Shown: in pieces, positions 1 to 41,138 of the stretch
How positions within the stretch are numbered: position 1 is the stretch's first letter
Layout of the letters: each line of letters opens with the position of its first letter
Translations under genes and position numbers: made by a program
Origin: a virus
Reading direction: 5' to 3' (one strand)
Virus record (IMG/VR): IMGVR_UViG_3300027881_000034
Coordinates: 1-41,138 of that record
Length of the DNA stretch: 41,138 nucleotides
The notes under the pieces: generated by a model
What the model saw: the letters and a program-made list of their open reading frames with translations, nothing else
What the model was told of the DNA's origin: nothing
The model's database searches: none

Positions 1-185
1 AACAGCGACTCAAGCCGCGACCGCCTAGCAACGTTGGCGAAACTTACGTTGGCCAGCTGTGCAGTTATGCCCTCCTGCATTGTACGCAGGCGGCCGAGTA
101 CTTGTCGCCGCAGTTTAGCGTCGAACCTTAGCAGGTCGATGTCGTGCCGGACTAAGGCATCCGATACAATGTCATTGAAGGCCAT
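1..185 (-). CDS. Minor head / head-morphogenesis protein, N-terminal part (runs off the left edge)
   Basis: An open frame starts with ATG directly after the portal stop codon and stays open for 61 codons to the window edge, so the C-terminus is missing. The Shine-Dalgarno sequence is supplied by the glutamate codons at the end of the portal gene. The product begins MAFNDIVSDALVRHD and continues as an amphipathic helix (DIDLLRFDAKLRRQVLGRL). This helical start, directly downstream of a portal gene, fits the SPP1 gp7 / Mu F-like minor head proteins that assist procapsid assembly. The family call is inference from position and helix pattern; the diagnostic C-terminal part is outside the window. 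Confidence 0.6.
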   Translation of the reverse strand, partial: MAFNDIVSDALVRHDIDLLRFDAKLRRQVLGRLRTMQEGITAQLANVSFANVARRSRLESL

Positions 186-1727
186 TTACTCTTCCTCTTC
201 TTCTTCCTCTTCTTCTTCCTCACCGCCGCCCAGGTCATCCGGCTCCTCTTCCTGGTTGGCCACGTTATCAACTTCGATCTGTGCCAGCTCGTCCTCTTCG
301 GTATAACCATCGGGATACATGCCGCGTTGCTGCATGTTGAAGAAGAACGTCTTAAACGACATACGGCCACCCTGCAAAGCGGCCACCATAGACGTAAGCA
401 TCTGCGGATCCATGCCGATAACGATAAAGTCCGTGTTCAACTGTATGGACATCTCGCCTAGGCTAGGATCCCACTCGAATATTATCAACAAGGCCTCGTT
501 TATTCCCTCACTCACGCCAGTAGTCACTGAGGCCAGTATGCTGTGCTCACCTGCTGCCCTCAGTTGGTGTGTTTCAAACGCTTCGCTCGCCTTCTTAGAT
601 TCTTCTAAGAGTCGCGCACCGAGGATGGCCATTTGTGATTGTTTCTCTTCCATGGCATTCTCAAGCGCCTCCAAGCCCGAGCCTGTAAACTCCAGCATGC
701 CCACCTCAACCTCGTTCTTGCTGGCGCCAGTAATCATCCACGCCTTGCTGCTGCCAATTGTCAGTTCTTGCTGTTCCGACAGGCCGATGACATACGGTGT
801 GGGCAGTGCTGTAAAGTGTCTGCCATGCTCCAGGTCCGCGCTCGAGCGATAGTGTGACATATTGACTGAGGCCAAGCCTTCTAGCGGCGGCTTTTGGTCT
901 TCCTTGTCCTCATCTTCAGCAGTAACAATGACAAATGGTATTGCCGTCATTGCGTTGCCTTGGAAGGCCGGGAAGAATTCCTCAAACAGGAAAAACTCTT
1001 CCGCACTAGCACCGGCCGCGTCAGTTCGTATCAGAGAGTCCTTTTTAAGGCGCCATACTTGCACCCGATAGATAAAAGCCGTGCCGGCAGGCTGTACAGG
1101 CATAACCACATCCGGCTTGCCCATGTTGTCAATCTCTACCAACTCGCGTGGCAGTATTTCCAGGACCCGCCATTGCTTCTTCTTGTCAACCTTAAAGCGG
1201 TCCTCCGGATCTATCTGGTCGTAGTCCTCCTCCAACACCATGCGATGTAAAACCTTGCGCCCATCCTCGTCCAGGCCGAACTTCCAGTTGATCATGGTCT
1301 CTGCTGTATAGCCTATCAACCATGGCTCCGCATCAACCGTTATTACAGGCGGCAAGTCAGCGAGCAGGCCGTACTTATTGAGCATGAGGGTTTCGCGCAT
1401 TACAATGGATGCCAATGCGTTTAGGGATTGGCCATCCTTAGTTATTGTCTGCAGGAACCCGTCCAGAGAAGTCTGCTTGGCTTCAATGCCAGGCGCTTTC
1501 CTCGTGACCATTCCTACTAGCCCGTTCAATGTGCGCCTAGTAGCTTCGAAGAACAGGGCGCGCATCTTATACGCCGTGAAGGCCGTGTCGTCCTGTCCTG
1601 TTAGTTTCGGTAGGTAAGTGGTACCGGCCGCTTTAACCGCATACTCGCCCTCCACCGCGTCCCGCACCATCTGCCACCTTGGAATAAGCTTCTCGTAGAT
1701 GTGGTGCCGTGTATTTACTGCTGGCAT
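186..1727 (-). CDS. Portal protein, DUF4055-type
   Basis: The product would form the dodecameric ring at the head vertex through which DNA is packaged. Residues 52-80, with the pattern YKMRALFF..TRRTLNGLVGMV.RKAP, match the conserved start of phage portal-like DUF4055 proteins. The length of 513 residues is normal for a portal, and the gene follows the terminase large subunit. The start is supported by AGGAG with normal spacing. The C-terminus is a run of 11 glutamates after GGG; their GAA/GAG codons also serve as Shine-Dalgarno sequence for the next gene. The identity is from sequence pattern plus context. Confidence 0.85.
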   Translation of the reverse strand: MPAVNTRHHIYEKLIPRWQMVRDAVEGEYAVKAAGTTYLPKLTGQDDTAFTAYKMRALFFEATRRTLNGLVGMVTRKAPGIEAKQTSLDGFLQTITKDGQSLNALASIVMRETLMLNKYGLLADLPPVITVDAEPWLIGYTAETMINWKFGLDEDGRKVLHRMVLEEDYDQIDPEDRFKVDKKKQWRVLEILPRELVEIDNMGKPDVVMPVQPAGTAFIYRVQVWRLKKDSLIRTDAAGASAEEFFLFEEFFPAFQGNAMTAIPFVIVTAEDEDKEDQKPPLEGLASVNMSHYRSSADLEHGRHFTALPTPYVIGLSEQQELTIGSSKAWMITGASKNEVEVGMLEFTGSGLEALENAMEEKQSQMAILGARLLEESKKASEAFETHQLRAAGEHSILASVTTGVSEGINEALLIIFEWDPSLGEMSIQLNTDFIVIGMDPQMLTSMVAALQGGRMSFKTFFFNMQQRGMYPDGYTEEDELAQIEVDNVANQEEEPDDLGGGEEEEEEEEEEE

Positions 1728-1738
1728 GGTAGTTCTCC

Positions 1739-3112
1739 TTATGCTCCGTGGATCTCAGAAATTACAATCTTCGGTTTATTAACTGGAAACAGGTAGGCCA
1801 ATGGATAGCCCATGGCATCCAGCAAGTGTGACATCTGCTTCTGTTTGAGTCGCAGCTCGTGTGTGTATGACAGCATGTACTGAATGATTTTCTTGCAGCG
1901 GGGATCGACGGTCAACGTTGGCCTACCCCTAACTGGATTCAGCTTACCGTTAACTGCATTCTCGCGATCGCGTATCTTCGGGTTGGCGGCCTTCGATATA
2001 AGCTGGAACCTGTTATTACTCGGCCCTCTGATTATCGAAAAGTCGGATATACCTCCAGCCGCTGATGTATGCCTGCTTCTACCACTAGCATCTGGGAATA
2101 CGGTCTGCACTCGGCGGGTCTTGTCCTTGTACAAAAAATTCTTTACTTGGCCGCGCAGAAATTCCCTGGACTGGTTATGTCGATTATCCTGCTCCAAAAT
2201 GGCGCACATATACTCCGTGTCGGCATTTTCAATCTCAATCTCGGTCACTATGTGAACGTGCTGGGCATGACGCCAGAATACAATGGCCGCCATGGGGTCA
2301 ACATTGAAGTCCATCCCAACTTCAAGCTCGTGACCTGGGTCAGGCAGTTCCATTACGTTACGTTCTTTGGAAAAACCGTAATAAATGGCACCCTTGGACA
2401 GGTTGACAAATAAACCTTGGAGGAAGGCCTCCTGCATCTTTTTGGTATAGCCCCTTAACAAGGTGTCCACGTAGTGTTGGGGCAGAGCTTTGTTCTCTGC
2501 CGTTGCCACATGCATAACGCCAATGTCGTAGCGGTCACGGTCGTCTCCCTCGCATATGTCGTATCCCCAATTCAGCTGTTCAGGCGTACCGAGCAAACCG
2601 ATCTCCCTATGCCGTGCTTTCGGCGATCTGACACGCGCCAGCATCTGGTCAAACACTTCCTTGTCCTGTATAAACGGTTCATCGATTGTGGCCGAGCCTA
2701 TGTTCGGCCCTTTGAGGCTGTTTGGCTCCTCACCACTGCCTAGCCATATAACACCCTTGCGACCGCGGTGGTTTATTTTGAATTCGGCGTCCGACTTGTT
2801 GTAATGGTATTTGAAGGAGGAGTCAAAGGTCTTCTTGCCTTCCAGTAACTCGACCAATGTCGGTACCACCGTGCGCTTGGCTATTTTGTAACTAGGGCTC
2901 ACCCAAAAATGCGGTTCGCCTTTGTTAAGGAGAGCAAGGGCTATGGCCCGCTTGGCGCCGATGAACGTTTTACCCGAACCATAACCCGCGACCATGGCCT
3001 TTATGAAGTTTGGCATGCTCCACCACTGTCGCTGATGCTCCCACATGCCGCCTTGTAGCGGCAGCCCTTCCTCATTGAGGATGGGATCCTCTTGGCGCCA
3101 AAATTTAACCAC
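1739..3112 (-). CDS. terL: Terminase large subunit (packaging ATPase-nuclease)
   Basis: This is the motor that drives DNA into the procapsid and cuts the concatemer. Residues 43-49 (GYGSGKT) are the Walker A loop, and SATIDE is the Walker B motif with its catalytic glutamate. In the C-terminal RNase-H-fold nuclease, GMDFNVDP, EIEIENADT and VFPDASG supply the expected acidic residues. Its 457 residues are typical. It starts with GTG, and the TAG stop of the preceding 77-residue gene overlaps this GTG, so initiation is probably translationally coupled; the separate Shine-Dalgarno is weak. The small subunit candidate lies about 8 kb away. Confidence 0.92.
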   Translation of the reverse strand: MVKFWRQEDPILNEEGLPLQGGMWEHQRQWWSMPNFIKAMVAGYGSGKTFIGAKRAIALALLNKGEPHFWVSPSYKIAKRTVVPTLVELLEGKKTFDSSFKYHYNKSDAEFKINHRGRKGVIWLGSGEEPNSLKGPNIGSATIDEPFIQDKEVFDQMLARVRSPKARHREIGLLGTPEQLNWGYDICEGDDRDRYDIGVMHVATAENKALPQHYVDTLLRGYTKKMQEAFLQGLFVNLSKGAIYYGFSKERNVMELPDPGHELEVGMDFNVDPMAAIVFWRHAQHVHIVTEIEIENADTEYMCAILEQDNRHNQSREFLRGQVKNFLYKDKTRRVQTVFPDASGRSRHTSAAGGISDFSIIRGPSNNRFQLISKAANPKIRDRENAVNGKLNPVRGRPTLTVDPRCKKIIQYMLSYTHELRLKQKQMSHLLDAMGYPLAYLFPVNKPKIVISEIHGA

Positions 3113-3345
3113 TAAAAAGGGCTCTCAGATGTGACCTTAACTGGTGGTTGTGTTTGACCGGACCATACCCACAACCATACCTGGCCAGTAAGCAAGAACC
3201 GCAGTCTGTCTCGCCAACCACCCCCCCAACAACTGATACAAAATTCATCATGTTGGTGGATAGGCAGGGTGCCGCATTGCTTATCGGTCATGCCCTCTGG
3301 TTTGGTCAATGTCTTGTTGCTTTCTTTAAATGGTAATGGTCTCAT
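3112..3345 (-). CDS. Small phage protein of unknown function next to terminase
   Basis: A 77-residue protein with an ATGA overlap to the upstream gene, a GGAG Shine-Dalgarno, and a stop that overlaps the terminase GTG start. It has Cys and Trp residues (FCISCWGGGWRDRLRFLL) and ends with a pattern rich in Trp and Pro (GQVWLWVWSGQTQPPVKV). A similar RDRLR.LLTG.VWL pattern is familiar from small uncharacterised proteins in other tailed phages, so it is probably a real conserved gene. I cannot assign a function. The cysteines could bind metal, but this is speculation. Confidence 0.75.
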   Translation of the reverse strand: MRPLPFKESNKTLTKPEGMTDKQCGTLPIHQHDEFCISCWGGGWRDRLRFLLTGQVWLWVWSGQTQPPVKVTSESPF

Positions 3346-3917
3346 TGAAATCTCCAGCTAAGGCCAATTGTATCCTGGCCTACATTGGGCGACCCGGTGC
3401 CGGCGTTGGAATCATGCCCAAAGCGTAGGTCTAATTCTCGCCATAAGTTTATGGCCACAGTTAGATGGAACGTGAAGTCCTTGCTAAGGGCACGATTCGT
3501 GTTTTGCCACTTCATAAGGCCGATGCCTATTTCTAACCTCTTCCAAAATACGTTGCGAGTTACGTAGGCACCCATATTGGTCTCAACAAAGACGTCGCCT
3601 TCCCGGCACTTGCATATTTGGTCGCCAATTATAATTAGACCGATGCCATATCGGCCTTCGACAAACCGTTCCTCCAATACCAGGTACTGTGCCTCGGAGT
3701 ATTCGCCGCTTAGTACTGCGGCACCTCCTTCCAGCATGGTCTCGGCACCCTCGCAGGCCCGCATGCTGACAAAGCCTAGTATCAGGCCAACAATCAACGC
3801 CACAGCGACAGGTGGGTTATTAAATGGCAAGAACTTAGCTGCCACCACCCACCAAGACTTAATTTTCGTCCAGGCCGCTGCTAGTTTAGTCACTTCCAGT
3901 ATCTTTTTCCAATCCAT
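3342..3917 (-). CDS. PagL-like lipid A 3-O-deacylase / acyloxyacyl hydrolase candidate
   Basis: The 191-residue product has a hydrophobic segment at about residues 37-50, then a region of alternating hydrophobic strands ending in W-R-F-Q, like an outer-membrane beta barrel. Near the C-terminus is FGHDSNAGTGSPNVGQDTIG. In PagL enzymes the signature is H-x-S-N-A-G...N-x-G, with a catalytic His, Ser and a Glu 14 residues after the His. Here these are H168, S170 and D182, so an Asp stands at the Glu position. PagL removes the 3-linked acyl chain of lipid A. An AGGAG site supports the start. Role in the phage (lysis, superinfection exclusion, receptor change) is unknown. Confidence 0.6.
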   Translation of the reverse strand: MDWKKILEVTKLAAAWTKIKSWWVVAAKFLPFNNPPVAVALIVGLILGFVSMRACEGAETMLEGGAAVLSGEYSEAQYLVLEERFVEGRYGIGLIIIGDQICKCREGDVFVETNMGAYVTRNVFWKRLEIGIGLMKWQNTNRALSKDFTFHLTVAINLWRELDLRFGHDSNAGTGSPNVGQDTIGLSWRFQ

Positions 3918-3926
3918 ATTGGTCTC

Positions 3927-4505
3927 CTACACTGGGCTGATGAAATCGCGCTTCAATCGAAGCTGGAATGTGAAGCCGAGGCCTGGTACACCACTGCCCA
4001 CCTTCCAGCCGATATAGAACTCGGAATATTTGGAAGAGCTGTTTAACCATGTACGCTTGAACCCAGCAATCCAACCTGTATAACGCCAGCCTGCCGCCGA
4101 GTGTATGCCAAGCCGCACCAAATCGGAGCCCTCTGTATCAAAGGCCCGTGCATCTCCGGATACACGCCAGGACGTCACATCCTCAAACAAGAACCGGTGG
4201 TTATTGACAGGATTGCGGATGGCCATATATGCGAAGCGTAGGCGCCACGGGCTCCAGCCCTCCCCTTCGGGGCCGTACTTCTTGTAATACCACCACGGCA
4301 CATCATGTCCGGATGCGCCAAGCTTAGGGTCAGAGGCGTCCCCGTCGTTTTGCCATATCCATGTCCAACGTGGCCAGGTGTCCATAGCATCGCGGGCGTA
4401 CCATGCGACAATCGGCACGCCCAGGATCCATAGCACAATGTTGACAATACCAACCGGAATCCAGCTTGCTATGTATAAGGCCCCTCGGAATTTATTGATC
4501 TTCAT
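3927..4505 (-). CDS. Phage protein of unknown function with N-terminal membrane segment, possibly DUF7338-like
   Basis: The 192-residue product has one strong hydrophobic segment at residues 9-36 (ALYIASWIPVGIVNIVLWIL), then a tryptophan-rich soluble part (WPRWTWIWQNDGD). The C-terminal third has strand-like alternation and ends in FTFQLRLKRDFISPV, which could be beta-structured. AGGAG lies six bases before the ATG. It sits between the PagL-like gene and small late genes, so both may act at the cell envelope. The Trp-rich WPRWTWIW.ND motif resembles a family of phage proteins of unknown function (possibly DUF7338); I cannot confirm this without a search. Confidence 0.75.
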   Translation of the reverse strand: MKINKFRGALYIASWIPVGIVNIVLWILGVPIVAWYARDAMDTWPRWTWIWQNDGDASDPKLGASGHDVPWWYYKKYGPEGEGWSPWRLRFAYMAIRNPVNNHRFLFEDVTSWRVSGDARAFDTEGSDLVRLGIHSAAGWRYTGWIAGFKRTWLNSSSKYSEFYIGWKVGSGVPGLGFTFQLRLKRDFISPV

Positions 4506-4506
4506 T

Positions 4507-4722
4507 TCAGTCTCCTAGTTGGTCGACAAACTCTCTCATTCTAGCCACCGCCATTTCCGTGCTTTCGGAGGCCACAAACGACACCGTCCTACCTACCACG
4601 TTGGCATCGTCATAAACAATCAACACAAAGTGGCATCCGGGCGGCAGCTTGCTTGCTATTGCGTCGCCTACCATCCGCATGCCTTGGTGAGACGGGGATA
4701 CTTTGTCATTGACCTTATTCAT
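4507..4722 (-). CDS. Small hypothetical protein (71 aa)
   Basis: I chose the ATG at 4722, not an in-frame upstream codon, because it makes an ATGA overlap with the preceding gene and has AGGAGG nine bases upstream. The product (MNKVNDKVSPSHQG...) has one compact domain with a central hydrophobic strand (CHFVLIVYDD) and a C-terminal helix (TEMAVARMREFVDQL). No metal-binding or catalytic motif is visible. Function unknown. Confidence 0.75.
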   Translation of the reverse strand: MNKVNDKVSPSHQGMRMVGDAIASKLPPGCHFVLIVYDDANVVGRTVSFVASESTEMAVARMREFVDQLGD

Positions 4723-5084
4723 AACACGCGGCCTCCTGATTCGTGCCAATGCCACCTAAACAACGGGGCCTTCCTACATCCCTTGTTGTAACAGGTGAAC
4801 GATTGATCGGCCTGCATGTGAAAGAAGCCATATCCGCAGTAGGCGCAGTAATAACGGACCGTCCCCTCGACCACTTTAGACATTGGCCGCATGTGCTTGG
4901 CTATCGACTTCGGGTTGGTAGGCACATACCAATCAGCCGCCATCCTAGCATGGCACTCGTTGGCACCACACAGGATGTGACCGTCCTTCATTATCATCGC
5001 GCCCTGTTCCTGGCACTTACCGCAGGAAAAGACTTTCGGGCCAGCTTTAGCCCTGGCCTCGGCTATGTCAGCAACCTGTGCCAT
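4719..5084 (-). CDS. Double zinc-ribbon protein
   Basis: The 121-residue product carries two likely zinc ribbons: FSCGKC with CGANEC, and YYCAYC with CYNKGC. Each gives four cysteines in a knuckle arrangement, so it probably binds two zinc ions. Phage proteins of this type often bind nucleic acid or serve as structural adaptors, but nothing here shows which. The start lies one base after the stop of the preceding gene, without a strong Shine-Dalgarno. Its stop overlaps the next start as ATGA. Confidence 0.75.
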   Translation of the reverse strand: MAQVADIAEARAKAGPKVFSCGKCQEQGAMIMKDGHILCGANECHARMAADWYVPTNPKSIAKHMRPMSKVVEGTVRYYCAYCGYGFFHMQADQSFTCYNKGCRKAPLFRWHWHESGGRVL

Positions 5085-5085
5085 G

Positions 5086-5388
5086 TCAAGATGCCGTTAT
5101 AATCACTTCGGATATGATGCCTGGCGGGGAACCGTCCCAGCCTTCCTCTACTGGCAAGGACTCGCGGTTATCCACGTCAAAGCAAACCAGGCGGAATACC
5201 CAATAGCCTTCCTCCAGCTCTGGCACCAAATGTTCGGTGTCGGTATTCGGCAGACGGGTCAACACTGTAAAGTTGAGGCCTCCGTCAGCACTAATCGCAA
5301 CCTCCGTACCGCCAATCTCCGCCAGGGCCAAGGGCTGGCCGCTTTCGCGGACTGTAGGCAATGTCCATCGTATAGTTAGATCCTTCAT
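5086..5388 (-). CDS. Fibronectin type III-like single-domain protein
   Basis: The 100-residue product looks like one Ig/fibronectin-type beta sandwich: it starts with LTIRWTLPTVRESGQPL, has a central EVAISADGGLNFTVL strand pair and a PELEEGYWVFRLVCFD strand near the end. Such domains are common on phage capsids and tails, where they mediate weak surface binding. The neighbouring 200-residue gene encodes a related fold, suggesting a pair. The start overlaps the stop of a 34-codon gene (ATGA). The fold is inferred by pattern only. Confidence 0.65.
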   Translation of the reverse strand: MKDLTIRWTLPTVRESGQPLALAEIGGTEVAISADGGLNFTVLTRLPNTDTEHLVPELEEGYWVFRLVCFDVDNRESLPVEEGWDGSPPGIISEVIITAS

Positions 5389-5489
5389 TGTCTTATCTCC
5401 ACTGTCACGTTCGTTACTGGACCTGGCCGATCTATCCTAATGCCGAATATCTTCTTCAGCCAAGCTATAAACCTTTCCCACCAATTCAT
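5385..5489 (-). CDS. Short amphipathic-helix peptide (34 aa)
   Basis: This 34-codon frame fills the gap between two fibronectin-like genes. It starts by TGATG overlap with the upstream stop, has GAGG eight bases before the ATG, and ends by ATGA overlap with the downstream start. The peptide begins MNWWERFIAWLKKIFGIRI, a strongly amphipathic, aromatic, cationic helix, and ends with a polar strand-like tail (RPGPVTNVTVEIRQ). The perfect fit of both junctions is good evidence that it is translated. It could associate with a membrane; function unknown. Confidence 0.7.
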   Translation of the reverse strand: MNWWERFIAWLKKIFGIRIDRPGPVTNVTVEIRQ

Positions 5490-6091
5490 CACTCACACCT
5501 CGCAACCACCACTACGGTATCCGGGTGGTCCTCTATTGTCCATTGCACCAAATCGATCGGTACTACATTATGGTCATTGACATGCTGGCCTGAGTCGCAC
5601 TCCGTACCAATCGGGATTGTACCAATGTGGACAAGGAAGAACATACCTGGTTGTTTGACAATCGTAAACACTGCTGGATCGGTCACGAACAGGCCATCCA
5701 GGACTGTCTTCATTACCATGTTCGAATAATCCGACGCCGTACCAGCCTCTGTCGTATGTAGGGCCTCAAAGCACCAATCGCCAGGCGTAGCTATGTGAAT
5801 GGTCGTGGCAGTTTCGGTAGGCAAGACAAGCTTCGGTATTCGCGGCTCGGACAATGCCCCGTCAATGCATGCCGCGTATTCAATCGTAGTTGACGCCAAT
5901 GCACCATCCCCGGTCGAGGGAATATCGGTACCGTCCTCGTTCAACGTGGCATTGACCCAGGACAAGTTGACAGGCGCGGCCTCAGACTCGTACGGAAGCA
6001 ATAAAGCCAGCGCAAGTAGCACAAGCCAGCAAGCAATAATCAATCCACAGCCCATACGCCTATACGGGTAATCTCTTTGGTCCATTGTCAT
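5489..6091 (-). CDS. Membrane-anchored or exported fibronectin-like protein
   Basis: A 200-residue protein with a basic N-terminus (MTMDQRDYPYRRMG) and a hydrophobic segment (CGLIIACWLVLLALALLL) followed by ESEAAP, a plausible signal peptide or anchor. The rest resembles a fibronectin type III domain: VNLSWVNATLNEDGTDI, then a pattern like PGDWCFEALHTTEAGTASDYSN, the typical F-G strand ending. GGAGG is eight bases before the chosen ATG. The signal suggests it acts at or beyond the inner membrane, which is unusual for a virion protein. Function unknown. Confidence 0.65.
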   Translation of the reverse strand: MTMDQRDYPYRRMGCGLIIACWLVLLALALLLPYESEAAPVNLSWVNATLNEDGTDIPSTGDGALASTTIEYAACIDGALSEPRIPKLVLPTETATTIHIATPGDWCFEALHTTEAGTASDYSNMVMKTVLDGLFVTDPAVFTIVKQPGMFFLVHIGTIPIGTECDSGQHVNDHNVVPIDLVQWTIEDHPDTVVVVARCE

Positions 6092-6321
6092 TCTACTATC
6101 CTCCGACCTGTACCATTACAGGCCTCGCAATCATAAAATTGTGGCATTAGGCACAGCACAGTATCTACCTTGGCCCGATCAATGCCGAAGCCACAGCAAC
6201 GCAAGCACCACATCTCGCCAGGTATGCGGGATCGGCGACCTTCGCCTTCCATAAGCACTTTATACCTGACCGAGGTATGTAGACCAGTTCTGTATGCATG
6301 CCTAGCCTTCCAGCCCGCCAT
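6088..6321 (-). CDS. Small zinc-binding protein, DnaJ-zinc-finger-like
   Basis: The 77-residue product has two CxxC-type pairs, MWCLRCCGFG and YDCEACNGTGRR, 24 residues apart. The C-x-x-C-x-G-x-G spacing is that of the DnaJ cysteine-rich zinc finger. A single zinc site is likely. GGAGG lies only three bases before the ATG at 6321, so an internal start is possible. It overlaps the upstream gene by 20 bases and the downstream gene by ATGA. Partner unknown. Confidence 0.65.
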   Translation of the reverse strand: MAGWKARHAYRTGLHTSVRYKVLMEGEGRRSRIPGEMWCLRCCGFGIDRAKVDTVLCLMPQFYDCEACNGTGRRIVE

Positions 6322-6817
6322 TCTCCTCCAACCTGTGGATCAAAAAGTCGCCTGTCAAGTCAACGTACATTACGCCGTAATCTGACCAGGAACAGTGGGC
6401 ATTGGCCGCCTGTACGGCTTGCACTGCCGAGGCACCCATCCACATTGCACCCAATGCGAATTCGTCCCCTGCTCCCTGGGCCGCATACGGAGCATCGTCC
6501 TCAGATATGGCGATAAGGTCGTTGCCGTAGTATTGACAGGAGGGCGGTCCTGCTGCTACCCGCTGTACGGCCAATGCATGGAAGCCTCGCTCACGGTCAA
6601 TAACCTTTATTGGAAACTCACCCTCTACCCTGCCAGCTTCCATCCATTGTACAAATGCTAGGCCCATAGATATGGTGCCAGCAAAGGCAATCGCATAATC
6701 CACGGAGAAGCTTGTGTGTATCACATGCAGCTTACAATCGACAGGCCGCACATAATGTCCATGGGCCATTTGTCGATCGACCGCTAGGATCCCCTCTCTA
6801 TACGCTATAGTTGTCAT
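6302..6817 (-). CDS. HslV/20S-proteasome-like N-terminal-nucleophile peptidase
   Basis: The 171-residue product starts MTTIAYREGILAVD, the classic start of proteasome beta subunits and HslV, where Met removal exposes a catalytic Thr (T2). D14 and K29 (DCKLHVI) fit the conserved Asp and Lys of the active site, and YAIAFAG and GAGDEFALGAMWMGASA match later strand and helix signatures. GAGG lies seven bases before the ATG. It opens the late block after a terminator. No ATPase partner (HslU) is seen, so it may act alone, use a host unfoldase, or serve in head maturation. The fold is well supported; the role is inference. Confidence 0.75.
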   Translation of the reverse strand: MTTIAYREGILAVDRQMAHGHYVRPVDCKLHVIHTSFSVDYAIAFAGTISMGLAFVQWMEAGRVEGEFPIKVIDRERGFHALAVQRVAAGPPSCQYYGNDLIAISEDDAPYAAQGAGDEFALGAMWMGASAVQAVQAANAHCSWSDYGVMYVDLTGDFLIHRLEENGGLEG

Positions 6818-6928
6818 ATCTTATCCTCGGTTGGCATGAGAGAGGCCGCAAGCACTTAGGCGCCTTAAGGACGCAAAGCCATTTAACGATCCCCGATAAA
6901 GGCTACCATATGCCCACGGCCTCATAAC
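6818..6928 (-). promoter_or_regulatory. Gap between terminator and late block; possible promoter region
   Basis: There is no coding sequence between the terminator and the HslV-like gene. A new transcription start would be expected here. A TTATTT...TATGGT pair with an 18-base gap can be seen on the minus strand, but both boxes are poor. A near-palindrome around 6855-6870 (CTTAGGCGCCTTAAGG) might be an operator. These are weak candidates only. Confidence 0.25.
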
Positions 6929-7122
6929 AAATAAAACCCAGCGGCGCTTGGGCGGGGGAGGTCGATACCCTCAGCGTCGCTGGGGCCCGCTGCCAGCCAC
7001 ATTCCAACACGGATGGCCTGACAGCTATGGCCAATTTGACTGTCCTTTTTTCTTTCCCTCTGGCGGGAGGTTGCGATTTCCCCTCCTCCCTCGGACCATT
7101 TACACCTCCTCCACCTAGTCAT
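6922..7122 (-). CDS. Doubtful small ORF (66 aa) reading through the terminator
   Basis: An ATG overlaps the preceding stop as TAATG, with AAAGGA just upstream, and the frame stays open for 66 codons. The N-terminus is basic (MTRWRRCKW). Its last 20 codons are the terminator hairpin itself, which is unusual for a real gene. It may be a real short protein whose tail was formed by the terminator, or a chance frame. Function unknown. Confidence 0.3.
   Translation of the reverse strand: MTRWRRCKWSEGGGEIATSRQRERKKDSQIGHSCQAIRVGMWLAAGPSDAEGIDLPRPSAAGFYLL
6929..6984 (-). terminator. Rho-independent terminator
   Basis: On the minus strand, CCCAGCGACGCT (6984-6973) pairs with AGCGCCGCTGGG (6948-6937), giving a 12-bp stem with one G-T pair, directly followed by TTTTATTTG. 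The loop contains a second short GAGG/CCTC pairing. It lies between the replication/modification genes and the late genes, so it probably separates two transcription units. Confidence 0.75.
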
Positions 7123-7364
7123 TATCCTTTTGACCTCCTTAGCTTTGGCGTAGTCTTTCTGGCCCTTATAGCCTTCAAACAATTTGCACATTTCTGTGCT
7201 TCTGTTGGGCCTTCACTCAACTGTGCAAAACATACAGATTGACCACAAGGGCTGTTATATCTGTACATGCTTACGACCTCAAATAAATGCCGCCGCCTCA
7301 ACCTCTTCACAGTCTTCGTGGGCGTACCCTTTTCATAGTATTTGATTTCGCGCCATTTACTCAT
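7122..7364 (-). CDS. Small hypothetical protein with possible zinc site (80 aa)
   Basis: The product begins MSKWREIKYYEKGTPTKTVK and has cysteines in SPCGQSVC and KCANC, a possible four-Cys zinc site, followed by a basic tail (IRARKTTPKLRRSKG). GGGAGG is eight bases before the ATG. Function unknown; it sits at the end of the modification/HD-hydrolase unit. Confidence 0.6.
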   Translation of the reverse strand: MSKWREIKYYEKGTPTKTVKRLRRRHLFEVVSMYRYNSPCGQSVCFAQLSEGPTEAQKCANCLKAIRARKTTPKLRRSKG

Positions 7365-7386
7365 TCATTTGTCCTCCCCCTTTTGG

Positions 7387-7674
7387 CTACTTCTTTTCGG
7401 CCTTCTTTGCCACATTCTTTTCGGTCGTTACGACCTTTGTCTTTGCTGAGGCCTTTAACTTGCCCTCTTTCGGTATTGCTTTCACTTTGTTACGTGCTTT
7501 CATATACTCTGCCCTGCCTACTGGGCGCCATCCCTCTACATGCCCGTCGGATTTTACCTTGGTCACTTCACTGCCCTGTGCGTTATAGCAATGCAGGTAT
7601 CCATCGGCCTCCGTTTGTGCCTTCACTACTGTTCCATCTGCCGTTGTGTAGTACTTCCCATTCTGTAAATTCAT
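7387..7674 (-). CDS. Small hypothetical protein with Lys-rich tail (95 aa)
   Basis: I chose the ATG at 7674 because AAGGAG lies eight bases upstream; an earlier in-frame ATG has no such site. The N-terminal half has beta-strand-like alternation (GKYYTTADGTVVKAQ, DGYLHCYNAQGSEV). The C-terminal third is lysine- and alanine-rich (KEGKLKASAKTKVV), like several other proteins of this phage. Function unknown. Confidence 0.65.
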   Translation of the reverse strand: MNLQNGKYYTTADGTVVKAQTEADGYLHCYNAQGSEVTKVKSDGHVEGWRPVGRAEYMKARNKVKAIPKEGKLKASAKTKVVTTEKNVAKKAEKK

Positions 7675-7775
7675 TACTGTTTCTCCTTTACCAGGTCGCA
7701 ACTAATGGTCAGCAGGTTTATAACACCTGGATTGGTAAACTTACAATGGTGGCTGCCAGCGTTACTGCTAAACAG
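7675..7775. other. Short intergenic gap, nothing recognised
   Basis: Only very short frames are present on either strand. No convincing promoter, terminator or hairpin was seen apart from the AAGGAG site of the downstream gene. Confidence 0.5.
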
Positions 7776-8369
7776 CTAGGACGTCAAATCCCTATAGTGA
7801 TTTAAGAAACTGGCTTGCGCCTGTGCAGGGGCCCACACAATAAAATTTCGCATAATGAATTCTTCATCCAACATACTCGGATTGCCATACCATTTGCCTC
7901 TGCTATGCATTAAATGATAGGCCTCATACGTGCCAGCCCAATTGTCAGCTTCTCGCACTGCTGATCCTATGTACGCTGCAAACTTCTTGCCCTCAAAGCG
8001 ATGTTCTCTTAACAGCCCGAGGTGTATTGCGTTCTGTACTCTGTCTTTCAGTCTCCGTATCGGTTGCGCTAGGTCCAACAGTTGTCCTACTGGCCTTTCA
8101 ATATCCCCAATGTAGGCCTCATGTGCATCGTGCAGTAATGCCGTTATAAGCAGGCAGATATTAGCATCTGGATTCTGCTGTCTAACCCTGTTCAACACTA
8201 GGACTGAGTGCTGTGCAACGTTATAAACATTGTCACTCCTTGTCGCTCCCAGAAACCGTGGTATCCTGGCCAAGTGCCATGCAATGTCGTCAATGTTAAT
8301 GGTAGCTGGATCGGGTTTGGCCAGGTCTACCTTCTTGCCTGTGTATGTTTCCATAGTTGTTGACAGCAT
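7776..8369 (-). CDS. HD-domain phosphohydrolase, YfbR-like 5'-deoxynucleotidase candidate
   Basis: The 197-residue product carries the HD metal site: NVAQHSVLV (H54), ALLHDAHEAYIGDIERPV (H80, D81) and a later Asp. This arrangement, with HDxHE followed by GDIxxP, is typical of YfbR/YGK1-like nucleotidases that remove phosphate from deoxynucleoside 5'-monophosphates. In a phage it could shape the dNTP pool or recycle host nucleotides. The ATG at 8369 overlaps the upstream stop as TAATG, with GAGGAG 11 bases before it. A DatZ-like dATPase of Z-genome phages was considered; no PurZ was seen here, so that role has no support. Confidence 0.75.
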   Translation of the reverse strand: MLSTTMETYTGKKVDLAKPDPATINIDDIAWHLARIPRFLGATRSDNVYNVAQHSVLVLNRVRQQNPDANICLLITALLHDAHEAYIGDIERPVGQLLDLAQPIRRLKDRVQNAIHLGLLREHRFEGKKFAAYIGSAVREADNWAGTYEAYHLMHSRGKWYGNPSMLDEEFIMRNFIVWAPAQAQASFLNHYRDLTS

Positions 8370-8599
8370 TATTCTTCTATCTCCTCGCAGTATGGATCCA
8401 GTCCGTGCCTCTCTGCTAACCAAACTGGTATTTCTACCTCTATCAAATCGCCGTTGCCATAATCAGCAGCATTAAAGGTCACGTGGTTTTGTATTTGTGA
8501 TTTTGGCAGCCAAAATATTCCAAAGCTTTCCGGCTGTTCAAATGCTATGGCCGCAAGGCTCGAGGTCACATAGGTCAACGTTACGGAAACGTGTTTCAC
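8369..8599 (-). CDS. Small hypothetical protein (76 aa)
   Basis: It starts with GTG, overlapping the preceding gene's stop as GTGA, with only a weak Shine-Dalgarno, so translation is probably coupled. The sequence (MKHVSVTLTYVTSSLAAIAF...FGIFWLPKSQIQNHV) looks like a small mixed alpha/beta fold with an acidic end (YCEEIEE). The pattern FGIFWLPKSQI with later EVEIPVWLAE suggests strands. Function unknown. Confidence 0.65.
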   Translation of the reverse strand: MKHVSVTLTYVTSSLAAIAFEQPESFGIFWLPKSQIQNHVTFNAADYGNGDLIEVEIPVWLAERHGLDPYCEEIEE

Positions 8600-8775
8600 A
8601 ATTCTACTTTTATCTGCACCGCAGCAACTTGTGATCTTTGGAGGCCTATCATATTCGTCAATATTAAATCAACCTGTGTCACGGCCAAATCGGTGCGCCG
8701 TTCGAATCGTTGTATGCGTTCGAGTAGTAAACCTTCTAACTCGGCCTTCGCTTTCCGTACATCTTCAACTTCCAC
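8596..8775 (-). CDS. Small coiled-coil protein, GTG start (59 aa)
   Basis: This frame fills the gap between two other small genes. It starts with GTG six bases after GGGAG, overlaps the upstream gene by 11 bases and the downstream gene by GTGA. The product, reading VEVEDVRKAKAELEGLLLER from its second base triplet onward, is almost wholly helical with heptad-like leucines, suggesting a coiled coil. Function unknown. Confidence 0.6.
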   Translation of the reverse strand: MEVEDVRKAKAELEGLLLERIQRFERRTDLAVTQVDLILTNMIGLQRSQVAAVQIKVEL

Positions 8776-8932
8776 GGTCCTCTCCCTTCTGCTCTCCCTG
8801 CTGTCGTATTATTGCATCGGTGAGATACTGAATATGGCCAAGCAAGCTTTTGACCACAGTACTGTCCGACCACTCGTCCTCTATTTTAGCCAATTCCTCT
8901 GAGGATAAGGCCTCGGATTGGATCATTGCCAT
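8765..8932 (-). CDS. Small acidic helical protein (55 aa)
   Basis: The ATG overlaps the QueC stop codon as TAATG and has GGAGGAG seven bases upstream, one of the best Shine-Dalgarno sites in the window. The product starts MAMIQSEALSSEELAKIEDE, is acidic and helical, and ends with a polar tail (IIRQQGEQKGEDRGS). It forms a pair with the following coiled-coil gene. Function unknown. Confidence 0.65.
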   Translation of the reverse strand: MAMIQSEALSSEELAKIEDEWSDSTVVKSLLGHIQYLTDAIIRQQGEQKGEDRGS

Positions 8933-9717
8933 TATACCACTCCTCCTACAGCTTGTGTGTTAACTCGGTTCCATGGCAGGTCTACTGCCGCGCCATGCAT
9001 TTGTTTTTGATATTGACCATAGTACGAAACCTTTTTCGGATCTACAGCATACTGGGTGGTATCACAACCTTCCCCCAATACCATTTCGAAGGCCACATTG
9101 CGCTCGATGCACTTGTAGCACATGCCACAATGTCGTGTTGGCAGACTGTCCATACAGTTTGACGTCAGCAATGCAGCATCAGGCCCAATGCTCCCGACAA
9201 GCAGGTTGACGCGGTCGGACTTATACCTGGACTCCCCAAAGTCGGCCAATGTCATTAGCCTATAACTCAACCCGTACTCATACAGCAAGTAGGCCGCCAG
9301 GTACCGAGCGTCAGCGTCATGTGCGCCAACGTGATCCTTAACAGCCCATGTATCGGCGCCGATGTACTCTCCCATGCCGAGGTAATAGCCGTCATTCGCT
9401 ATCACATGCTTGGCCATCATAAAGTCCAGGATGTTCTTGTTGCGACGTTTGGCCTCTACTCCATCAGCTGCAAAGTTCTCCAGGAATGCCCCGTCATATT
9501 CCATTACGTCAAACCACTGTTCGGGATACTGCATTTCAAACCTCTCCGATAAGGCATCCCTGGCCTTCTTCTCCCGCTGTCGATAACCCAAGGGCCCGAA
9601 GAGCAGTGTGACAGGATAAACAAACCACCCTGCCTCTAACAGGCAGCCGATGACGCCTGTACTGTCGATGCCACCACTCCACGTGACGTAGCATGTCTTA
9701 TTATTCGGATTGCTCAT
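8932..9717 (-). CDS. queC: QueC-like 7-cyano-7-deazaguanine (preQ0) synthase
   Basis: QueC turns 7-carboxy-7-deazaguanine into preQ0 using ATP and ammonia. The PP-loop SGGIDST is at residues 14-20. C188, C197, C200 and C203 have the C-x8-C-x2-C-x2-C spacing of the QueC zinc site (...HCGMCYKC...). The 261-residue length is slightly longer than bacterial QueC. The ATG at 9717 overlaps the upstream stop (ATGA) with GGAG six bases before. It is the last step of the phage's preQ0 pathway, with FolE, QueD and QueE encoded 16-24 kb away on the same strand. No amidotransferase domain is attached, so a Gat-QueC is not indicated. Confidence 0.85.
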   Translation of the reverse strand: MSNPNNKTCYVTWSGGIDSTGVIGCLLEAGWFVYPVTLLFGPLGYRQREKKARDALSERFEMQYPEQWFDVMEYDGAFLENFAADGVEAKRRNKNILDFMMAKHVIANDGYYLGMGEYIGADTWAVKDHVGAHDADARYLAAYLLYEYGLSYRLMTLADFGESRYKSDRVNLLVGSIGPDAALLTSNCMDSLPTRHCGMCYKCIERNVAFEMVLGEGCDTTQYAVDPKKVSYYGQYQKQMHGAAVDLPWNRVNTQAVGGVV

Positions 9718-10667
9718 ATTATTCTCCAAAGATATTCCCAAAGTTTGGTTCCCTGCTTACGTTGTTCTTCAAACTCATTATAGCTCAGGCCGCCTAGTAA
9801 TTCGTTTTTGACCTCGTCTACAACATCTGGCCTGGATTGGTATGCGATAAGAACTGTATTCTCCTCCCGCAGAAGCTCAATAGTCCTCCTCATGCCCTCA
9901 TAGCACTCGTCCAAGGTGACACTGTACTCGGCAGGCATTGGCATATCTTCTTGCTTCAGTACTGACATCAGCTTTTGTGCATAGAAGCCATAGACCTTGT
10001 CATTGCCTATGTGCTTTCTACCTGCTTCTGGCTGTGCAGGCCACGCTGGATCTAAGTAACAAATGAAACCCTTTAATGAGGCCAGGTCCTCATCAATGTT
10101 CAAATAGTCCTTTGTTGTAATACGTGTTGAGCATCCTTTGCCAATCCGCATATTTAGGCGGGCGGCCTTCTTTATTACCAACATCCTAAAATCATCAGCG
10201 GACCAGTGCTTAGTCGTGCCATATCTAAAGTCCGACATGGCCCCGTTGGATAATACGGCCGCAATTGACACAAGCATCAGAGGACTATCCTGATTGGCCG
10301 CGCACATTGCATCAATCGTACAGGCTGTCCTCCGTCGTATTGCCGAGGTGGTAACATTATCTGCCGTCCATCCTCTTTTGTATCCTGCATGCACGCGATC
10401 CAGTATTTCTTCGCTGGCTAACGGCTTGGCATTATTTCCCAACAGGGCCTTAGCGATCAAACGTGGATAGGGACTGGCGTCATTGGCTATGAAAGTACGG
10501 CATCCAAGCTCGTACATGAATACACTACAAATACCACAACCGAATGTTAAATCCAAATATTGATTGCGTTTAGGATCCCCAGCAGGCAAGGCCGCTGAGA
10601 ACATATTCATATGGGCCCACTTGTTGCCTATGTACGGGATACCTAATGCCTTTGTTGGATAGGGCAT
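9714..10667 (-). CDS. D12-class (Dam-like) DNA methyltransferase with a DPAW motif
   Basis: The 317-residue product begins like D12-class N6-adenine methyltransferases: GIPYIGNKW (residues 9-17, AdoMet-binding region), YLDLTFGCGICSVFMYELG (motif I) and IANDASPYP. The catalytic motif IV is DPAW (206-209) in place of the usual DPPY; the aromatic residue is kept but one Pro is replaced by Ala. The ATG at 10667 overlaps the upstream stop as TAATG, with GGAGG five bases before. It lies next to queC, so a joint role in DNA protection is plausible. It could methylate adenine, or have changed substrate; the sequence cannot decide. Confidence 0.7.
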   Translation of the reverse strand: MPYPTKALGIPYIGNKWAHMNMFSAALPAGDPKRNQYLDLTFGCGICSVFMYELGCRTFIANDASPYPRLIAKALLGNNAKPLASEEILDRVHAGYKRGWTADNVTTSAIRRRTACTIDAMCAANQDSPLMLVSIAAVLSNGAMSDFRYGTTKHWSADDFRMLVIKKAARLNMRIGKGCSTRITTKDYLNIDEDLASLKGFICYLDPAWPAQPEAGRKHIGNDKVYGFYAQKLMSVLKQEDMPMPAEYSVTLDECYEGMRRTIELLREENTVLIAYQSRPDVVDEVKNELLGGLSYNEFEEQRKQGTKLWEYLWRII

Positions 10668-11185
10668 TACAGCCTCCGCATCAATACCCAATCTTCAAAC
10701 TCGTCAAACATCTTATGTGAGACAACGTGGCCGCCTCCCATATCCTGGAGCCGCTCCGCGCAGGATATATCCCCTGTGCCTAGCCCTGTGACAATGGTCT
10801 TAAACCCGAAAGCTTGCGCGGCCTCGGCCCAACGTTTGGATGTCGTGCGCTCAAACTCCTTTGTCCACATCTCGACATCCTCAGTATGTTGAAGACATCC
10901 CTCAAAGAGTGCTTGGTTGTTAACGACTGTAGGTGTGCCCCAATATACACCATCAGCACCTGCCGATATTTCCCCAGGCCGTATTGCCTTACCAGCTTCC
11001 ACAAGATGCTCGGCCAATACCGGACAAGGATAAGGCAAACATACTATTTCACAGTCTTTGAAGCAGGCTGCTATGTCAGGCAGGATCAAACACTGATCTC
11101 CTGCATCAGCTAGGTACACATTTTCCAGGCCGAGGGATTCAACATACAACGTTGGATCCATAGTTTCCCTTACATCACTGCTCAT
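10667..11185 (-). CDS. Unknown protein next to methyltransferase and queC
   Basis: The start at 11185 was chosen because GAGGAG lies seven bases upstream. The 172-residue product has several beta-alpha-like stretches: VYLADAGDQCLIL, DCEIVCLPYPCPVLAEHLVE, FGFKTIVTGLGTGDISCAE. It reads like a small globular nucleotide-related fold, but I do not recognise a family. It is encoded in an overlapping unit with the methyltransferase and queC, so a role in DNA modification or its regulation is possible but unproven. Confidence 0.65.
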   Translation of the reverse strand: MSSDVRETMDPTLYVESLGLENVYLADAGDQCLILPDIAACFKDCEIVCLPYPCPVLAEHLVEAGKAIRPGEISAGADGVYWGTPTVVNNQALFEGCLQHTEDVEMWTKEFERTTSKRWAEAAQAFGFKTIVTGLGTGDISCAERLQDMGGGHVVSHKMFDEFEDWVLMRRL

Positions 11186-11369
11186 TATGTTTCTCCTCAA
11201 TGGTGGTCAGCATATTGTCTATTTGTTTTACTATTTCGCGCTTCTTTTGCCGCAGTTTTTCGAAGGCTCCTTTGAGCTCGGCAAACTCGCGGCACAGTTC
11301 CCCGTGCTGTTGTTCAATTAAGTCAATTTGCTTGACTATTTCCCGGTCTTCTTTACGTAACGATGTCAT
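11175..11369 (-). CDS. Small coiled-coil protein (64 aa)
   Basis: The product is a charged helix with a repeated EIVKQID motif (residues about 10-16 and 45-51), consistent with a short coiled coil. The Shine-Dalgarno is weak (GGGG). It overlaps the next gene by 11 bases. Function unknown. Confidence 0.6.
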   Translation of the reverse strand: MTSLRKEDREIVKQIDLIEQQHGELCREFAELKGAFEKLRQKKREIVKQIDNMLTTIEEKHNEQ

Positions 11370-11450
11370 TGGTAAAACCCCGCGATGAGTGGAGGCCTAC
11401 ATACAGGCCATCCTGCATGCTTAAATATACGGAGGGGAGTGTTTTAAATA

Positions 11451-11972
11451 CTAGAGGTAGGCTTCGTCGGGAAGTGGTGCCTGTGCCACGTGGGATATTG
11501 TCTCTGAACGTCCCCAATGAGCCCTGTCGCGGCGTTCCATCATTGTCATATCCCTTATCCATGTCGCTTTATTTAGGCTGCCGAAGCTACGTCGTAAAAT
11601 TGCCAACTGCCATTCGGCTTTCGAACGTACAACGGCCTGGACGAATACAGCATAGGATTCGTCCTCGGGATATTGAGGTCCTGCGTCGCTGTATTGCTGG
11701 TTTAGGTAACGTTCTCCCCGATCCTTCCAGTCGTAGTAGGTAGCATTTGAAATGCCTAAATAATCGCAGACCCGCATAATAGGCAGGCCTTCCAATACTA
11801 GCTCGCAGCACTCTTCGATAAGCTTGTCGGTAAGCTTCTTCGGGCGAGCAAGTGCCCGTGTAGGAAGCACGACCTTTCGGCGCGCCTTCTTCTTTGTGCG
11901 ACGACGTGGTGGCCGCTTCTTTGTCGAAACTTTCTTCTTCTTGCGGCGGACCTTTGCCGGTTTCCTTGACAC
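11451..11972 (-). CDS. terS: Terminase small subunit-like DNA-binding protein
   Basis: The 173-residue product has a strongly basic N-terminus (about 40 Lys/Arg-rich residues), then a helix-turn-helix: LIEECCELVLEGLPIMRVC, DYLGISNATYYDWKDRG. This is followed by YAVFVQAVVRSKAEWQLAIL and a C-terminal METRERRDRAHWG-like segment (MMERRDRAHWGR), as in small terminase subunits of phages. The role would be to recognise the phage DNA for packaging. It starts with GTG, with AGGAG about 11 bases upstream. It lies about 8 kb from terL and on the other side of a terminator, so the call rests on sequence pattern alone. Confidence 0.65.
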   Translation of the reverse strand: MSRKPAKVRRKKKKVSTKKRPPRRRTKKKARRKVVLPTRALARPKKLTDKLIEECCELVLEGLPIMRVCDYLGISNATYYDWKDRGERYLNQQYSDAGPQYPEDESYAVFVQAVVRSKAEWQLAILRRSFGSLNKATWIRDMTMMERRDRAHWGRSETISHVAQAPLPDEAYL

Positions 11973-12019
11973 GTCGTAAACTCTCCTGGATGGGCAGGAC
12001 AGCTATTACAGAGCCGTTT

Positions 12020-12346
12020 TTACGCATGCGGCAACAACTTTCTGCGAGGCCGCTTGGCAGGAAGCGGTGGCAACTCTATTCCGAGGTACCTGTTCAATGA
12101 GTCCTTAACTATGCTGTAAGCTGCCTCCCGCTGTATTGGACGGTGGCATAATGAGAGGGCAGAAAGCAGGTCGGAAAGTAGCATATGCATCTCACCTAAA
12201 TGTCGATGGCGCCCTCTCATTAGCGCCAATTCCGAGGCGTCATTTACCTCCCGTATAAGTTGCGTGACGTGCCAATTTAATCTGCCCTGCTGAGACTTTC
12301 TTAGGTTGGCCTTGCTCCACCTTAACAGTTCATCATGCGCGGACAT
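12020..12346 (-). CDS. Hypothetical helical protein (108 aa)
   Basis: A helical, histidine- and leucine-rich protein (DLLSALSLCHRPIQREAAYS) with a basic end (AKRPRRKLLPHA). Two starts are possible: 12346 makes TAATG with the upstream stop and has GGGAG five bases away; 12358 has AGGAG six bases away and adds four residues. I prefer 12346 because tight overlaps are the rule here. Function unknown. Confidence 0.6.
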   Translation of the reverse strand: MSAHDELLRWSKANLRKSQQGRLNWHVTQLIREVNDASELALMRGRHRHLGEMHMLLSDLLSALSLCHRPIQREAAYSIVKDSLNRYLGIELPPLPAKRPRRKLLPHA

Positions 12347-14184
12347 TAACTCTCCCATACACTACTCCTTCCGTCGGCGGCCTTGCTTACAACGGCCGTA
12401 GAAGTGAAGTCACCATAGTCCAACGTGTGGTGGTCCACTAGCCATATACGCTTACCCATTTCGAGGGCCCTCAATCGCAGCGCCTCAAGCAGGCTGTCTA
12501 TCCCCTGAGGGCTCAAATGCTGGGTGGGCTCGTCATATACCTCTAATCCGAGATCTAGCCCTGTACGGGCTGACACAAGCGACATGAACCCCATTGAGCC
12601 CGCTATCTTCAACCGTTGCTTCTCGCCACCGCTCCATGCTGCAAACGGCACCTGTTTCCTGCTGTAAGGACTTTTGACTAGCACGTTGAACCCGGACATA
12701 GATCGGCCTGCCTTGCTTACACGCTCCACCGCATACTTTATCTGCCACTCGCTGCTAAATCCTAGCTCGCCCAACGCCTTATTTGTTTCGATCTCCAACT
12801 GCTCTAAGGCCTCGTGTATCAAATACAAGCGAACGTCTTTGAACCCTTTAATCCAGTACTCGGCGAGGTCTTTCTTCCCCTCTAATTTGGCCTTGCCTCT
12901 CTTACGAGTATCCAACCGTTTTAACAGGGCCTTCTCTTGTTCTAATTTGTCTGCCAACATAGACGCATAGGGATTGGTTTTGGCATATATTAACTTAACC
13001 TTTTCCCTAAGCACTTTTAAGGCCGATTTAACATTGGCACAGTCCTCCTGCAGAACTTCATATTCCCCTTCAATCTTGCGTTGGCGGCGCACCACCTTCC
13101 GATAATCATAGACCAGGATATTCAGTTCTTTGTCGAGGCCTTTAATCTGCTTGTCCAGCTTCCTTAAAGTTGAGCTCCTGGCACCATTGTCATACTGAAG
13201 TGTATGGATGGTCTCTCGTAATCCTGCTATTTGTTTCTTTGCCACCGCAGCCGATATTTTCTGGCCGCATGCCAAACACTTTTGACGCTTGTGCTTTTGT
13301 AGATGTATTATTCGACCTTCCAATTCCGTTGCCTTACTGTTGGCCACAAGCCACTCGGTCTTTGGCTGCATCTTATCGTTCTTTGTCGTTGTGAGCTTAT
13401 TTTTGACCGAGTCAATATTATCATTGAGTGCCTGTTGTTTGTCCGCTAGTGTTTTCCTAAATCGCTTGGCCTTGGCCAGGCGATTAACCATCGGTTTGTA
13501 GTTTTCCTCCATGTCCTGTAACTGCATCTGGAGGGTGGTCATTTCATTGTATCGCTCGGATTTAAAGTTCTCCTTCTTTTCCTTCAATGTAACAATATCC
13601 AGGCCATCTAGTTGTCCTTCCACCCGGCTTATGCCGATCTCCTTATGACTGATATCGGCTGCCATACTACCAGCAAGAACTTTGGCCTTGTCACTGTATT
13701 CCATCCACTCATCTAGCTGCAAGAGCGACGTAAATATTGCCAGCTTTCGTACGGCCGACAAATCGAAGAACATTGGCTCCCCTTGTGAGATCAATACGGT
13801 GGTAATGAACGTGTCAAAGTTAATCCCTATCTTATCCTCTAACACGGCCTGCTCTACAACCTCACCATCTAACGTAAGCTTATTTGGCTGCCAGCTACGC
13901 TCCACGACACTGCGGCCGAACCACAGCTTGCCGTAATAGCCCTTCTTACTGGATTGCCACGACTTCAAGTCGCCGGCACGTAGGCCGTCAGCAGTTTTGC
14001 CGAACAGTATCCAGCACAGTATTGACCATACTGTCGATTTACCTACCCCGTTGGATCCTAACGCGGGATCCTGCTCGTTGTCGCCTCCCTGCAGGAAATA
14101 CAGACCATCGACGGCACCAAAACGAAACGTGGTCTTATCGGCGAATGCCCGGATGCCTTCAAATTCTATCTTGCGGAGTCTCAA
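12346..14184 (-). CDS. Rad50/SbcC-like (T4 gp46-type) recombination ATPase
   Basis: It partners the Mre11-like nuclease to process DNA ends in recombination-dependent replication. The N-terminal Walker A is GSNGVGKST (43-51). Long coiled coils flank a zinc hook CLAC (C303, C306). The C-terminal ABC signature is WSGGEKQRLKIA and the Walker B is LEVYDEPTQHLS. Its 612 residues match phage gp46-like proteins. It starts with TTG overlapping the Mre11 stop as TTGA, with AAAGG eight bases upstream, so the two subunits are probably made together by coupled translation. Confidence 0.9.
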   Translation of the reverse strand: MRLRKIEFEGIRAFADKTTFRFGAVDGLYFLQGGDNEQDPALGSNGVGKSTVWSILCWILFGKTADGLRAGDLKSWQSSKKGYYGKLWFGRSVVERSWQPNKLTLDGEVVEQAVLEDKIGINFDTFITTVLISQGEPMFFDLSAVRKLAIFTSLLQLDEWMEYSDKAKVLAGSMAADISHKEIGISRVEGQLDGLDIVTLKEKKENFKSERYNEMTTLQMQLQDMEENYKPMVNRLAKAKRFRKTLADKQQALNDNIDSVKNKLTTTKNDKMQPKTEWLVANSKATELEGRIIHLQKHKRQKCLACGQKISAAVAKKQIAGLRETIHTLQYDNGARSSTLRKLDKQIKGLDKELNILVYDYRKVVRRQRKIEGEYEVLQEDCANVKSALKVLREKVKLIYAKTNPYASMLADKLEQEKALLKRLDTRKRGKAKLEGKKDLAEYWIKGFKDVRLYLIHEALEQLEIETNKALGELGFSSEWQIKYAVERVSKAGRSMSGFNVLVKSPYSRKQVPFAAWSGGEKQRLKIAGSMGFMSLVSARTGLDLGLEVYDEPTQHLSPQGIDSLLEALRLRALEMGKRIWLVDHHTLDYGDFTSTAVVSKAADGRSSVWES

Positions 14185-15353
14185 AGGTGTGGCCTTTTGT
14201 CCTTATCCTTGTGTGTAGGATCACATTTCACCTCGCCAAGCCGCAAGCTATTTGGATAGCCTAACTCGTGTACATACCAACAAGGCGTACCGTCTCCTAA
14301 ATAGACATCAGGAGGCCGAGGGGGAGGCTCCTCAGGAGCGCACCCTAACATCATTAACAGCATAGGCAGCACTATCTTTTGGCCGACGTTTATCTTCTTC
14401 GTACTGAGGCCTTTACGCTTGCCGAAACGTTTGACAATCTGTTCGGGAGGCAGTACGTCATAATTCTTCTTTCTTTTTCTCAGCGGCAGCTTGCCTTCCA
14501 CAACTAGCTGCACTGACCTCAAATCGAGGTGGTCTAATTTACATTTAGCAATTACATCATTCATAAACGTTGGCCAATCCCCGTAGTCTGCAATATGCAC
14601 CCTCACCTTTACTTGGTACCCTTCGGGTGCGTCAATAGCATCAACCGAGTTAATATCCAATGTACAGCGGCCAGGTATTTCCGGGTACCACGCCTGGCAC
14701 ATTATATCGTCGCCTGATACCATTGAAGGGCTAATTTCTATGGCACGGCCACGGAAATTGTCGTTGAAGCGTACACTGTAAGGCGCCCCAACATAGGTCA
14801 CCGGCCCTATCACTTGTGGTACGTGTATATCTCCCGAAAATACTTGGCCAGGGAAACGTTTAAAGTAGCTTGGAGGCAAACCCTCTGTCATTTCATACCC
14901 GTTTGAAGTAACACTGCCGATGACCGATTGGTGCATGAATGTGAGAGCCGCATGCGGTGCCTTTTGCTTTTTCCAATCTTCCCTTGGATCCCTAGTATGT
15001 GGCAAGAACTGACAAACAAGGCCTTGTATTAGAAAATTCTTCGGCCGCGTGATGTAGTTGATATACTCGTACCCATTTAAGAAACCGAAGTACGGCAGGT
15101 CTGGATCAATATAATCGTGGTTGCCTTTGAGAATAAAGATTTCCATGCCTAAGTCGCGCAAGTTCAGCAAGGAACTCACAATGCCATTAACAAGCGTGGC
15201 CGAGTGGTGATCCTTAGCATCCGTGAGGTCGCCCAGTATTATCAAATTCTTGTCCTTGGTGTTCCGAAAGTACTCGGCCGCCCACGGAAATATCTGCCAC
15301 CGATACTTATCGGCCTCATTGTCTGTCAAATGTAAATCGCTAATCAGTAACAT
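14181..15353 (-). CDS. Mre11/SbcD-like (T4 gp47-type) nuclease with lipoprotein-like C-terminal tail
   Basis: The calcineurin-like phosphoesterase motifs are clear: DLHL (6-9), GDLTD (41-45), GNHD (77-80) and later a SGDIH motif, so it should be the end-processing nuclease that works with the Rad50-like protein. The part up to about residue 325 is a normal phage gp47 length. The last 70 residues are odd: a basic-hydrophobic stretch GQKIVLPMLLMMLGC, then APEEPPPRPP and a Cys-containing soluble part. This looks like a lipoprotein signal (Cys338) fused to or embedded in the frame. Whether a separate small product is made from an internal start is unknown. Confidence 0.88.
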   Translation of the reverse strand: MLLISDLHLTDNEADKYRWQIFPWAAEYFRNTKDKNLIILGDLTDAKDHHSATLVNGIVSSLLNLRDLGMEIFILKGNHDYIDPDLPYFGFLNGYEYINYITRPKNFLIQGLVCQFLPHTRDPREDWKKQKAPHAALTFMHQSVIGSVTSNGYEMTEGLPPSYFKRFPGQVFSGDIHVPQVIGPVTYVGAPYSVRFNDNFRGRAIEISPSMVSGDDIMCQAWYPEIPGRCTLDINSVDAIDAPEGYQVKVRVHIADYGDWPTFMNDVIAKCKLDHLDLRSVQLVVEGKLPLRKRKKNYDVLPPEQIVKRFGKRKGLSTKKINVGQKIVLPMLLMMLGCAPEEPPPRPPDVYLGDGTPCWYVHELGYPNSLRLGEVKCDPTHKDKDKRPHL

Positions 15354-15356
15354 GGT

Positions 15357-15524
15357 CTACCCCAGCACAATAAAGTCTTTCTTCTTCGCATGCATCTCGT
15401 GGTGCCTACGAAACTCGATCCAGGCCTTACCTAAGCTTGTGGCGTCGATAAAGACAACTGGTTTGGACTTGTCGGCATAGTTAAAAGCGAACCGACGTTT
15501 TTTGTGCGGCAGTCTTGCTTTCAT
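15357..15524 (-). CDS. Small basic protein (55 aa)
   Basis: The ATG at 15524 overlaps the upstream stop (ATGA) and has GAGG eight bases before. The product begins MKARLPHKKRRFAFNYADK and is rich in Lys, Arg and His, so nucleic acid binding is possible. It ends just before the Mre11-like gene. Function unknown. Confidence 0.65.
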   Translation of the reverse strand: MKARLPHKKRRFAFNYADKSKPVVFIDATSLGKAWIEFRRHHEMHAKKKDFIVLG

Positions 15525-15817
15525 TCGAAATACCTCAAACATAGTTCCTCCTGTATTGGCCGATGTAAATAATATGGATCGAGCGGCTTAGGTTTGTGGA
15601 ATACTGGCGGCGGCACAATAGTTAACGCCTGATTTATATTTCGGATTAACGCGGTATGTTCAATGCCACCGTGATATTCCCCGCTCGAGTGGTCGCGGTA
15701 AACCTCGAGCTTCTCCCTGGCCTGCTTAAGAACGGAGAAGAGGACCGCCTTCTCCTTATTGTGAAATTTCTTTAACCTGTCCATCTCTTTCACATGCCTA
15801 GCAAAACTTATTCCCAT
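15521..15817 (-). CDS. Hypothetical helical protein (98 aa)
   Basis: Start 15817 has GGAGG five bases upstream; an in-frame ATG 12 bases earlier lacks such a site. The first half is a charged helix (EMDRLKKFHNKEKAVLFSVL), the second contains Pro-rich and Tyr-rich segments (VPPPVFHKPKPLDPYYLH). It lies between the RuvC-like gene and a small basic gene. Function unknown. Confidence 0.65.
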   Translation of the reverse strand: MGISFARHVKEMDRLKKFHNKEKAVLFSVLKQAREKLEVYRDHSSGEYHGGIEHTALIRNINQALTIVPPPVFHKPKPLDPYYLHRPIQEELCLRYFE

Positions 15818-16290
15818 AACGCCCTCCATTGTTCAATTTTATATAATCCAATAAGTATGGCCTCCGCTCTACCCTCATGCTTCACCAAATGCAGTTCCGC
15901 ATCGGGATATAGCTGCCGAGCCATTGCAAGCGATTTATCCTTGCCCTGCTTAATTAGGCCGTGGTGCCTCTTCCATACTTGCGGTGCCACATAAGTGATC
16001 GGGATATCGCAAGCTTGCAGCACACCCTCCAAAACCCCGATACCACGCCCAAACGCGAAAACCCCCGCGACACCCTGCCCCGGACGGCTGCTGACACGCT
16101 CGACAACCGCGCAGACGGGCTGATGAGCCCGTATCAGCTGTGCTACCCGCACCCCATCCACGAAATGGCGTGTGTGCCCTGCTGACAGGGAATCCCGCAG
16201 GGGCATGGAATACAGCGCAAGCAGGGCTGAGTCCCGCGTCCCGAGGAAAGCAAGGCCGCCTGAGTTGCCGGGATCGATGGATAAAATCAT
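15808..16290 (-). CDS. RuvC-like Holliday-junction resolvase
   Basis: The RNase-H-like acidic residues are visible: SIDPGNSGG (D6), VVERVSS (E64), and KHEGRAEAILIG near the C-terminus (H138, E139, E143). These match phage RuvC-like resolvases, which cut branched DNA before packaging. The 160-residue length is usual. It overlaps its neighbours (ATGA upstream). The first two thirds of the gene are much richer in G+C than the flanks (about 65% in 16021-16140 against about 42% just upstream), which may indicate a recent origin. Confidence 0.82.
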   Translation of the reverse strand: MILSIDPGNSGGLAFLGTRDSALLALYSMPLRDSLSAGHTRHFVDGVRVAQLIRAHQPVCAVVERVSSRPGQGVAGVFAFGRGIGVLEGVLQACDIPITYVAPQVWKRHHGLIKQGKDKSLAMARQLYPDAELHLVKHEGRAEAILIGLYKIEQWRALWE

Positions 16291-16460
16291 TGCAGGATCT
16301 TAGGAGTGAAACATTTTAAACATCGAGTCTTTCCGGTTTCTATACTGTGCCAAACCGCGCCAGCCGTTCCACGTCCACAAATCTCGCAATACGGCCAGAC
16401 TTTAAATTTAGTAGACAGCATAGAAGTTTTCACCCACTCCCCATCGTGTGCAGTTTTCAA
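16287..16460 (-). CDS. Small zinc-finger protein, TTG start (57 aa)
   Basis: This frame closes the gap between the RecA-like and RuvC-like genes. TTG overlaps the RecA stop as TTGA, and its own stop overlaps the RuvC start as ATGA. An in-frame GTG nine codons later, just after GGGGAG, is an alternative start. The product has YCEIC and RCLKC, 19 residues apart, consistent with one four-Cys zinc site. The same TTGA junction is used by the Rad50-like gene. Small zinc proteins among recombination genes often assist nucleic-acid binding; here that is a guess. Confidence 0.65.
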   Translation of the reverse strand: MKTAHDGEWVKTSMLSTKFKVWPYCEICGRGTAGAVWHSIETGKTRCLKCFTPKILQ

Positions 16461-17473
16461 TACTTGCGCTCTTTGGGTAGGAAGTCCAACTCTATCTCAG
16501 TCCAGGCCTCTTTCACAGCCGCCCTTATTGCCCACATGCGCTTAAGACGACGCTTGCGCGGCATCTCTTTTATCTTCTTAGCTTCCTGTGCTGGGCGGCA
16601 GGATGCAGGTAGGCTAACCTTCCTCAAAGCCTTAATTGATTTCAGCCAATCGAGTGAGGCCAGTACGTCGTCAATACCGTACCCGAATATCAAACTGAAG
16701 TCGACCTCCCGGAATGGGATGCCTACCTTGTTCTTAGTTATCTTCGCGCGTATTACCACACCGTGCGCTCGCTTCACACCACGGACAGTTTTATAGAGCT
16801 TCTTAATCTCGGCCAAGTACAATACCTGCGAAGCATAGAAGTCCATTGCACGGCCGCCGCTCCTTGTCCACTTCCTACCGAACGTTGCGTTGATTTTGTC
16901 GCGGACTTGCGAAATGATCATTAAGGTAACTTTGGCGCGTGTTAGAGTGCGCTTATTACGCCGGAAGAACTCCGACATAAGCCTGGCCTTGCTAGTACCG
17001 TACGAGCCTTTGTCTATATCTCTATCTAGTTCGGCCTTGTCACTCAATGCATCCAAACTGTCTACGATGTAAAGACCCGGGACTCGTTTTTTCTTAATCC
17101 TTTCACAAAAGGCCTTGACATCCTTTTCCAATTCCTCAACCGTATCGAAGTCTTCCTCAAACTCAACGCGCGACAGTGGCATGCCTAAAATCTCAGCATA
17201 GCCTTTATCAAACGCGGCCTCGGCTTCCTTGTAGCGGATAATGCCCGTGGGGAACATAAGAGCAAAGTTCGCACAGGCCTCAATAGCCAATAACGTTTTG
17301 CCAGTGCTCTTATCCCCCACAACATTGATGACGCGACCCTGGGCGTATCCTCCACCCAGGGCCATGTCCAACAAGGCGCATCCACTACTAAAAAAGGTCA
17401 GCTTCTTATTTGCAATGAAATAATCGGCGGCCGATGTTCTCTTTCGTTTCTTGCCTCGTGTTGGAAGTGTCAT
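16457..17473 (-). CDS. RecA/UvsX-like recombinase
   Basis: The 338-residue product has Walker A GDKSTGKT (53-60), Walker B GLYIVDSLDAL, and the segments TLMIISQVRDKI and SGGRAMDFYASQVLYL, which match the RecA loops and core strands. It should catalyse strand exchange on SSB-coated DNA. The first 15 residues are basic. It overlaps the SSB gene upstream (ATGA) and the small zinc protein downstream (TTGA), forming a recombination cluster with SSB, resolvase and Mre11/Rad50-like genes. Confidence 0.9.
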   Translation of the reverse strand: MTLPTRGKKRKRTSAADYFIANKKLTFFSSGCALLDMALGGGYAQGRVINVVGDKSTGKTLLAIEACANFALMFPTGIIRYKEAEAAFDKGYAEILGMPLSRVEFEEDFDTVEELEKDVKAFCERIKKKRVPGLYIVDSLDALSDKAELDRDIDKGSYGTSKARLMSEFFRRNKRTLTRAKVTLMIISQVRDKINATFGRKWTRSGGRAMDFYASQVLYLAEIKKLYKTVRGVKRAHGVVIRAKITKNKVGIPFREVDFSLIFGYGIDDVLASLDWLKSIKALRKVSLPASCRPAQEAKKIKEMPRKRRLKRMWAIRAAVKEAWTEIELDFLPKERKY

Positions 17474-18603
17474 CTCCTACGACCCCGCTTGCGAAGCTTG
17501 CCCTTCTCCTTTTTCGTAGGCTTGCGCTTCTTCGGCTTCTTGAGGCCTAGCTCTTCGGCTACCTCAGTACGGAGGTCGTCGAGCTCGTCTTCCTCGTCCT
17601 CGTCTACGCCATCGGTGTCAATGTCGAGCTCGTTGTCGTCGATAACATCGGCCAGCTCGTCGAAATCCATTTCCATTACTTCGTCCCAAGTAGGGAGGTC
17701 CGGTTCGTCCTCGTCCTCTTCTTCCTCCTCGTCCTCCTCGTCCTCATCATACTTGCGACGTTTCCGGCCGCCTTTGGCCTTGTCCTTCTTGCCGCGACGA
17801 CGTGGCGCTTCTTCCTCGTCCTCGTCGTCATCATCGTCATAAGCGCCGCCGCCTGCATCAAATACCTTTTGTATTTCGTCATACTCATAGTATTTGAGGC
17901 ACTCTGGCAACGGCCTCTCGATAGCCTCTTCCAGTGCAGCATCGTCGTCAAGCGGGCTGGGCTTCCGGGCTATGGCCACGCCAACATACTTCGTGTTTAT
18001 CCCGGTACCTGTTTTGGTAAACTCAACATCGTAGCCACCCTCTGGATCATCGATATCGAGGACCTCACCTGAACGCTTGTCAACTGCCAACGTCGTTATG
18101 TCGGCGTCTAGCGTCCAAGGCATGGACCACAACTGCAAACCTGCGGCCTCGTCATCCCTGTCGATAATGTACACAAGAACCCGCTTGCGCGACGTCAGCT
18201 TGTCAGCATAGTCCTTGTCGTTGTCCTTCAATGCCCGCGAACGTTCCTCCACAATCGGATCGGCCTCGTTTTGCATCTTATTGAGATCGAGGAAGGCGTC
18301 GTTATCTGGCCCGATGCCGTAATGCACGAACACCTCAAAGCCATAGTGGTCGGCGTCATCAAACGTGGGCGGCAGAATGCGAATAAGGTTGTCGCCATCC
18401 TTTACCCGGTACAGTTTAATTTCGTCCACGAACATGCTGCGGCGAGAATAGCCAGACTGTTCGGCACGTTCCTTCCACTTCTTCGCGCTACGGCGCTCGT
18501 ACTTGAAGCCTTTACGCTTACGGCCCCTTCCTTCCTTCTTGCCACGCCGTGGCCGGCGCTCCTCGTCTCGATCCCTACCTTTCCGTCTTCGTTTCTTTAC
18601 CAT
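17470..18603 (-). CDS. gp32-like single-stranded DNA-binding protein with charged tails
   Basis: The core (KLYRVKDGDNLIRILPPTF, about residues 63-81, and following strands with VFVHYGIGPDN) resembles the OB fold of T4 gp32-type SSBs. The N-terminal 50 residues are almost all Arg, Lys and Gly. The C-terminal 130 residues include long Asp/Glu runs, as in gp32, where the acidic tail contacts replication partners; but here the protein ends with a second basic segment (KKPKKRKPTKKEKGKLRKRG). Basic segments at both ends are unusual. It lies directly before the RecA-like gene. Confidence 0.75.
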   Translation of the reverse strand: MVKKRRRKGRDRDEERRPRRGKKEGRGRKRKGFKYERRSAKKWKERAEQSGYSRRSMFVDEIKLYRVKDGDNLIRILPPTFDDADHYGFEVFVHYGIGPDNDAFLDLNKMQNEADPIVEERSRALKDNDKDYADKLTSRKRVLVYIIDRDDEAAGLQLWSMPWTLDADITTLAVDKRSGEVLDIDDPEGGYDVEFTKTGTGINTKYVGVAIARKPSPLDDDAALEEAIERPLPECLKYYEYDEIQKVFDAGGGAYDDDDDEDEEEAPRRRGKKDKAKGGRKRRKYDEDEEDEEEEEDEDEPDLPTWDEVMEMDFDELADVIDDNELDIDTDGVDEDEEDELDDLRTEVAEELGLKKPKKRKPTKKEKGKLRKRGRRR

Positions 18604-18618
18604 CTTACTTCTCCTGGT

Positions 18619-19050
18619 TTACCGCCTTTTCTTAGTTGAGTGCGGTGATTGAAATTGCTCACTGACAGCCAGCGATACAAGGCCTTTCAATGCGAAGCTC
18701 TTTTGTATGTAGGCCTCCTTCAATATCTGCCATCTGTCCTGTACGTATTGTGCCTGTGTATGCCTGGCCTTCATCTTCCTGTACTGCGGGTGCAATGCGA
18801 CCTCCTGCTTTATCTGTGTCTCTGTCACTCCCCTTGCACCATGCTCCTCTTGTGCTGCTGACCGTAATGCAGAGGCCAAGCTTGCGAACTGCCGATCCAT
18901 CCTCTCTTGCAGACGCTTCGATGCTTTTAAGGCCTCCAAGTAATGATCCGACACTGTATAAAATATACCTGGCAGGTCGGCCACCTCGTCATCCAGCTTC
19001 TCCTTGTCTATTCGCAAAGAGCGTTCGTAGAATAGCAGTTGTTTATCCAT
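18619..19050 (-). CDS. Hypothetical helical protein near SSB (143 aa)
   Basis: The ATG at 19050 has GAGG five bases upstream. The product (MDKQLLFYERSLRIDKEKL...) is almost entirely helical and charged, with a possible coiled coil in the middle. Its place directly before the SSB gene suggests a recombination or replication mediator, but no motif proves this. Confidence 0.65.
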   Translation of the reverse strand: MDKQLLFYERSLRIDKEKLDDEVADLPGIFYTVSDHYLEALKASKRLQERMDRQFASLASALRSAAQEEHGARGVTETQIKQEVALHPQYRKMKARHTQAQYVQDRWQILKEAYIQKSFALKGLVSLAVSEQFQSPHSTKKRR

Positions 19051-19312
19051 TGCCACCTCGCCATCTAATCTCGAATCCCCCACACCGCTTGATGTCGGCC
19101 TCATATTGTTTTGGCCAATCTTCTACATCCAAACTGACCGCCCTGTCTTTCTTTGGGATACCTACTTGATCTAATTGGTGGCCGAATTTCATCAAATGAT
19201 CAACGAGTGGTTTATATAATCTGGCCACCCTGTTAGTCTCCTCCTCCCAATCTGTCAGACAAGCTTTAATCTGCTCCTGTGACGATGTGTGTTGGTTTGC
19301 TTGCTTTGCCAT
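19043..19312 (-). CDS. Hypothetical helical protein (89 aa)
   Basis: The ATG at 19312 overlaps the clamp-loader stop (TGATG). A TTG one codon earlier makes a TTGA junction and is better spaced from GGGAGG, so that start is also possible. The product is helical (SSQEQIKACLTDWEEETNRV) with a Trp- and Arg-rich end. It overlaps the next gene by eight bases. It could be a second clamp-loader subunit by position, but no sequence supports this. Confidence 0.6.
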   Translation of the reverse strand: MAKQANQHTSSQEQIKACLTDWEEETNRVARLYKPLVDHLMKFGHQLDQVGIPKKDRAVSLDVEDWPKQYEADIKRCGGFEIRWRGGNG

Positions 19313-20286
19313 CAAAATAATAACCTCCCGGCCGCCAATATCAACGGCGCCTTCTTTAGCGACGGATTAAAGGGCTCCGATAGTTCCTCCAATATCTCCA
19401 GTAACCATCCTGCCTTCTTTTTGTCCGCGCCTTTCTTTATCCCTAGCAAAACTTTGGCCGTGTAATTGACCGTAAGGATCCTTACTCCTTCCACATTGTC
19501 GGTCTCCAATTCCTTTATCATTTGTAGGACCGTCCAAAACGGTTTGTTACTGACAATGGCACGACATATCTGTATCGGAACATCTCCCTCCTCGTCGGCC
19601 TCTTCCAATATCCTTAATACATCGGCCTTGTCCTTAACGCCGCTGCACATGCTTAGATATACAAGCGCCTGGCGAACGCTGCCATCCGCCTTGTTTGCGA
19701 TTGCTCGCAAGCTGGATTCTGACAACTTAGAACCGGCCTGCTCTGCAAACAAAACTTCATCGAGTAACTGCTGGATCTCTTTAATGTTTACCGATTGCAG
19801 ATTAAACGTGTGGCACCGAGTTTTGATTGTCTTCGGTACCTTGGCCGCCTCAGTCGTGCAGAATGCGATGTAAAGATGCTCGGGCGGCTCCTCAATTATC
19901 TTTAGCCAACTTTGCCAGGCATTCTTCGACAGGGAATGGCACTCATCAATGATAAGAAGCTTCTTTGTGTTGCCGCCGAAGGACGGAGTTTCAACATGGC
20001 GCTTTATTTCCCGCATGTCATCGATGCCGCTATAGGTGGCCGCGTCAATTTCGAGGACGTTCTGTGACAGCACGGTGAGATAATCGGGTTTTCCCAATAT
20101 CCGGGCGAGGGTCGTCTTCCCCACCCCGGAGGGGCCCGTGAATAGGTACGCATGCGGGATTGTCTGCCCCTGTAGCAGGTTTTTCAGTGCTGCTACTGCA
20201 CTAGGCTGCCCTATCACGTCCCCGAGCGTCTGAGGGCGATAGCGCACATGATAGGGATCCAGAATTCTGCGTTTTTTCTTGGCCAT
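19312..20286 (-). CDS. Clamp-loader ATPase (DnaX/RFC-like)
   Basis: The AAA+ ATPase loads the sliding clamp. It has the RFC-box-like start YHVRYRPQTLGDVIGQ, Walker A GPSGVGKT (51-58), Walker B LLIIDECHSL and the sensor/arginine region TIKTRCHTF. Its 324 residues equal a short DnaX or archaeal RFC small subunit, with no tau extension. It is immediately followed by small genes and preceded by the polymerase and clamp, so a full replication cassette is present. Confidence 0.9.
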   Translation of the reverse strand: MAKKKRRILDPYHVRYRPQTLGDVIGQPSAVAALKNLLQGQTIPHAYLFTGPSGVGKTTLARILGKPDYLTVLSQNVLEIDAATYSGIDDMREIKRHVETPSFGGNTKKLLIIDECHSLSKNAWQSWLKIIEEPPEHLYIAFCTTEAAKVPKTIKTRCHTFNLQSVNIKEIQQLLDEVLFAEQAGSKLSESSLRAIANKADGSVRQALVYLSMCSGVKDKADVLRILEEADEEGDVPIQICRAIVSNKPFWTVLQMIKELETDNVEGVRILTVNYTAKVLLGIKKGADKKKAGWLLEILEELSEPFNPSLKKAPLILAAGRLLF

Positions 20287-20294
20287 TTAACTTC

Positions 20295-22838
20295 CTAGTG
20301 ATGGTTGAACGTTTTATTGCTACTGTAATCTCCTACTGGCGATTGGTCATGCCAGTTCGGCCCTAACTTCACCTCAATAACAAGCGGCACATTAACAAAG
20401 TCGAAAGTAGGCCGGCACATCTCCCGAGCAATAGTCCTAATCCTTTTCTTATCCGAAGGCATTATAAATGTTAGGTCATCATGCACGTTCAAATTGAACG
20501 GGATACCCTTATCCTGCAAACGAATTGAGGCATCTATAACTATATCGGAGGCCGTGCCCTGTATTGGATGGTTGATTTGTTCATTGTAGCTACACGGGGC
20601 ATATCTGCGGCGGCCTGTAAGCGTCTCCACATAGCCTCGCCGGTCGTACTTGCTTACCAATTCCTTCTGCCATTCATGTATGCCTTCAAACACCGACCAA
20701 AATTCGCTGTACAAATAGTTGGCCACATCCATCGGCAGATTGAGGTTGCCTGCTGCCGAATACGCACTCGCTCCGAAGAACAACGGGAAGACCCACTTAT
20801 TCTTTACCTCCTGCCTGTATTGCTTGGCCACATCCTTATCGCGGAAGCGACCTTCTATTCCCATAGTACGTAGGCAGCCGTGGTATTCGTCATAAATGCG
20901 CTGGGCCCACTCCATGTGTACGTCATACTCATCCCACAGCATCTGCACAAAGGTATCGTCCTGCGAGGCCATAGCAATCACCCGAGCCTCAATCTGTCCA
21001 TAGTCAAAGCTTACAATGTAAAGGCCTGCCTCTTCTATTATCGACCGAATAATTTTCCAATAGCTATGATTCGGCCAGTTCTGCAGGTTAGGATCCTCAC
21101 TGTTCAATCTGCCGGAGAATGTAAATAGATGTCCGTAAGAAGTGTGCAGGCGGCCGTCTGGATATACCAGTGTGATAAGCGGATCCACGAATGTACCCTT
21201 TATGGTATTAAGGCTGCGGCATTTTAATATGACAGGCGCCACCGGATACTTTTTGGGCGATAGTTTTGATAGGACTTCGTCCTTAGTTGTTACTCCTCCC
21301 GAGGCCGTCCTACATTCCTGCACATGCATGATCTTGTCAAACAGCTCTACCATGTCTTTGTGGCTATCTGGGTTAGGATCCCGACCAACCTTCTTAACAA
21401 ACCTCTGCCACGGGCGAGTCTTGCGGCCTCTCCTAATCTGTTGGTGTATGGCCCGCTTCAGCTTGCGCTCAAGCTTGGAGGCTGTCTGCTTGTTTACAGG
21501 CACTCCTAATAGCTGGGCGCCGACAATACAGGCACCAGCGCGAACACGTTCTTTAACCACCCGTGTAAGCTTCTCCCGATGGACCTTAGCCCGCAGGGCA
21601 TAATACAGTTTCAATGTCCACTTTGTATCCAGGCCGTTGTACTCTAGCAGTTCATCAACCGTGTATGCCGTCTCCAAATCCTTCCTAGTATCAACGTCGG
21701 TTAAGGACTTAAGATAAAATCCGAAATACAGGCGTATTAAGACGTCCAAGTTCAGCATGCCTTTCCTACTGTCCAAAGCATAGGCCTGTGCCATTGTGTC
21801 AGCCCACTTTGTATCCAGCACGAGCTCGATGCCGAAAACAAATGCGAACCACTCCTGCTCGAACTTTGTATTGTGGCAAACCTTTATGCCGCTAGTGGCA
21901 ATAAACTCTCGCAGTAATTCGAAAGCTTCCTCCTGCAAGGCCTCTGTCTGCCAAAAGTCTTTTCGCGCAAGGATAAAGGCAAAGGTGCCGTGTTTCTTAG
22001 TTGTTATAGAGCAGGACAAAATCTTCGAGTCCGTTTTGTATGGCCGAAGATTTTTTGTTTCTATATCTACCGAGCAAATTTTCTCCTTGGCCATCTTATG
22101 TAAGGTTTTTTGTACAGTATGGATGTCAAACTTGTCGCCCTTCTTAATCCAACTGATGCCCTGCGAATAATTTTTTTCAATTACTATCGGATTAGGGAGG
22201 CCTTTGTCTAATGCTTTAAACAGGACCTTCAAATCTCTTTCAAAAATCTTTTCAGTTTCGGACTTGTATTTACTGCCGCCACTACGACGTAGCACTCCTG
22301 CAGGATGCAGGATAGGATAGGCCCAGCAAGTCCAGCGACCTATTCTCACAGGGATATACCTACCGCGCCATGCATAGATGCCTTGCTTGGAACTGCCGAG
22401 TAACCAATTCGTTGGCACGAGGCCTACCAGCACTATCACAGTGGGCTTGTGCTTTTCAATATCAGCTTGCTGCAAAGGTCGACAGCACTCAATCTCTTGT
22501 GGCAGCGGGTTCCGGTTTTTGGGAGGCCGACACCTTATCGTGTTATTCCAACGAACAAATTTCTGCCACTTCTTAGGAATCTGGTTCCGAAGATATTTTC
22601 CAGACTTGCCTACAAACTGTCGGCCTCGAACGTCCTCAGTCTCCCCAGGCGCCTCCCCCAGCATATAAACCGCTTTCCGAGTGGCAGCACCTGTGGGCTC
22701 CATTTTTGGAGTAGTAAGCCTGCGATCCTTATTGCGCGGACAAACCTTGCAGGAGTGCTCGTGCATTAACTCCAGTGGCATGTCAGCACCAGTCTTCTTT
22801 TTCTTGCTGGCCCCGTCCTCGTTATAAAAGAAACTCAT
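20295..22838 (-). CDS. Uracil-DNA glycosylase / family A DNA polymerase fusion
   Basis: One 847-residue frame joins two enzymes. Residues 1-208 are a family 4/5-type uracil-DNA glycosylase: CKVC (C30, C33) and later C103 and C118/C119 as iron-sulfur ligands, GEAPGETE (61-68), VGKSG, IRCRPPKNRNP and HPAG (178). From about 250 follows a 3'-5' exonuclease (SVDIET, D258/E260; CHNTKFEQEW; NGLDTKW) and then a PolA domain: motif A SFDYGQIEARV, motif B RQEVKNKW..PLFFGAS, motif C VHDDLTF. Motif B has Phe where Tyr is usual. It would read, repair and copy DNA in one chain. The frame is continuous, with no sign of a sequencing join. Confidence 0.92.
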   Translation of the reverse strand: MSFFYNEDGASKKKKTGADMPLELMHEHSCKVCPRNKDRRLTTPKMEPTGAATRKAVYMLGEAPGETEDVRGRQFVGKSGKYLRNQIPKKWQKFVRWNNTIRCRPPKNRNPLPQEIECCRPLQQADIEKHKPTVIVLVGLVPTNWLLGSSKQGIYAWRGRYIPVRIGRWTCWAYPILHPAGVLRRSGGSKYKSETEKIFERDLKVLFKALDKGLPNPIVIEKNYSQGISWIKKGDKFDIHTVQKTLHKMAKEKICSVDIETKNLRPYKTDSKILSCSITTKKHGTFAFILARKDFWQTEALQEEAFELLREFIATSGIKVCHNTKFEQEWFAFVFGIELVLDTKWADTMAQAYALDSRKGMLNLDVLIRLYFGFYLKSLTDVDTRKDLETAYTVDELLEYNGLDTKWTLKLYYALRAKVHREKLTRVVKERVRAGACIVGAQLLGVPVNKQTASKLERKLKRAIHQQIRRGRKTRPWQRFVKKVGRDPNPDSHKDMVELFDKIMHVQECRTASGGVTTKDEVLSKLSPKKYPVAPVILKCRSLNTIKGTFVDPLITLVYPDGRLHTSYGHLFTFSGRLNSEDPNLQNWPNHSYWKIIRSIIEEAGLYIVSFDYGQIEARVIAMASQDDTFVQMLWDEYDVHMEWAQRIYDEYHGCLRTMGIEGRFRDKDVAKQYRQEVKNKWVFPLFFGASAYSAAGNLNLPMDVANYLYSEFWSVFEGIHEWQKELVSKYDRRGYVETLTGRRRYAPCSYNEQINHPIQGTASDIVIDASIRLQDKGIPFNLNVHDDLTFIMPSDKKRIRTIAREMCRPTFDFVNVPLVIEVKLGPNWHDQSPVGDYSSNKTFNHH

Positions 22839-23915
22839 CTATCTTACGGCCTGTGTTGCCAGCAAGTGCATATAGGCTCCCTTGGAAAAGATAATGGCCT
22901 GCTTGCCAAAGTACACATGAGTAGAACCCTGTATAGCCTTAACAGCGAGTTCGGTGTCTACCAAAAACTTATCCCTCCCCCATTCGTGTGCAAACTTAGC
23001 GCCCGATTTTAATTTTCCAAGCGGGCTAGTGGCCTCAACCGTTACAGTTTTCAAATCGAGTGTCACTGTAACTTGCTTGGACAGATCCCCGGCCAGAATA
23101 AGCAGAGCTCTTTGGAAGCCATCAGCGAGGCCTGGAGCGATCTCCTGTCTTTTTCTTTTGTATTCGGTTGGCACAAAGGTATCAATTACTTTCTCAAAGT
23201 CCAACGGATCCTTGTTGTTTACAAGCTTACCATATATCTTGCACTCATTGCCGAAAGCAACAAGCACAAAATCATCGGCCATAGAAAACGTTATACCTTT
23301 CTCGCCGTAAACATCCCGCGCCTTCAACAAGGCCTTGCAGAGGGCTGTGGATAGTATTTTGTTATCGAAGCCTTCGCCCCAATCCTTCATGCTGTAAGTA
23401 CTTATGGCCTTGTTGTTTGTACTGTACATCCGCAGCTTATCATCTCTGTGGCCCAATGTTATTCCCATCTGCGCTGGCGTTTGGTCACCTACTGAGGACA
23501 GGCACAACTCAATGCCGTCAAAAAATCTGCGGGCCCGTGCCTCCGATAGTTTATACGTGCTCAAACGTTTTAAATTCGGCCACTTGAAAAAGAAGTCTTC
23601 CTCCTCCATGTATGGCAGCCTGGCTCGCACACCTGTTCGGACCTTGCCAGATTTGAAATACACTTTTTGGTCAGTGAATCCAATCTCGACTTCTTTCGAT
23701 TCAACGCTATTCAAAAGGCTCAACAATATATTGGCCTGGAGCGCACAGACAAAGTTGGTTGAGAAGGCGACCTGGATCCCTATAAAATCATTGTAGGCCG
23801 TTACCGACTTTCCCTGGAAACAAAAGTGAGCAAGTATTGGAATAAACTCACGCTGGTCTACAGCAAGCTTGGCCACGTCCAGTGCCTGCAACATCTTTTC
23901 GCGGTCGAATATCAT
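22839..23915 (-). CDS. DNA polymerase sliding clamp (beta-clamp-like)
   Basis: The 358-residue product has the three-repeat layout of a DnaN-like clamp: repeated hydrophobic strand pairs such as QANILLSLLNSVESKEVEI and FGNECKIYGKL, and ends with ...AYMHLLATQAVR. Size and neighbours (polymerase one base downstream of its stop, clamp loader after that) fit strongly. Sequence identity with bacterial DnaN looks low. Its ATG overlaps the DpdA stop (ATGA). Confidence 0.78.
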   Translation of the reverse strand: MIFDREKMLQALDVAKLAVDQREFIPILAHFCFQGKSVTAYNDFIGIQVAFSTNFVCALQANILLSLLNSVESKEVEIGFTDQKVYFKSGKVRTGVRARLPYMEEEDFFFKWPNLKRLSTYKLSEARARRFFDGIELCLSSVGDQTPAQMGITLGHRDDKLRMYSTNNKAISTYSMKDWGEGFDNKILSTALCKALLKARDVYGEKGITFSMADDFVLVAFGNECKIYGKLVNNKDPLDFEKVIDTFVPTEYKRKRQEIAPGLADGFQRALLILAGDLSKQVTVTLDLKTVTVEATSPLGKLKSGAKFAHEWGRDKFLVDTELAVKAIQGSTHVYFGKQAIIFSKGAYMHLLATQAVR

Positions 23916-24934
23916 TTTAGTTTTCTCCTCTTCGACGGTTTCATTGCTTCAAATAATATGTTGGTCTCTTTGGGGTAGAAGTAGGATCCCAAATACCTCA
24001 CCGGCTCGCCGGGAGGCAGCGGCCTGGCTGCCCAAGTCATCTCACGTTTAACCACGCCGATAGACATGCCGCACCCGGGGTGGCCCGCAATGTAAATATT
24101 GGCACCCTCTTCATAATCCCACTTGTCCTTGTAGTACTTCTTCAATGCTTGGCCTAGCAAGAATGTGTGGCCAGCATTAACAACGTCTCTGCCAAAGTAA
24201 CCTGTACTCACGTCCTCTATTGTAAATTGGAACATCTCGGCCAGGTACTTTTCCATATACATCTTCGACAGTTCCGATTGCTTGTCAATATGTACAGGCG
24301 CATGGCGCGACCTCTCTGTAAACCTCCACGAGATAGGCTTGCGGAGCCAATCATAGTCGCCGTTCTTCTTTAGCCGAGGGAACCGTGCCCACCCGTTCCT
24401 GGATAAGCTTGTCCAAGTGCTACTGTCGGAACTGTACCAGGGATACCTTTTCATCAACTGCACAGACGTCATTGCGAAGCCGTGCATCTTGTTACGAGGC
24501 CTACCGTGCTTGTCGCACACACGTTTGAAAATCTCATCGCCGAACGTTATGTAGGATTGTACTGAGGTCCGCTGACCCAGGCCGCCAACCCCTACGTATT
24601 CATAATTCTCAAGGTAGTGCTCGAGGTAGGACCAGTCCTCACCATAGTGGAATACTGGCATCGGCTCCAGCCCGCAATCTTCCATGTAATGCAGTACCTC
24701 CTGGGAGGCAGGTGCATTGTAGATAATGTCCATCGTCACATACATATCTAACTTGGCCGCATGCTTAAGACAGTATTCGATATAGGCATCCAGGTATTCT
24801 TTGAACTCGGGTGTCTTGTAATATTTGTAATCGGCCAGGTCCTTGTCGCTTTCCATGCCTTTGCGGCTGGGTGCGAACTTCATGTTGTACAGCGAGAAGG
24901 CACCACTATCCAAGGCCACCTTTAAGCGTTTCAT
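23912..24934 (-). CDS. dpdA: DpdA-like 7-deazaguanine DNA transglycosylase (TGT fold)
   Basis: DpdA enzymes exchange guanine in DNA for preQ0. The 340-residue product has the TGT-like hallmarks: LDSGAFS (D9), YVTMDIIYN (D69), YVGVGGLG (113-120), MHGFAMTS (His151) and a SSDSSTWTS segment (D170), the position of the nucleophile Asp in TGT and a pattern typical of phage DpdA. The ATG overlaps the folE stop as TAATG. Its product supply is encoded by folE, queD, queE and queC in the same phage, which makes the call much firmer. Target sequence specificity cannot be read from the protein. Confidence 0.85.
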   Translation of the reverse strand: MKRLKVALDSGAFSLYNMKFAPSRKGMESDKDLADYKYYKTPEFKEYLDAYIEYCLKHAAKLDMYVTMDIIYNAPASQEVLHYMEDCGLEPMPVFHYGEDWSYLEHYLENYEYVGVGGLGQRTSVQSYITFGDEIFKRVCDKHGRPRNKMHGFAMTSVQLMKRYPWYSSDSSTWTSLSRNGWARFPRLKKNGDYDWLRKPISWRFTERSRHAPVHIDKQSELSKMYMEKYLAEMFQFTIEDVSTGYFGRDVVNAGHTFLLGQALKKYYKDKWDYEEGANIYIAGHPGCGMSIGVVKREMTWAARPLPPGEPVRYLGSYFYPKETNILFEAMKPSKRRKLK

Positions 24935-25503
24935 TAAATCGCCCCTATCAATGAGAACAGTTCGGTCTTAACTTGCGGCTCCCTGAATAGGCCTGCAATG
25001 CTCGACGTCACCATCTCACTGTCCTGCTTGTTGACTCCCCGACACGACATGCAAGTGTGCCTAGCAACCAGCACACACGCGGCACCTCGCGGCTTTAAAT
25101 GTTCCTCCAACGTTGCTACTACATTCTGGCCGATACGTTCCTGGATCGTTAGCCGGCGCGAGCAGGCGTCCAGTATCCTCGCCAGTTTGCTTATCCCAAT
25201 CACCCGCTCGTCCGGCAGGTAAGCGACGTGGCCATAGCCCATAAACGGCAGCATGTGATGTTCGCAGAAGGAAAAGAATTCGATGTTACGCAAGACAACT
25301 ATTTGGTCATAGCCATCGTGGTCGTCAAATACTGTTATAAGTTTGGCCAGGTCCATATTATAGCCGGCGAACAACTCGTCCCAAGCTTTGACTACCCTGG
25401 CAGGCGTATCCTTCAACCCTGGCCGATCGGGATCGTCACCAATACACTTTAGCAATTGACGGACGGTAAATTCTTTAAAATCAATTTTCTCATCAGGCAT
25501 CAT
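24934..25503 (-). CDS. folE: GTP cyclohydrolase I
   Basis: FolE converts GTP to dihydroneopterin triphosphate, the first step to preQ0. The 189-residue product has DDPDRPGLKDTPARVVKAW, FCEHHMLPFMGYGHVAYLP and CMSCRGVN, containing the zinc Cys/His ligands and the substrate-binding residues. Two ATGs in a row follow GGAG at 6 and 9 bases; I chose the first. A terminator lies directly upstream, so folE and dpdA may start a new unit, or readthrough may set their level. Confidence 0.93.
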   Translation of the reverse strand: MMPDEKIDFKEFTVRQLLKCIGDDPDRPGLKDTPARVVKAWDELFAGYNMDLAKLITVFDDHDGYDQIVVLRNIEFFSFCEHHMLPFMGYGHVAYLPDERVIGISKLARILDACSRRLTIQERIGQNVVATLEEHLKPRGAACVLVARHTCMSCRGVNKQDSEMVTSSIAGLFREPQVKTELFSLIGAI

Positions 25504-25513
25504 GCGTCGCTCC

Positions 25514-25546
25514 AAAAAAAATACCCGAGACCACTAGGGCCTCGGG
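25514..25546 (-). terminator. Rho-independent terminator upstream of folE
   Basis: On the minus strand, CCCGAGGCC pairs with GGTCTCGGG (9 bp, one G-T) with a 5-base loop, followed by TATTTTTTTT. It lies after the acidic-protein gene and only a few bases before the folE Shine-Dalgarno, so it may act as an attenuator for folE-dpdA and the replication genes. Confidence 0.8.
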
Positions 25547-25585
25547 CTGCGGTAGGTTGGCACCACTAAACTTCATTCAAGCTTG

Positions 25586-26491
25586 TTACTTTTTGGCTTT
25601 CTTCCACCCCTCGGCCTTTAACAAAGCAATGACCGTTTGGGTGTCGCGATAGACAACTCGCAAGGTGGAAGCGTTAACGTCGATGCCGCCTTTCTTAAGC
25701 TTGGCAGCTACCTTCTCCTCAGCGAGAGTCGGGAACTTACAAATGACCTCGCGGATTGACTGGCCGACTGGAATCTTCTTCTCGCCACCTCGCGAACGAC
25801 TGCGACCACGGGATTTCTTCTCCGGAGGCGCGGCGGCCTTGCTGATCCACGTCATGACTGCCTCGCGGATTTTGACCTTGTCGCCTTCGAGAGGCTTTAA
25901 GGTAACGACGCCGCGAGAACTGATTGAGGTGACCAGGCCAGTGAATTCGTCATCCTCAGTTTGGATTGTAACGTAATCACCTTTCTCCAGGTCCTCTACT
26001 TCGAGGCTCTCGTCATCCTCTTCGTCCTCCTCTTCGTCATCCTCGTCTTCCTCTTCTTCCTCGTCTTCCTCTTCCTCGTCGTCATCCTCCTCGTCCTCGT
26101 CCTCATCGTCTTCCTCGTCGTCGTCGTCCTCTTCTTCCTCCTCCTCGTCCTCGTCCTCGTCTTCCTCCTCGTCGTCGTCGTCCTCCTCTTCCTCGTCATC
26201 TTCCTCGTCCTCTTCCTCGTCAGCCTGACCAGCCTCCGAAAACTCTGGAACGTCTTCGCTCTCGTTGACAGCCTCGGCCGCATTGTCATACCAGTCCTGC
26301 GCTTCCTCTGACAATTCGTCCCAGGCCTCCTCGTCTAGCTGTGCGATTGCTTTGACAATCCGCAGCAAGAAAGACTGTTCCTTCTCTACTGCATTTTCTC
26401 GCAAGTTCTTCTTGCGTTTGATCTTTGGCACCGCGGCCAGTACTTCTTCCTCGATGGTCTGTACGTCAGACTTCTTTCTTCGCCTTGCCAT
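25586..26491 (-). CDS. Protein with a 71-residue Asp/Glu run, SH3-like and winged-helix-like parts
   Basis: The ATG at 26491 has AGGAG eight bases upstream. Residues 1-30 are basic, then a helical part (LDEEAWDELSEEAQDWYDNA). Residues 91-161 are 71 uninterrupted Asp and Glu. Next comes a strand-rich KOW/Tudor-like stretch (GDYVTIQTEDDEFTGLV), a basic RS-like linker, and a C-terminal helical domain (STLRVVYRDTQTVIALL) of winged-helix type. The acid run could mimic DNA or bind basic proteins such as the phage HU and ParB. I do not recognise a family. The run is coded by mixed GAG/GAC/GAA/GAT, so it is selected and not a simple repeat expansion. Confidence 0.75.
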   Translation of the reverse strand: MARRRKKSDVQTIEEEVLAAVPKIKRKKNLRENAVEKEQSFLLRIVKAIAQLDEEAWDELSEEAQDWYDNAAEAVNESEDVPEFSEAGQADEEEDEEDDEEEEDDDDEEEDEDEDEEEEEEDDDDEEDDEDEDEEDDDEEEEDEEEEEDEDDEEEDEEDDESLEVEDLEKGDYVTIQTEDDEFTGLVTSISSRGVVTLKPLEGDKVKIREAVMTWISKAAAPPEKKSRGRSRSRGGEKKIPVGQSIREVICKFPTLAEEKVAAKLKKGGIDVNASTLRVVYRDTQTVIALLKAEGWKKAKK

Positions 26492-26551
26492 ATTACATTC
26501 TCCTACTGGTTGAATTTGGGCGTGTATCGCCCCACACAAATATATACAGGC

Positions 26552-27094
26552 CTACCTGGCTTGTTTTGACAGGTTGCTTCCACTTGCATATACATTACCT
26601 TTGGACCACTGACCGTAAGAATCGGCCGTCTCCCAAACTTTGACACATAGGATATCTATCCATGTGCCTTCTGCGTCGTCCCGACTTGCGAGGCCTGGCT
26701 CCTCACCGCACTCCATCTCCGTGAAAAACTTTTGTAGATGGTAGGCAGCAAACTCAGCGAACACCTCTGCCGTCGGGTTATTATTAAGGATCAAAACTTT
26801 TTGAACCTTGCCGTCTGTCGCTCGCGGCACAAGATCGTCCCTGGCCAAGTTGTCGTCCTGCCACAGCACAAGCGCATGATCGAACGGCTCATAAATGACC
26901 TTTCTCATGGCCTCCTTTAACTCAACAAAATCTACCGATATGGCATTGAACTCCGATATACCACCGCCAGCCAGGCCTGCTGTCACCTCCCAGCGATAGC
27001 TGTGGCCGTGTATGTGAGCACACTTGCCTGCATAATTACAAAGGCGGTGCGCCGTTTCCGTGGTCATACATTTTGTCACTACTATTTGGCTCAT
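26552..27094 (-). CDS. queD: QueD, 6-carboxy-5,6,7,8-tetrahydropterin synthase
   Basis: QueD is the second preQ0 step. The zinc ligands H16, H29 and H31 and catalytic C25 are in place (CAHIHGHSYRW, a C-x3-H-G-H motif). Later motifs are VDFVELKEAM, FDHALVL, NNNPTAEVFAEF and KVWETADSYG. At 180 residues it is longer than bacterial QueD, with an insert around residues 130-150. The ATG overlaps the sigma-factor-like stop (ATGA). After it, a 60-base gap leads to the acidic-protein gene. Confidence 0.93.
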   Translation of the reverse strand: MSQIVVTKCMTTETAHRLCNYAGKCAHIHGHSYRWEVTAGLAGGGISEFNAISVDFVELKEAMRKVIYEPFDHALVLWQDDNLARDDLVPRATDGKVQKVLILNNNPTAEVFAEFAAYHLQKFFTEMECGEEPGLASRDDAEGTWIDILCVKVWETADSYGQWSKGNVYASGSNLSKQAR

Positions 27095-27771
27095 ATTTCT
27101 TCCTCTAAGTAATCAATAACCCTCTCGACCAAATCGACTTCGCGATGGTCGTACCCTAACAACCTGCACAAGAACTGGTTGCCATCTTCCTTCCTCTTAC
27201 CATTGTCAATCCACGTCTCCGCTATAGCTTCGGACATATCCGGGCGGCTGTGAGCCAGGAACGTCAACACCTGCCGCACCTCTGCTGGCGCTGCCTCAAG
27301 CTTGAGCTCGAATAGACCAGCAGTATCCTCCTCTCCTAGCAAGAGCTCCTGATACGGCACCAATTGACCGTCCAAAGCCATCGTGTCACCTAAGTCCGTA
27401 AAGCAAACCTGGCGCCGATATCTATTCGACTGGTTAGCAAAGTCTGTTATACGGTTGGCCAGAGCTGTTTTATACAGCGCCATAAACCACCTAGGGGAAT
27501 CGACGTGACTCTCATACTTTATTCGCAGCTCTAGGAATTTGACGTAGGCCTCTTGGTATGCATCATCGAATGACATTACATCACTAAAGCGCCACAAGTT
27601 CCTGTGTATTATCCTAACCGTGTAGCCTTCCAGGGCCCTCGTCCACTCCGGCCTATATGAGTAGCTTCCTCCTGCGGCGGCCTGTCTTCTTGCGGAGCGG
27701 GAGTTTGGCCGCTTTCTTAGCAGCAGGCGCCGCTTCGTGTACCCACGTTGGCTTGATGAATTGCGTCCCAT
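27091..27771 (-). CDS. Sigma-70-like (ECF-type) RNA polymerase sigma factor candidate
   Basis: Region 2 is visible: FDDAYQEAYVKFLELRIKY (2.1-2.2) and RWFMALYKTALANRITDFAN followed by QSNRYRRQ (2.3-2.4). The C-terminal half is a helical region-4-like part with no clear helix-turn-helix. A phage sigma would redirect host RNA polymerase, probably to late promoters. The start is unsure: the ATG at 27771 (AGGG, nine bases) overlaps the preceding gene by 119 bases in another frame; 27801 would overlap more. The first 35 residues are basic, low-complexity sequence (RRLLLRKRPNSRSARRQ). Confidence 0.6.
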   Translation of the reverse strand: MGRNSSSQRGYTKRRLLLRKRPNSRSARRQAAAGGSYSYRPEWTRALEGYTVRIIHRNLWRFSDVMSFDDAYQEAYVKFLELRIKYESHVDSPRWFMALYKTALANRITDFANQSNRYRRQVCFTDLGDTMALDGQLVPYQELLLGEEDTAGLFELKLEAAPAEVRQVLTFLAHSRPDMSEAIAETWIDNGKRKEDGNQFLCRLLGYDHREVDLVERVIDYLEEEI

Positions 27772-28072
27772 GTTTATTCGCCCTGTTGTCAACCTGCACA
27801 TTGTGGCGGCAGTTTATAAACTTGCCTTTCAATGCATTGGCTATCGCCCTATCCAACTTCGCGGACCTGCCGCGAACCCAACTAATCCCCCAGATTTGAT
27901 ATCCCACGCGCCCTCTGGACTCGGCCATAGCTACGCCGAACGCATCGCCGTGGCCGATGTAATAGAACTTGTGTGGTTTAACATCCTCTGATGGATCGAC
28001 CTGGTACCTACCCAGGTAGTAAGCATATTTAAAATGCTCATCCAACATCCTACCAGCGTATTTGCTGTGCAT
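27653..28072 (-). CDS. Unknown protein with basic C-terminal tail (139 aa)
   Basis: GAGGAG lies seven bases before the ATG. The product has a mixed alpha/beta look (YYIGHGDAFGVAMAESRG, VGYQIWGISWVRG), with an Ala/Lys-rich tail (EAAPAAKKAAKLPLRKKTG). That tail is encoded by DNA that also encodes the N-terminus of the sigma-like protein in another frame, an overlap of about 119 bases. Function unknown. Confidence 0.65.
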   Translation of the reverse strand: MHSKYAGRMLDEHFKYAYYLGRYQVDPSEDVKPHKFYYIGHGDAFGVAMAESRGRVGYQIWGISWVRGRSAKLDRAIANALKGKFINCRHNVQVDNRANKHGTQFIKPTWVHEAAPAAKKAAKLPLRKKTGRRRRKLLI

Positions 28073-28084
28073 GGCTTTGCTCCT

Positions 28085-29095
28085 CTATAATCGGCCATCC
28101 AATCTCCTAACTTGTTGCGGCGTGAGGTCGGCCGGGTCTTTAACTCCCCACGCATTTTTGATAAACCAAATCTTCACGTCCTCGAAATAGGACAGTGCCG
28201 ATTGCATGTTTAATGACTCGGCCACCTGTCCCTCATCGAGGAAAATTATATACTCATCAAACTTTCCGCGCAACTCGTAGAATAATTCGTGCTGCGAGTC
28301 CTCCACATTCATATTGAACAAGGCCACAGCACGGGAACCAAATGCCTGGCCATAAAAGTCCACCTTCATTGCGTCGAAAACACCCTCCGTTATAAACAAT
28401 GACAAGCCGCCTTTCATTGCCGCGTCGTAATTGTACAAACAATCCTTCACTTGCTTGACCGAATACTCCTCCTCCAAGGCCTTGTATCGCATCTCGCTGG
28501 CTGCATATACGGATCGGCCGAGATATGTCATCAATTCTCTGCCCTCATATATTGGAATTATTAACCGATCGGCAAAGCGACCGCTAACACAATAATGCAA
28601 GTTATACTGTCTGGCCAATTTCTTATGATGGTGTTTTGGAAAGCCCCGCTCCTTCTGCAAGTACATTCGGAATCGTGCTTCGGCCCGGTAGGGATCCACT
28701 CCCGGAGCGCATATTTCCCGAAACTTGTCCGGCAAGCGGATTCTGCCCTTGTATGTACTGTCTGCATGCGCTGTAGGGCCCTCTGTCAGCCCCTGTACTG
28801 CCCGCTCCATATCACCCCGCTGTACTGCCCTCAGTTCGCCCTCTCCCGTCGCGCGTCGAGCCTCTGCTGATGACAGCCCAGTCAGCTTCGACAGGAGCCG
28901 GTGCAGCTTTCTCCCGCGGTGTTTTACGTTTCTCCAACATCCCCACATTCCAGTCTCCAAGTTGATGCCCAGGTGCTGAGAATGGTCGGCCTCTCCGCAC
29001 CACGGACATTGAATGTTAACGTTTCCCTTAGCTACATTATTGCCTCGGTCAACGTACTCAATGTTATACCGATTTAATATTTCGATCACGTTCAT
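28085..29095 (-). CDS. DnaG-like primase
   Basis: A 336-residue primase with an N-terminal zinc site (C30, C33, H38, C53: CPWCGEADH...WGCW), a central part with RLIIPIYEGRELMTYLGRS, and a TOPRIM domain (LFITEGVFDAMKV with the catalytic Glu, then YIIFLDEGQ). It makes RNA primers for lagging-strand synthesis beside the DnaB-like helicase. The ATG at 29095 overlaps the upstream helicase stop (ATGA). The C-terminal helicase-interaction part is short. Confidence 0.88.
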   Translation of the reverse strand: MNVIEILNRYNIEYVDRGNNVAKGNVNIQCPWCGEADHSQHLGINLETGMWGCWRNVKHRGRKLHRLLSKLTGLSSAEARRATGEGELRAVQRGDMERAVQGLTEGPTAHADSTYKGRIRLPDKFREICAPGVDPYRAEARFRMYLQKERGFPKHHHKKLARQYNLHYCVSGRFADRLIIPIYEGRELMTYLGRSVYAASEMRYKALEEEYSVKQVKDCLYNYDAAMKGGLSLFITEGVFDAMKVDFYGQAFGSRAVALFNMNVEDSQHELFYELRGKFDEYIIFLDEGQVAESLNMQSALSYFEDVKIWFIKNAWGVKDPADLTPQQVRRLDGRL

Positions 29096-30651
29096 AAAAG
29101 CTTGCCACTCCCTCTCCATGCCATCAAGTCCAAATACAAGTCGCGGCCTTCCTTGAGGTACCCGAGTATATCCTCCTCCACGGATCCCTTAATTACACTG
29201 TCGCTGTAATAAACTCGCTTGGCCTTACTGTCACGGCGCCGGATTCGGCCTTCCACTTGCTTACGCTCGATCGGTGAGACAGGTGTCTCGTAGAAGTGCA
29301 TGTGAGGAGATACCTGGTAGTTCCCTCCGGTGCCTCCCGACCTCCAATTCATAACCAGGAACCGCGGCATAGGCTTCTTCCTAAAATTGTTATAGTTCTT
29401 TTTCTTGTCGGCCGATTTAACACTACCGTTAAGGCAGACAAACTCATACCCCATCTCTGCGAGCTTCTTTTCAATCAGCAGGCCGCTATAAACAAACTCG
29501 TGGACAATAATCCCCTTGCTGTCTAGCGGCACCTGTTCGACAAATGCTTCTAAGGCCTCCAGCTTCGGATTCTCTGGCAGTTCTATTTGTACCTTGGTAC
29601 TGTCCTCGTCCTTGTACGAAATAAAACCGGAACATATCATCCGCAAGCGAATCCAGTTGTTCTCGAGTTCCCGATTCCTGGTCGCAAGCTGCAAGGATTC
29701 CAGTGCCTTGTTGTAATACTCCTGCAATGCAATCGGCGGCCGTATCCTCACAACCTTACGACGCCGCTTAGGCATGTCACCTATCTCCGTGTCGCGGTAA
29801 TAAATGGAGCGGTGTCGTAGTGCTTTTTGAAACTCGGGCTTGGTGCGATTGTCAAACTTCCACACACGCCAGCCTCCCCATCCCTTCGACTCTGCAAAGT
29901 AGGCCTCCCTAAACAGACCGAGTGTAGTGCCGAGCGTCTCACCTCTATCGCATAGCAAGAACTGAGCCCACAAGTCTTCCGGGTATCGGCCAAACCCGGT
30001 TCCTGTTGAGCCATACCTGTATGGTGTCGTCTTCGATATTGCCCTGCATATTTTGTAGGTCAGCGACTTCGGATTCTTACACTTGTGGATCTCGTCATAC
30101 GCCACAAAGTCTATTTTCTTTAGCAAGCGTTTGACCTTTGTCGGATCCATAAGCATCTTGCTGCCCTTGCGCTTGTTTTTCTTTGAGCACATTGTTCGCA
30201 GGCCAGCGTAGCTTATGACGAATACATGGGCGTCCGATTCCTCAAAGTCTCGCCACCGCTCCACTGCGGAGCCTACTAGCACCTTGAGCCGAAACTGAGG
30301 CGCGTGTATAGGGGCCTCATCTTCCCAGACATAGGCGTTCGTGTCATTCAATGCTACTGCCAGCATCGTGTGTGCTTGTCCTCGTCTCCGCCGATACGCG
30401 AACGCTTCGAGCATGATCCGGGTCTTGCCCGCGCCAACGTCCAGGTACAACAGATAGCCCGCGAACAGGCAGCACAGCAACAGGGCAACCAGTTGGTGGT
30501 GCCAGTGTTTAAATGGTGAGGTAATGCGTGGCCGTACGGGCAAGCGTCTCAGCTCGTCAAGCAGGTCCTTCCTGCGCCACTGTTTGAGGAAAGTGAAATC
30601 ATCTAACTCCCTGTTGAGGAAGCTGGCCAGGGCGGATTTAGATACGGTCAC
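29092..30651 (-). CDS. SF2 (Snf2-like) DNA helicase / ATPase
   Basis: The 519-residue product has motif I DVGAGKT (71-77), motif Ia/Ib strands, motif II AYDEIHKCKN, motif III STGTG, and a C-terminal lobe with GIIVHEFVYSGLL (motif IV) and QVEGRIRRRDS (motif VI). This is the Snf2/T4 UvsW-like SF2 layout. It may remodel forks or branched DNA. It starts with GTG, overlapping the DnaB-like stop as GTGA, with a weak Shine-Dalgarno. A hydrophobic stretch (LVALLLCCLFAGYLLYL) just before motif I is unusual. Confidence 0.87.
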   Translation of the reverse strand: MTVSKSALASFLNRELDDFTFLKQWRRKDLLDELRRLPVRPRITSPFKHWHHQLVALLLCCLFAGYLLYLDVGAGKTRIMLEAFAYRRRRGQAHTMLAVALNDTNAYVWEDEAPIHAPQFRLKVLVGSAVERWRDFEESDAHVFVISYAGLRTMCSKKNKRKGSKMLMDPTKVKRLLKKIDFVAYDEIHKCKNPKSLTYKICRAISKTTPYRYGSTGTGFGRYPEDLWAQFLLCDRGETLGTTLGLFREAYFAESKGWGGWRVWKFDNRTKPEFQKALRHRSIYYRDTEIGDMPKRRRKVVRIRPPIALQEYYNKALESLQLATRNRELENNWIRLRMICSGFISYKDEDSTKVQIELPENPKLEALEAFVEQVPLDSKGIIVHEFVYSGLLIEKKLAEMGYEFVCLNGSVKSADKKKNYNNFRKKPMPRFLVMNWRSGGTGGNYQVSPHMHFYETPVSPIERKQVEGRIRRRDSKAKRVYYSDSVIKGSVEEDILGYLKEGRDLYLDLMAWRGSGKLL

Positions 30652-32060
30652 GACTTTTTCTTAGTTTCAATTTCGTCCCAATATTTTTGGGCGGCACCTA
30701 ACCGCACAGCATCGATGGCAAATTGCCCACTGGAATAAGCTTGGGTGATTAAAACTGTCTGGCCGCTTGTCTCATCTCGTGCCTTAACTCCGAACAGCCT
30801 AGCCAGCCCCATCTCTTTTTCATCTTTTGTTTGATTGTAGGAAATAATATTATCGGAAATTGCGGCCTTACTGTAATCCTCCGCGAAATGTTTCATGGTA
30901 AGGATCTTAGCGTCCTCACCTGGCCTGTTGCTTTGCGATGCAGTAACGACCGCAAGATTCTTTTCTACTGCTAGGCCGCGTAAATCCTTGTACACTCGAC
31001 CAGTATCTACTCGCAGGTTAGCAGCGTCAATTTTCATTAGGTCAGCGTAATCGACAATAAGAAGCTCAGGCTGGAAGGCCGCCTCCTGCTCTAACATTTC
31101 GAGGTAGGAGTACAAGCCGTCTGTGGTTAACTGATTAGTCGGAAACTGTTTGACCAAAATACGTTTAAACTTGTTGCCGAAGTTTTTCGACCGGTTCTTT
31201 AAACGGGATCGGCTTTTCTTATCTACTAAGCTTGGCCGCCTGCGGTAACGTTTAAAGCTGAGGCCGGTGAAACGTTGCTTCGAGTCTCTCTTTATTGTCG
31301 GAACAGTAAATATCTCCGGCCGCCGAGTCATCGAAAAGAATGACTGGACATAACGCCGCGCCACTTTCGGCTCGCTCATCTCCAATGTTATGTGCAGAAC
31401 CCGCTGTCGTTGCAAGGCCGCATACTTCCCGATGGATTGCAACCACCAAGTCTTGCCCCTGTTCGGTGCTGCCATAACAGTAAACAGCTCACCCGGAGAA
31501 GGACAAAGGCCGTCGTCGTCGAATGGTTTTATTCCTGTCCGTATGAGATGCTCCTGCGACTCGTACAGGTCTACACCCTCTATGGCCTCCGAAACAGTGA
31601 GACCTTTTTCAAATACGACCAGGCGTTTCTTTAGTCCCTCCAGCAGTATCCGCTCTGCAATGTCAGCATGCCCAGCCTGTAGTTCCTCAGCGGCAGAGGT
31701 TATAGATTGCCTCAGCGATTGCCCTTTAACGAAGCGGCCGAGTTCATCCAGGATGTACTTGCGGTTGATGCTCTTGCTTGTGCTATACAGATCCCGCAAG
31801 GCCTCCGAGTACATCCGTACCTCTGACCGCTTGTGCGACTGTAAGAAGTCCTCGAGCAGGTCGGGCAGGTGTTCGCCTGCCGCTTGCTTGTACTTTCGGA
31901 AATAAGCAATCGCCCGGTCAGCTATATTCCTGTAAACGGCCGATTCAAATAATGCTGTATCTACTGCCGCAATGATTATTGGTGCGGCCTCAGCGTCGAA
32001 GCACAAGAGCGTCAGGATGTTTTCCTGTAACGCTCCTGTAAATTTGGTGGGGCGGGCCAT
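30648..32060 (-). CDS. Replicative DNA helicase, DnaB-like
   Basis: The 470-residue product has a helical N-terminal domain, then a RecA-fold motor: GELFTVMAAPNRGKTWW (Walker A), RVLHITLEMSEPKVARR, LLIVDYADLM (Walker B), NLAVVTASQSNR (motif 3) and a C-terminal LITQAYSSGQFAID. A basic insert of about 50 residues (RYRRRPSLVDKKSRSRLKNR) lies between H1a and the later strands. It should unwind the fork with the neighbouring primase. The ATG overlaps the 5' nuclease stop (TAATG). Confidence 0.88.
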   Translation of the reverse strand: MARPTKFTGALQENILTLLCFDAEAAPIIIAAVDTALFESAVYRNIADRAIAYFRKYKQAAGEHLPDLLEDFLQSHKRSEVRMYSEALRDLYSTSKSINRKYILDELGRFVKGQSLRQSITSAAEELQAGHADIAERILLEGLKKRLVVFEKGLTVSEAIEGVDLYESQEHLIRTGIKPFDDDGLCPSPGELFTVMAAPNRGKTWWLQSIGKYAALQRQRVLHITLEMSEPKVARRYVQSFFSMTRRPEIFTVPTIKRDSKQRFTGLSFKRYRRRPSLVDKKSRSRLKNRSKNFGNKFKRILVKQFPTNQLTTDGLYSYLEMLEQEAAFQPELLIVDYADLMKIDAANLRVDTGRVYKDLRGLAVEKNLAVVTASQSNRPGEDAKILTMKHFAEDYSKAAISDNIISYNQTKDEKEMGLARLFGVKARDETSGQTVLITQAYSSGQFAIDAVRLGAAQKYWDEIETKKKS

Positions 32061-32896
32061 TACGTGGCCAGTCTCATAAATGCATCATGGAATTCGTCCC
32101 TAAATCTTATTCCATAACGTTCGCACTCCTCCTCCATCTTCTTCGCATTGTAGTTGATTGGCACTACATGCGGCAGGTGCGGTTGCAATGCCAAGGGCAG
32201 GGGAAACGTTGCCAGGGCAGTATTCACTTCTATGTCCTTGCGCCGCATCCTCCACCTCACCCACACCTCCTTGTCTGTCACGCCTTGTGCCACCATCCGG
32301 TAAGCTGTCTTGTCGCCCACGCCGTGTATCCCCGGCACACCATTGTGACTGCCCTTCAAAGCCACACACCTCGGCCAGAGCTGCGGTGTTATTTTGGGCC
32401 AGTCCTTATTGAAATCATTGAGCCCATACAGGCCGCCTGTCTTTGCTAAGAATATGCGGCCGTCCAATAGCTGATACAAGTCCGAGTCATTGGACATTAT
32501 GAAAATACTTTTGTAGCTATTACTGGACCGACAAAACTCGCCGATCAAGTCGTCGGCCTCGTGCCCTGGGGCCTTAGCCAATGGAATTTTAAACCGTGCG
32601 AGCAATTCGTTTATTTGTTTGCGACTAATGGCCAGTTGCTTTACGGAATCCTCCTCCAGTACTTGTTTCCTGTCGGCCTTATAGTCCGGGTAAAACTTGG
32701 ACCGGATATAGGGCTTGCTATCAAAACACACGGCCAACCTGTCACACTTGTAACGGTTAACCGTACTGCACACCATGTCTATAAAACCGTACACGCCGCC
32801 CGTAAACTTTCCCTTGTGCGATAGGCCTTGGTGTGCAAACACGGAACGGTATAGAAGGTTATTAAAATCTACCAGCAGCAAGTTTTTCTTTTTCAT
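32060..32896 (-). CDS. 5'-3' exonuclease (FEN/RNase H-like flap nuclease)
   Basis: The PIN-like nuclease motifs are present: LLVDFNNLLYRSVF, VCFDSKPYIRSKFYPDYK, GHEADDLIGEF, SNDSDLYQLL and the helix-hairpin-helix SHNGVPGIHGVGDKTAYR. The 278-residue size fits T4 RNase H/T5 exonuclease types that remove RNA primers. It overlaps queE upstream (ATGA) and dnaB-like downstream (TAATG), tying the modification and replication genes in one unit. Confidence 0.93.
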   Translation of the reverse strand: MKKKNLLLVDFNNLLYRSVFAHQGLSHKGKFTGGVYGFIDMVCSTVNRYKCDRLAVCFDSKPYIRSKFYPDYKADRKQVLEEDSVKQLAISRKQINELLARFKIPLAKAPGHEADDLIGEFCRSSNSYKSIFIMSNDSDLYQLLDGRIFLAKTGGLYGLNDFNKDWPKITPQLWPRCVALKGSHNGVPGIHGVGDKTAYRMVAQGVTDKEVWVRWRMRRKDIEVNTALATFPLPLALQPHLPHVVPINYNAKKMEEECERYGIRFRDEFHDAFMRLAT

Positions 32897-33708
32897 GCGC
32901 CTTCCCTTTCCCTTATCCTTCGAAGGTACTCCTCCCGGCCGAGCGTTCGCTTTGTAAAGTCCACCCCGTAGTTTTCTTCCGCCCTAACGTCGATCGGCCA
33001 GATATACTTGTGCATCTGCAAATTGATCCCCACACCAATGTTAGGCATGCCTGCAACAATCATCATCCTAAATAATCGCACGGGCGTCATCATGCCATGC
33101 GCCGGAGAAAAATACATGCGGGCACCAAAAGTCCGTTTGTCATATAAAAGGCGAGCAACCTTGCAGGCCTCATTAAAATCTTCGGTAGTGTCAATGACAA
33201 ACTTCACAACATCACCATGTTGTAGATGACTAAAATGTTGGAGGTCCATGTTGCCTTTAAATTTCGAGGATGGCAATTTCCAATCTACAACGAATGTCAG
33301 CATGCCGAAAGGCGGGCGGAATAAGAGCATGTCTTCGAGGCCGTTCCTAAACTGTATCGTGTCCTGTGTGCCGGCCGTCTCTACTGTGATAAGATAGTCC
33401 TCTTCGATCAGCAGTTTTATAAACAGGTACAGGCCAACCCAGTCCTGCTCTAGCGGTTCCCCCCCTGTCAGTGTCACCTTATGTATGCCGCCGCCTACAT
33501 GCTTCACAACCTCTACCAGTTCGGGAGGTAGGAAGCGGGCTCCGCCTTTAGCACTCCAAGAATATTTTGTGTCGCACCAGTGACAGCCTACAGTACAGCC
33601 AGCAGTACGAACAAATACTGACCAATTTCCTTGGTGCCATAAATTGGCCTCGCCGTCAATGGTTTTATATACGGATAGGATTCCAAGTTCGGTTTTAACA
33701 TTTATCAT
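32893..33708 (-). CDS. queE: QueE, 7-carboxy-7-deazaguanine synthase (radical SAM)
   Basis: QueE makes 7-carboxy-7-deazaguanine from the QueD product. The radical-SAM cluster motif is GCTVGCHWCDTKYSW (C38, C42, C45), followed by KVTLTGGEPLEQ. SVYKTIDGEAN is the conserved start. The Shine-Dalgarno GTGAGGG and three-base-spaced TAAA belong to the same junction type as the accessory genes. At 271 residues it is slightly longer than bacterial QueE. It is the first gene of the replication block after a 178-base gap. Confidence 0.93.
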   Translation of the reverse strand: MINVKTELGILSVYKTIDGEANLWHQGNWSVFVRTAGCTVGCHWCDTKYSWSAKGGARFLPPELVEVVKHVGGGIHKVTLTGGEPLEQDWVGLYLFIKLLIEEDYLITVETAGTQDTIQFRNGLEDMLLFRPPFGMLTFVVDWKLPSSKFKGNMDLQHFSHLQHGDVVKFVIDTTEDFNEACKVARLLYDKRTFGARMYFSPAHGMMTPVRLFRMMIVAGMPNIGVGINLQMHKYIWPIDVRAEENYGVDFTKRTLGREEYLRRIREREGA

Positions 33709-33886
33709 TTTACCCTCACTTTAAAATTGGTCTAGTCTCTCCCAGTGTCACGCATAGTTCGCTTAGGGATAGCCAGGCCCGCGTTCGCCTGTTCCTCGTG
33801 AGGGCGATCACTTGGAATTCTTTGGCCAGTTAATTTTATCAAACACGCGGCGGCCACCCGCGCTCACTCCTAGGAGCTAGTGTGTG
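33709..33886 (-). promoter_or_regulatory. 178-base gap between ParB-like gene and queE
   Basis: No gene is visible. On the minus strand, next to the ParB-like stop, there is a CGCGG/CCGCG hairpin (about 33849-33865) without a clear U-tract and a 10-bp palindrome CTCCTAGGAG (33867-33876). Further on lies AGTGATCGC, also present in the two structured repeats, a CAGGC/GCCTG hairpin, and AAAGTGAGGG as the queE Shine-Dalgarno. A promoter, terminator or ParB-binding site is plausible but no box is convincing. Confidence 0.4.
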
Positions 33887-35011
33887 TTACCTTCCTCTGA
33901 CCTGTCGCGTCTGCTTGCCCTTTGCAGTACGACCGCGCTTGGTTGTCTTCCGTGCGCTTGCTGTCGCCAGCTCTGTTGCAATAAGCCAGGCGGCTCCTGC
34001 AACGTAGGCCATACGAACTTCCTTATTCTTGTGCTTGCTGAAGTAGGGGCCTTGTGCGCTCAATTGCTTCGGCACCTTCTCAGCCCGCTTGCGGCCCTTA
34101 TTAACTATACCGAACAACTTGTTCAAACGATTTTGCAGTTGCACGGCACGTTTCTCCAGCTTGGTCTTAAGCGACGCCTTGCCAAGTGCTGCGGCCACTT
34201 TCTTAGTAGCCTTCTTACCCTTCGCAGCTTTCTTAACAAGACCCTTCTGCTTACGACCTTGCCCCTTGGCCTTCTTCGCAATGGCCAAACCCAGCCCGAC
34301 TGACAGCTTACCAGCTTTGACAGCCTTCGCCACATCCGGGTGGGCACTAATCAGCGTCAGCCGATCCTTAACAAGCCGCAGAGACTTCCCTGTTGCCACT
34401 GAGATTGCCCGAGGCGTCCAGCCGCCTTTAATGAGACGTCGGAAAGCATCGGCCTCCTCTACAGGAGCGAGTGGCTTGGTGTCGTTCATTATCAGCGCAA
34501 GGTTAAGCAAGTCCTCGTCAGTCTTCTTGCCCTCGTCCGGTAATGCAGGAATGGCATCGAGGCCTAGCTTGAGGACCGCGCGCAAACGACGCTCGCCATC
34601 CACCAACTCGTAATGCTTGCCGACTTTTTTGACTTTGATCGGCTGCTGCACTCCGTTGACCTTAATCGACTTGGCCAGCTCAACAATGTCACCCTTGTCA
34701 ATGCGAGGGTTGAACCCCTCTCTAATGACAATGTTCTTCGGGTTGAGCATTAACATCGACCGCTTGCCGACCACTACCTTGCCGACAATCTTCTGCTCGA
34801 CCTTTTTAGTCGCGGCCTTCTCTGCTCTAGCTACCGCCGCCTTCGACAGTGCTTTCTTCTTACTGACCTTTTTCTTTACCGTGGCCTTCTTCTTGCTTAC
34901 TTTCTTCGCACCCTTCTTAAGGTTCTTCGCAAGCTTCTCCATGCCCTTGTCGGTATTGTCCGGGCCCTTCCTCGCGGCCTTCTTCTTGCTTACTTTTTTC
35001 TGTGCTGCCAT
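33887..35011 (-). CDS. ParB-like DNA-binding protein with Lys-rich tails
   Basis: Central residues have a ParB/Srx-type domain: NPRIDKGDIVELAKSIKVNG, QPIKVKKVGKHYELVDGERR, then helices with GWTPRAISVATGKSLRLVKD (helix-turn-helix). Both ends are very basic: the N-terminus repeats VSKKKA three times, and the C-terminal half is full of Lys/Ala (KKAAKGKKATKKVAAAL). Bacterial ParB lacks such tails. It might compact phage DNA or bind a centromere-like site; a partition ParA partner is not seen. The neighbouring HU-like protein shares the SKKKA motif. Confidence 0.75.
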   Translation of the reverse strand: MAAQKKVSKKKAARKGPDNTDKGMEKLAKNLKKGAKKVSKKKATVKKKVSKKKALSKAAVARAEKAATKKVEQKIVGKVVVGKRSMLMLNPKNIVIREGFNPRIDKGDIVELAKSIKVNGVQQPIKVKKVGKHYELVDGERRLRAVLKLGLDAIPALPDEGKKTDEDLLNLALIMNDTKPLAPVEEADAFRRLIKGGWTPRAISVATGKSLRLVKDRLTLISAHPDVAKAVKAGKLSVGLGLAIAKKAKGQGRKQKGLVKKAAKGKKATKKVAAALGKASLKTKLEKRAVQLQNRLNKLFGIVNKGRKRAEKVPKQLSAQGPYFSKHKNKEVRMAYVAGAAWLIATELATASARKTTKRGRTAKGKQTRQVRGR

Positions 35012-35036
35012 AATCCTTCTCCAAGTTGTGACACCC

Positions 35037-35399
35037 TTACTTGTTACCCGCTACTGCATCTTTCAGAGCCTTGACCGGCTGGATGCGAATTGCGGTTGTA
35101 GCCGGCTTGGCCTTAAACATCATCTCCTCACCGGTGAACGGATTCCTACCCGGCCGAGCCTTCCTAGCAGGCTTCTTCTTTGCAACAAGACGGCAGATAC
35201 CTGGGATAAGCATCTTCCCAGGGGCCACTCGAGACCGGGGATTCAATTCCCGTTCCGCCAGTTCGGCTAGAGTCAAAAGCACATCCTTCACTTGCTGCCT
35301 TGTTAACTCACAAAACTCTGCCACTTCCTTAATGACAGCACTCTGCGTCATGGCCCTAACAGCGGCCTTCTTCTTGCTTGCTTTCTTTCGTGTGGTCAT
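35037..35399 (-). CDS. HU/IHF-family DNA-bending protein
   Basis: The 120-residue product has the HU pattern: TQSAVIKEVAEFCELTRQQ (helices), VLLTLAELAERELNPRSRV, GICRLVAKKKPARKARPGRN and PFTGEEMMFKAKPA, where RNP is the DNA-contact loop. The N-terminus has a Lys-rich extra tail (KKASKKKAAVRAM). GGAG is nine bases before the ATG at 35399. It may help replication initiation, recombination or packaging. It lies directly before the ParB-like gene. Confidence 0.9.
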   Translation of the reverse strand: MTTRKKASKKKAAVRAMTQSAVIKEVAEFCELTRQQVKDVLLTLAELAERELNPRSRVAPGKMLIPGICRLVAKKKPARKARPGRNPFTGEEMMFKAKPATTAIRIQPVKALKDAVAGNK

Positions 35400-35466
35400 A
35401 ATATTTATCTCCAAGTTGTTTGCCCACATTCAGTTTAGAGCTATACGCTCCATTTGTGCGTCTTGC

Positions 35467-36129
35467 TTACAGGTCCTCCCATACAATATGCTCCGTTCGA
35501 TGATTCGGAATAACAATCTCCTCCTCATTTCGCGAAGCGATAAGGCCGATACAATCTTTCTTGTTTACCTCAGTGGAGGCCAATACAGGTCCTCCTCTAC
35601 CGGGTCTCTCGAAACGTGTCGCAAACCAAGCGGCGCGACCTTTATCCAACGTCCATGAGAACCCCAAGTAGGATCCTTCTCTTTCTACTGCCGTGGTGCC
35701 GCGGTACACATGAAACGACTCCGGCAATTTGTCGAAGGCCTTGCGCTCTTCAACATCCATAAACAGGCGCCGCTTTGACCGCGGCACTGTCAACAGTTCC
35801 CACCAGTCCATGTGGTTGGCGTAGATGTTTTCCGAATCCACCCATATCTCCCGTAGCAACGGCCAGTAGACTGAGTCCACCATAGCAGCATGGATCTGCA
35901 GGAAGGCGTGAACACGCCAGGGTCGCTCGTGCAGGAATACATAGGTACTCCAGTGATGCTCGGCCTCAGCCTTCTTAAGTGCCGCTTGCTTCTGCTCCAG
36001 CATCCGATTGAGACGTACCGCTTCCTCCGGCGTGTCAAAAAACGGCACAGCATAAACCAATGGATGTCGAATCATCGGCCACTGTGCCTCCTCATAGTAC
36101 TGCGACAGTTCCAGTTTGAGCTTAGTCAT
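35467..36129 (-). CDS. Predicted ADP-ribosyltransferase (R-S-E type)
   Basis: In the C-terminal part of this 220-residue protein the three ART motifs appear in order: HVYRG (R143), LGFSWTLDKGRAAWFATR (S158-W-T160), and NEEEIVIP (E202-x-E204). The R, S-x-T and E-x-E order is that of arginine-specific mono-ADP-ribosyltransferases. The N-terminal part (to about 135) is of unknown type. Phage ARTs such as T4 Alt and ModA modify host RNA polymerase or other proteins early in infection; here the target is unknown. GGGAG is six bases before the ATG. Confidence 0.6.
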   Translation of the reverse strand: MTKLKLELSQYYEEAQWPMIRHPLVYAVPFFDTPEEAVRLNRMLEQKQAALKKAEAEHHWSTYVFLHERPWRVHAFLQIHAAMVDSVYWPLLREIWVDSENIYANHMDWWELLTVPRSKRRLFMDVEERKAFDKLPESFHVYRGTTAVEREGSYLGFSWTLDKGRAAWFATRFERPGRGGPVLASTEVNKKDCIGLIASRNEEEIVIPNHRTEHIVWEDL

Positions 36130-36433
36130 TATCCACTCCCAAGGGAAACATTTCACTCAGCAGGATCGGACCTTCCTCTACCTTGTCCTCCTTCCCGCAG
36201 AAGTAATCCGTGACACTGTCGATCAACGTCGTCCTGTCTGCGGCAGGTACGTTCGGAAACGTGTCATAAGCCCTGTCTGCAACGTAGTCGCGGAGATTGT
36301 CCCTGTAGTCGGCCGGACAGGGGTCTGACAATCTGTCGTCGGCCTCCAGGAGATCTGGAATACAACCTTCAATGCTACTGCGGAATCTGTATTCCTCCGG
36401 TTTGCTGATCACTTTCGATTTACTTGTCCTCAT
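36122..36433 (-). CDS. Hypothetical acidic protein (103 aa)
   Basis: GAGGAGGG precedes the ATG, which overlaps the upstream stop (ATGA). The product is acidic (DLLEADDRLSDPCPADYRD) with a helical middle and no recognised motif. It overlaps the ART-like gene by eight bases, so a regulator or inhibitor of that enzyme is one possible reading, without sequence proof. Confidence 0.6.
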   Translation of the reverse strand: MRTSKSKVISKPEEYRFRSSIEGCIPDLLEADDRLSDPCPADYRDNLRDYVADRAYDTFPNVPAADRTTLIDSVTDYFCGKEDKVEEGPILLSEMFPLGVDND

Positions 36434-36984
36434 GCTTCGCCCTCCTCAGGGTGCTGCCAGGCCGCCGTAGAACCACCGCTAGACTGGCTGTGATAATAAA
36501 CTTTCCTGCCTTCCCTGTTGGCAATTTCCTGCGCCAATTCCTCAATCCGATCAAACGTTCCTAGTGTCCAATCTTCATCGAGGTGCAACAGGTCCGTGAA
36601 GTCCTTGCGCTGAAAGTAGCTGCCACCTTCCTTAGACATAGCATATGCAAAGGCAATGACGCCTCTCGTATAATGCCGACTCGACAAATCAATTCCGGCA
36701 GCCGCCTTCAAATAACTAGGCGCACATTTGAAGGGCCCGTATAGTACCACGACACCTCCATCGACCAACTTGAATGTACAAGCCGCACCTCCCATCCCGC
36801 GACCGGCCTCCGAGCGCCTGTCCGATCCTGCATATACAAAGTCAGCCGAGTTCTCAACGTCGGCTGCCCATAGCCAATGCTCGCCCTTTACAACGACATG
36901 GTGGAACGTATGCTCCGTCAATTCGCTTTGAGCAAAGGTCAAGTGTTGCGGCCAGGTTGTAAATTTTTCAGGTAAAGCTTTCAT
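36430..36984 (-). CDS. Unknown protein (184 aa)
   Basis: The ATG at 36984 was chosen because the leader GAGGGCAATTACTATG matches the repeated junction element of this region; the in-frame ATG at 36999 lies within the leader. The product has a strand-rich first half (TFHHVVVKGEHWLWAADVEN, FKLVDGGVVVLYGPFK) and a helical end (DRIEELAQEIANREGR). No family recognised. Confidence 0.65.
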   Translation of the reverse strand: MKALPEKFTTWPQHLTFAQSELTEHTFHHVVVKGEHWLWAADVENSADFVYAGSDRRSEAGRGMGGAACTFKLVDGGVVVLYGPFKCAPSYLKAAAGIDLSSRHYTRGVIAFAYAMSKEGGSYFQRKDFTDLLHLDEDWTLGTFDRIEELAQEIANREGRKVYYHSQSSGGSTAAWQHPEEGEA

Positions 36985-36998
36985 AGTAATTGCCCTCA

Positions 36999-37397
36999 TC
37001 AGATTATTGCCGACAGATTAAAATCGACACTTACAACATTGCCGCACTGGCGGCAAACATTCATAGTCTCGCCTGGCATCCCACCAACCTCGTCCAGGTC
37101 CGAGACTCCGCACTTCTTACACATATACTGCACTCGTTGGTAGGCCTTGTGAGCCACCGCAGGAGTACAGCCAGCATGCGTTTCGAACACGCGGTCGATG
37201 CTATCCAGATCCTGCTGTAACTTTGCATCATCCCACTCAGGCCTAAGCTTCTCGCCTTCGTCAACTCGCACCCAATTGTCAAGGCCGTAGTGTATTGTAA
37301 CCTCAGTACCGTTCGGCCTGCAGACAGTTATTTCCTCCCAAGCATAAGGATCATGCGTTGGGCCTTCGCTTCCAGTTTCTATTTGAATACTACTCAT
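36999..37397 (-). CDS. Zinc-ribbon protein of the accessory block (132 aa)
   Basis: The start follows an exact copy of the 18-bp junction element and overlaps the upstream stop (ATGA). CKKCG and CRQCG, 22 residues apart, form a zinc ribbon in the C-terminal half. The N-terminal half is beta-rich (AWEEITVCRPNGTEVTIHYG). Possibly a nucleic-acid or adaptor protein; function unknown. Confidence 0.65.
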   Translation of the reverse strand: MSSIQIETGSEGPTHDPYAWEEITVCRPNGTEVTIHYGLDNWVRVDEGEKLRPEWDDAKLQQDLDSIDRVFETHAGCTPAVAHKAYQRVQYMCKKCGVSDLDEVGGMPGETMNVCRQCGNVVSVDFNLSAII

Positions 37398-37597
37398 TGT
37401 GATGCCCTCACTTTGGCTTCTCTGATTATTCCTCTAGCATGCCGCTCTACAATAGCGACCGCCGTCGGGCTTGTGTTGCCTGTCAATTGCTTCGCATATT
37501 CCTTGGAAAATTGAAGCACCTCGTCAGGGCCGAACCCATCCTCGGCCATCAGCTCGAGAACAAGTGCCCTAGTAATCTGCTTGGTGTTTACTGTCAT
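37394..37597 (-). CDS. Small hypothetical protein (67 aa)
   Basis: AGGAG is six bases before the ATG. Its last codons (V-R-A-S-Q-stop) are encoded by the junction element used to start the next gene, giving an ATGA overlap. The product is helical (ALVLELMAEDGFGPDEVLQF). Function unknown. Confidence 0.6.
   Translation of the reverse strand: MTVNTKQITRALVLELMAEDGFGPDEVLQFSKEYAKQLTGNTSPTAVAIVERHARGIIREAKVRASQ
37395..37412 (-). promoter_or_regulatory. Junction element, exact copy, translated at its end
   Basis: AGTGAGGGCATCACAATG. Here the upstream gene reads through the element as V-R-A-S-Q-stop, ending by ATGA overlap, so the same bases serve as protein code, Shine-Dalgarno and start. Confidence 0.85.
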
Positions 37598-37606
37598 AGC
37601 TTTCTC

Positions 37607-37852
37607 CTACTTCAGCTTTTCAACAGTTATGCCAAACAGCTCATCGTCTGTCACCATAACAGTAGCCGTCCACTCAGTCCTTGTTAGGAAGGCCGTGTTC
37701 AAATTAACGTCGAACTTCTTGTCCAACGTGAGATGCTCGACTGCCTTGCCGAGCTCGTGTGCCGCGAACTTCATGGCCGACTTCAAACACGGCTTGTTAA
37801 TCTGCCGATAGATTTGGCCGTCGCGATAAATTGTAACTCGTTGTGTGCTCAT
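37607..37852 (-). CDS. Small hypothetical protein (81 aa)
   Basis: The start at 37852 follows a variant of the junction element (AGTGAGGGCACCATTATG); an earlier in-frame start lies inside the element and is rejected. The product begins MSTQRVTIYRDGQIYRQIN, mostly strand-like, then helix and strands. Function unknown. Confidence 0.6.
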   Translation of the reverse strand: MSTQRVTIYRDGQIYRQINKPCLKSAMKFAAHELGKAVEHLTLDKKFDVNLNTAFLTRTEWTATVMVTDDELFGITVEKLK

Positions 37853-37867
37853 AATGGTGCCCTCACT
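37850..37867 (-). promoter_or_regulatory. Junction element, variant AGTGAGGGCACCATTATG
   Basis: Stop (TGA of the upstream gene), Shine-Dalgarno and start are kept; the sequence between them differs from the exact copies by three bases. Confidence 0.7.
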
Positions 37868-38096
37868 TTTCATCTTCTGGATAGTTTTGATGTAACCAGG
37901 CCGCTATACCCTGCTGCCTAGCATCCCAAGAACAATGCGCCGAGCCGTGCCAATAAAATTCTTCGCTCGGTACTTGGAACTCGCCCTGCCTGTCATACAT
38001 ATAGGACCAGGCACCCTTCAAACGCTTCTGCTGCTCGCGAGTTAAGGATTGCCGAACCGTCCTCAGTAATGCTTGACAAAATGAATGGTCTGCCAT
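37863..38096 (-). CDS. Small hypothetical protein (77 aa)
   Basis: AGGAG is six bases before the ATG. The product is helical at first (SFCQALLRTVRQSLTREQQK) and contains Trp and His (EFYWHGSAHCSWD). Its TGA stop is part of the next junction element. Function unknown. Confidence 0.6.
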   Translation of the reverse strand: MADHSFCQALLRTVRQSLTREQQKRLKGAWSYMYDRQGEFQVPSEEFYWHGSAHCSWDARQQGIAAWLHQNYPEDEK

Positions 38097-38105
38097 GTCG
38101 TTCTC

Positions 38106-38342
38106 CTATCGCATCGGGATGCTAAAGATATCGGCCAGAGCCGTACAGTTATCAAAACCGACGCGGATGCCATGCTTCCTCATGTTCTCAAACATATCGC
38201 GGTCGACAACATACCATGTCTCTCGCTGATGTTTGTCCATGCCTTTCGGATCCCGCGCCACAATTACTGGCTGACCTGATCCACGTTTTGTCCAACGAGC
38301 TTCCAGCCCGGCCTCTCTAAACGTTCCTACTCGGTATTTCAT
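38106..38342 (-). CDS. Small hypothetical protein (78 aa)
   Basis: The start follows a variant junction element (AGTGAGGGCATCATTATG). The product is basic (YRVGTFREAGLEARWTKRG) with a later helix (RDMFENMRKHGIRVGFD). It lies just downstream of one copy of the two-hairpin repeat. Function unknown. Confidence 0.6.
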   Translation of the reverse strand: MKYRVGTFREAGLEARWTKRGSGQPVIVARDPKGMDKHQRETWYVVDRDMFENMRKHGIRVGFDNCTALADIFSIPMR

Positions 38343-38357
38343 AATGATGCCCTCACT
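38340..38357 (-). promoter_or_regulatory. Junction element, variant AGTGAGGGCATCATTATG
   Basis: Two bases differ from the five exact copies elsewhere in this block (AC to TT in the CA part). The Shine-Dalgarno GAGGG and ATG spacing are kept. It lies a few bases after a two-hairpin repeat. Confidence 0.7.
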
Positions 38358-38361
38358 ATAC

Positions 38362-38418
38362 GTTATGGGATGATTCCCAACAAGCCCGCTCGTTAGAACG
38401 GGCTTGGTGCGATCACTC
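38362..38418 (-). repeat. Structured two-hairpin repeat, copy 1
   Basis: Between two genes and overlapping the upstream stop. On the minus strand: GAGTGATCGCACC, an 8-bp stem (38381-38388 with 38399-38406) with a 10-base loop, then a short GGGAATCATCCC inverted repeat. The flanks are identical to copy 2 at 40201-40259. Two stem pairs differ between the copies and both are compensated, which supports a real RNA (or DNA) structure. Confidence 0.8.
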
Positions 38419-38892
38419 GGCCTGTCTCTTCCTCAGGAAACCTGCCTCTATCTCAACCGCTTCCCTCTCGTCTGCACATTCTTTGATAAACTGGGCCCAC
38501 CGGAGTAGGTCAGTCCCAAGGCTGATTGCTTCGTCCGGCTCCAAAAATGTCTGCAAGTCTTCGATATAGCAGACATCCCTGCCGTCCGAAAGCCTACCCG
38601 CTTTGGTTGTGGCATAGTCTTTTGTCAGCCACGTGTAATCAGTTGCGGCAGGGTCGGTCGGGTTGGTTTTGCTTGTTGCTGTCATAATAGGCTCCTCAAT
38701 TTGCGAGCAAAGATACTCGTCAACTATCCTGCAGGACCTCTCCGAAGAGATGCTGTGCTCTGCATGCTCTTTAGCGAGTGCCGCAATCGACTTCATCGAC
38801 AGCTGGCCATCCCTCTCTATAACGTCGCCAACATGCGGCGCTATGTCCTCGGCTACTTTCTTCAGTGCCGCTTCGCTTAATCTAAATCCCAT
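38413..38892 (-). CDS. Unknown helical protein (159 aa), maybe with an internal start
   Basis: The first ATG follows a junction-like leader (TGTGAGGGTAATATCATG). The product is largely helical (EAALKKVAEDIAPHVGDVIE) and acidic near the end. Inside, GAGGAGCCTATTATG precedes M70 (MTATSKTNPTDPAATDY), so a shorter second product (38413-38685) may also be made. No family recognised. Its end overlaps the two-hairpin repeat. Confidence 0.6.
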   Translation of the reverse strand: MGFRLSEAALKKVAEDIAPHVGDVIERDGQLSMKSIAALAKEHAEHSISSERSCRIVDEYLCSQIEEPIMTATSKTNPTDPAATDYTWLTKDYATTKAGRLSDGRDVCYIEDLQTFLEPDEAISLGTDLLRWAQFIKECADEREAVEIEAGFLRKRQAE

Positions 38893-38919
38893 GATATTAC
38901 CCTCACAAGTGAGACCGCC

Positions 38920-39855
38920 CTATGCGGCCTCCTGATACTCTTCCTGTTCCTTCTTCCGCTTCTCAGCGAGTTCCGGAATAAGAAATTCCACAGCGAATGC
39001 ACTAAGGCGGGAGGCCTTAAAGATTAAGCTGTGGTCGTTTTTCAAAGCTTTGATCCAGGATTGGACATAACTTGCGTGGTTCGGCATCTCAGAACTGACA
39101 CCGTGTATGTTACACAGCATCGCGGCGCCAATCTCTGCCACCAGTTCCTCAAATGCATAGTCCTCAGAACCAAACGAGGTGAAGCCCGTAATGCCTACTC
39201 GGGCTAGTCGATCCTTGTGTCCGGTCCAATGCACAAGCTCATGCAGACCTGTTGCTGCGAAGCCCTCTGCCGATTTAAACCGCTCCGGTTTCGGCACTTC
39301 AATGTGGTCTGTAGTCGGAGCGTAGAACGCGCGGCCACCATTAAACTTGACAGTGGCTCCGGCGTCCTTCATAAACGACAACGTATTGTCGATGATAAGC
39401 TCATCGGCAGGCACAATGTCGTCCTCTTCCATCGGCTGTTCACGCTTCGGCAGCTTCGCGTCTTCCGTCTGCTCGATGTTAAACACGGGGAAGGTCCGCA
39501 GCATGAAAATCTTGCGCTTCTTTTCCTCGTTACCTGGGTCGTTGTCGTCCTTGATAAAGATCGGCTTGGTAAAAACTACCATGGTCGACTTCTCACCCTT
39601 CCGCACGTGGCCGCCAGCTTTCTTACACTGTTTAAACGTCAACCACTGTGCTGTGCTGTATCCCTTAGCATCCTGCACGACCCACAAGTACGGCACGTTG
39701 ATGCCCCGATACTCATGTCCGGTAATGCAGTTATGCGGCATAGCGGATCCAGCTGTGCCAGTCCACGGTCGCTGCCATGGGTTCGTGCCTGCTTCAAGCG
39801 CCGCCACGATTGTGTCGGTTACAAGCTTCCTAATTTTATCTGCTGTCATTTTCAT
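38920..39855 (-). CDS. ardC: ArdC-like antirestriction protein (ssDNA-binding plus zinc metalloprotease-like domain)
   Basis: The start at 39855 follows an exact junction element; an apparent upstream extension is not coding by this logic. The N-terminal domain (AALEAGTNPWQRPWTG, RGINVPYLWV, WLTFKQCKKAGG, VRKGEKSTMVVF) is typical of ArdC/TraC ssDNA-binding domains. The C-terminal domain has GLHELVHWTGH (HELVH at 205-209) and FEELVAEIGAAML, the zinc-ligand pattern of its metallopeptidase-like part. Known ArdC proteins protect incoming DNA from host restriction. An early position is consistent with this. Confidence 0.88.
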   Translation of the reverse strand: MKMTADKIRKLVTDTIVAALEAGTNPWQRPWTGTAGSAMPHNCITGHEYRGINVPYLWVVQDAKGYSTAQWLTFKQCKKAGGHVRKGEKSTMVVFTKPIFIKDDNDPGNEEKKRKIFMLRTFPVFNIEQTEDAKLPKREQPMEEDDIVPADELIIDNTLSFMKDAGATVKFNGGRAFYAPTTDHIEVPKPERFKSAEGFAATGLHELVHWTGHKDRLARVGITGFTSFGSEDYAFEELVAEIGAAMLCNIHGVSSEMPNHASYVQSWIKALKNDHSLIFKASRLSAFAVEFLIPELAEKRKKEQEEYQEAA

Positions 39856-39870
39856 TGTGATGCCCTCACT
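39853..39870 (-). promoter_or_regulatory. Junction element, exact copy before ardC-like gene
   Basis: AGTGAGGGCATCACAATG. The TGA is the stop of the upstream gene, GAGGG the Shine-Dalgarno, and ATG the start of the ardC-like gene, so one 18-bp block ends one gene and starts the next. Confidence 0.85.
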
Positions 39871-40183
39871 TTGCCGAACGGTTAAGAATCCGATGTTCAA
39901 ATGAGCTGGATTCGCTATGATTAAGATGCCATGCATCATCGGCCGCATGACTCGCCATGCCTTGCAAGGTCTGTAACGAGTGGCCAATGCACTCAAGCTC
40001 TGTACAAACTTCACGTTGCATATTTAGCTCGGCCGTTGTTGCACCTTGCCACTTGTCCTTGAGATTGTCGCTGTACCTCTCATCCAAATCTGAGACAGTC
40101 TCATCAAGCCGAGTATGCATTTGATACAAGGCATGCTGTAAGGCCTGTATGTCGGCCACGATCTTTGCTGTTACAAGTTTCAT
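39866..40183 (-). CDS. Helical coiled-coil protein (105 aa)
   Basis: The start follows an exact junction element. The product is helical (IVADIQALQHALYQMHTRLD, then SDLDERYSDNLKDKWQG) with a His/Ser-rich C-terminal part. Its TGA stop lies inside the next junction element. Function unknown. Confidence 0.65.
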   Translation of the reverse strand: MKLVTAKIVADIQALQHALYQMHTRLDETVSDLDERYSDNLKDKWQGATTAELNMQREVCTELECIGHSLQTLQGMASHAADDAWHLNHSESSSFEHRILNRSAK

Positions 40184-40198
40184 TGTGATGCCCTCACT
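40181..40198 (-). promoter_or_regulatory. Junction element, exact copy
   Basis: AGTGAGGGCATCACAATG, lying two bases after the second two-hairpin repeat. Here the upstream stop is not inside the element. Confidence 0.85.
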
Positions 40199-40200
40199 TT

Positions 40201-40259
40201 GTTATGGGATGATTCCCAACAAGCACACTGCCGAAACAATGTGCTTGGTGCGATCACTC
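40201..40259 (-). repeat. Structured two-hairpin repeat, copy 2
   Basis: The 8-bp stem is 40220-40227 with 40240-40247, with a 12-base loop. Compared with copy 1, two base pairs of the stem are changed on both sides, while the flanks (GTTATGGGATGATTCCCAA and TTGGTGCGATCACTC on the plus strand) are identical. It overlaps the end of the upstream gene. No U-tract follows, so a simple terminator is unlikely. Confidence 0.8.
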
Positions 40260-40502
40260 CGAAGTCACTACGTTAACCACTCCGAGTGCTACGCCGCCCG
40301 ACAGACCGAGTGCATCCACAATAAATTCGCGGACGTTTTCTTCGGCCTCCTCAACCGAATCCACAAAGCCGTATCGAATGTTATCCGAATCCAGCAATTC
40401 GAACGGCTTGCCAGGCGTTCGAAATAATTGCCGGACCTCGTCATTGGGATCGGTGCGATCCTGTATCACATACGTGACGCTTGCTGTAATTACTTTCTTC
40501 AT
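40254..40502 (-). CDS. Small hypothetical protein (82 aa)
   Basis: The ATG at 40502 follows a variant junction element (AGTGAGGGAGATCGACATG). The product begins MKKVITASVTYVIQDRTDPN, a strand pair, then an acidic helix (VDSVEEAEENVREFIVDALG). It ends at the two-hairpin repeat. Function unknown. Confidence 0.65.
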   Translation of the reverse strand: MKKVITASVTYVIQDRTDPNDEVRQLFRTPGKPFELLDSDNIRYGFVDSVEEAEENVREFIVDALGLSGGVALGVVNVVTSE

Positions 40503-40513
40503 GTCGATCTCCC

Positions 40514-40738
40514 TCACTTGCTGTCGAATGTAACGCCGCCCATCATCATGCCGCGGTCGTGCTTGTAAAACTCTTTCTGGTTTTCCGCATCGGCGTAAAT
40601 TTTAGCAGCGGCCTCAGTATTAAATGTCCTGTTGCCGTTGCTGCCATGGTACTTGCTGTCCGCAACGATCCACTCGTAGCGTGTTAAATGCTCGTGGACC
40701 GTGTAGCGCGGTTTGTATGTGTTTTTAAACTGTGCCAT
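40514..40738 (-). CDS. Small hypothetical protein (74 aa)
   Basis: The start is the ATG of an exact junction element; upstream in-frame codons belong to the previous gene's DNA. The product begins MAQFKNTYKPRYTVHEHLTR and is a small mixed domain with Tyr and His. Its TGA stop (after AAG) starts the next junction. Function unknown. Confidence 0.65.
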   Translation of the reverse strand: MAQFKNTYKPRYTVHEHLTRYEWIVADSKYHGSNGNRTFNTEAAAKIYADAENQKEFYKHDRGMMMGGVTFDSK

Positions 40739-40753
40739 TGTGATGCCCTCACT
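40736..40753 (-). promoter_or_regulatory. Junction element, exact copy
   Basis: AGTGAGGGCATCACAATG. Contains the TGA stop of the 65-residue upstream gene, the Shine-Dalgarno and the next ATG. Confidence 0.85.
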
Positions 40754-40946
40754 GTTTAATATTTTCAGGACCGAAGCAAACTCCAAACTTACGGCCTTCG
40801 TCTTCATCCATGTACTCACCGGCATATGGCCCGGCAGGCATTGGATAAGTAGTCTCGGTCACAACTACCGAGACACCGTTCATCCACTTGTGCTTGCATT
40901 TCTGCAGGATGATTGTGTCGCCAACTTTTACTGTATTCGTTTTCAT
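40749..40946 (-). CDS. Small protein with beta-barrel-like pattern (65 aa)
   Basis: The start follows an exact junction element. The product (MKTNTVKVGDTIILQKCKHK, then GVSVVVTETTYPMP) looks like a small beta barrel, ending with RKFGVCFGPENIKQ. It could bind nucleic acid, as KOW-like folds do, but no specific motif is seen. Confidence 0.65.
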   Translation of the reverse strand: MKTNTVKVGDTIILQKCKHKWMNGVSVVVTETTYPMPAGPYAGEYMDEDEGRKFGVCFGPENIKQ

Positions 40947-40961
40947 TGTGATGCCCTCACT
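40944..40961 (-). promoter_or_regulatory. Junction element, exact copy
   Basis: AGTGAGGGCATCACAATG, following the partial gene at the right edge by a few bases. Confidence 0.85.
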
Positions 40962-40962
40962 G

Positions 40963-41138
40963 TTAGCATTCTAAATAGTTGTCCAACCAATCCGACTGTT
41001 CCTTTTTCAAATACTCGAAGAAGTAATCCTGGCTGGCCGTATCCATCATTAAATATTCGCCACAAGCTTTTGCAGGACTGTGCTGATCGCACAATGTAGC
41101 AATCGTCCGATGATCCCGTGCGTCGGCAAGTACATATC
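40963..41138 (-). CDS. Partial gene at right edge, C-terminal 57 codons
   Basis: The frame ends with TAA just before a junction element and is open to the window edge. The visible part (LADARDHRTIATLCDQHSPA, then TASQDYFFEYLKKEQSDWLD) has a protein-like composition with helices. The start lies outside. Function unknown. Confidence 0.6.
   Translation of the reverse strand, partial: YVLADARDHRTIATLCDQHSPAKACGEYLMMDTASQDYFFEYLKKEQSDWLDNYLEC

Follow-up and report, generated by a model that had tools for sequence, protein, structure and literature searches.

The window, the whole stretch of 41,138 bases analysed here, is a complete IMG/VR virus record. On its minus strand, one open reading frame (20295..22838) runs from an ATG to a stop codon without internal stops. 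It encodes a protein of 847 amino acids, a putative replicase that joins an N-terminal uracil-DNA glycosylase (UDG), a 3'-5' exonuclease and a family A DNA polymerase (PolA). A sequence-only reading of this DNA had described an in-frame UDG-PolA fusion, and the fusion is real. A disordered N-terminal tail (residues 1-18, 22785..22838, minus strand; AlphaFold2 pLDDT under 50) precedes the UDG core (residues 54-192, 22263..22679, minus strand; PF03167, 63.2 bits against a Pfam cut-off of 24.3 bits). The exonuclease domain (residues 242-419, 21582..22115, minus strand; PF01612, 57.4 bits) and the DNA_pol_A domain (residues 478-831, 20346..21407, minus strand; PF00476, 200.6 bits) follow.

In phmmer searches, the UDG part was placed with PDB enzymes of the family-4 type (best matches 4zbx, 8.5e-18, and 1ui0, 4.2e-17; also 1vk2), and the remainder of the protein matched the Klenow, Taq and Bst polymerases. 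The AlphaFold2 model, built with 61 family sequences, had a mean pLDDT of 93.4 and a pTM of 0.90. PDB structure searches with this full model listed the PolA part only, so that the evidence for the UDG fold comes from sequence, secondary structure and a full-length BFVD match; the absence of the UDG from these searches is no argument against its fold.

The polymerase gene lies between a sliding clamp gene directly upstream (22839..23915, minus strand; phrog_947, 8.9e-28) and a clamp-loader gene directly downstream (19312..20286, minus strand; phrog_5846, 1.1e-65). Further downstream are SSB-like, UvsX-like, RuvC-like and SbcCD-like genes, and upstream are a primase and helicases. Based on the clamp, the clamp loader and these other replication-type neighbours, the fusion protein most likely serves this phage as its replicative DNA polymerase. 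Its N-terminus reads M-S-F-F-Y, followed by the disordered, Lys-rich tail. An aromatic start of the form M[GSA][FLW][FLW] recurs in 27 of the 61 family members described below. This could be a short motif for binding a partner, possibly the clamp of the adjacent gene. 7-Deazaguanine genes (DpdA-like, FolE, QueD, QueE and QueC-like) are interspersed in the window. In the same phage, a 364-aa protein (38920-40014, minus strand) matches the anti-restriction family phrog_7245 at 3.2e-84.

The UDG motifs quoted in the sequence-only reading (GEAPGETE, RCRPPKNRNP, HPA and four Cys) were all found in the window protein, and they could be aligned with the family-4 enzyme Tth UDGa. Motif 1, GEAPGETED (residues 61-69, 22632..22658, minus strand), carries E62, A63 and E68, equivalent to Tth E41, G42 and E47; Ala and Gly are both normal in family 4 at the second of these positions. 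F75 corresponds to Tth F54. The next conserved region (22515..22544, minus strand) holds N99, equivalent to Tth N80, and the motif 3 residue N108, equivalent to Tth N89; RCRPPKNRNP begins here, at residue 102. Motif 2 is HPA (residues 178-180, 22299..22307, minus strand), in full HPAGVLRR, with H178 equivalent to Tth H155. The pocket formed by F75, N99, N108 and H178 is thus complete. Putative ligands of a [4Fe-4S] cluster are C30 and C33 in CKVC (residues 30-33, 22740..22751, minus strand; aligned with 4zbx and 1vk2), C103 in the N99 region, and C119 (22482..22484, minus strand), and from these cysteines the domain is predicted to bind a cluster. Cys118 and Cys171 are additional cysteines of the domain.

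Kinetics of Tth UDGa mutants have shown that E41, G42, E47, F54, N80, N89 and H155 matter, with catalysis depending most on H155, which stabilises the leaving group (PMC5387724). In the same account, N80 and H155 read uracil and E47 excludes thymine. The equivalents of all three are present in the window protein. Its pocket therefore looks like a canonical uracil pocket and nothing points to another base, so the suggestion that the domain might recognise a modified guanine was not borne out. All 11 functional positions, pocket and cysteines included, were invariant in the window clade (the window, L024, L002 and L003), compared with 54% of UDG-domain columns overall. The chance of this is 0.001 if columns are independent, which they are not, so the value is a guide only. 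Judging from these residues, uracil excision is probably active in the window phage, on DNA held at the replicase. The coupling of template checking to synthesis that the sequence-only reading had suggested is plausible.

The family was scanned at 78 loci, drawn from the best 80 of 97 relatives and located by polymerase and exonuclease patterns. Loci that were incomplete at a contig end, interrupted or wrongly started were dropped (L005, L042, L061, L068, L072 and L085), as were L067 and L079, which have large inserts, and ten sequences at least 90% identical to a kept one. The counted set consisted of 60 relatives and the window, 61 non-redundant full-length sequences. Among the dropped loci, L085 has a full open frame of 887 residues with a lost UDG site, and stands outside the 61-member counts. 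The L067 polymerase, which starts near 10001, has a long in-frame, intein-like insert within the UDG motif, after RWNNVVRC; the L079 polymerase is also longer, and the L061 gene is interrupted.

All polymerase and exonuclease residues that were counted are kept across the family. Exonuclease residues D258, E260, Y400 and D404 were invariant (61/61). The third acidic DEDDy position, which we take to be that of Klenow D424, is Glu327 in the Klenow alignment, a residue kept by at least 90% of the members. Equally invariant were the residues expected of a family A polymerase: the catalytic aspartates D612 and D787, and R675, K679 and F684 of the O-helix (region R675-K679-F684-F688-G689, 20772..20816, minus strand; Klenow and family alignments). 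F688 aligns with the O-helix Tyr of Klenow. This Phe had been singled out as a possible influence on nucleotide selection; it is present but ordinary, since family members have either Phe (39 of 61) or Tyr (22 of 61) there, with 8 changes on the tree, and its special status was rejected. Odder than Phe688 is one residue that is extra relative to Klenow, between the invariant Lys679 and Phe684, found family-wide.

Conservation of the glycosylase site was very different from member to member. Scored over six core residues (62, 63, 68, 75, 99 and 178), the site was complete in 23 of 61 members, the window included, had five residues in 8 and four or fewer in 30. Both E62 and H178 were missing in 22 members, 14 of which kept all four cysteines. 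Among the 20 members with two core residues or fewer, 18 kept C30, C33 and C119. Over the whole set, C30 and C33 were each present in 53/61 and C119 in 54/61; the CxxC pair was missing in 8/61, and four or five of these are gaps at a short N-terminus. The third ligand, C103, is Thr or Ser in 22/61 members, 13 of them with an intact site, and the extra Cys118 is found in 48/61; the cluster may use a different ligand or be altered.

The losses do not appear to be alignment errors, as argued by motifs read in 85 sequences and by a search of the unaligned N-terminal parts. In the first 260 residues of the 30 lost members, a motif 1-like string was found in one (L054) and an HP-type string in eight; in six of these eight, His178 is present in the alignment (L050, L054, L064, L077, L080 and L093). 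Loss was scored from residues, and some members might be active by other chemistry. Seven stand-alone phage UDGs (L017, L020, L021, L022 and L100-L102) all retained the Glu of motif 1 and the His of motif 2, a biased control, since they were found through UDG similarity.

On a tree built from the exonuclease and polymerase part only, the intact or lost label changed 12 times, at least nine of them on well-supported branches. Counting losses only, under three threshold definitions of loss and a midpoint root, gave 13-15 events on the best tree and 9-11 after branches under 95% support were collapsed. The glycosylase site has been lost independently at least nine times in the family. Single catalytic residues changed 11-15 times each, compared with three times each for C30 and C33, twice for C119 and six times for C103. 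Some close relatives differ in state, such as L028 (6/6) and L050 (4/6), or L035 (6/6) and L049 (2/6).

The domain itself was kept. All 85 aligned sequences had at least 210 residues ahead of the exonuclease domain, and in none was the UDG span shorter than 130 residues (139 in the window). No domain loss was seen among these 85, a sample picked by polymerase similarity from the best 80 of 97 relatives; deletions of the whole UDG domain could be missed, the search having relied on patterns in the polymerase and exonuclease.

Several pairs were saturated for dS, and dN/dS values of the UDG domain (exonuclease domain in brackets) are given for lost-site pairs with measurable dS: 0.031 (0.019) for L071/L073, 0.044 (0.050) for the Vibrio pair R01/KF4, 0.098 (0.111) for L027/L030, repeated by ZHS/L027, 0.159 (0.191) for L027/L038, 0.227 (0.167) for L033/L079, 0.243 (0.308) for L041/L045, 0.362 (0.509) for L069/L080, 0.407 (0.337) for L027/L082 and 0.423 (0.275) for L025/L033. 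The intact pair, window/L024, had 0.122 (0.143). In L027/L082 and L025/L033 the UDG value was above those of both other domains. The polymerase domain was below UDG and exonuclease in every pair reported but R01/KF4, and L077/L090 were identical. The lost-site UDG domains are largely under purifying selection, with weaker constraint in some.

Predicted structures agreed with retention. The L074 protein, with none of the six core residues and no cluster Cys, was predicted at a mean pLDDT of 91.8, and the order of predicted helices and strands in its UDG part was identical to that of the window model. The best BFVD match of the window model was the polymerase of Vibrio phage HCMJ (TM 0.91 over 892 columns), in which the UDG motifs are lost (GLTPTPNQ, DPRW).

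Gene content was compared across the window record and 37 relatives of at least 38 kb, 38 records in all. FolE was present in 16 of them. The site was lost in 12 of these 16, compared with 10 of the 22 without FolE, so that FolE-bearing relatives had, if anything, lost it more often; a link between site loss and 7-deazaguanine genes was a trend only and not significant (Fisher p 0.10). QueC was matched by Pfam in 13 records, 11 over the cut-off, and the window record was not among them; its QueC-like protein was found by PHROGs. Thymidylate synthase was matched in eight records, seven over the cut-off. A recognisable dUTPase occurred in four, and no pattern with site state was visible by eye. 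No second, compensating UDG was seen: 37 of the 38 records, which are fragments and make this a weak absence, had exactly one UDG match, each in a polymerase-size open frame (842-984 aa), and the remaining record, that of L078, had none. In Yersinia phage P744 (L013) and Serratia phage Serbin (L014), the UDG-PolA gene overlaps a cytidine deaminase gene and lies near thymidylate synthase-like genes, a hint of pyrimidine remodelling beside this polymerase type.

We propose that the protein is a single-chain replicase, with a family-4-type UDG at the N-terminus, a proofreading exonuclease and a PolA core, that would work with the phage's own clamp and clamp loader. The UDG domain would be a structural or DNA-gripping module of this replicase and its glycosylase activity an optional extra, one that the window phage probably has. 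The site was lost many times, yet length, predicted fold, mostly the Cys ligands and purifying selection persist, so excision is probably not what keeps the fusion. A non-catalytic role fits best, in which the domain may grip DNA, stabilise the polymerase or sense uracil; as the phage encodes its own clamp, any processivity role would be additional. Taken as a whole, namely a likely replicase, probable excision here and a shared UDG role that is non-catalytic, we hold this proposal to be reasonably likely. Its extension is more tentative and falls somewhat short of an even chance: that in a large family of phage replicases the UDG fold, with its iron-sulfur cluster, gives the polymerase structural support, a grip on DNA or a sensor of uracil, and that excision is an option dropped on at least nine occasions, which would make these enzymes an independently reached counterpart of poxvirus D4.

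The main rival holds that excision is the purpose of the fusion. The UDG would scan the template or nascent strand at the fork for uracil from deamination or dUTP, and the lost-site lineages would be drifting after the need had gone. That the window clade and 23/61 members preserve the full pocket speaks for this, as does the scarcity of dUTPase, recognisable in only 4/38 records and not found in that of the window. However, the lost-site domains are not eroded in length or predicted fold and mostly keep a low dN/dS, the cluster ligands change less often than the catalytic residues, and dUTPase does not track the site (two records intact, L087 and L091; two lost, L025 and L094). We regard this explanation as unlikely. 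A change of specificity is improbable. Here the 'lost' sites would act on a base other than uracil, such as a guanine derivative in 7-deazaguanine phages, in line with the more frequent loss in FolE-bearing records and with an Edwardsiella-type clade that shares a re-made pocket (Trp at 75, and Tyr or Phe at 178 in most). The FolE link, though, was also not significant when independent pairs were put to a sign test (median p values of 0.5 and 0.375), the replacement residues vary between lineages, and the window protein itself retains the uracil set.

That the domain is an inert passenger, functionless in the window too, would agree with the recurrent active-site losses among relatives and with the PaBG domain, called a UDG in PMC7412058 without having the catalytic residues. 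It is very improbable given the conservation of all 11 functional positions in the window clade, the purifying selection on lost-site domains and the lack of a single domain loss in the 85 sequences. An assembly error joining two genes was rejected; nothing spoke in its favour, and its probability is negligible: three other, independent IMG/VR contigs (64-76% identity to the window protein) and isolated phages carry the same fusion. According to the family data, uracil-free copying does not fully account for the fusion, as the UDG fold, mostly with its cluster ligands, outlives the catalytic residues, and the question raised is what a glycosylase fold does for a replicase.

The fusion is not unusual: UDG-PolA fusions are known (PMC7412058; SPO1 gp31; PDB 9qhs). 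In our searches, the new element is the repeated loss of the UDG site with the domain kept; no paper describing it was found in the open-licence literature, although it may be in print elsewhere. The polymerases of the Vibrio Mardecavirus phages (R01, KF4, HCMJ and MAR10) and of Edwardsiella phage ZHS, annotated just as DNA polymerase, are full-length homologues of the window protein, with 36-38% identity for R01, KF4 and ZHS in the family alignment. Their loci resemble the window in having a clamp gene upstream and a loader a little downstream. In these polymerases the glycosylase site has been lost (LTQTADD and SAEWFTY, compared with EAEFNNH in the window), and the Vibrio polymerases, unlike the window protein, also lack the cluster cysteines. 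In Rhizobium phage TM39 (L019, 3854-7203) the fusion looks split: two neighbouring genes each carry a PolA-domain annotation, and the first starts with a UDG domain and has exonuclease residues.

A very distant DNA polymerase I with the same UDG-exonuclease-polymerase order is described for the jumbo phage PaBG/Lupandier group, where PaBG and each of the group's 11 members have it, and is read as ensuring that the DNA it makes contains no uracil (PMC7412058). This is the one published functional reading of a UDG-PolA fusion found in the open-licence literature. The PaBG UDG part differs from that of the window in missing the catalytic residues and the Cys pattern (YVDLLQS), which bears on the uracil-removal reading. 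The Thermus phage phiLo polymerase shares with the window protein the domain order, the six core UDG residues and the four cysteines, but it is distant and longer (1175 aa). PDB 9qhs, a solved structure, matches it over all 1142 of its residues, and no paper on this entry was found in the open-licence literature. SPO1 gp31 and its relatives likewise have an N-terminal UDG-like domain on PolA, with, in gp31, a partly decayed site (ENEMSNH) and no cluster Cys, unlike the window; a dUMP hydroxymethylase is encoded by SPO1. Stand-alone family-4 UDGs, Tth UDGa among them, have the motifs and Cys positions of the window protein, but are unfused.

The closest working analogy is the processivity factor poxvirus D4, a UDG of the family-1 type that is not known to carry a cluster. 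Together with A20 and the E9 polymerase it makes a UDG part of the replicase, as in the window, and the logic of the phage module may be comparable. Poxvirus replication is reported to need the D4 protein but not its catalytic site (PMC2630940). D4 is bound through A20 as a separate subunit (PMC3946371), whereas the window UDG is fused in frame. By analogy, repeated site loss with retention of the domain gives indirect support to a D4-like need for the UDG protein rather than for its catalysis. If this reading is true, the family offers natural pairs of active and inactive enzymes. The pairs L028/L050 and L035/L049 and the isolated Vibrio and Edwardsiella lost-site phages are ready material for comparison, with the window protein as a good representative of the intact state.

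Follow-up and report, generated by a model that had tools for sequence, protein, structure and literature searches.

The question raised by this locus is why the same 18 bp should run into the start codons of one gene after another in a block of small phage accessory genes. The DNA analyzed here, hereafter the window, spans 41,138 bp and corresponds to an entire IMG/VR virus record, which may itself be a fragment of a genome. Its genes are arranged along the minus strand. The portal and terminase genes occupy the low-coordinate end, and functions for replication and recombination follow in mid-window (DNA polymerase, clamp, clamp loader, UvsX, SbcCD, a DnaB-like helicase, and primase). Beyond these lie queE, a ParB-like gene, an HU-like gene, and the small accessory block, which includes an ArdC-like antirestriction gene. 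Products encoded by the phage include FolE, QueD, QueE, a QueC-like protein, and a TGT/DpdA-like protein, which together represent a pathway to 7-deazaguanine DNA bases. No similarity was found between the window DNA and known phages, the protein relatives within named phages are remote, and a helicase query against bacterial and archaeal genomes returned no match.

A repeated element at gene starts

A first-pass annotation had claimed five exact copies of AGTGAGGGCATCACAATG. These copies are indeed present, and a total of seven occur within three mismatches, where dinucleotide shuffles predict 0.04 and none of 100 shuffles attained seven (Table 1). All seven reside on the minus (coding) strand of a single early accessory block, and the 3' end of each is the start codon. 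The positions assigned to the repeats by the annotation are correct, and each denotes the A of the ATG. When the looser form (G/A)TGAGGG followed by 4-8 nt and ATG is counted, it opens four further genes that had been listed as variants, namely g4 (40502), g7 (38892), g13 (36984), and queE (33708). The string GTGAGGG appears 12 times on the minus strand, 10 of which mark the starts of queE or of genes in the block, and once on the plus strand (33798), where it represents an inverted copy within the queE leader.

Exact copies match over 18 bp and barely further, with either AACAG or CAAAG just before them, and the genes that follow are mostly unrelated to one another. The Shine-Dalgarno core GAGG sits about 8 nt from the ATG in exact copies. 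However, this match comprises only 4 nt, and pairing with 16S rRNA does not account for the conservation of the spacer. The element is limited to the nonstructural block at 37-41 kb plus queE, and none is found at the called replication or packaging genes. It is not required for genes of the block, because g9, g11, and g14 start without it.

The TGA of the element was proposed to serve in several copies as the stop codon of the upstream gene. This holds at four junctions (genes ending at 40749, 40514, 39866, and 37863), and the same dual use occurs in two related phages (L009 and L051). At the copy before g12, the upstream reading frame instead continues across the element and terminates in an ATGA overlap. 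In an exact scan of IMG/VR, the sole occurrence of the 18-mer elsewhere (L001) proved to be part of an unrelated terminator-like hairpin.

Table 1. Element copies, upstream extensions, and queE leader features in the window
Feature	Position	Strand	Context
Exact copy	40944..40961	minus	Start of g2 (65 aa)
Exact copy	40736..40753	minus	Start of g3; TGA is the g2 stop
Variant AGTGAGGGAGATCGACATG	40500..40518	minus	Start of g4; TGA is the g3 stop
Extended element W1	40199..40260	minus	Hairpin from the g4 stop codon; conserved TTGGGAATCATCCCATAAC
Exact copy	40181..40198	minus	Start of g5, W1 just before
Exact copy	39853..39870	minus	Start of ArdC-like antirestriction gene; TGA is the g5 stop
Variant TGTGAGGGTAATATCATG	38890..38907	minus	Start of g7
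Extended element W2	38362..38418	minus	Hairpin from the g7 stop codon; TTGGGAATCATCCCATAAC
Two-mismatch copy	38340..38357	minus	Start of g8, W2 just before
Three-mismatch copy	37850..37867	minus	Start of g10; TGA is the g9 stop
Exact copy	37395..37412	minus	Start of g12 (132 aa; zinc-ribbon-like CxxC...CxxC by eye)
Variant ATGAGGGCAATTACTATG	36982..36999	minus	Start of g13
Short variant AGTGAGGGTAAAATG	33706..33720	minus	Start of queE
queE 5' leader	33709..33825	minus	Predicted structured RNA; no Rfam match
GTGATCGCCCTCAC	33798..33811	minus	Inverted (antisense) element copy in the queE leader; conserved in relatives

Conservation at orthologous starts

Relatives of the window were gathered by a search with a neighboring helicase, which returned contigs of 65-69% identity plus one fragment of 78%. 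Two more, L051 (82%) and L053 (63%), came from an alignment search that used the DnaB-like helicase as query. All derive from uncultured phages. Their accessory blocks share orthologs of g1, g4, ArdC, g7, g10, g12, g14, g15, the ParB-like gene, and queE, but the order of these genes differs and others lie between them.

The motif search in related phages that the annotation had advised located the element at orthologous starts, with a spelling particular to each phage. It precedes ArdC in three of three phages, g12 in two of two, and g10 in two of three, and it is found at the g14 start in three relatives even though it is absent there in the window. Three copies in L009 are spelled GTGAGGGCATTACTATG and one, a CTGAGGG copy, is CTGAGGGCATTACTATG. 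Two copies each of GTGAGGGCAATCACAATG and GTGAGGGCAAGATCATG occur in L036, L051 carries GTGAGGGCATTACTATG and CTGAGGGCAACACTATG, and L038 has GTGAGGGCAACACTATG. The core GTGAGGGC persists in phages whose proteins share only 50-70% identity.

Spacers are identical in 18 of 84 pairs of copies drawn from within a genome and in 5 of 322 pairs drawn from different genomes, and none of 20000 label shuffles attained the within-genome count of 18. Only the identical-copy test is significant, whereas a test of homogenization by mean edit distance is not (p 0.078). Orthologous starts share an identical spacer in just 2 of 14 comparisons. Taken together, these counts argue that copies have been homogenized inside each phage. 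Thus, GTGAGGGC is conserved across phages, and the remainder of the element is homogenized genome by genome. The earlier proposal of a shared control, read as a common translation-start signal, is supported by conservation that reaches beyond the Shine-Dalgarno core, retention at the orthologous genes of relatives, and uniformity within each genome.

Extended hairpins and gene exchange

Two copies in the window, those preceding g5 and g8, carry an upstream extension of about 55-60 nt that recurs before two genes of L036. The extended set thus consists of four copies from only two genomes (two each). Each extension folds into a long hairpin. The stop codon of the upstream gene (GAGTGA) opens the 5' arm, and an invariant GGGAATCATCCC is part of the 3' arm. 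Predicted minimum free energies for the four copies range from -28 to -33 kcal/mol, with z scores of -3.8, -4.5, -1.7, and -3.5. The proposed pairs can form in 96% of cells, compared with 31-47% in slid controls. Both sides have changed in 3 of 19 pairs, and the resulting covariation score was attained by 2 of 500 shuffles. For n=4 sequences, such compensatory changes are suggestive of RNA pairing in the extension, but they do not amount to proof.

When IMG/VR was scanned for the pattern CATCCCATAAC...TGAGGG, ten matches were judged to be due to chance and only L036 (= L042) was real. A different hairpin is present in two copies in L009, and one of these likewise lies after g4. The possibility that a ribosome on the upstream stop codon alters Shine-Dalgarno access through the extended hairpin was also modeled, and was rejected because no consistent change was seen among the four copies.

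The annotation had further suggested that the element is a recombination seam that lets genes be swapped, and had recommended comparing gene content across each joint. At the extended copies, the upstream genes are orthologous between the window and L036 (W1 and its counterpart R1 follow g4; W2 and R2 follow g7). In contrast, the downstream genes are unrelated, being g5 and g8 in the window versus a g10 homolog and a gene for a 153-aa protein in L036. This comparison supports the exchange of genes at element joints, by a mechanism that we infer. The seam proposal is therefore upheld in part, through the swap seen at both extended copies where the upstream gene and the element itself are orthologous.

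Comparison with known start-associated sequences

Cluster K mycobacteriophages have been known since 2011 to carry start-associated sequences (SAS), a 13-bp repeat present in 11-19 copies at the ribosome-binding sites of many nonstructural genes (PMC3203893). These sequences are conserved beyond the Shine-Dalgarno core, precede unrelated gene families, and sometimes contain the upstream stop codon. About half have an upstream inverted-repeat extension (ESAS), in which the authors saw little evidence of RNA pairing, and K1 genomes hold one SAS copy in the opposite orientation (PMC3203893). The ESAS of Adephagia contain SigA-like promoters, and the role of SAS is still called unclear (PMC11373665).

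The window element resembles SAS in lying directly upstream of start codons at the position of the ribosome-binding site, in its restriction to a nonstructural region, in its association with unrelated gene families, and in its retention at orthologs. It also has an ESAS-like inverted repeat with a variable spacer upstream of some copies, although only 2 of 11 copies in the window are extended as opposed to about half in cluster K. Unlike cluster K ESAS, the window extension is a single hairpin with compensatory changes of the RNA type. A phage-specific spacer is a further point of difference, and the cluster K consensus GGGATAGGAGCCC differs from the GTGAGGGCANYACWATG-like form of the window, which reads GTGAGGGCATCACAATG, and from the versions in relatives.

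Several other phages have comparable repeats. In Microbacterium cluster EF phages, a 13-bp motif (GGGAAAGGACCCC) is found ten times at ribosome-binding sites, together with a linked upstream motif, but the sequence is different, the upstream motif is centered on GTAGAG, and the text consulted describes no hairpin (PMC7302621). In Citrobacter phage Mordin, a 26-bp SAS-like repeat precedes the starts of eight hypothetical genes in one arm, but its sequence is CCAACAATCCTAAACTGGAGAATCTA and no extension was reported (PMC4611695). The many 17-bp repeats of Corndog (cluster O) are often located at gene borders, with deletions inferred between copies. However, these are perfect palindromes that have no meaningful orientation and are not tied to a start codon (PMC4351075).

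Among 126 loci screened for strings of 14 nt that comprise a ribosome-binding site plus ATG in at least three copies, several other phage contigs have such repeats, including L054 (ATAGGAGGAGAT(C/T)ATG, 10 copies) and L091 (ATAGTGAGGGTGAAATG, three copies). This suggests that elements of this kind are more widespread than the literature consulted indicates. Given an SAS-like anatomy combined with a different sequence and an RNA-like extension, the element probably works in an SAS-like manner outside that sequence family. Apparently, it represents a new lineage of start-associated sequences.

The queE leader

The RNA upstream of queE comes in two architectures, and neither these nor the other element RNAs match any covariance model of Rfam 15. 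The segment AATTCCAAGTGA..GCCCTCAC is common to six phages and slightly altered in a seventh, L034. In the six, about 100 nt separate it from the downstream start codon; in L034, it precedes an inserted ORF. This leader segment is a near-perfect reverse complement of the start element, and its inverted copy GUGAUCGCCCUCAC is intact in the window and four other phages and slightly modified in another two. A search for the leader pattern in bacterial and archaeal genomes gave one match, which lacked the rest of the leader.

In the window and in L051, the segment is predicted to base-pair in cis with the ribosome site of queE. In silico, it also forms trans duplexes with every start in the block that carries the element, with predicted energies of -18 to -26 kcal/mol compared with -8 to -17 kcal/mol for most element-free genes, although g14 reaches -24 kcal/mol. 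These models could be taken to describe one RNA regulon in which GUGAUCGCCCUCAC, once the queE transcript is made, would pair in trans with the ribosome-binding sites of about ten early genes and silence them, or would act as a sponge for a regulator. We regard this as a long shot. A simpler reading is that the segment would fold only in cis, within the queE leader. Because the phage encodes the 7-deazaguanine pathway, sensing of a pathway product by the leader is a fair hypothesis.

Competing explanations for the element

Our preferred reading, to which we assign a probability of roughly two in three, is a phage-specific start-associated sequence that would act as a fixed initiation cassette before about ten small early accessory genes. 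The cassette would comprise (A)GTGAGGGC, a short spacer, and ATG. Its built-in UGA would allow the upstream gene to end 8-9 nt before the next start, which is close enough that a terminating ribosome could be recaptured. Many genes on a single early polycistronic transcript would then be translated to a similar extent and in a coupled manner. Copies may be kept alike in each phage via duplication or recombination between repeats. The extended hairpin would most likely separate or stabilize mRNA segments as a processing, stability, or weak termination signal; no intrinsic terminators beyond chance expectation were found at the elements.

The copies could instead be ordinary ribosome-binding sites that are alike through recent copying or chance convergence, with a function that ends at the Shine-Dalgarno sequence. 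The repeats in L054, L091, and other screened loci indicate that phage-specific repeated starts are not rare, and the spacer varies freely between phages, both of which agree with this view. However, the lack of relatedness among most genes behind the copies means that these are not gene duplicates, and retention of GTGAGGGC between such divergent phages also speaks against this explanation, which we consider unlikely. It is quite unlikely that the element acts as DNA, as an operator, promoter, or recombination site whose location at gene starts is secondary. Such a site would fit with the different gene content across both extended copies and with the SigA-like promoters of cluster K ESAS (PMC11373665). 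Yet no sigma-70-like site was found at either extension, the region as a whole contains 6 compared with 6.3 expected, and the element keeps to one strand and to a fixed position at the start codon, neither of which a DNA site would need. A role in recombination is nevertheless compatible with a role in translation and does not exclude it.

The annotation had also envisioned a translational switch, in which a GTGA...TCAC hairpin hides or presents the ribosome site or a phage RNA-binding regulator binds there. The 4-bp stem is possible in 10 of 20 distinct element forms where spacer shuffling predicts 4.2, a test that is generous because the forms are related by descent. Moreover, the L009 copy at 4049 keeps GTGAGGGCGACTCAC despite a more distant start codon, and cluster K SAS likewise have symmetric outer bases, GGG...CCC (PMC3203893). 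Predicted energies, however, span only 0 to about -4 kcal/mol across forms (-3.7 to -3.9 for the main form), and the window copies are no more stable than shuffled sequences (z -0.2 and +0.5). An arm is lost or weakened in the variants at 40502, 37852, and 33708 and in L034 and L035, and the GTG side is invariant among element forms, leaving no covariation signal to score. No RegA-like regulator was evident among the proteins scanned, which were a subset of ORFs. The proposed arms make a weak hairpin, and we consider a switch of this type quite unlikely.

Significance

SAS and ESAS are known from cluster K mycobacteriophages and were later encountered in a few other phages. A separate lineage that has SAS anatomy, phage-specific spelling, and covariation in its extension argues that such elements have originated repeatedly and that they function, at least in part, as RNA. 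Should the joints double as sites of gene exchange, they would help explain how phages gain small accessory genes with immediate expression.

A candidate RNA upstream of queE

The conserved, structured 5′ leader of queE retains the core AATTCCAAGTGATCGCCCTCAC in the window and in six contigs from uncultured relatives of this phage, and two architectures occur among these seven leaders. The leader had no match in Rfam and is a candidate for a new regulatory RNA, possibly one that senses a 7-deazaguanine. The phage of the window encodes FolE, QueD, QueE, QueC-like, and DpdA-like proteins. In relative L034, an additional ORF (~728-1157), judged by eye to be possibly an HNH-type endonuclease, separates the conserved leader motif from queE.

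Other conserved and repeated elements

A strongly conserved non-coding stretch of ~190 nt lies 5′ of the accessory block of small early genes in L009 and L036. It carries the pattern CTGAGGACTTAGCACCCC...AAAAGCGCATTCG.GAGAGTGTG.TTTT, ends in a terminator-like hairpin, lacks an Rfam match at E<1, and represents a candidate phage ncRNA. Within the block, window gene g7 (38413-38892) corresponds to a fusion of two separate, side-by-side ORFs of L051 (418-618 and 615-833). Elsewhere, a CGTATAG(T/C)T-like motif precedes HU/ParB-like genes in four phages and is a possible promoter common to them.

Locations of conserved and repeated elements
Element	Contig	Position	Remarks
queE 5′ leader	window	33709-33825	minus strand
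queE 5′ leader	L051	4205-4327
queE 5′ leader	L036	5323-5433
queE 5′ leader	L009	10652-10762
queE 5′ leader	L038	3544-3650
queE 5′ leader	L053	2132-2242
queE 5′ leader	L034	615-730
Non-coding stretch	L009	about 2740-2960
Non-coding stretch	L036	about 30-215
CGTATAG(T/C)T-like motif	window	about 35440
CGTATAG(T/C)T-like motif	L009	9380-9400
CGTATAG(T/C)T-like motif	L036	about 4050
CGTATAG(T/C)T-like motif	L038	about 2190
Repeated RBS+ATG	L054	12800-17335	ATAGGAGGAGAT(C/T)ATG, 10 copies
Repeated RBS+ATG	L091	6298-6616
Repeated RBS+ATG	L094	11818-14080

Because other phage contigs (L054, L091, L094, L020, and L033) bear repeated RBS+ATG strings of their own, our findings suggest that start-associated repeats are widespread among phages.

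Follow-up and report, generated by a model that had tools for sequence, protein, structure and literature searches.

Results and Discussion

Two intergenic junctions of the DNA analysed here, which comes from an uncultured bacterial virus (the window, 41,138 nucleotides), carry an RNA element that recurs in a syntenic contig, covaries in its paired bases, folds preferentially on the sense strand of the genes and exactly fills the long gaps of its operon. The element is tentatively read as a post-transcriptional processing and insulation site between the cistrons of a polycistronic early mRNA, a role that may well prove to be another one.

Two copies of an extended hairpin at long gene junctions

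The genes at 29-41 kb are read on the minus strand, and the two copies are placed among them as follows:

38106..38342, minus strand, gene that follows copy 1, encoding 78 aa and without a Pfam match
38343..38357, minus strand, ribosome-binding (RBS) box (AGTGAGGGCATCATT) adjoining copy 1, followed by ATG
38362..38419, minus strand, element copy 1 (region 1, apical hairpin, region 2, AUAAC), from gene A to the next gene, 72.6 bits
38382..38405, minus strand, apical stem-loop of copy 1, AAGCCCGUUC-UAAC-GAGCGGGCUU
38413..38892, minus strand, gene A, ending in GAG TGA, which forms the 5' flank of copy 1
39866..40183, minus strand, gene that follows copy 2, encoding 105 aa and without a Pfam match
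40184..40198, minus strand, RBS box (AGTGAGGGCATCACA) adjoining copy 2, followed by ATG
40201..40260, minus strand, element copy 2, from gene B to the next gene, 81.3 bits
40221..40246, minus strand, apical stem-loop of copy 2, AAGCACAUUGU-UUCG-GCAGUGUGCUU
40254..40502, minus strand, gene B (probable ATG start at 40500-40502), ending in GAG TGA, which forms the 5' flank of copy 2

A preliminary description of this DNA had reported hairpins at these two sites with identical flanks, different loops and an 8-bp stem, CAAGC(C/A)C(G/A), in which two pairs differ and both changes are compensated (C-G to A-T and G-C to A-T), and all of this is confirmed. The repeat is therefore real, but it had been read on the plus strand, whereas the gene-sense strand of both copies is the minus strand and the relevant RNA is the reverse complement. 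In this sense the layout is (GAG UGA stop)UCGCACC-AAGC(stem-loop)GCUU-GUUGGGAAUCAUCCCAUAAC-box-AUG, and each copy begins at the stop codon with which the upstream gene ends and extends to the next gene's ribosome-binding box. The fold is an imperfect extended hairpin, with a variable apical stem (AAGC..GCUU) set on the near-invariant flanks GGAGUGAUCGCACC / GUUGGGAAUCAUCCCAUAAC. The apical stem has 9-11 bp in the folds of the window copies, against the 8 bp first noted, and below it the best fold of both copies has an internal loop with a G.G mismatch, a 3' bulge and an outer stem GUGAU/AUCAU, giving 19 modelled pairs plus mismatches per element. The folding energies are -32.8 and -32.1 kcal/mol for the sense strand and -25.9 and -24.3 kcal/mol for the antisense strand, with z-scores of -4.6 and -4.1 versus -2.6 and -2.2. 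These energies, together with the G-U pairs, point to the sense-strand RNA as the functional form.

In the operon at 36.4-41.1 kb no gap exceeds about 30 nt except the two that hold the elements, each of 70 nt by gene coordinates, so that long gap and element coincide at these junctions. The automatic gap list showed copy 1 only, because an over-long reading frame had been taken for ArdC. This protein, which Pfam matches identify as an ArdC-type anti-restriction protein carrying a metallopeptidase domain, is encoded at 38920-39855 in the same operon.

A strong hairpin after a stop codon is what a transcription terminator or attenuator without a U-tract would also provide. The U-tract is absent from both copies, where the stem is followed by GUUGGGAAUC, and a scan for promoters and terminators called neither at either copy, although host promoters may differ from the sigma-70-like consensus that was scanned. 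A strong terminator would moreover silence the following genes, given that no promoter was found between hairpin and next gene. The earlier judgement that this is hardly a plain terminator is thus supported, and termination or attenuation is very unlikely.

Further copies and covariation

The IMG/VR collection was scanned by exact pattern for the 3' strand of the element, which yielded one true relative, contig L001 (L020 when reversed). This contig is syntenic with the window, and its DnaB-like helicase and its ArdC are both 72% identical to those of the window. The exact matches in L002 and L005-L016 were set aside as chance, since they come without hairpin or boundaries. All the close relatives are uncultured metagenome contigs, and the full copies number four. 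Of the two in L001, one lies 3' of the gene B homolog, where the element thus follows as in the window, and the other lies 3' of a homolog of the first part of gene A, a part that is homologous in L018 as well. The genes downstream of the L001 copies differ from those downstream of the window copies. In the L001 gene A copy GGAGTGA is present although the upstream gene does not stop there, which means that the conservation of GGAGTGA belongs to the element. The element is absent at the gene A junction of L018, the closest relative by helicase (82%).

A covariance model, R1, was built from the four copies (two of the window and two of L001) and scores all of them, in-sample, at 72-81 bits, with the L001 pair at about 75 bits. 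Because the window copies were in the model, the distance between their 72.6-81.3 bits and the 9.1 bits of the next unrelated match in the window, a chance match, shows contrast and not independent discovery; their own reverse strands score 26 bits. Out of sample, R1 finds a hairpin in the L021 leader (25.5 bits, E 3e-4), and a similar hairpin is present in L020. The best of nine pattern matches in bacterial genomes reached 17.5 bits (E 0.5), with no credible R1 match among them. The annotated phage collection held no relative of the region by DNA and none for gene A, a DnaB search of bacterial genomes gave no match, and no Rfam family matches the element at gathering score, with a permissive search giving chance matches only.

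In the alignment of the four copies 96.1% of the cells are paired and four pairs are changed on both sides, a count that three of 500 shuffles reach. The covariation score was matched by none of 500 shuffles, and slid controls were 35-49% paired. Covariation from four related sequences is good but not overwhelming evidence for an RNA structure. Nonetheless, the selected structure that had been proposed at the outset is supported, given that the search of viral contigs, which the preliminary description had itself named as the test, found further copies with preserved pairing. The outer strands are near-invariant across the four copies, the 3' strand especially, and the apical loops are UAAC, UUCG, GCAA and one loop of 7 nt.

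The presence of the element in the window and L001, its absence at the L018 gene A junction and the hairpin-only relatives in the L001 and L021 leaders would all be expected of a mobile or repetitive (REP-like) sequence with no function in cis. Such a sequence would hardly keep a fixed orientation, always from gene end to RBS box, or compensatory changes, or its position after gene B although the downstream genes differ, and this is the least probable of the explanations considered. An operator for a phage RNA-binding protein, repressing or activating translation of the genes after the gap, fits better: near-invariant flanks, a conserved internal loop (G.G mismatch and bulge) and a variable apical stem resemble a recognition motif. 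The downstream genes differ between the window and L001, however, the apical loops vary among copies and no candidate protein was identified, which leaves such an operator rather unlikely.

The leaders hold a structure of their own. A conserved non-coding leader of about 200 nt (L020:35-240 and L038:2748-2960) has at its end a long hairpin, with about 20 bp in L020, that is related to the apical stem of the element; a stem GCAGGGC/GCCCUGC covaries with GCAGGCC/GGCCUGC. The window ends before that place.

A shared ribosome-binding box and its reverse complement before queE

The preliminary description had seen a junction element after each hairpin; it is present, but what had been missed is that it is a shared RBS box, AGTGAGGGCATCA(C/T)-N-ATG, also written AGTGAGGGCATCAC-N-ATG, which lies downstream of the hairpin and belongs to the next gene. 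The core of this box, GTGAGGGC, occurs 8 times in the window versus 1.5 expected by chance (both strands). Seven occurrences are on the minus strand at 37.4-41.0 kb, in the early operon, all just before starts, and the eighth is reversed, at 33798-33805 in the queE leader. Those apart from the two copies are:

37404..37411, minus strand, RBS box core GTGAGGGC without hairpin
37859, 39862, 40745 and 40953 (start positions), minus strand, other box cores without hairpin
33798..33813, minus strand, anti-box AAGTGATCGCCCTCAC, reverse complement of the RBS box, in the queE leader

A short piece shared with the hairpins, AGTGATCGC, had also been noticed before queE. It is there, at 33804-33812 on the minus strand and within a block conserved in seven phages, but its complementarity to the RBS box had been overlooked; as a lone 9-mer it could be a chance occurrence. 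The reversed box, within AATTCCAAGTGATCGCCCTCAC, is kept in the window, L001, L018, L021 and L023 and has small changes in L019 and L039. An RBS for a gene on the opposite strand was rejected as its explanation, given that the frame that follows TTG soon closes and shows no conservation.

The stretch of the queE leader pairs with the box starts at a mean of -23.5 kcal/mol, against -12.0 +/- 1.8 for shuffles (lowest of 200: -18.0). Stretches that pair as well number 22 of the 6,324 tested, the eight best listed being the literal opposite strand of boxes, and the separation of box from non-box starts is not clean, with some non-box starts reaching -28.8 kcal/mol. By eye, the anti-box can pair in cis with the queE RBS (window, L018, L019) or, in L001 and similarly in L021 and L023, with a GAGGGC..CACUU piece of the queE leader. 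A purely trans antisense role was downgraded for this reason, and pairing in cis within the leader could explain the conservation of the anti-box. Since the nearest box could serve as a partner in cis both in the window and in L040, a phage with an unrelated box, a trans role is unproven. In L040, GATCTCCTCCTCCTATG (12687-12704), the reverse complement of its own box plus 3 bases, lies just before the first hammerhead ribozyme.

The queE leader as a whole (33709-33886) is structured, has two structural versions among relatives and has no Rfam match; its conserved block might act as a riboswitch-like lid for queE, or as an antisense RNA. Genes at 8932-9741, 23912-25515, 26552-27094 and 32893-33708 resemble a 7-deazaguanine DNA-modification set, with candidates that are QueC-like, DpdA-like, FolE-like and QueD-like, besides QueE; the domain check covered QueE alone in this set, for radical SAM domains.

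Structured gaps in other relatives

Elements that differ in sequence from that of the window and are similar in layout were assigned, by layout and inspection and with simple ORF calling for the gaps, in L021 and L043. The former has two structured gaps (86 and 78 nt), in which the element takes the form GAGGCCG..CGGCCUC followed by AUGCUU..AAGCAU. The latter, with a helicase 37% identical, has eight, with a variable apical stem followed in most by GGUGCA-N4-UGCACC. R1 gives no strong match over the full length in either, with 11.4 bits on the L021 gene B gap and at best 25.5 bits (E 0.004) on L043. Five L043 copies covary among themselves, with 4 two-sided pairs and 92.6% paired, and a purine-purine mismatch below the apical stem recurs (G.G in the window, L001 and L043, A.A in L021). 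Both observations lend support to the extended form of the hairpin. In every version the strand 3' of the apical stem has two possible partners, one upstream, which gives the extended hairpin, and one downstream, which gives a second hairpin. Relative to shuffles, region 2 pairs copy by copy with region 1 at p 0.003-0.28 and with region 3 at p <0.003-0.09 (uncorrected); the gain in stability being modest, bistability between the two predicted forms is suggestive only.

Alternative pairing of these strands would also suit a translational coupling switch, in which region 1 pairs either with region 2, leaving the RBS free, or with the RBS box in a closed three-way junction, and a ribosome that completes the upstream gene would occupy region 1 and so open the next start. 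Region 1 contains the UGA stop in the two window copies, as it does in the L001 and L021 copies that follow gene B. In window copy 2 a fold that pairs GUGAUcGC with the GCAUCAC of the box reaches -29.1 kcal/mol, the best fold being at -32.1, and for L021 copy 2 the three-way junction is the fold of lowest energy. The best folds of the window copies nonetheless keep the box unpaired with region 1, and in the L001 gene A copy GAGTGA is not a stop codon and box pairing is weak. Such a switch is unlikely, if clearly worth considering.

Hammerhead ribozymes and the proposed role

The record of L040 (helicase 38% identical) has 11 boxes ATAGGAGGAGAT(C/T)ATG, many preceded by type II hammerheads, and 7 matches to this family (RF02276), 5 of them above the gathering score, lie before ATAGGAGGAGAT-N-ATG boxes. 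The L042 record has 3 such matches and that of the window none. The elements of the window, like these hammerheads, are structured RNAs between cistrons in the direction of the transcript, made of two hairpins flanked by 5' and 3' strands; unlike them, they have no CUGANGA or GAAA core, and a hammerhead identity was rejected. The L040 genes concerned are downstream of DnaB and the window genes upstream of it, and the likeness is one of position relative to starts, not of synteny or homology. A further extended hairpin, TTGAC(A/G)(T/C)TC..GAGTGCCAA, is common to three gaps of L042 (19315-20180), two of which run straight into ATG.

Clustered phage hammerheads have been proposed to cut long polycistronic transcripts into gene-length mRNAs, with cleavage reported for several (PMC3088659). 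It is mainly this proposal and the hammerheads in the L040 gaps and the L042 record that lead us to prefer processing over other roles. The element would act after transcription, at long cistron junctions of the early mRNA, where the extended hairpin would be cut by host RNase III, by another nuclease or possibly by itself. The cut would leave the upstream message ending in a hairpin and the next message starting some tens of bases upstream of its RBS box. Cutting and its agent are suggested mainly by the distant relatives (38% helicase identity) with hammerheads before RBS boxes. The near-invariant outer strands exceed the needs of a generic RNase III substrate, which argues against processing and suggests sequence recognition or recent copying.

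Among the functions first suggested, a processing site and a protein-binding element are the leading pair of candidates, and a small RNA found no direct support. An undescribed self-cleaving ribozyme (or ribosome-gated switch) in the gaps, combined with pairing of an anti-box RNA with the RBS boxes, would be an improbable extension. Covariation, hammerheads and reverse-complement words together lead to a testable proposal, namely that a set of early genes may be controlled post-transcriptionally in these phages, through cuts between cistrons and through base pairing with the RBS box that the genes share.

Comparison with known systems

In the early genes of phage T7 the RNase III sites at junctions are long imperfect hairpins with internal loops, and the window elements are alike in having an imperfect duplex of about 20 bp at a cistron junction.

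With respect to the cluster K mycobacteriophages, the box behaves like their Start-Associated Sequences (SAS) and the hairpin like the "extended SAS" (ESAS), though neither is a member by sequence, the SAS consensus being GGGATAGGAGCCC versus AGTGAGGGCATCAC here. In both cases a conserved box, confined to non-structural genes, occupies the RBS position of many of them in one orientation, and an imperfect inverted repeat precedes a subset of the boxes, two of them here. The base changes of the window element keep RNA pairing, whereas those of ESAS do not support pairing according to their authors (PMC3203893), and hairpin copies are far fewer here. Similar motifs are found in Microbacterium cluster EF (PMC7302621).

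A DNA-level operator or promoter, as proposed for the cluster K ESAS, would account for the position of the hairpin just upstream of a SAS-like box, which is that of ESAS relative to SAS (PMC3203893), and the ESAS of Adephagia carry SigA-like promoters (PMC11373665). No sigma-70-like site corresponding to these hexamers is found at the window copies, with the caveat on host promoters given above, two-sided changes keep the base pairs, and G-U pairs occur on the sense strand only; action at the DNA level is therefore quite improbable.

The K1 phages have a single reversed SAS, comparable to the reversed box here. In Anaya (cluster K; L122:29871-29883, Anaya 59870) it stands alone in a gap of 385 nt that separates genes 96 and 97 and has no gene annotated in it; in the 31 kb of Pixie that were examined, no reversed SAS is present within two mismatches. 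To the question of what SAS and ESAS do, asked since 2011, the repeat upstream of the box contributes RNA covariation. A reverse-complement word matching the box is present in two phages whose boxes are unrelated, and also in one cluster K phage.
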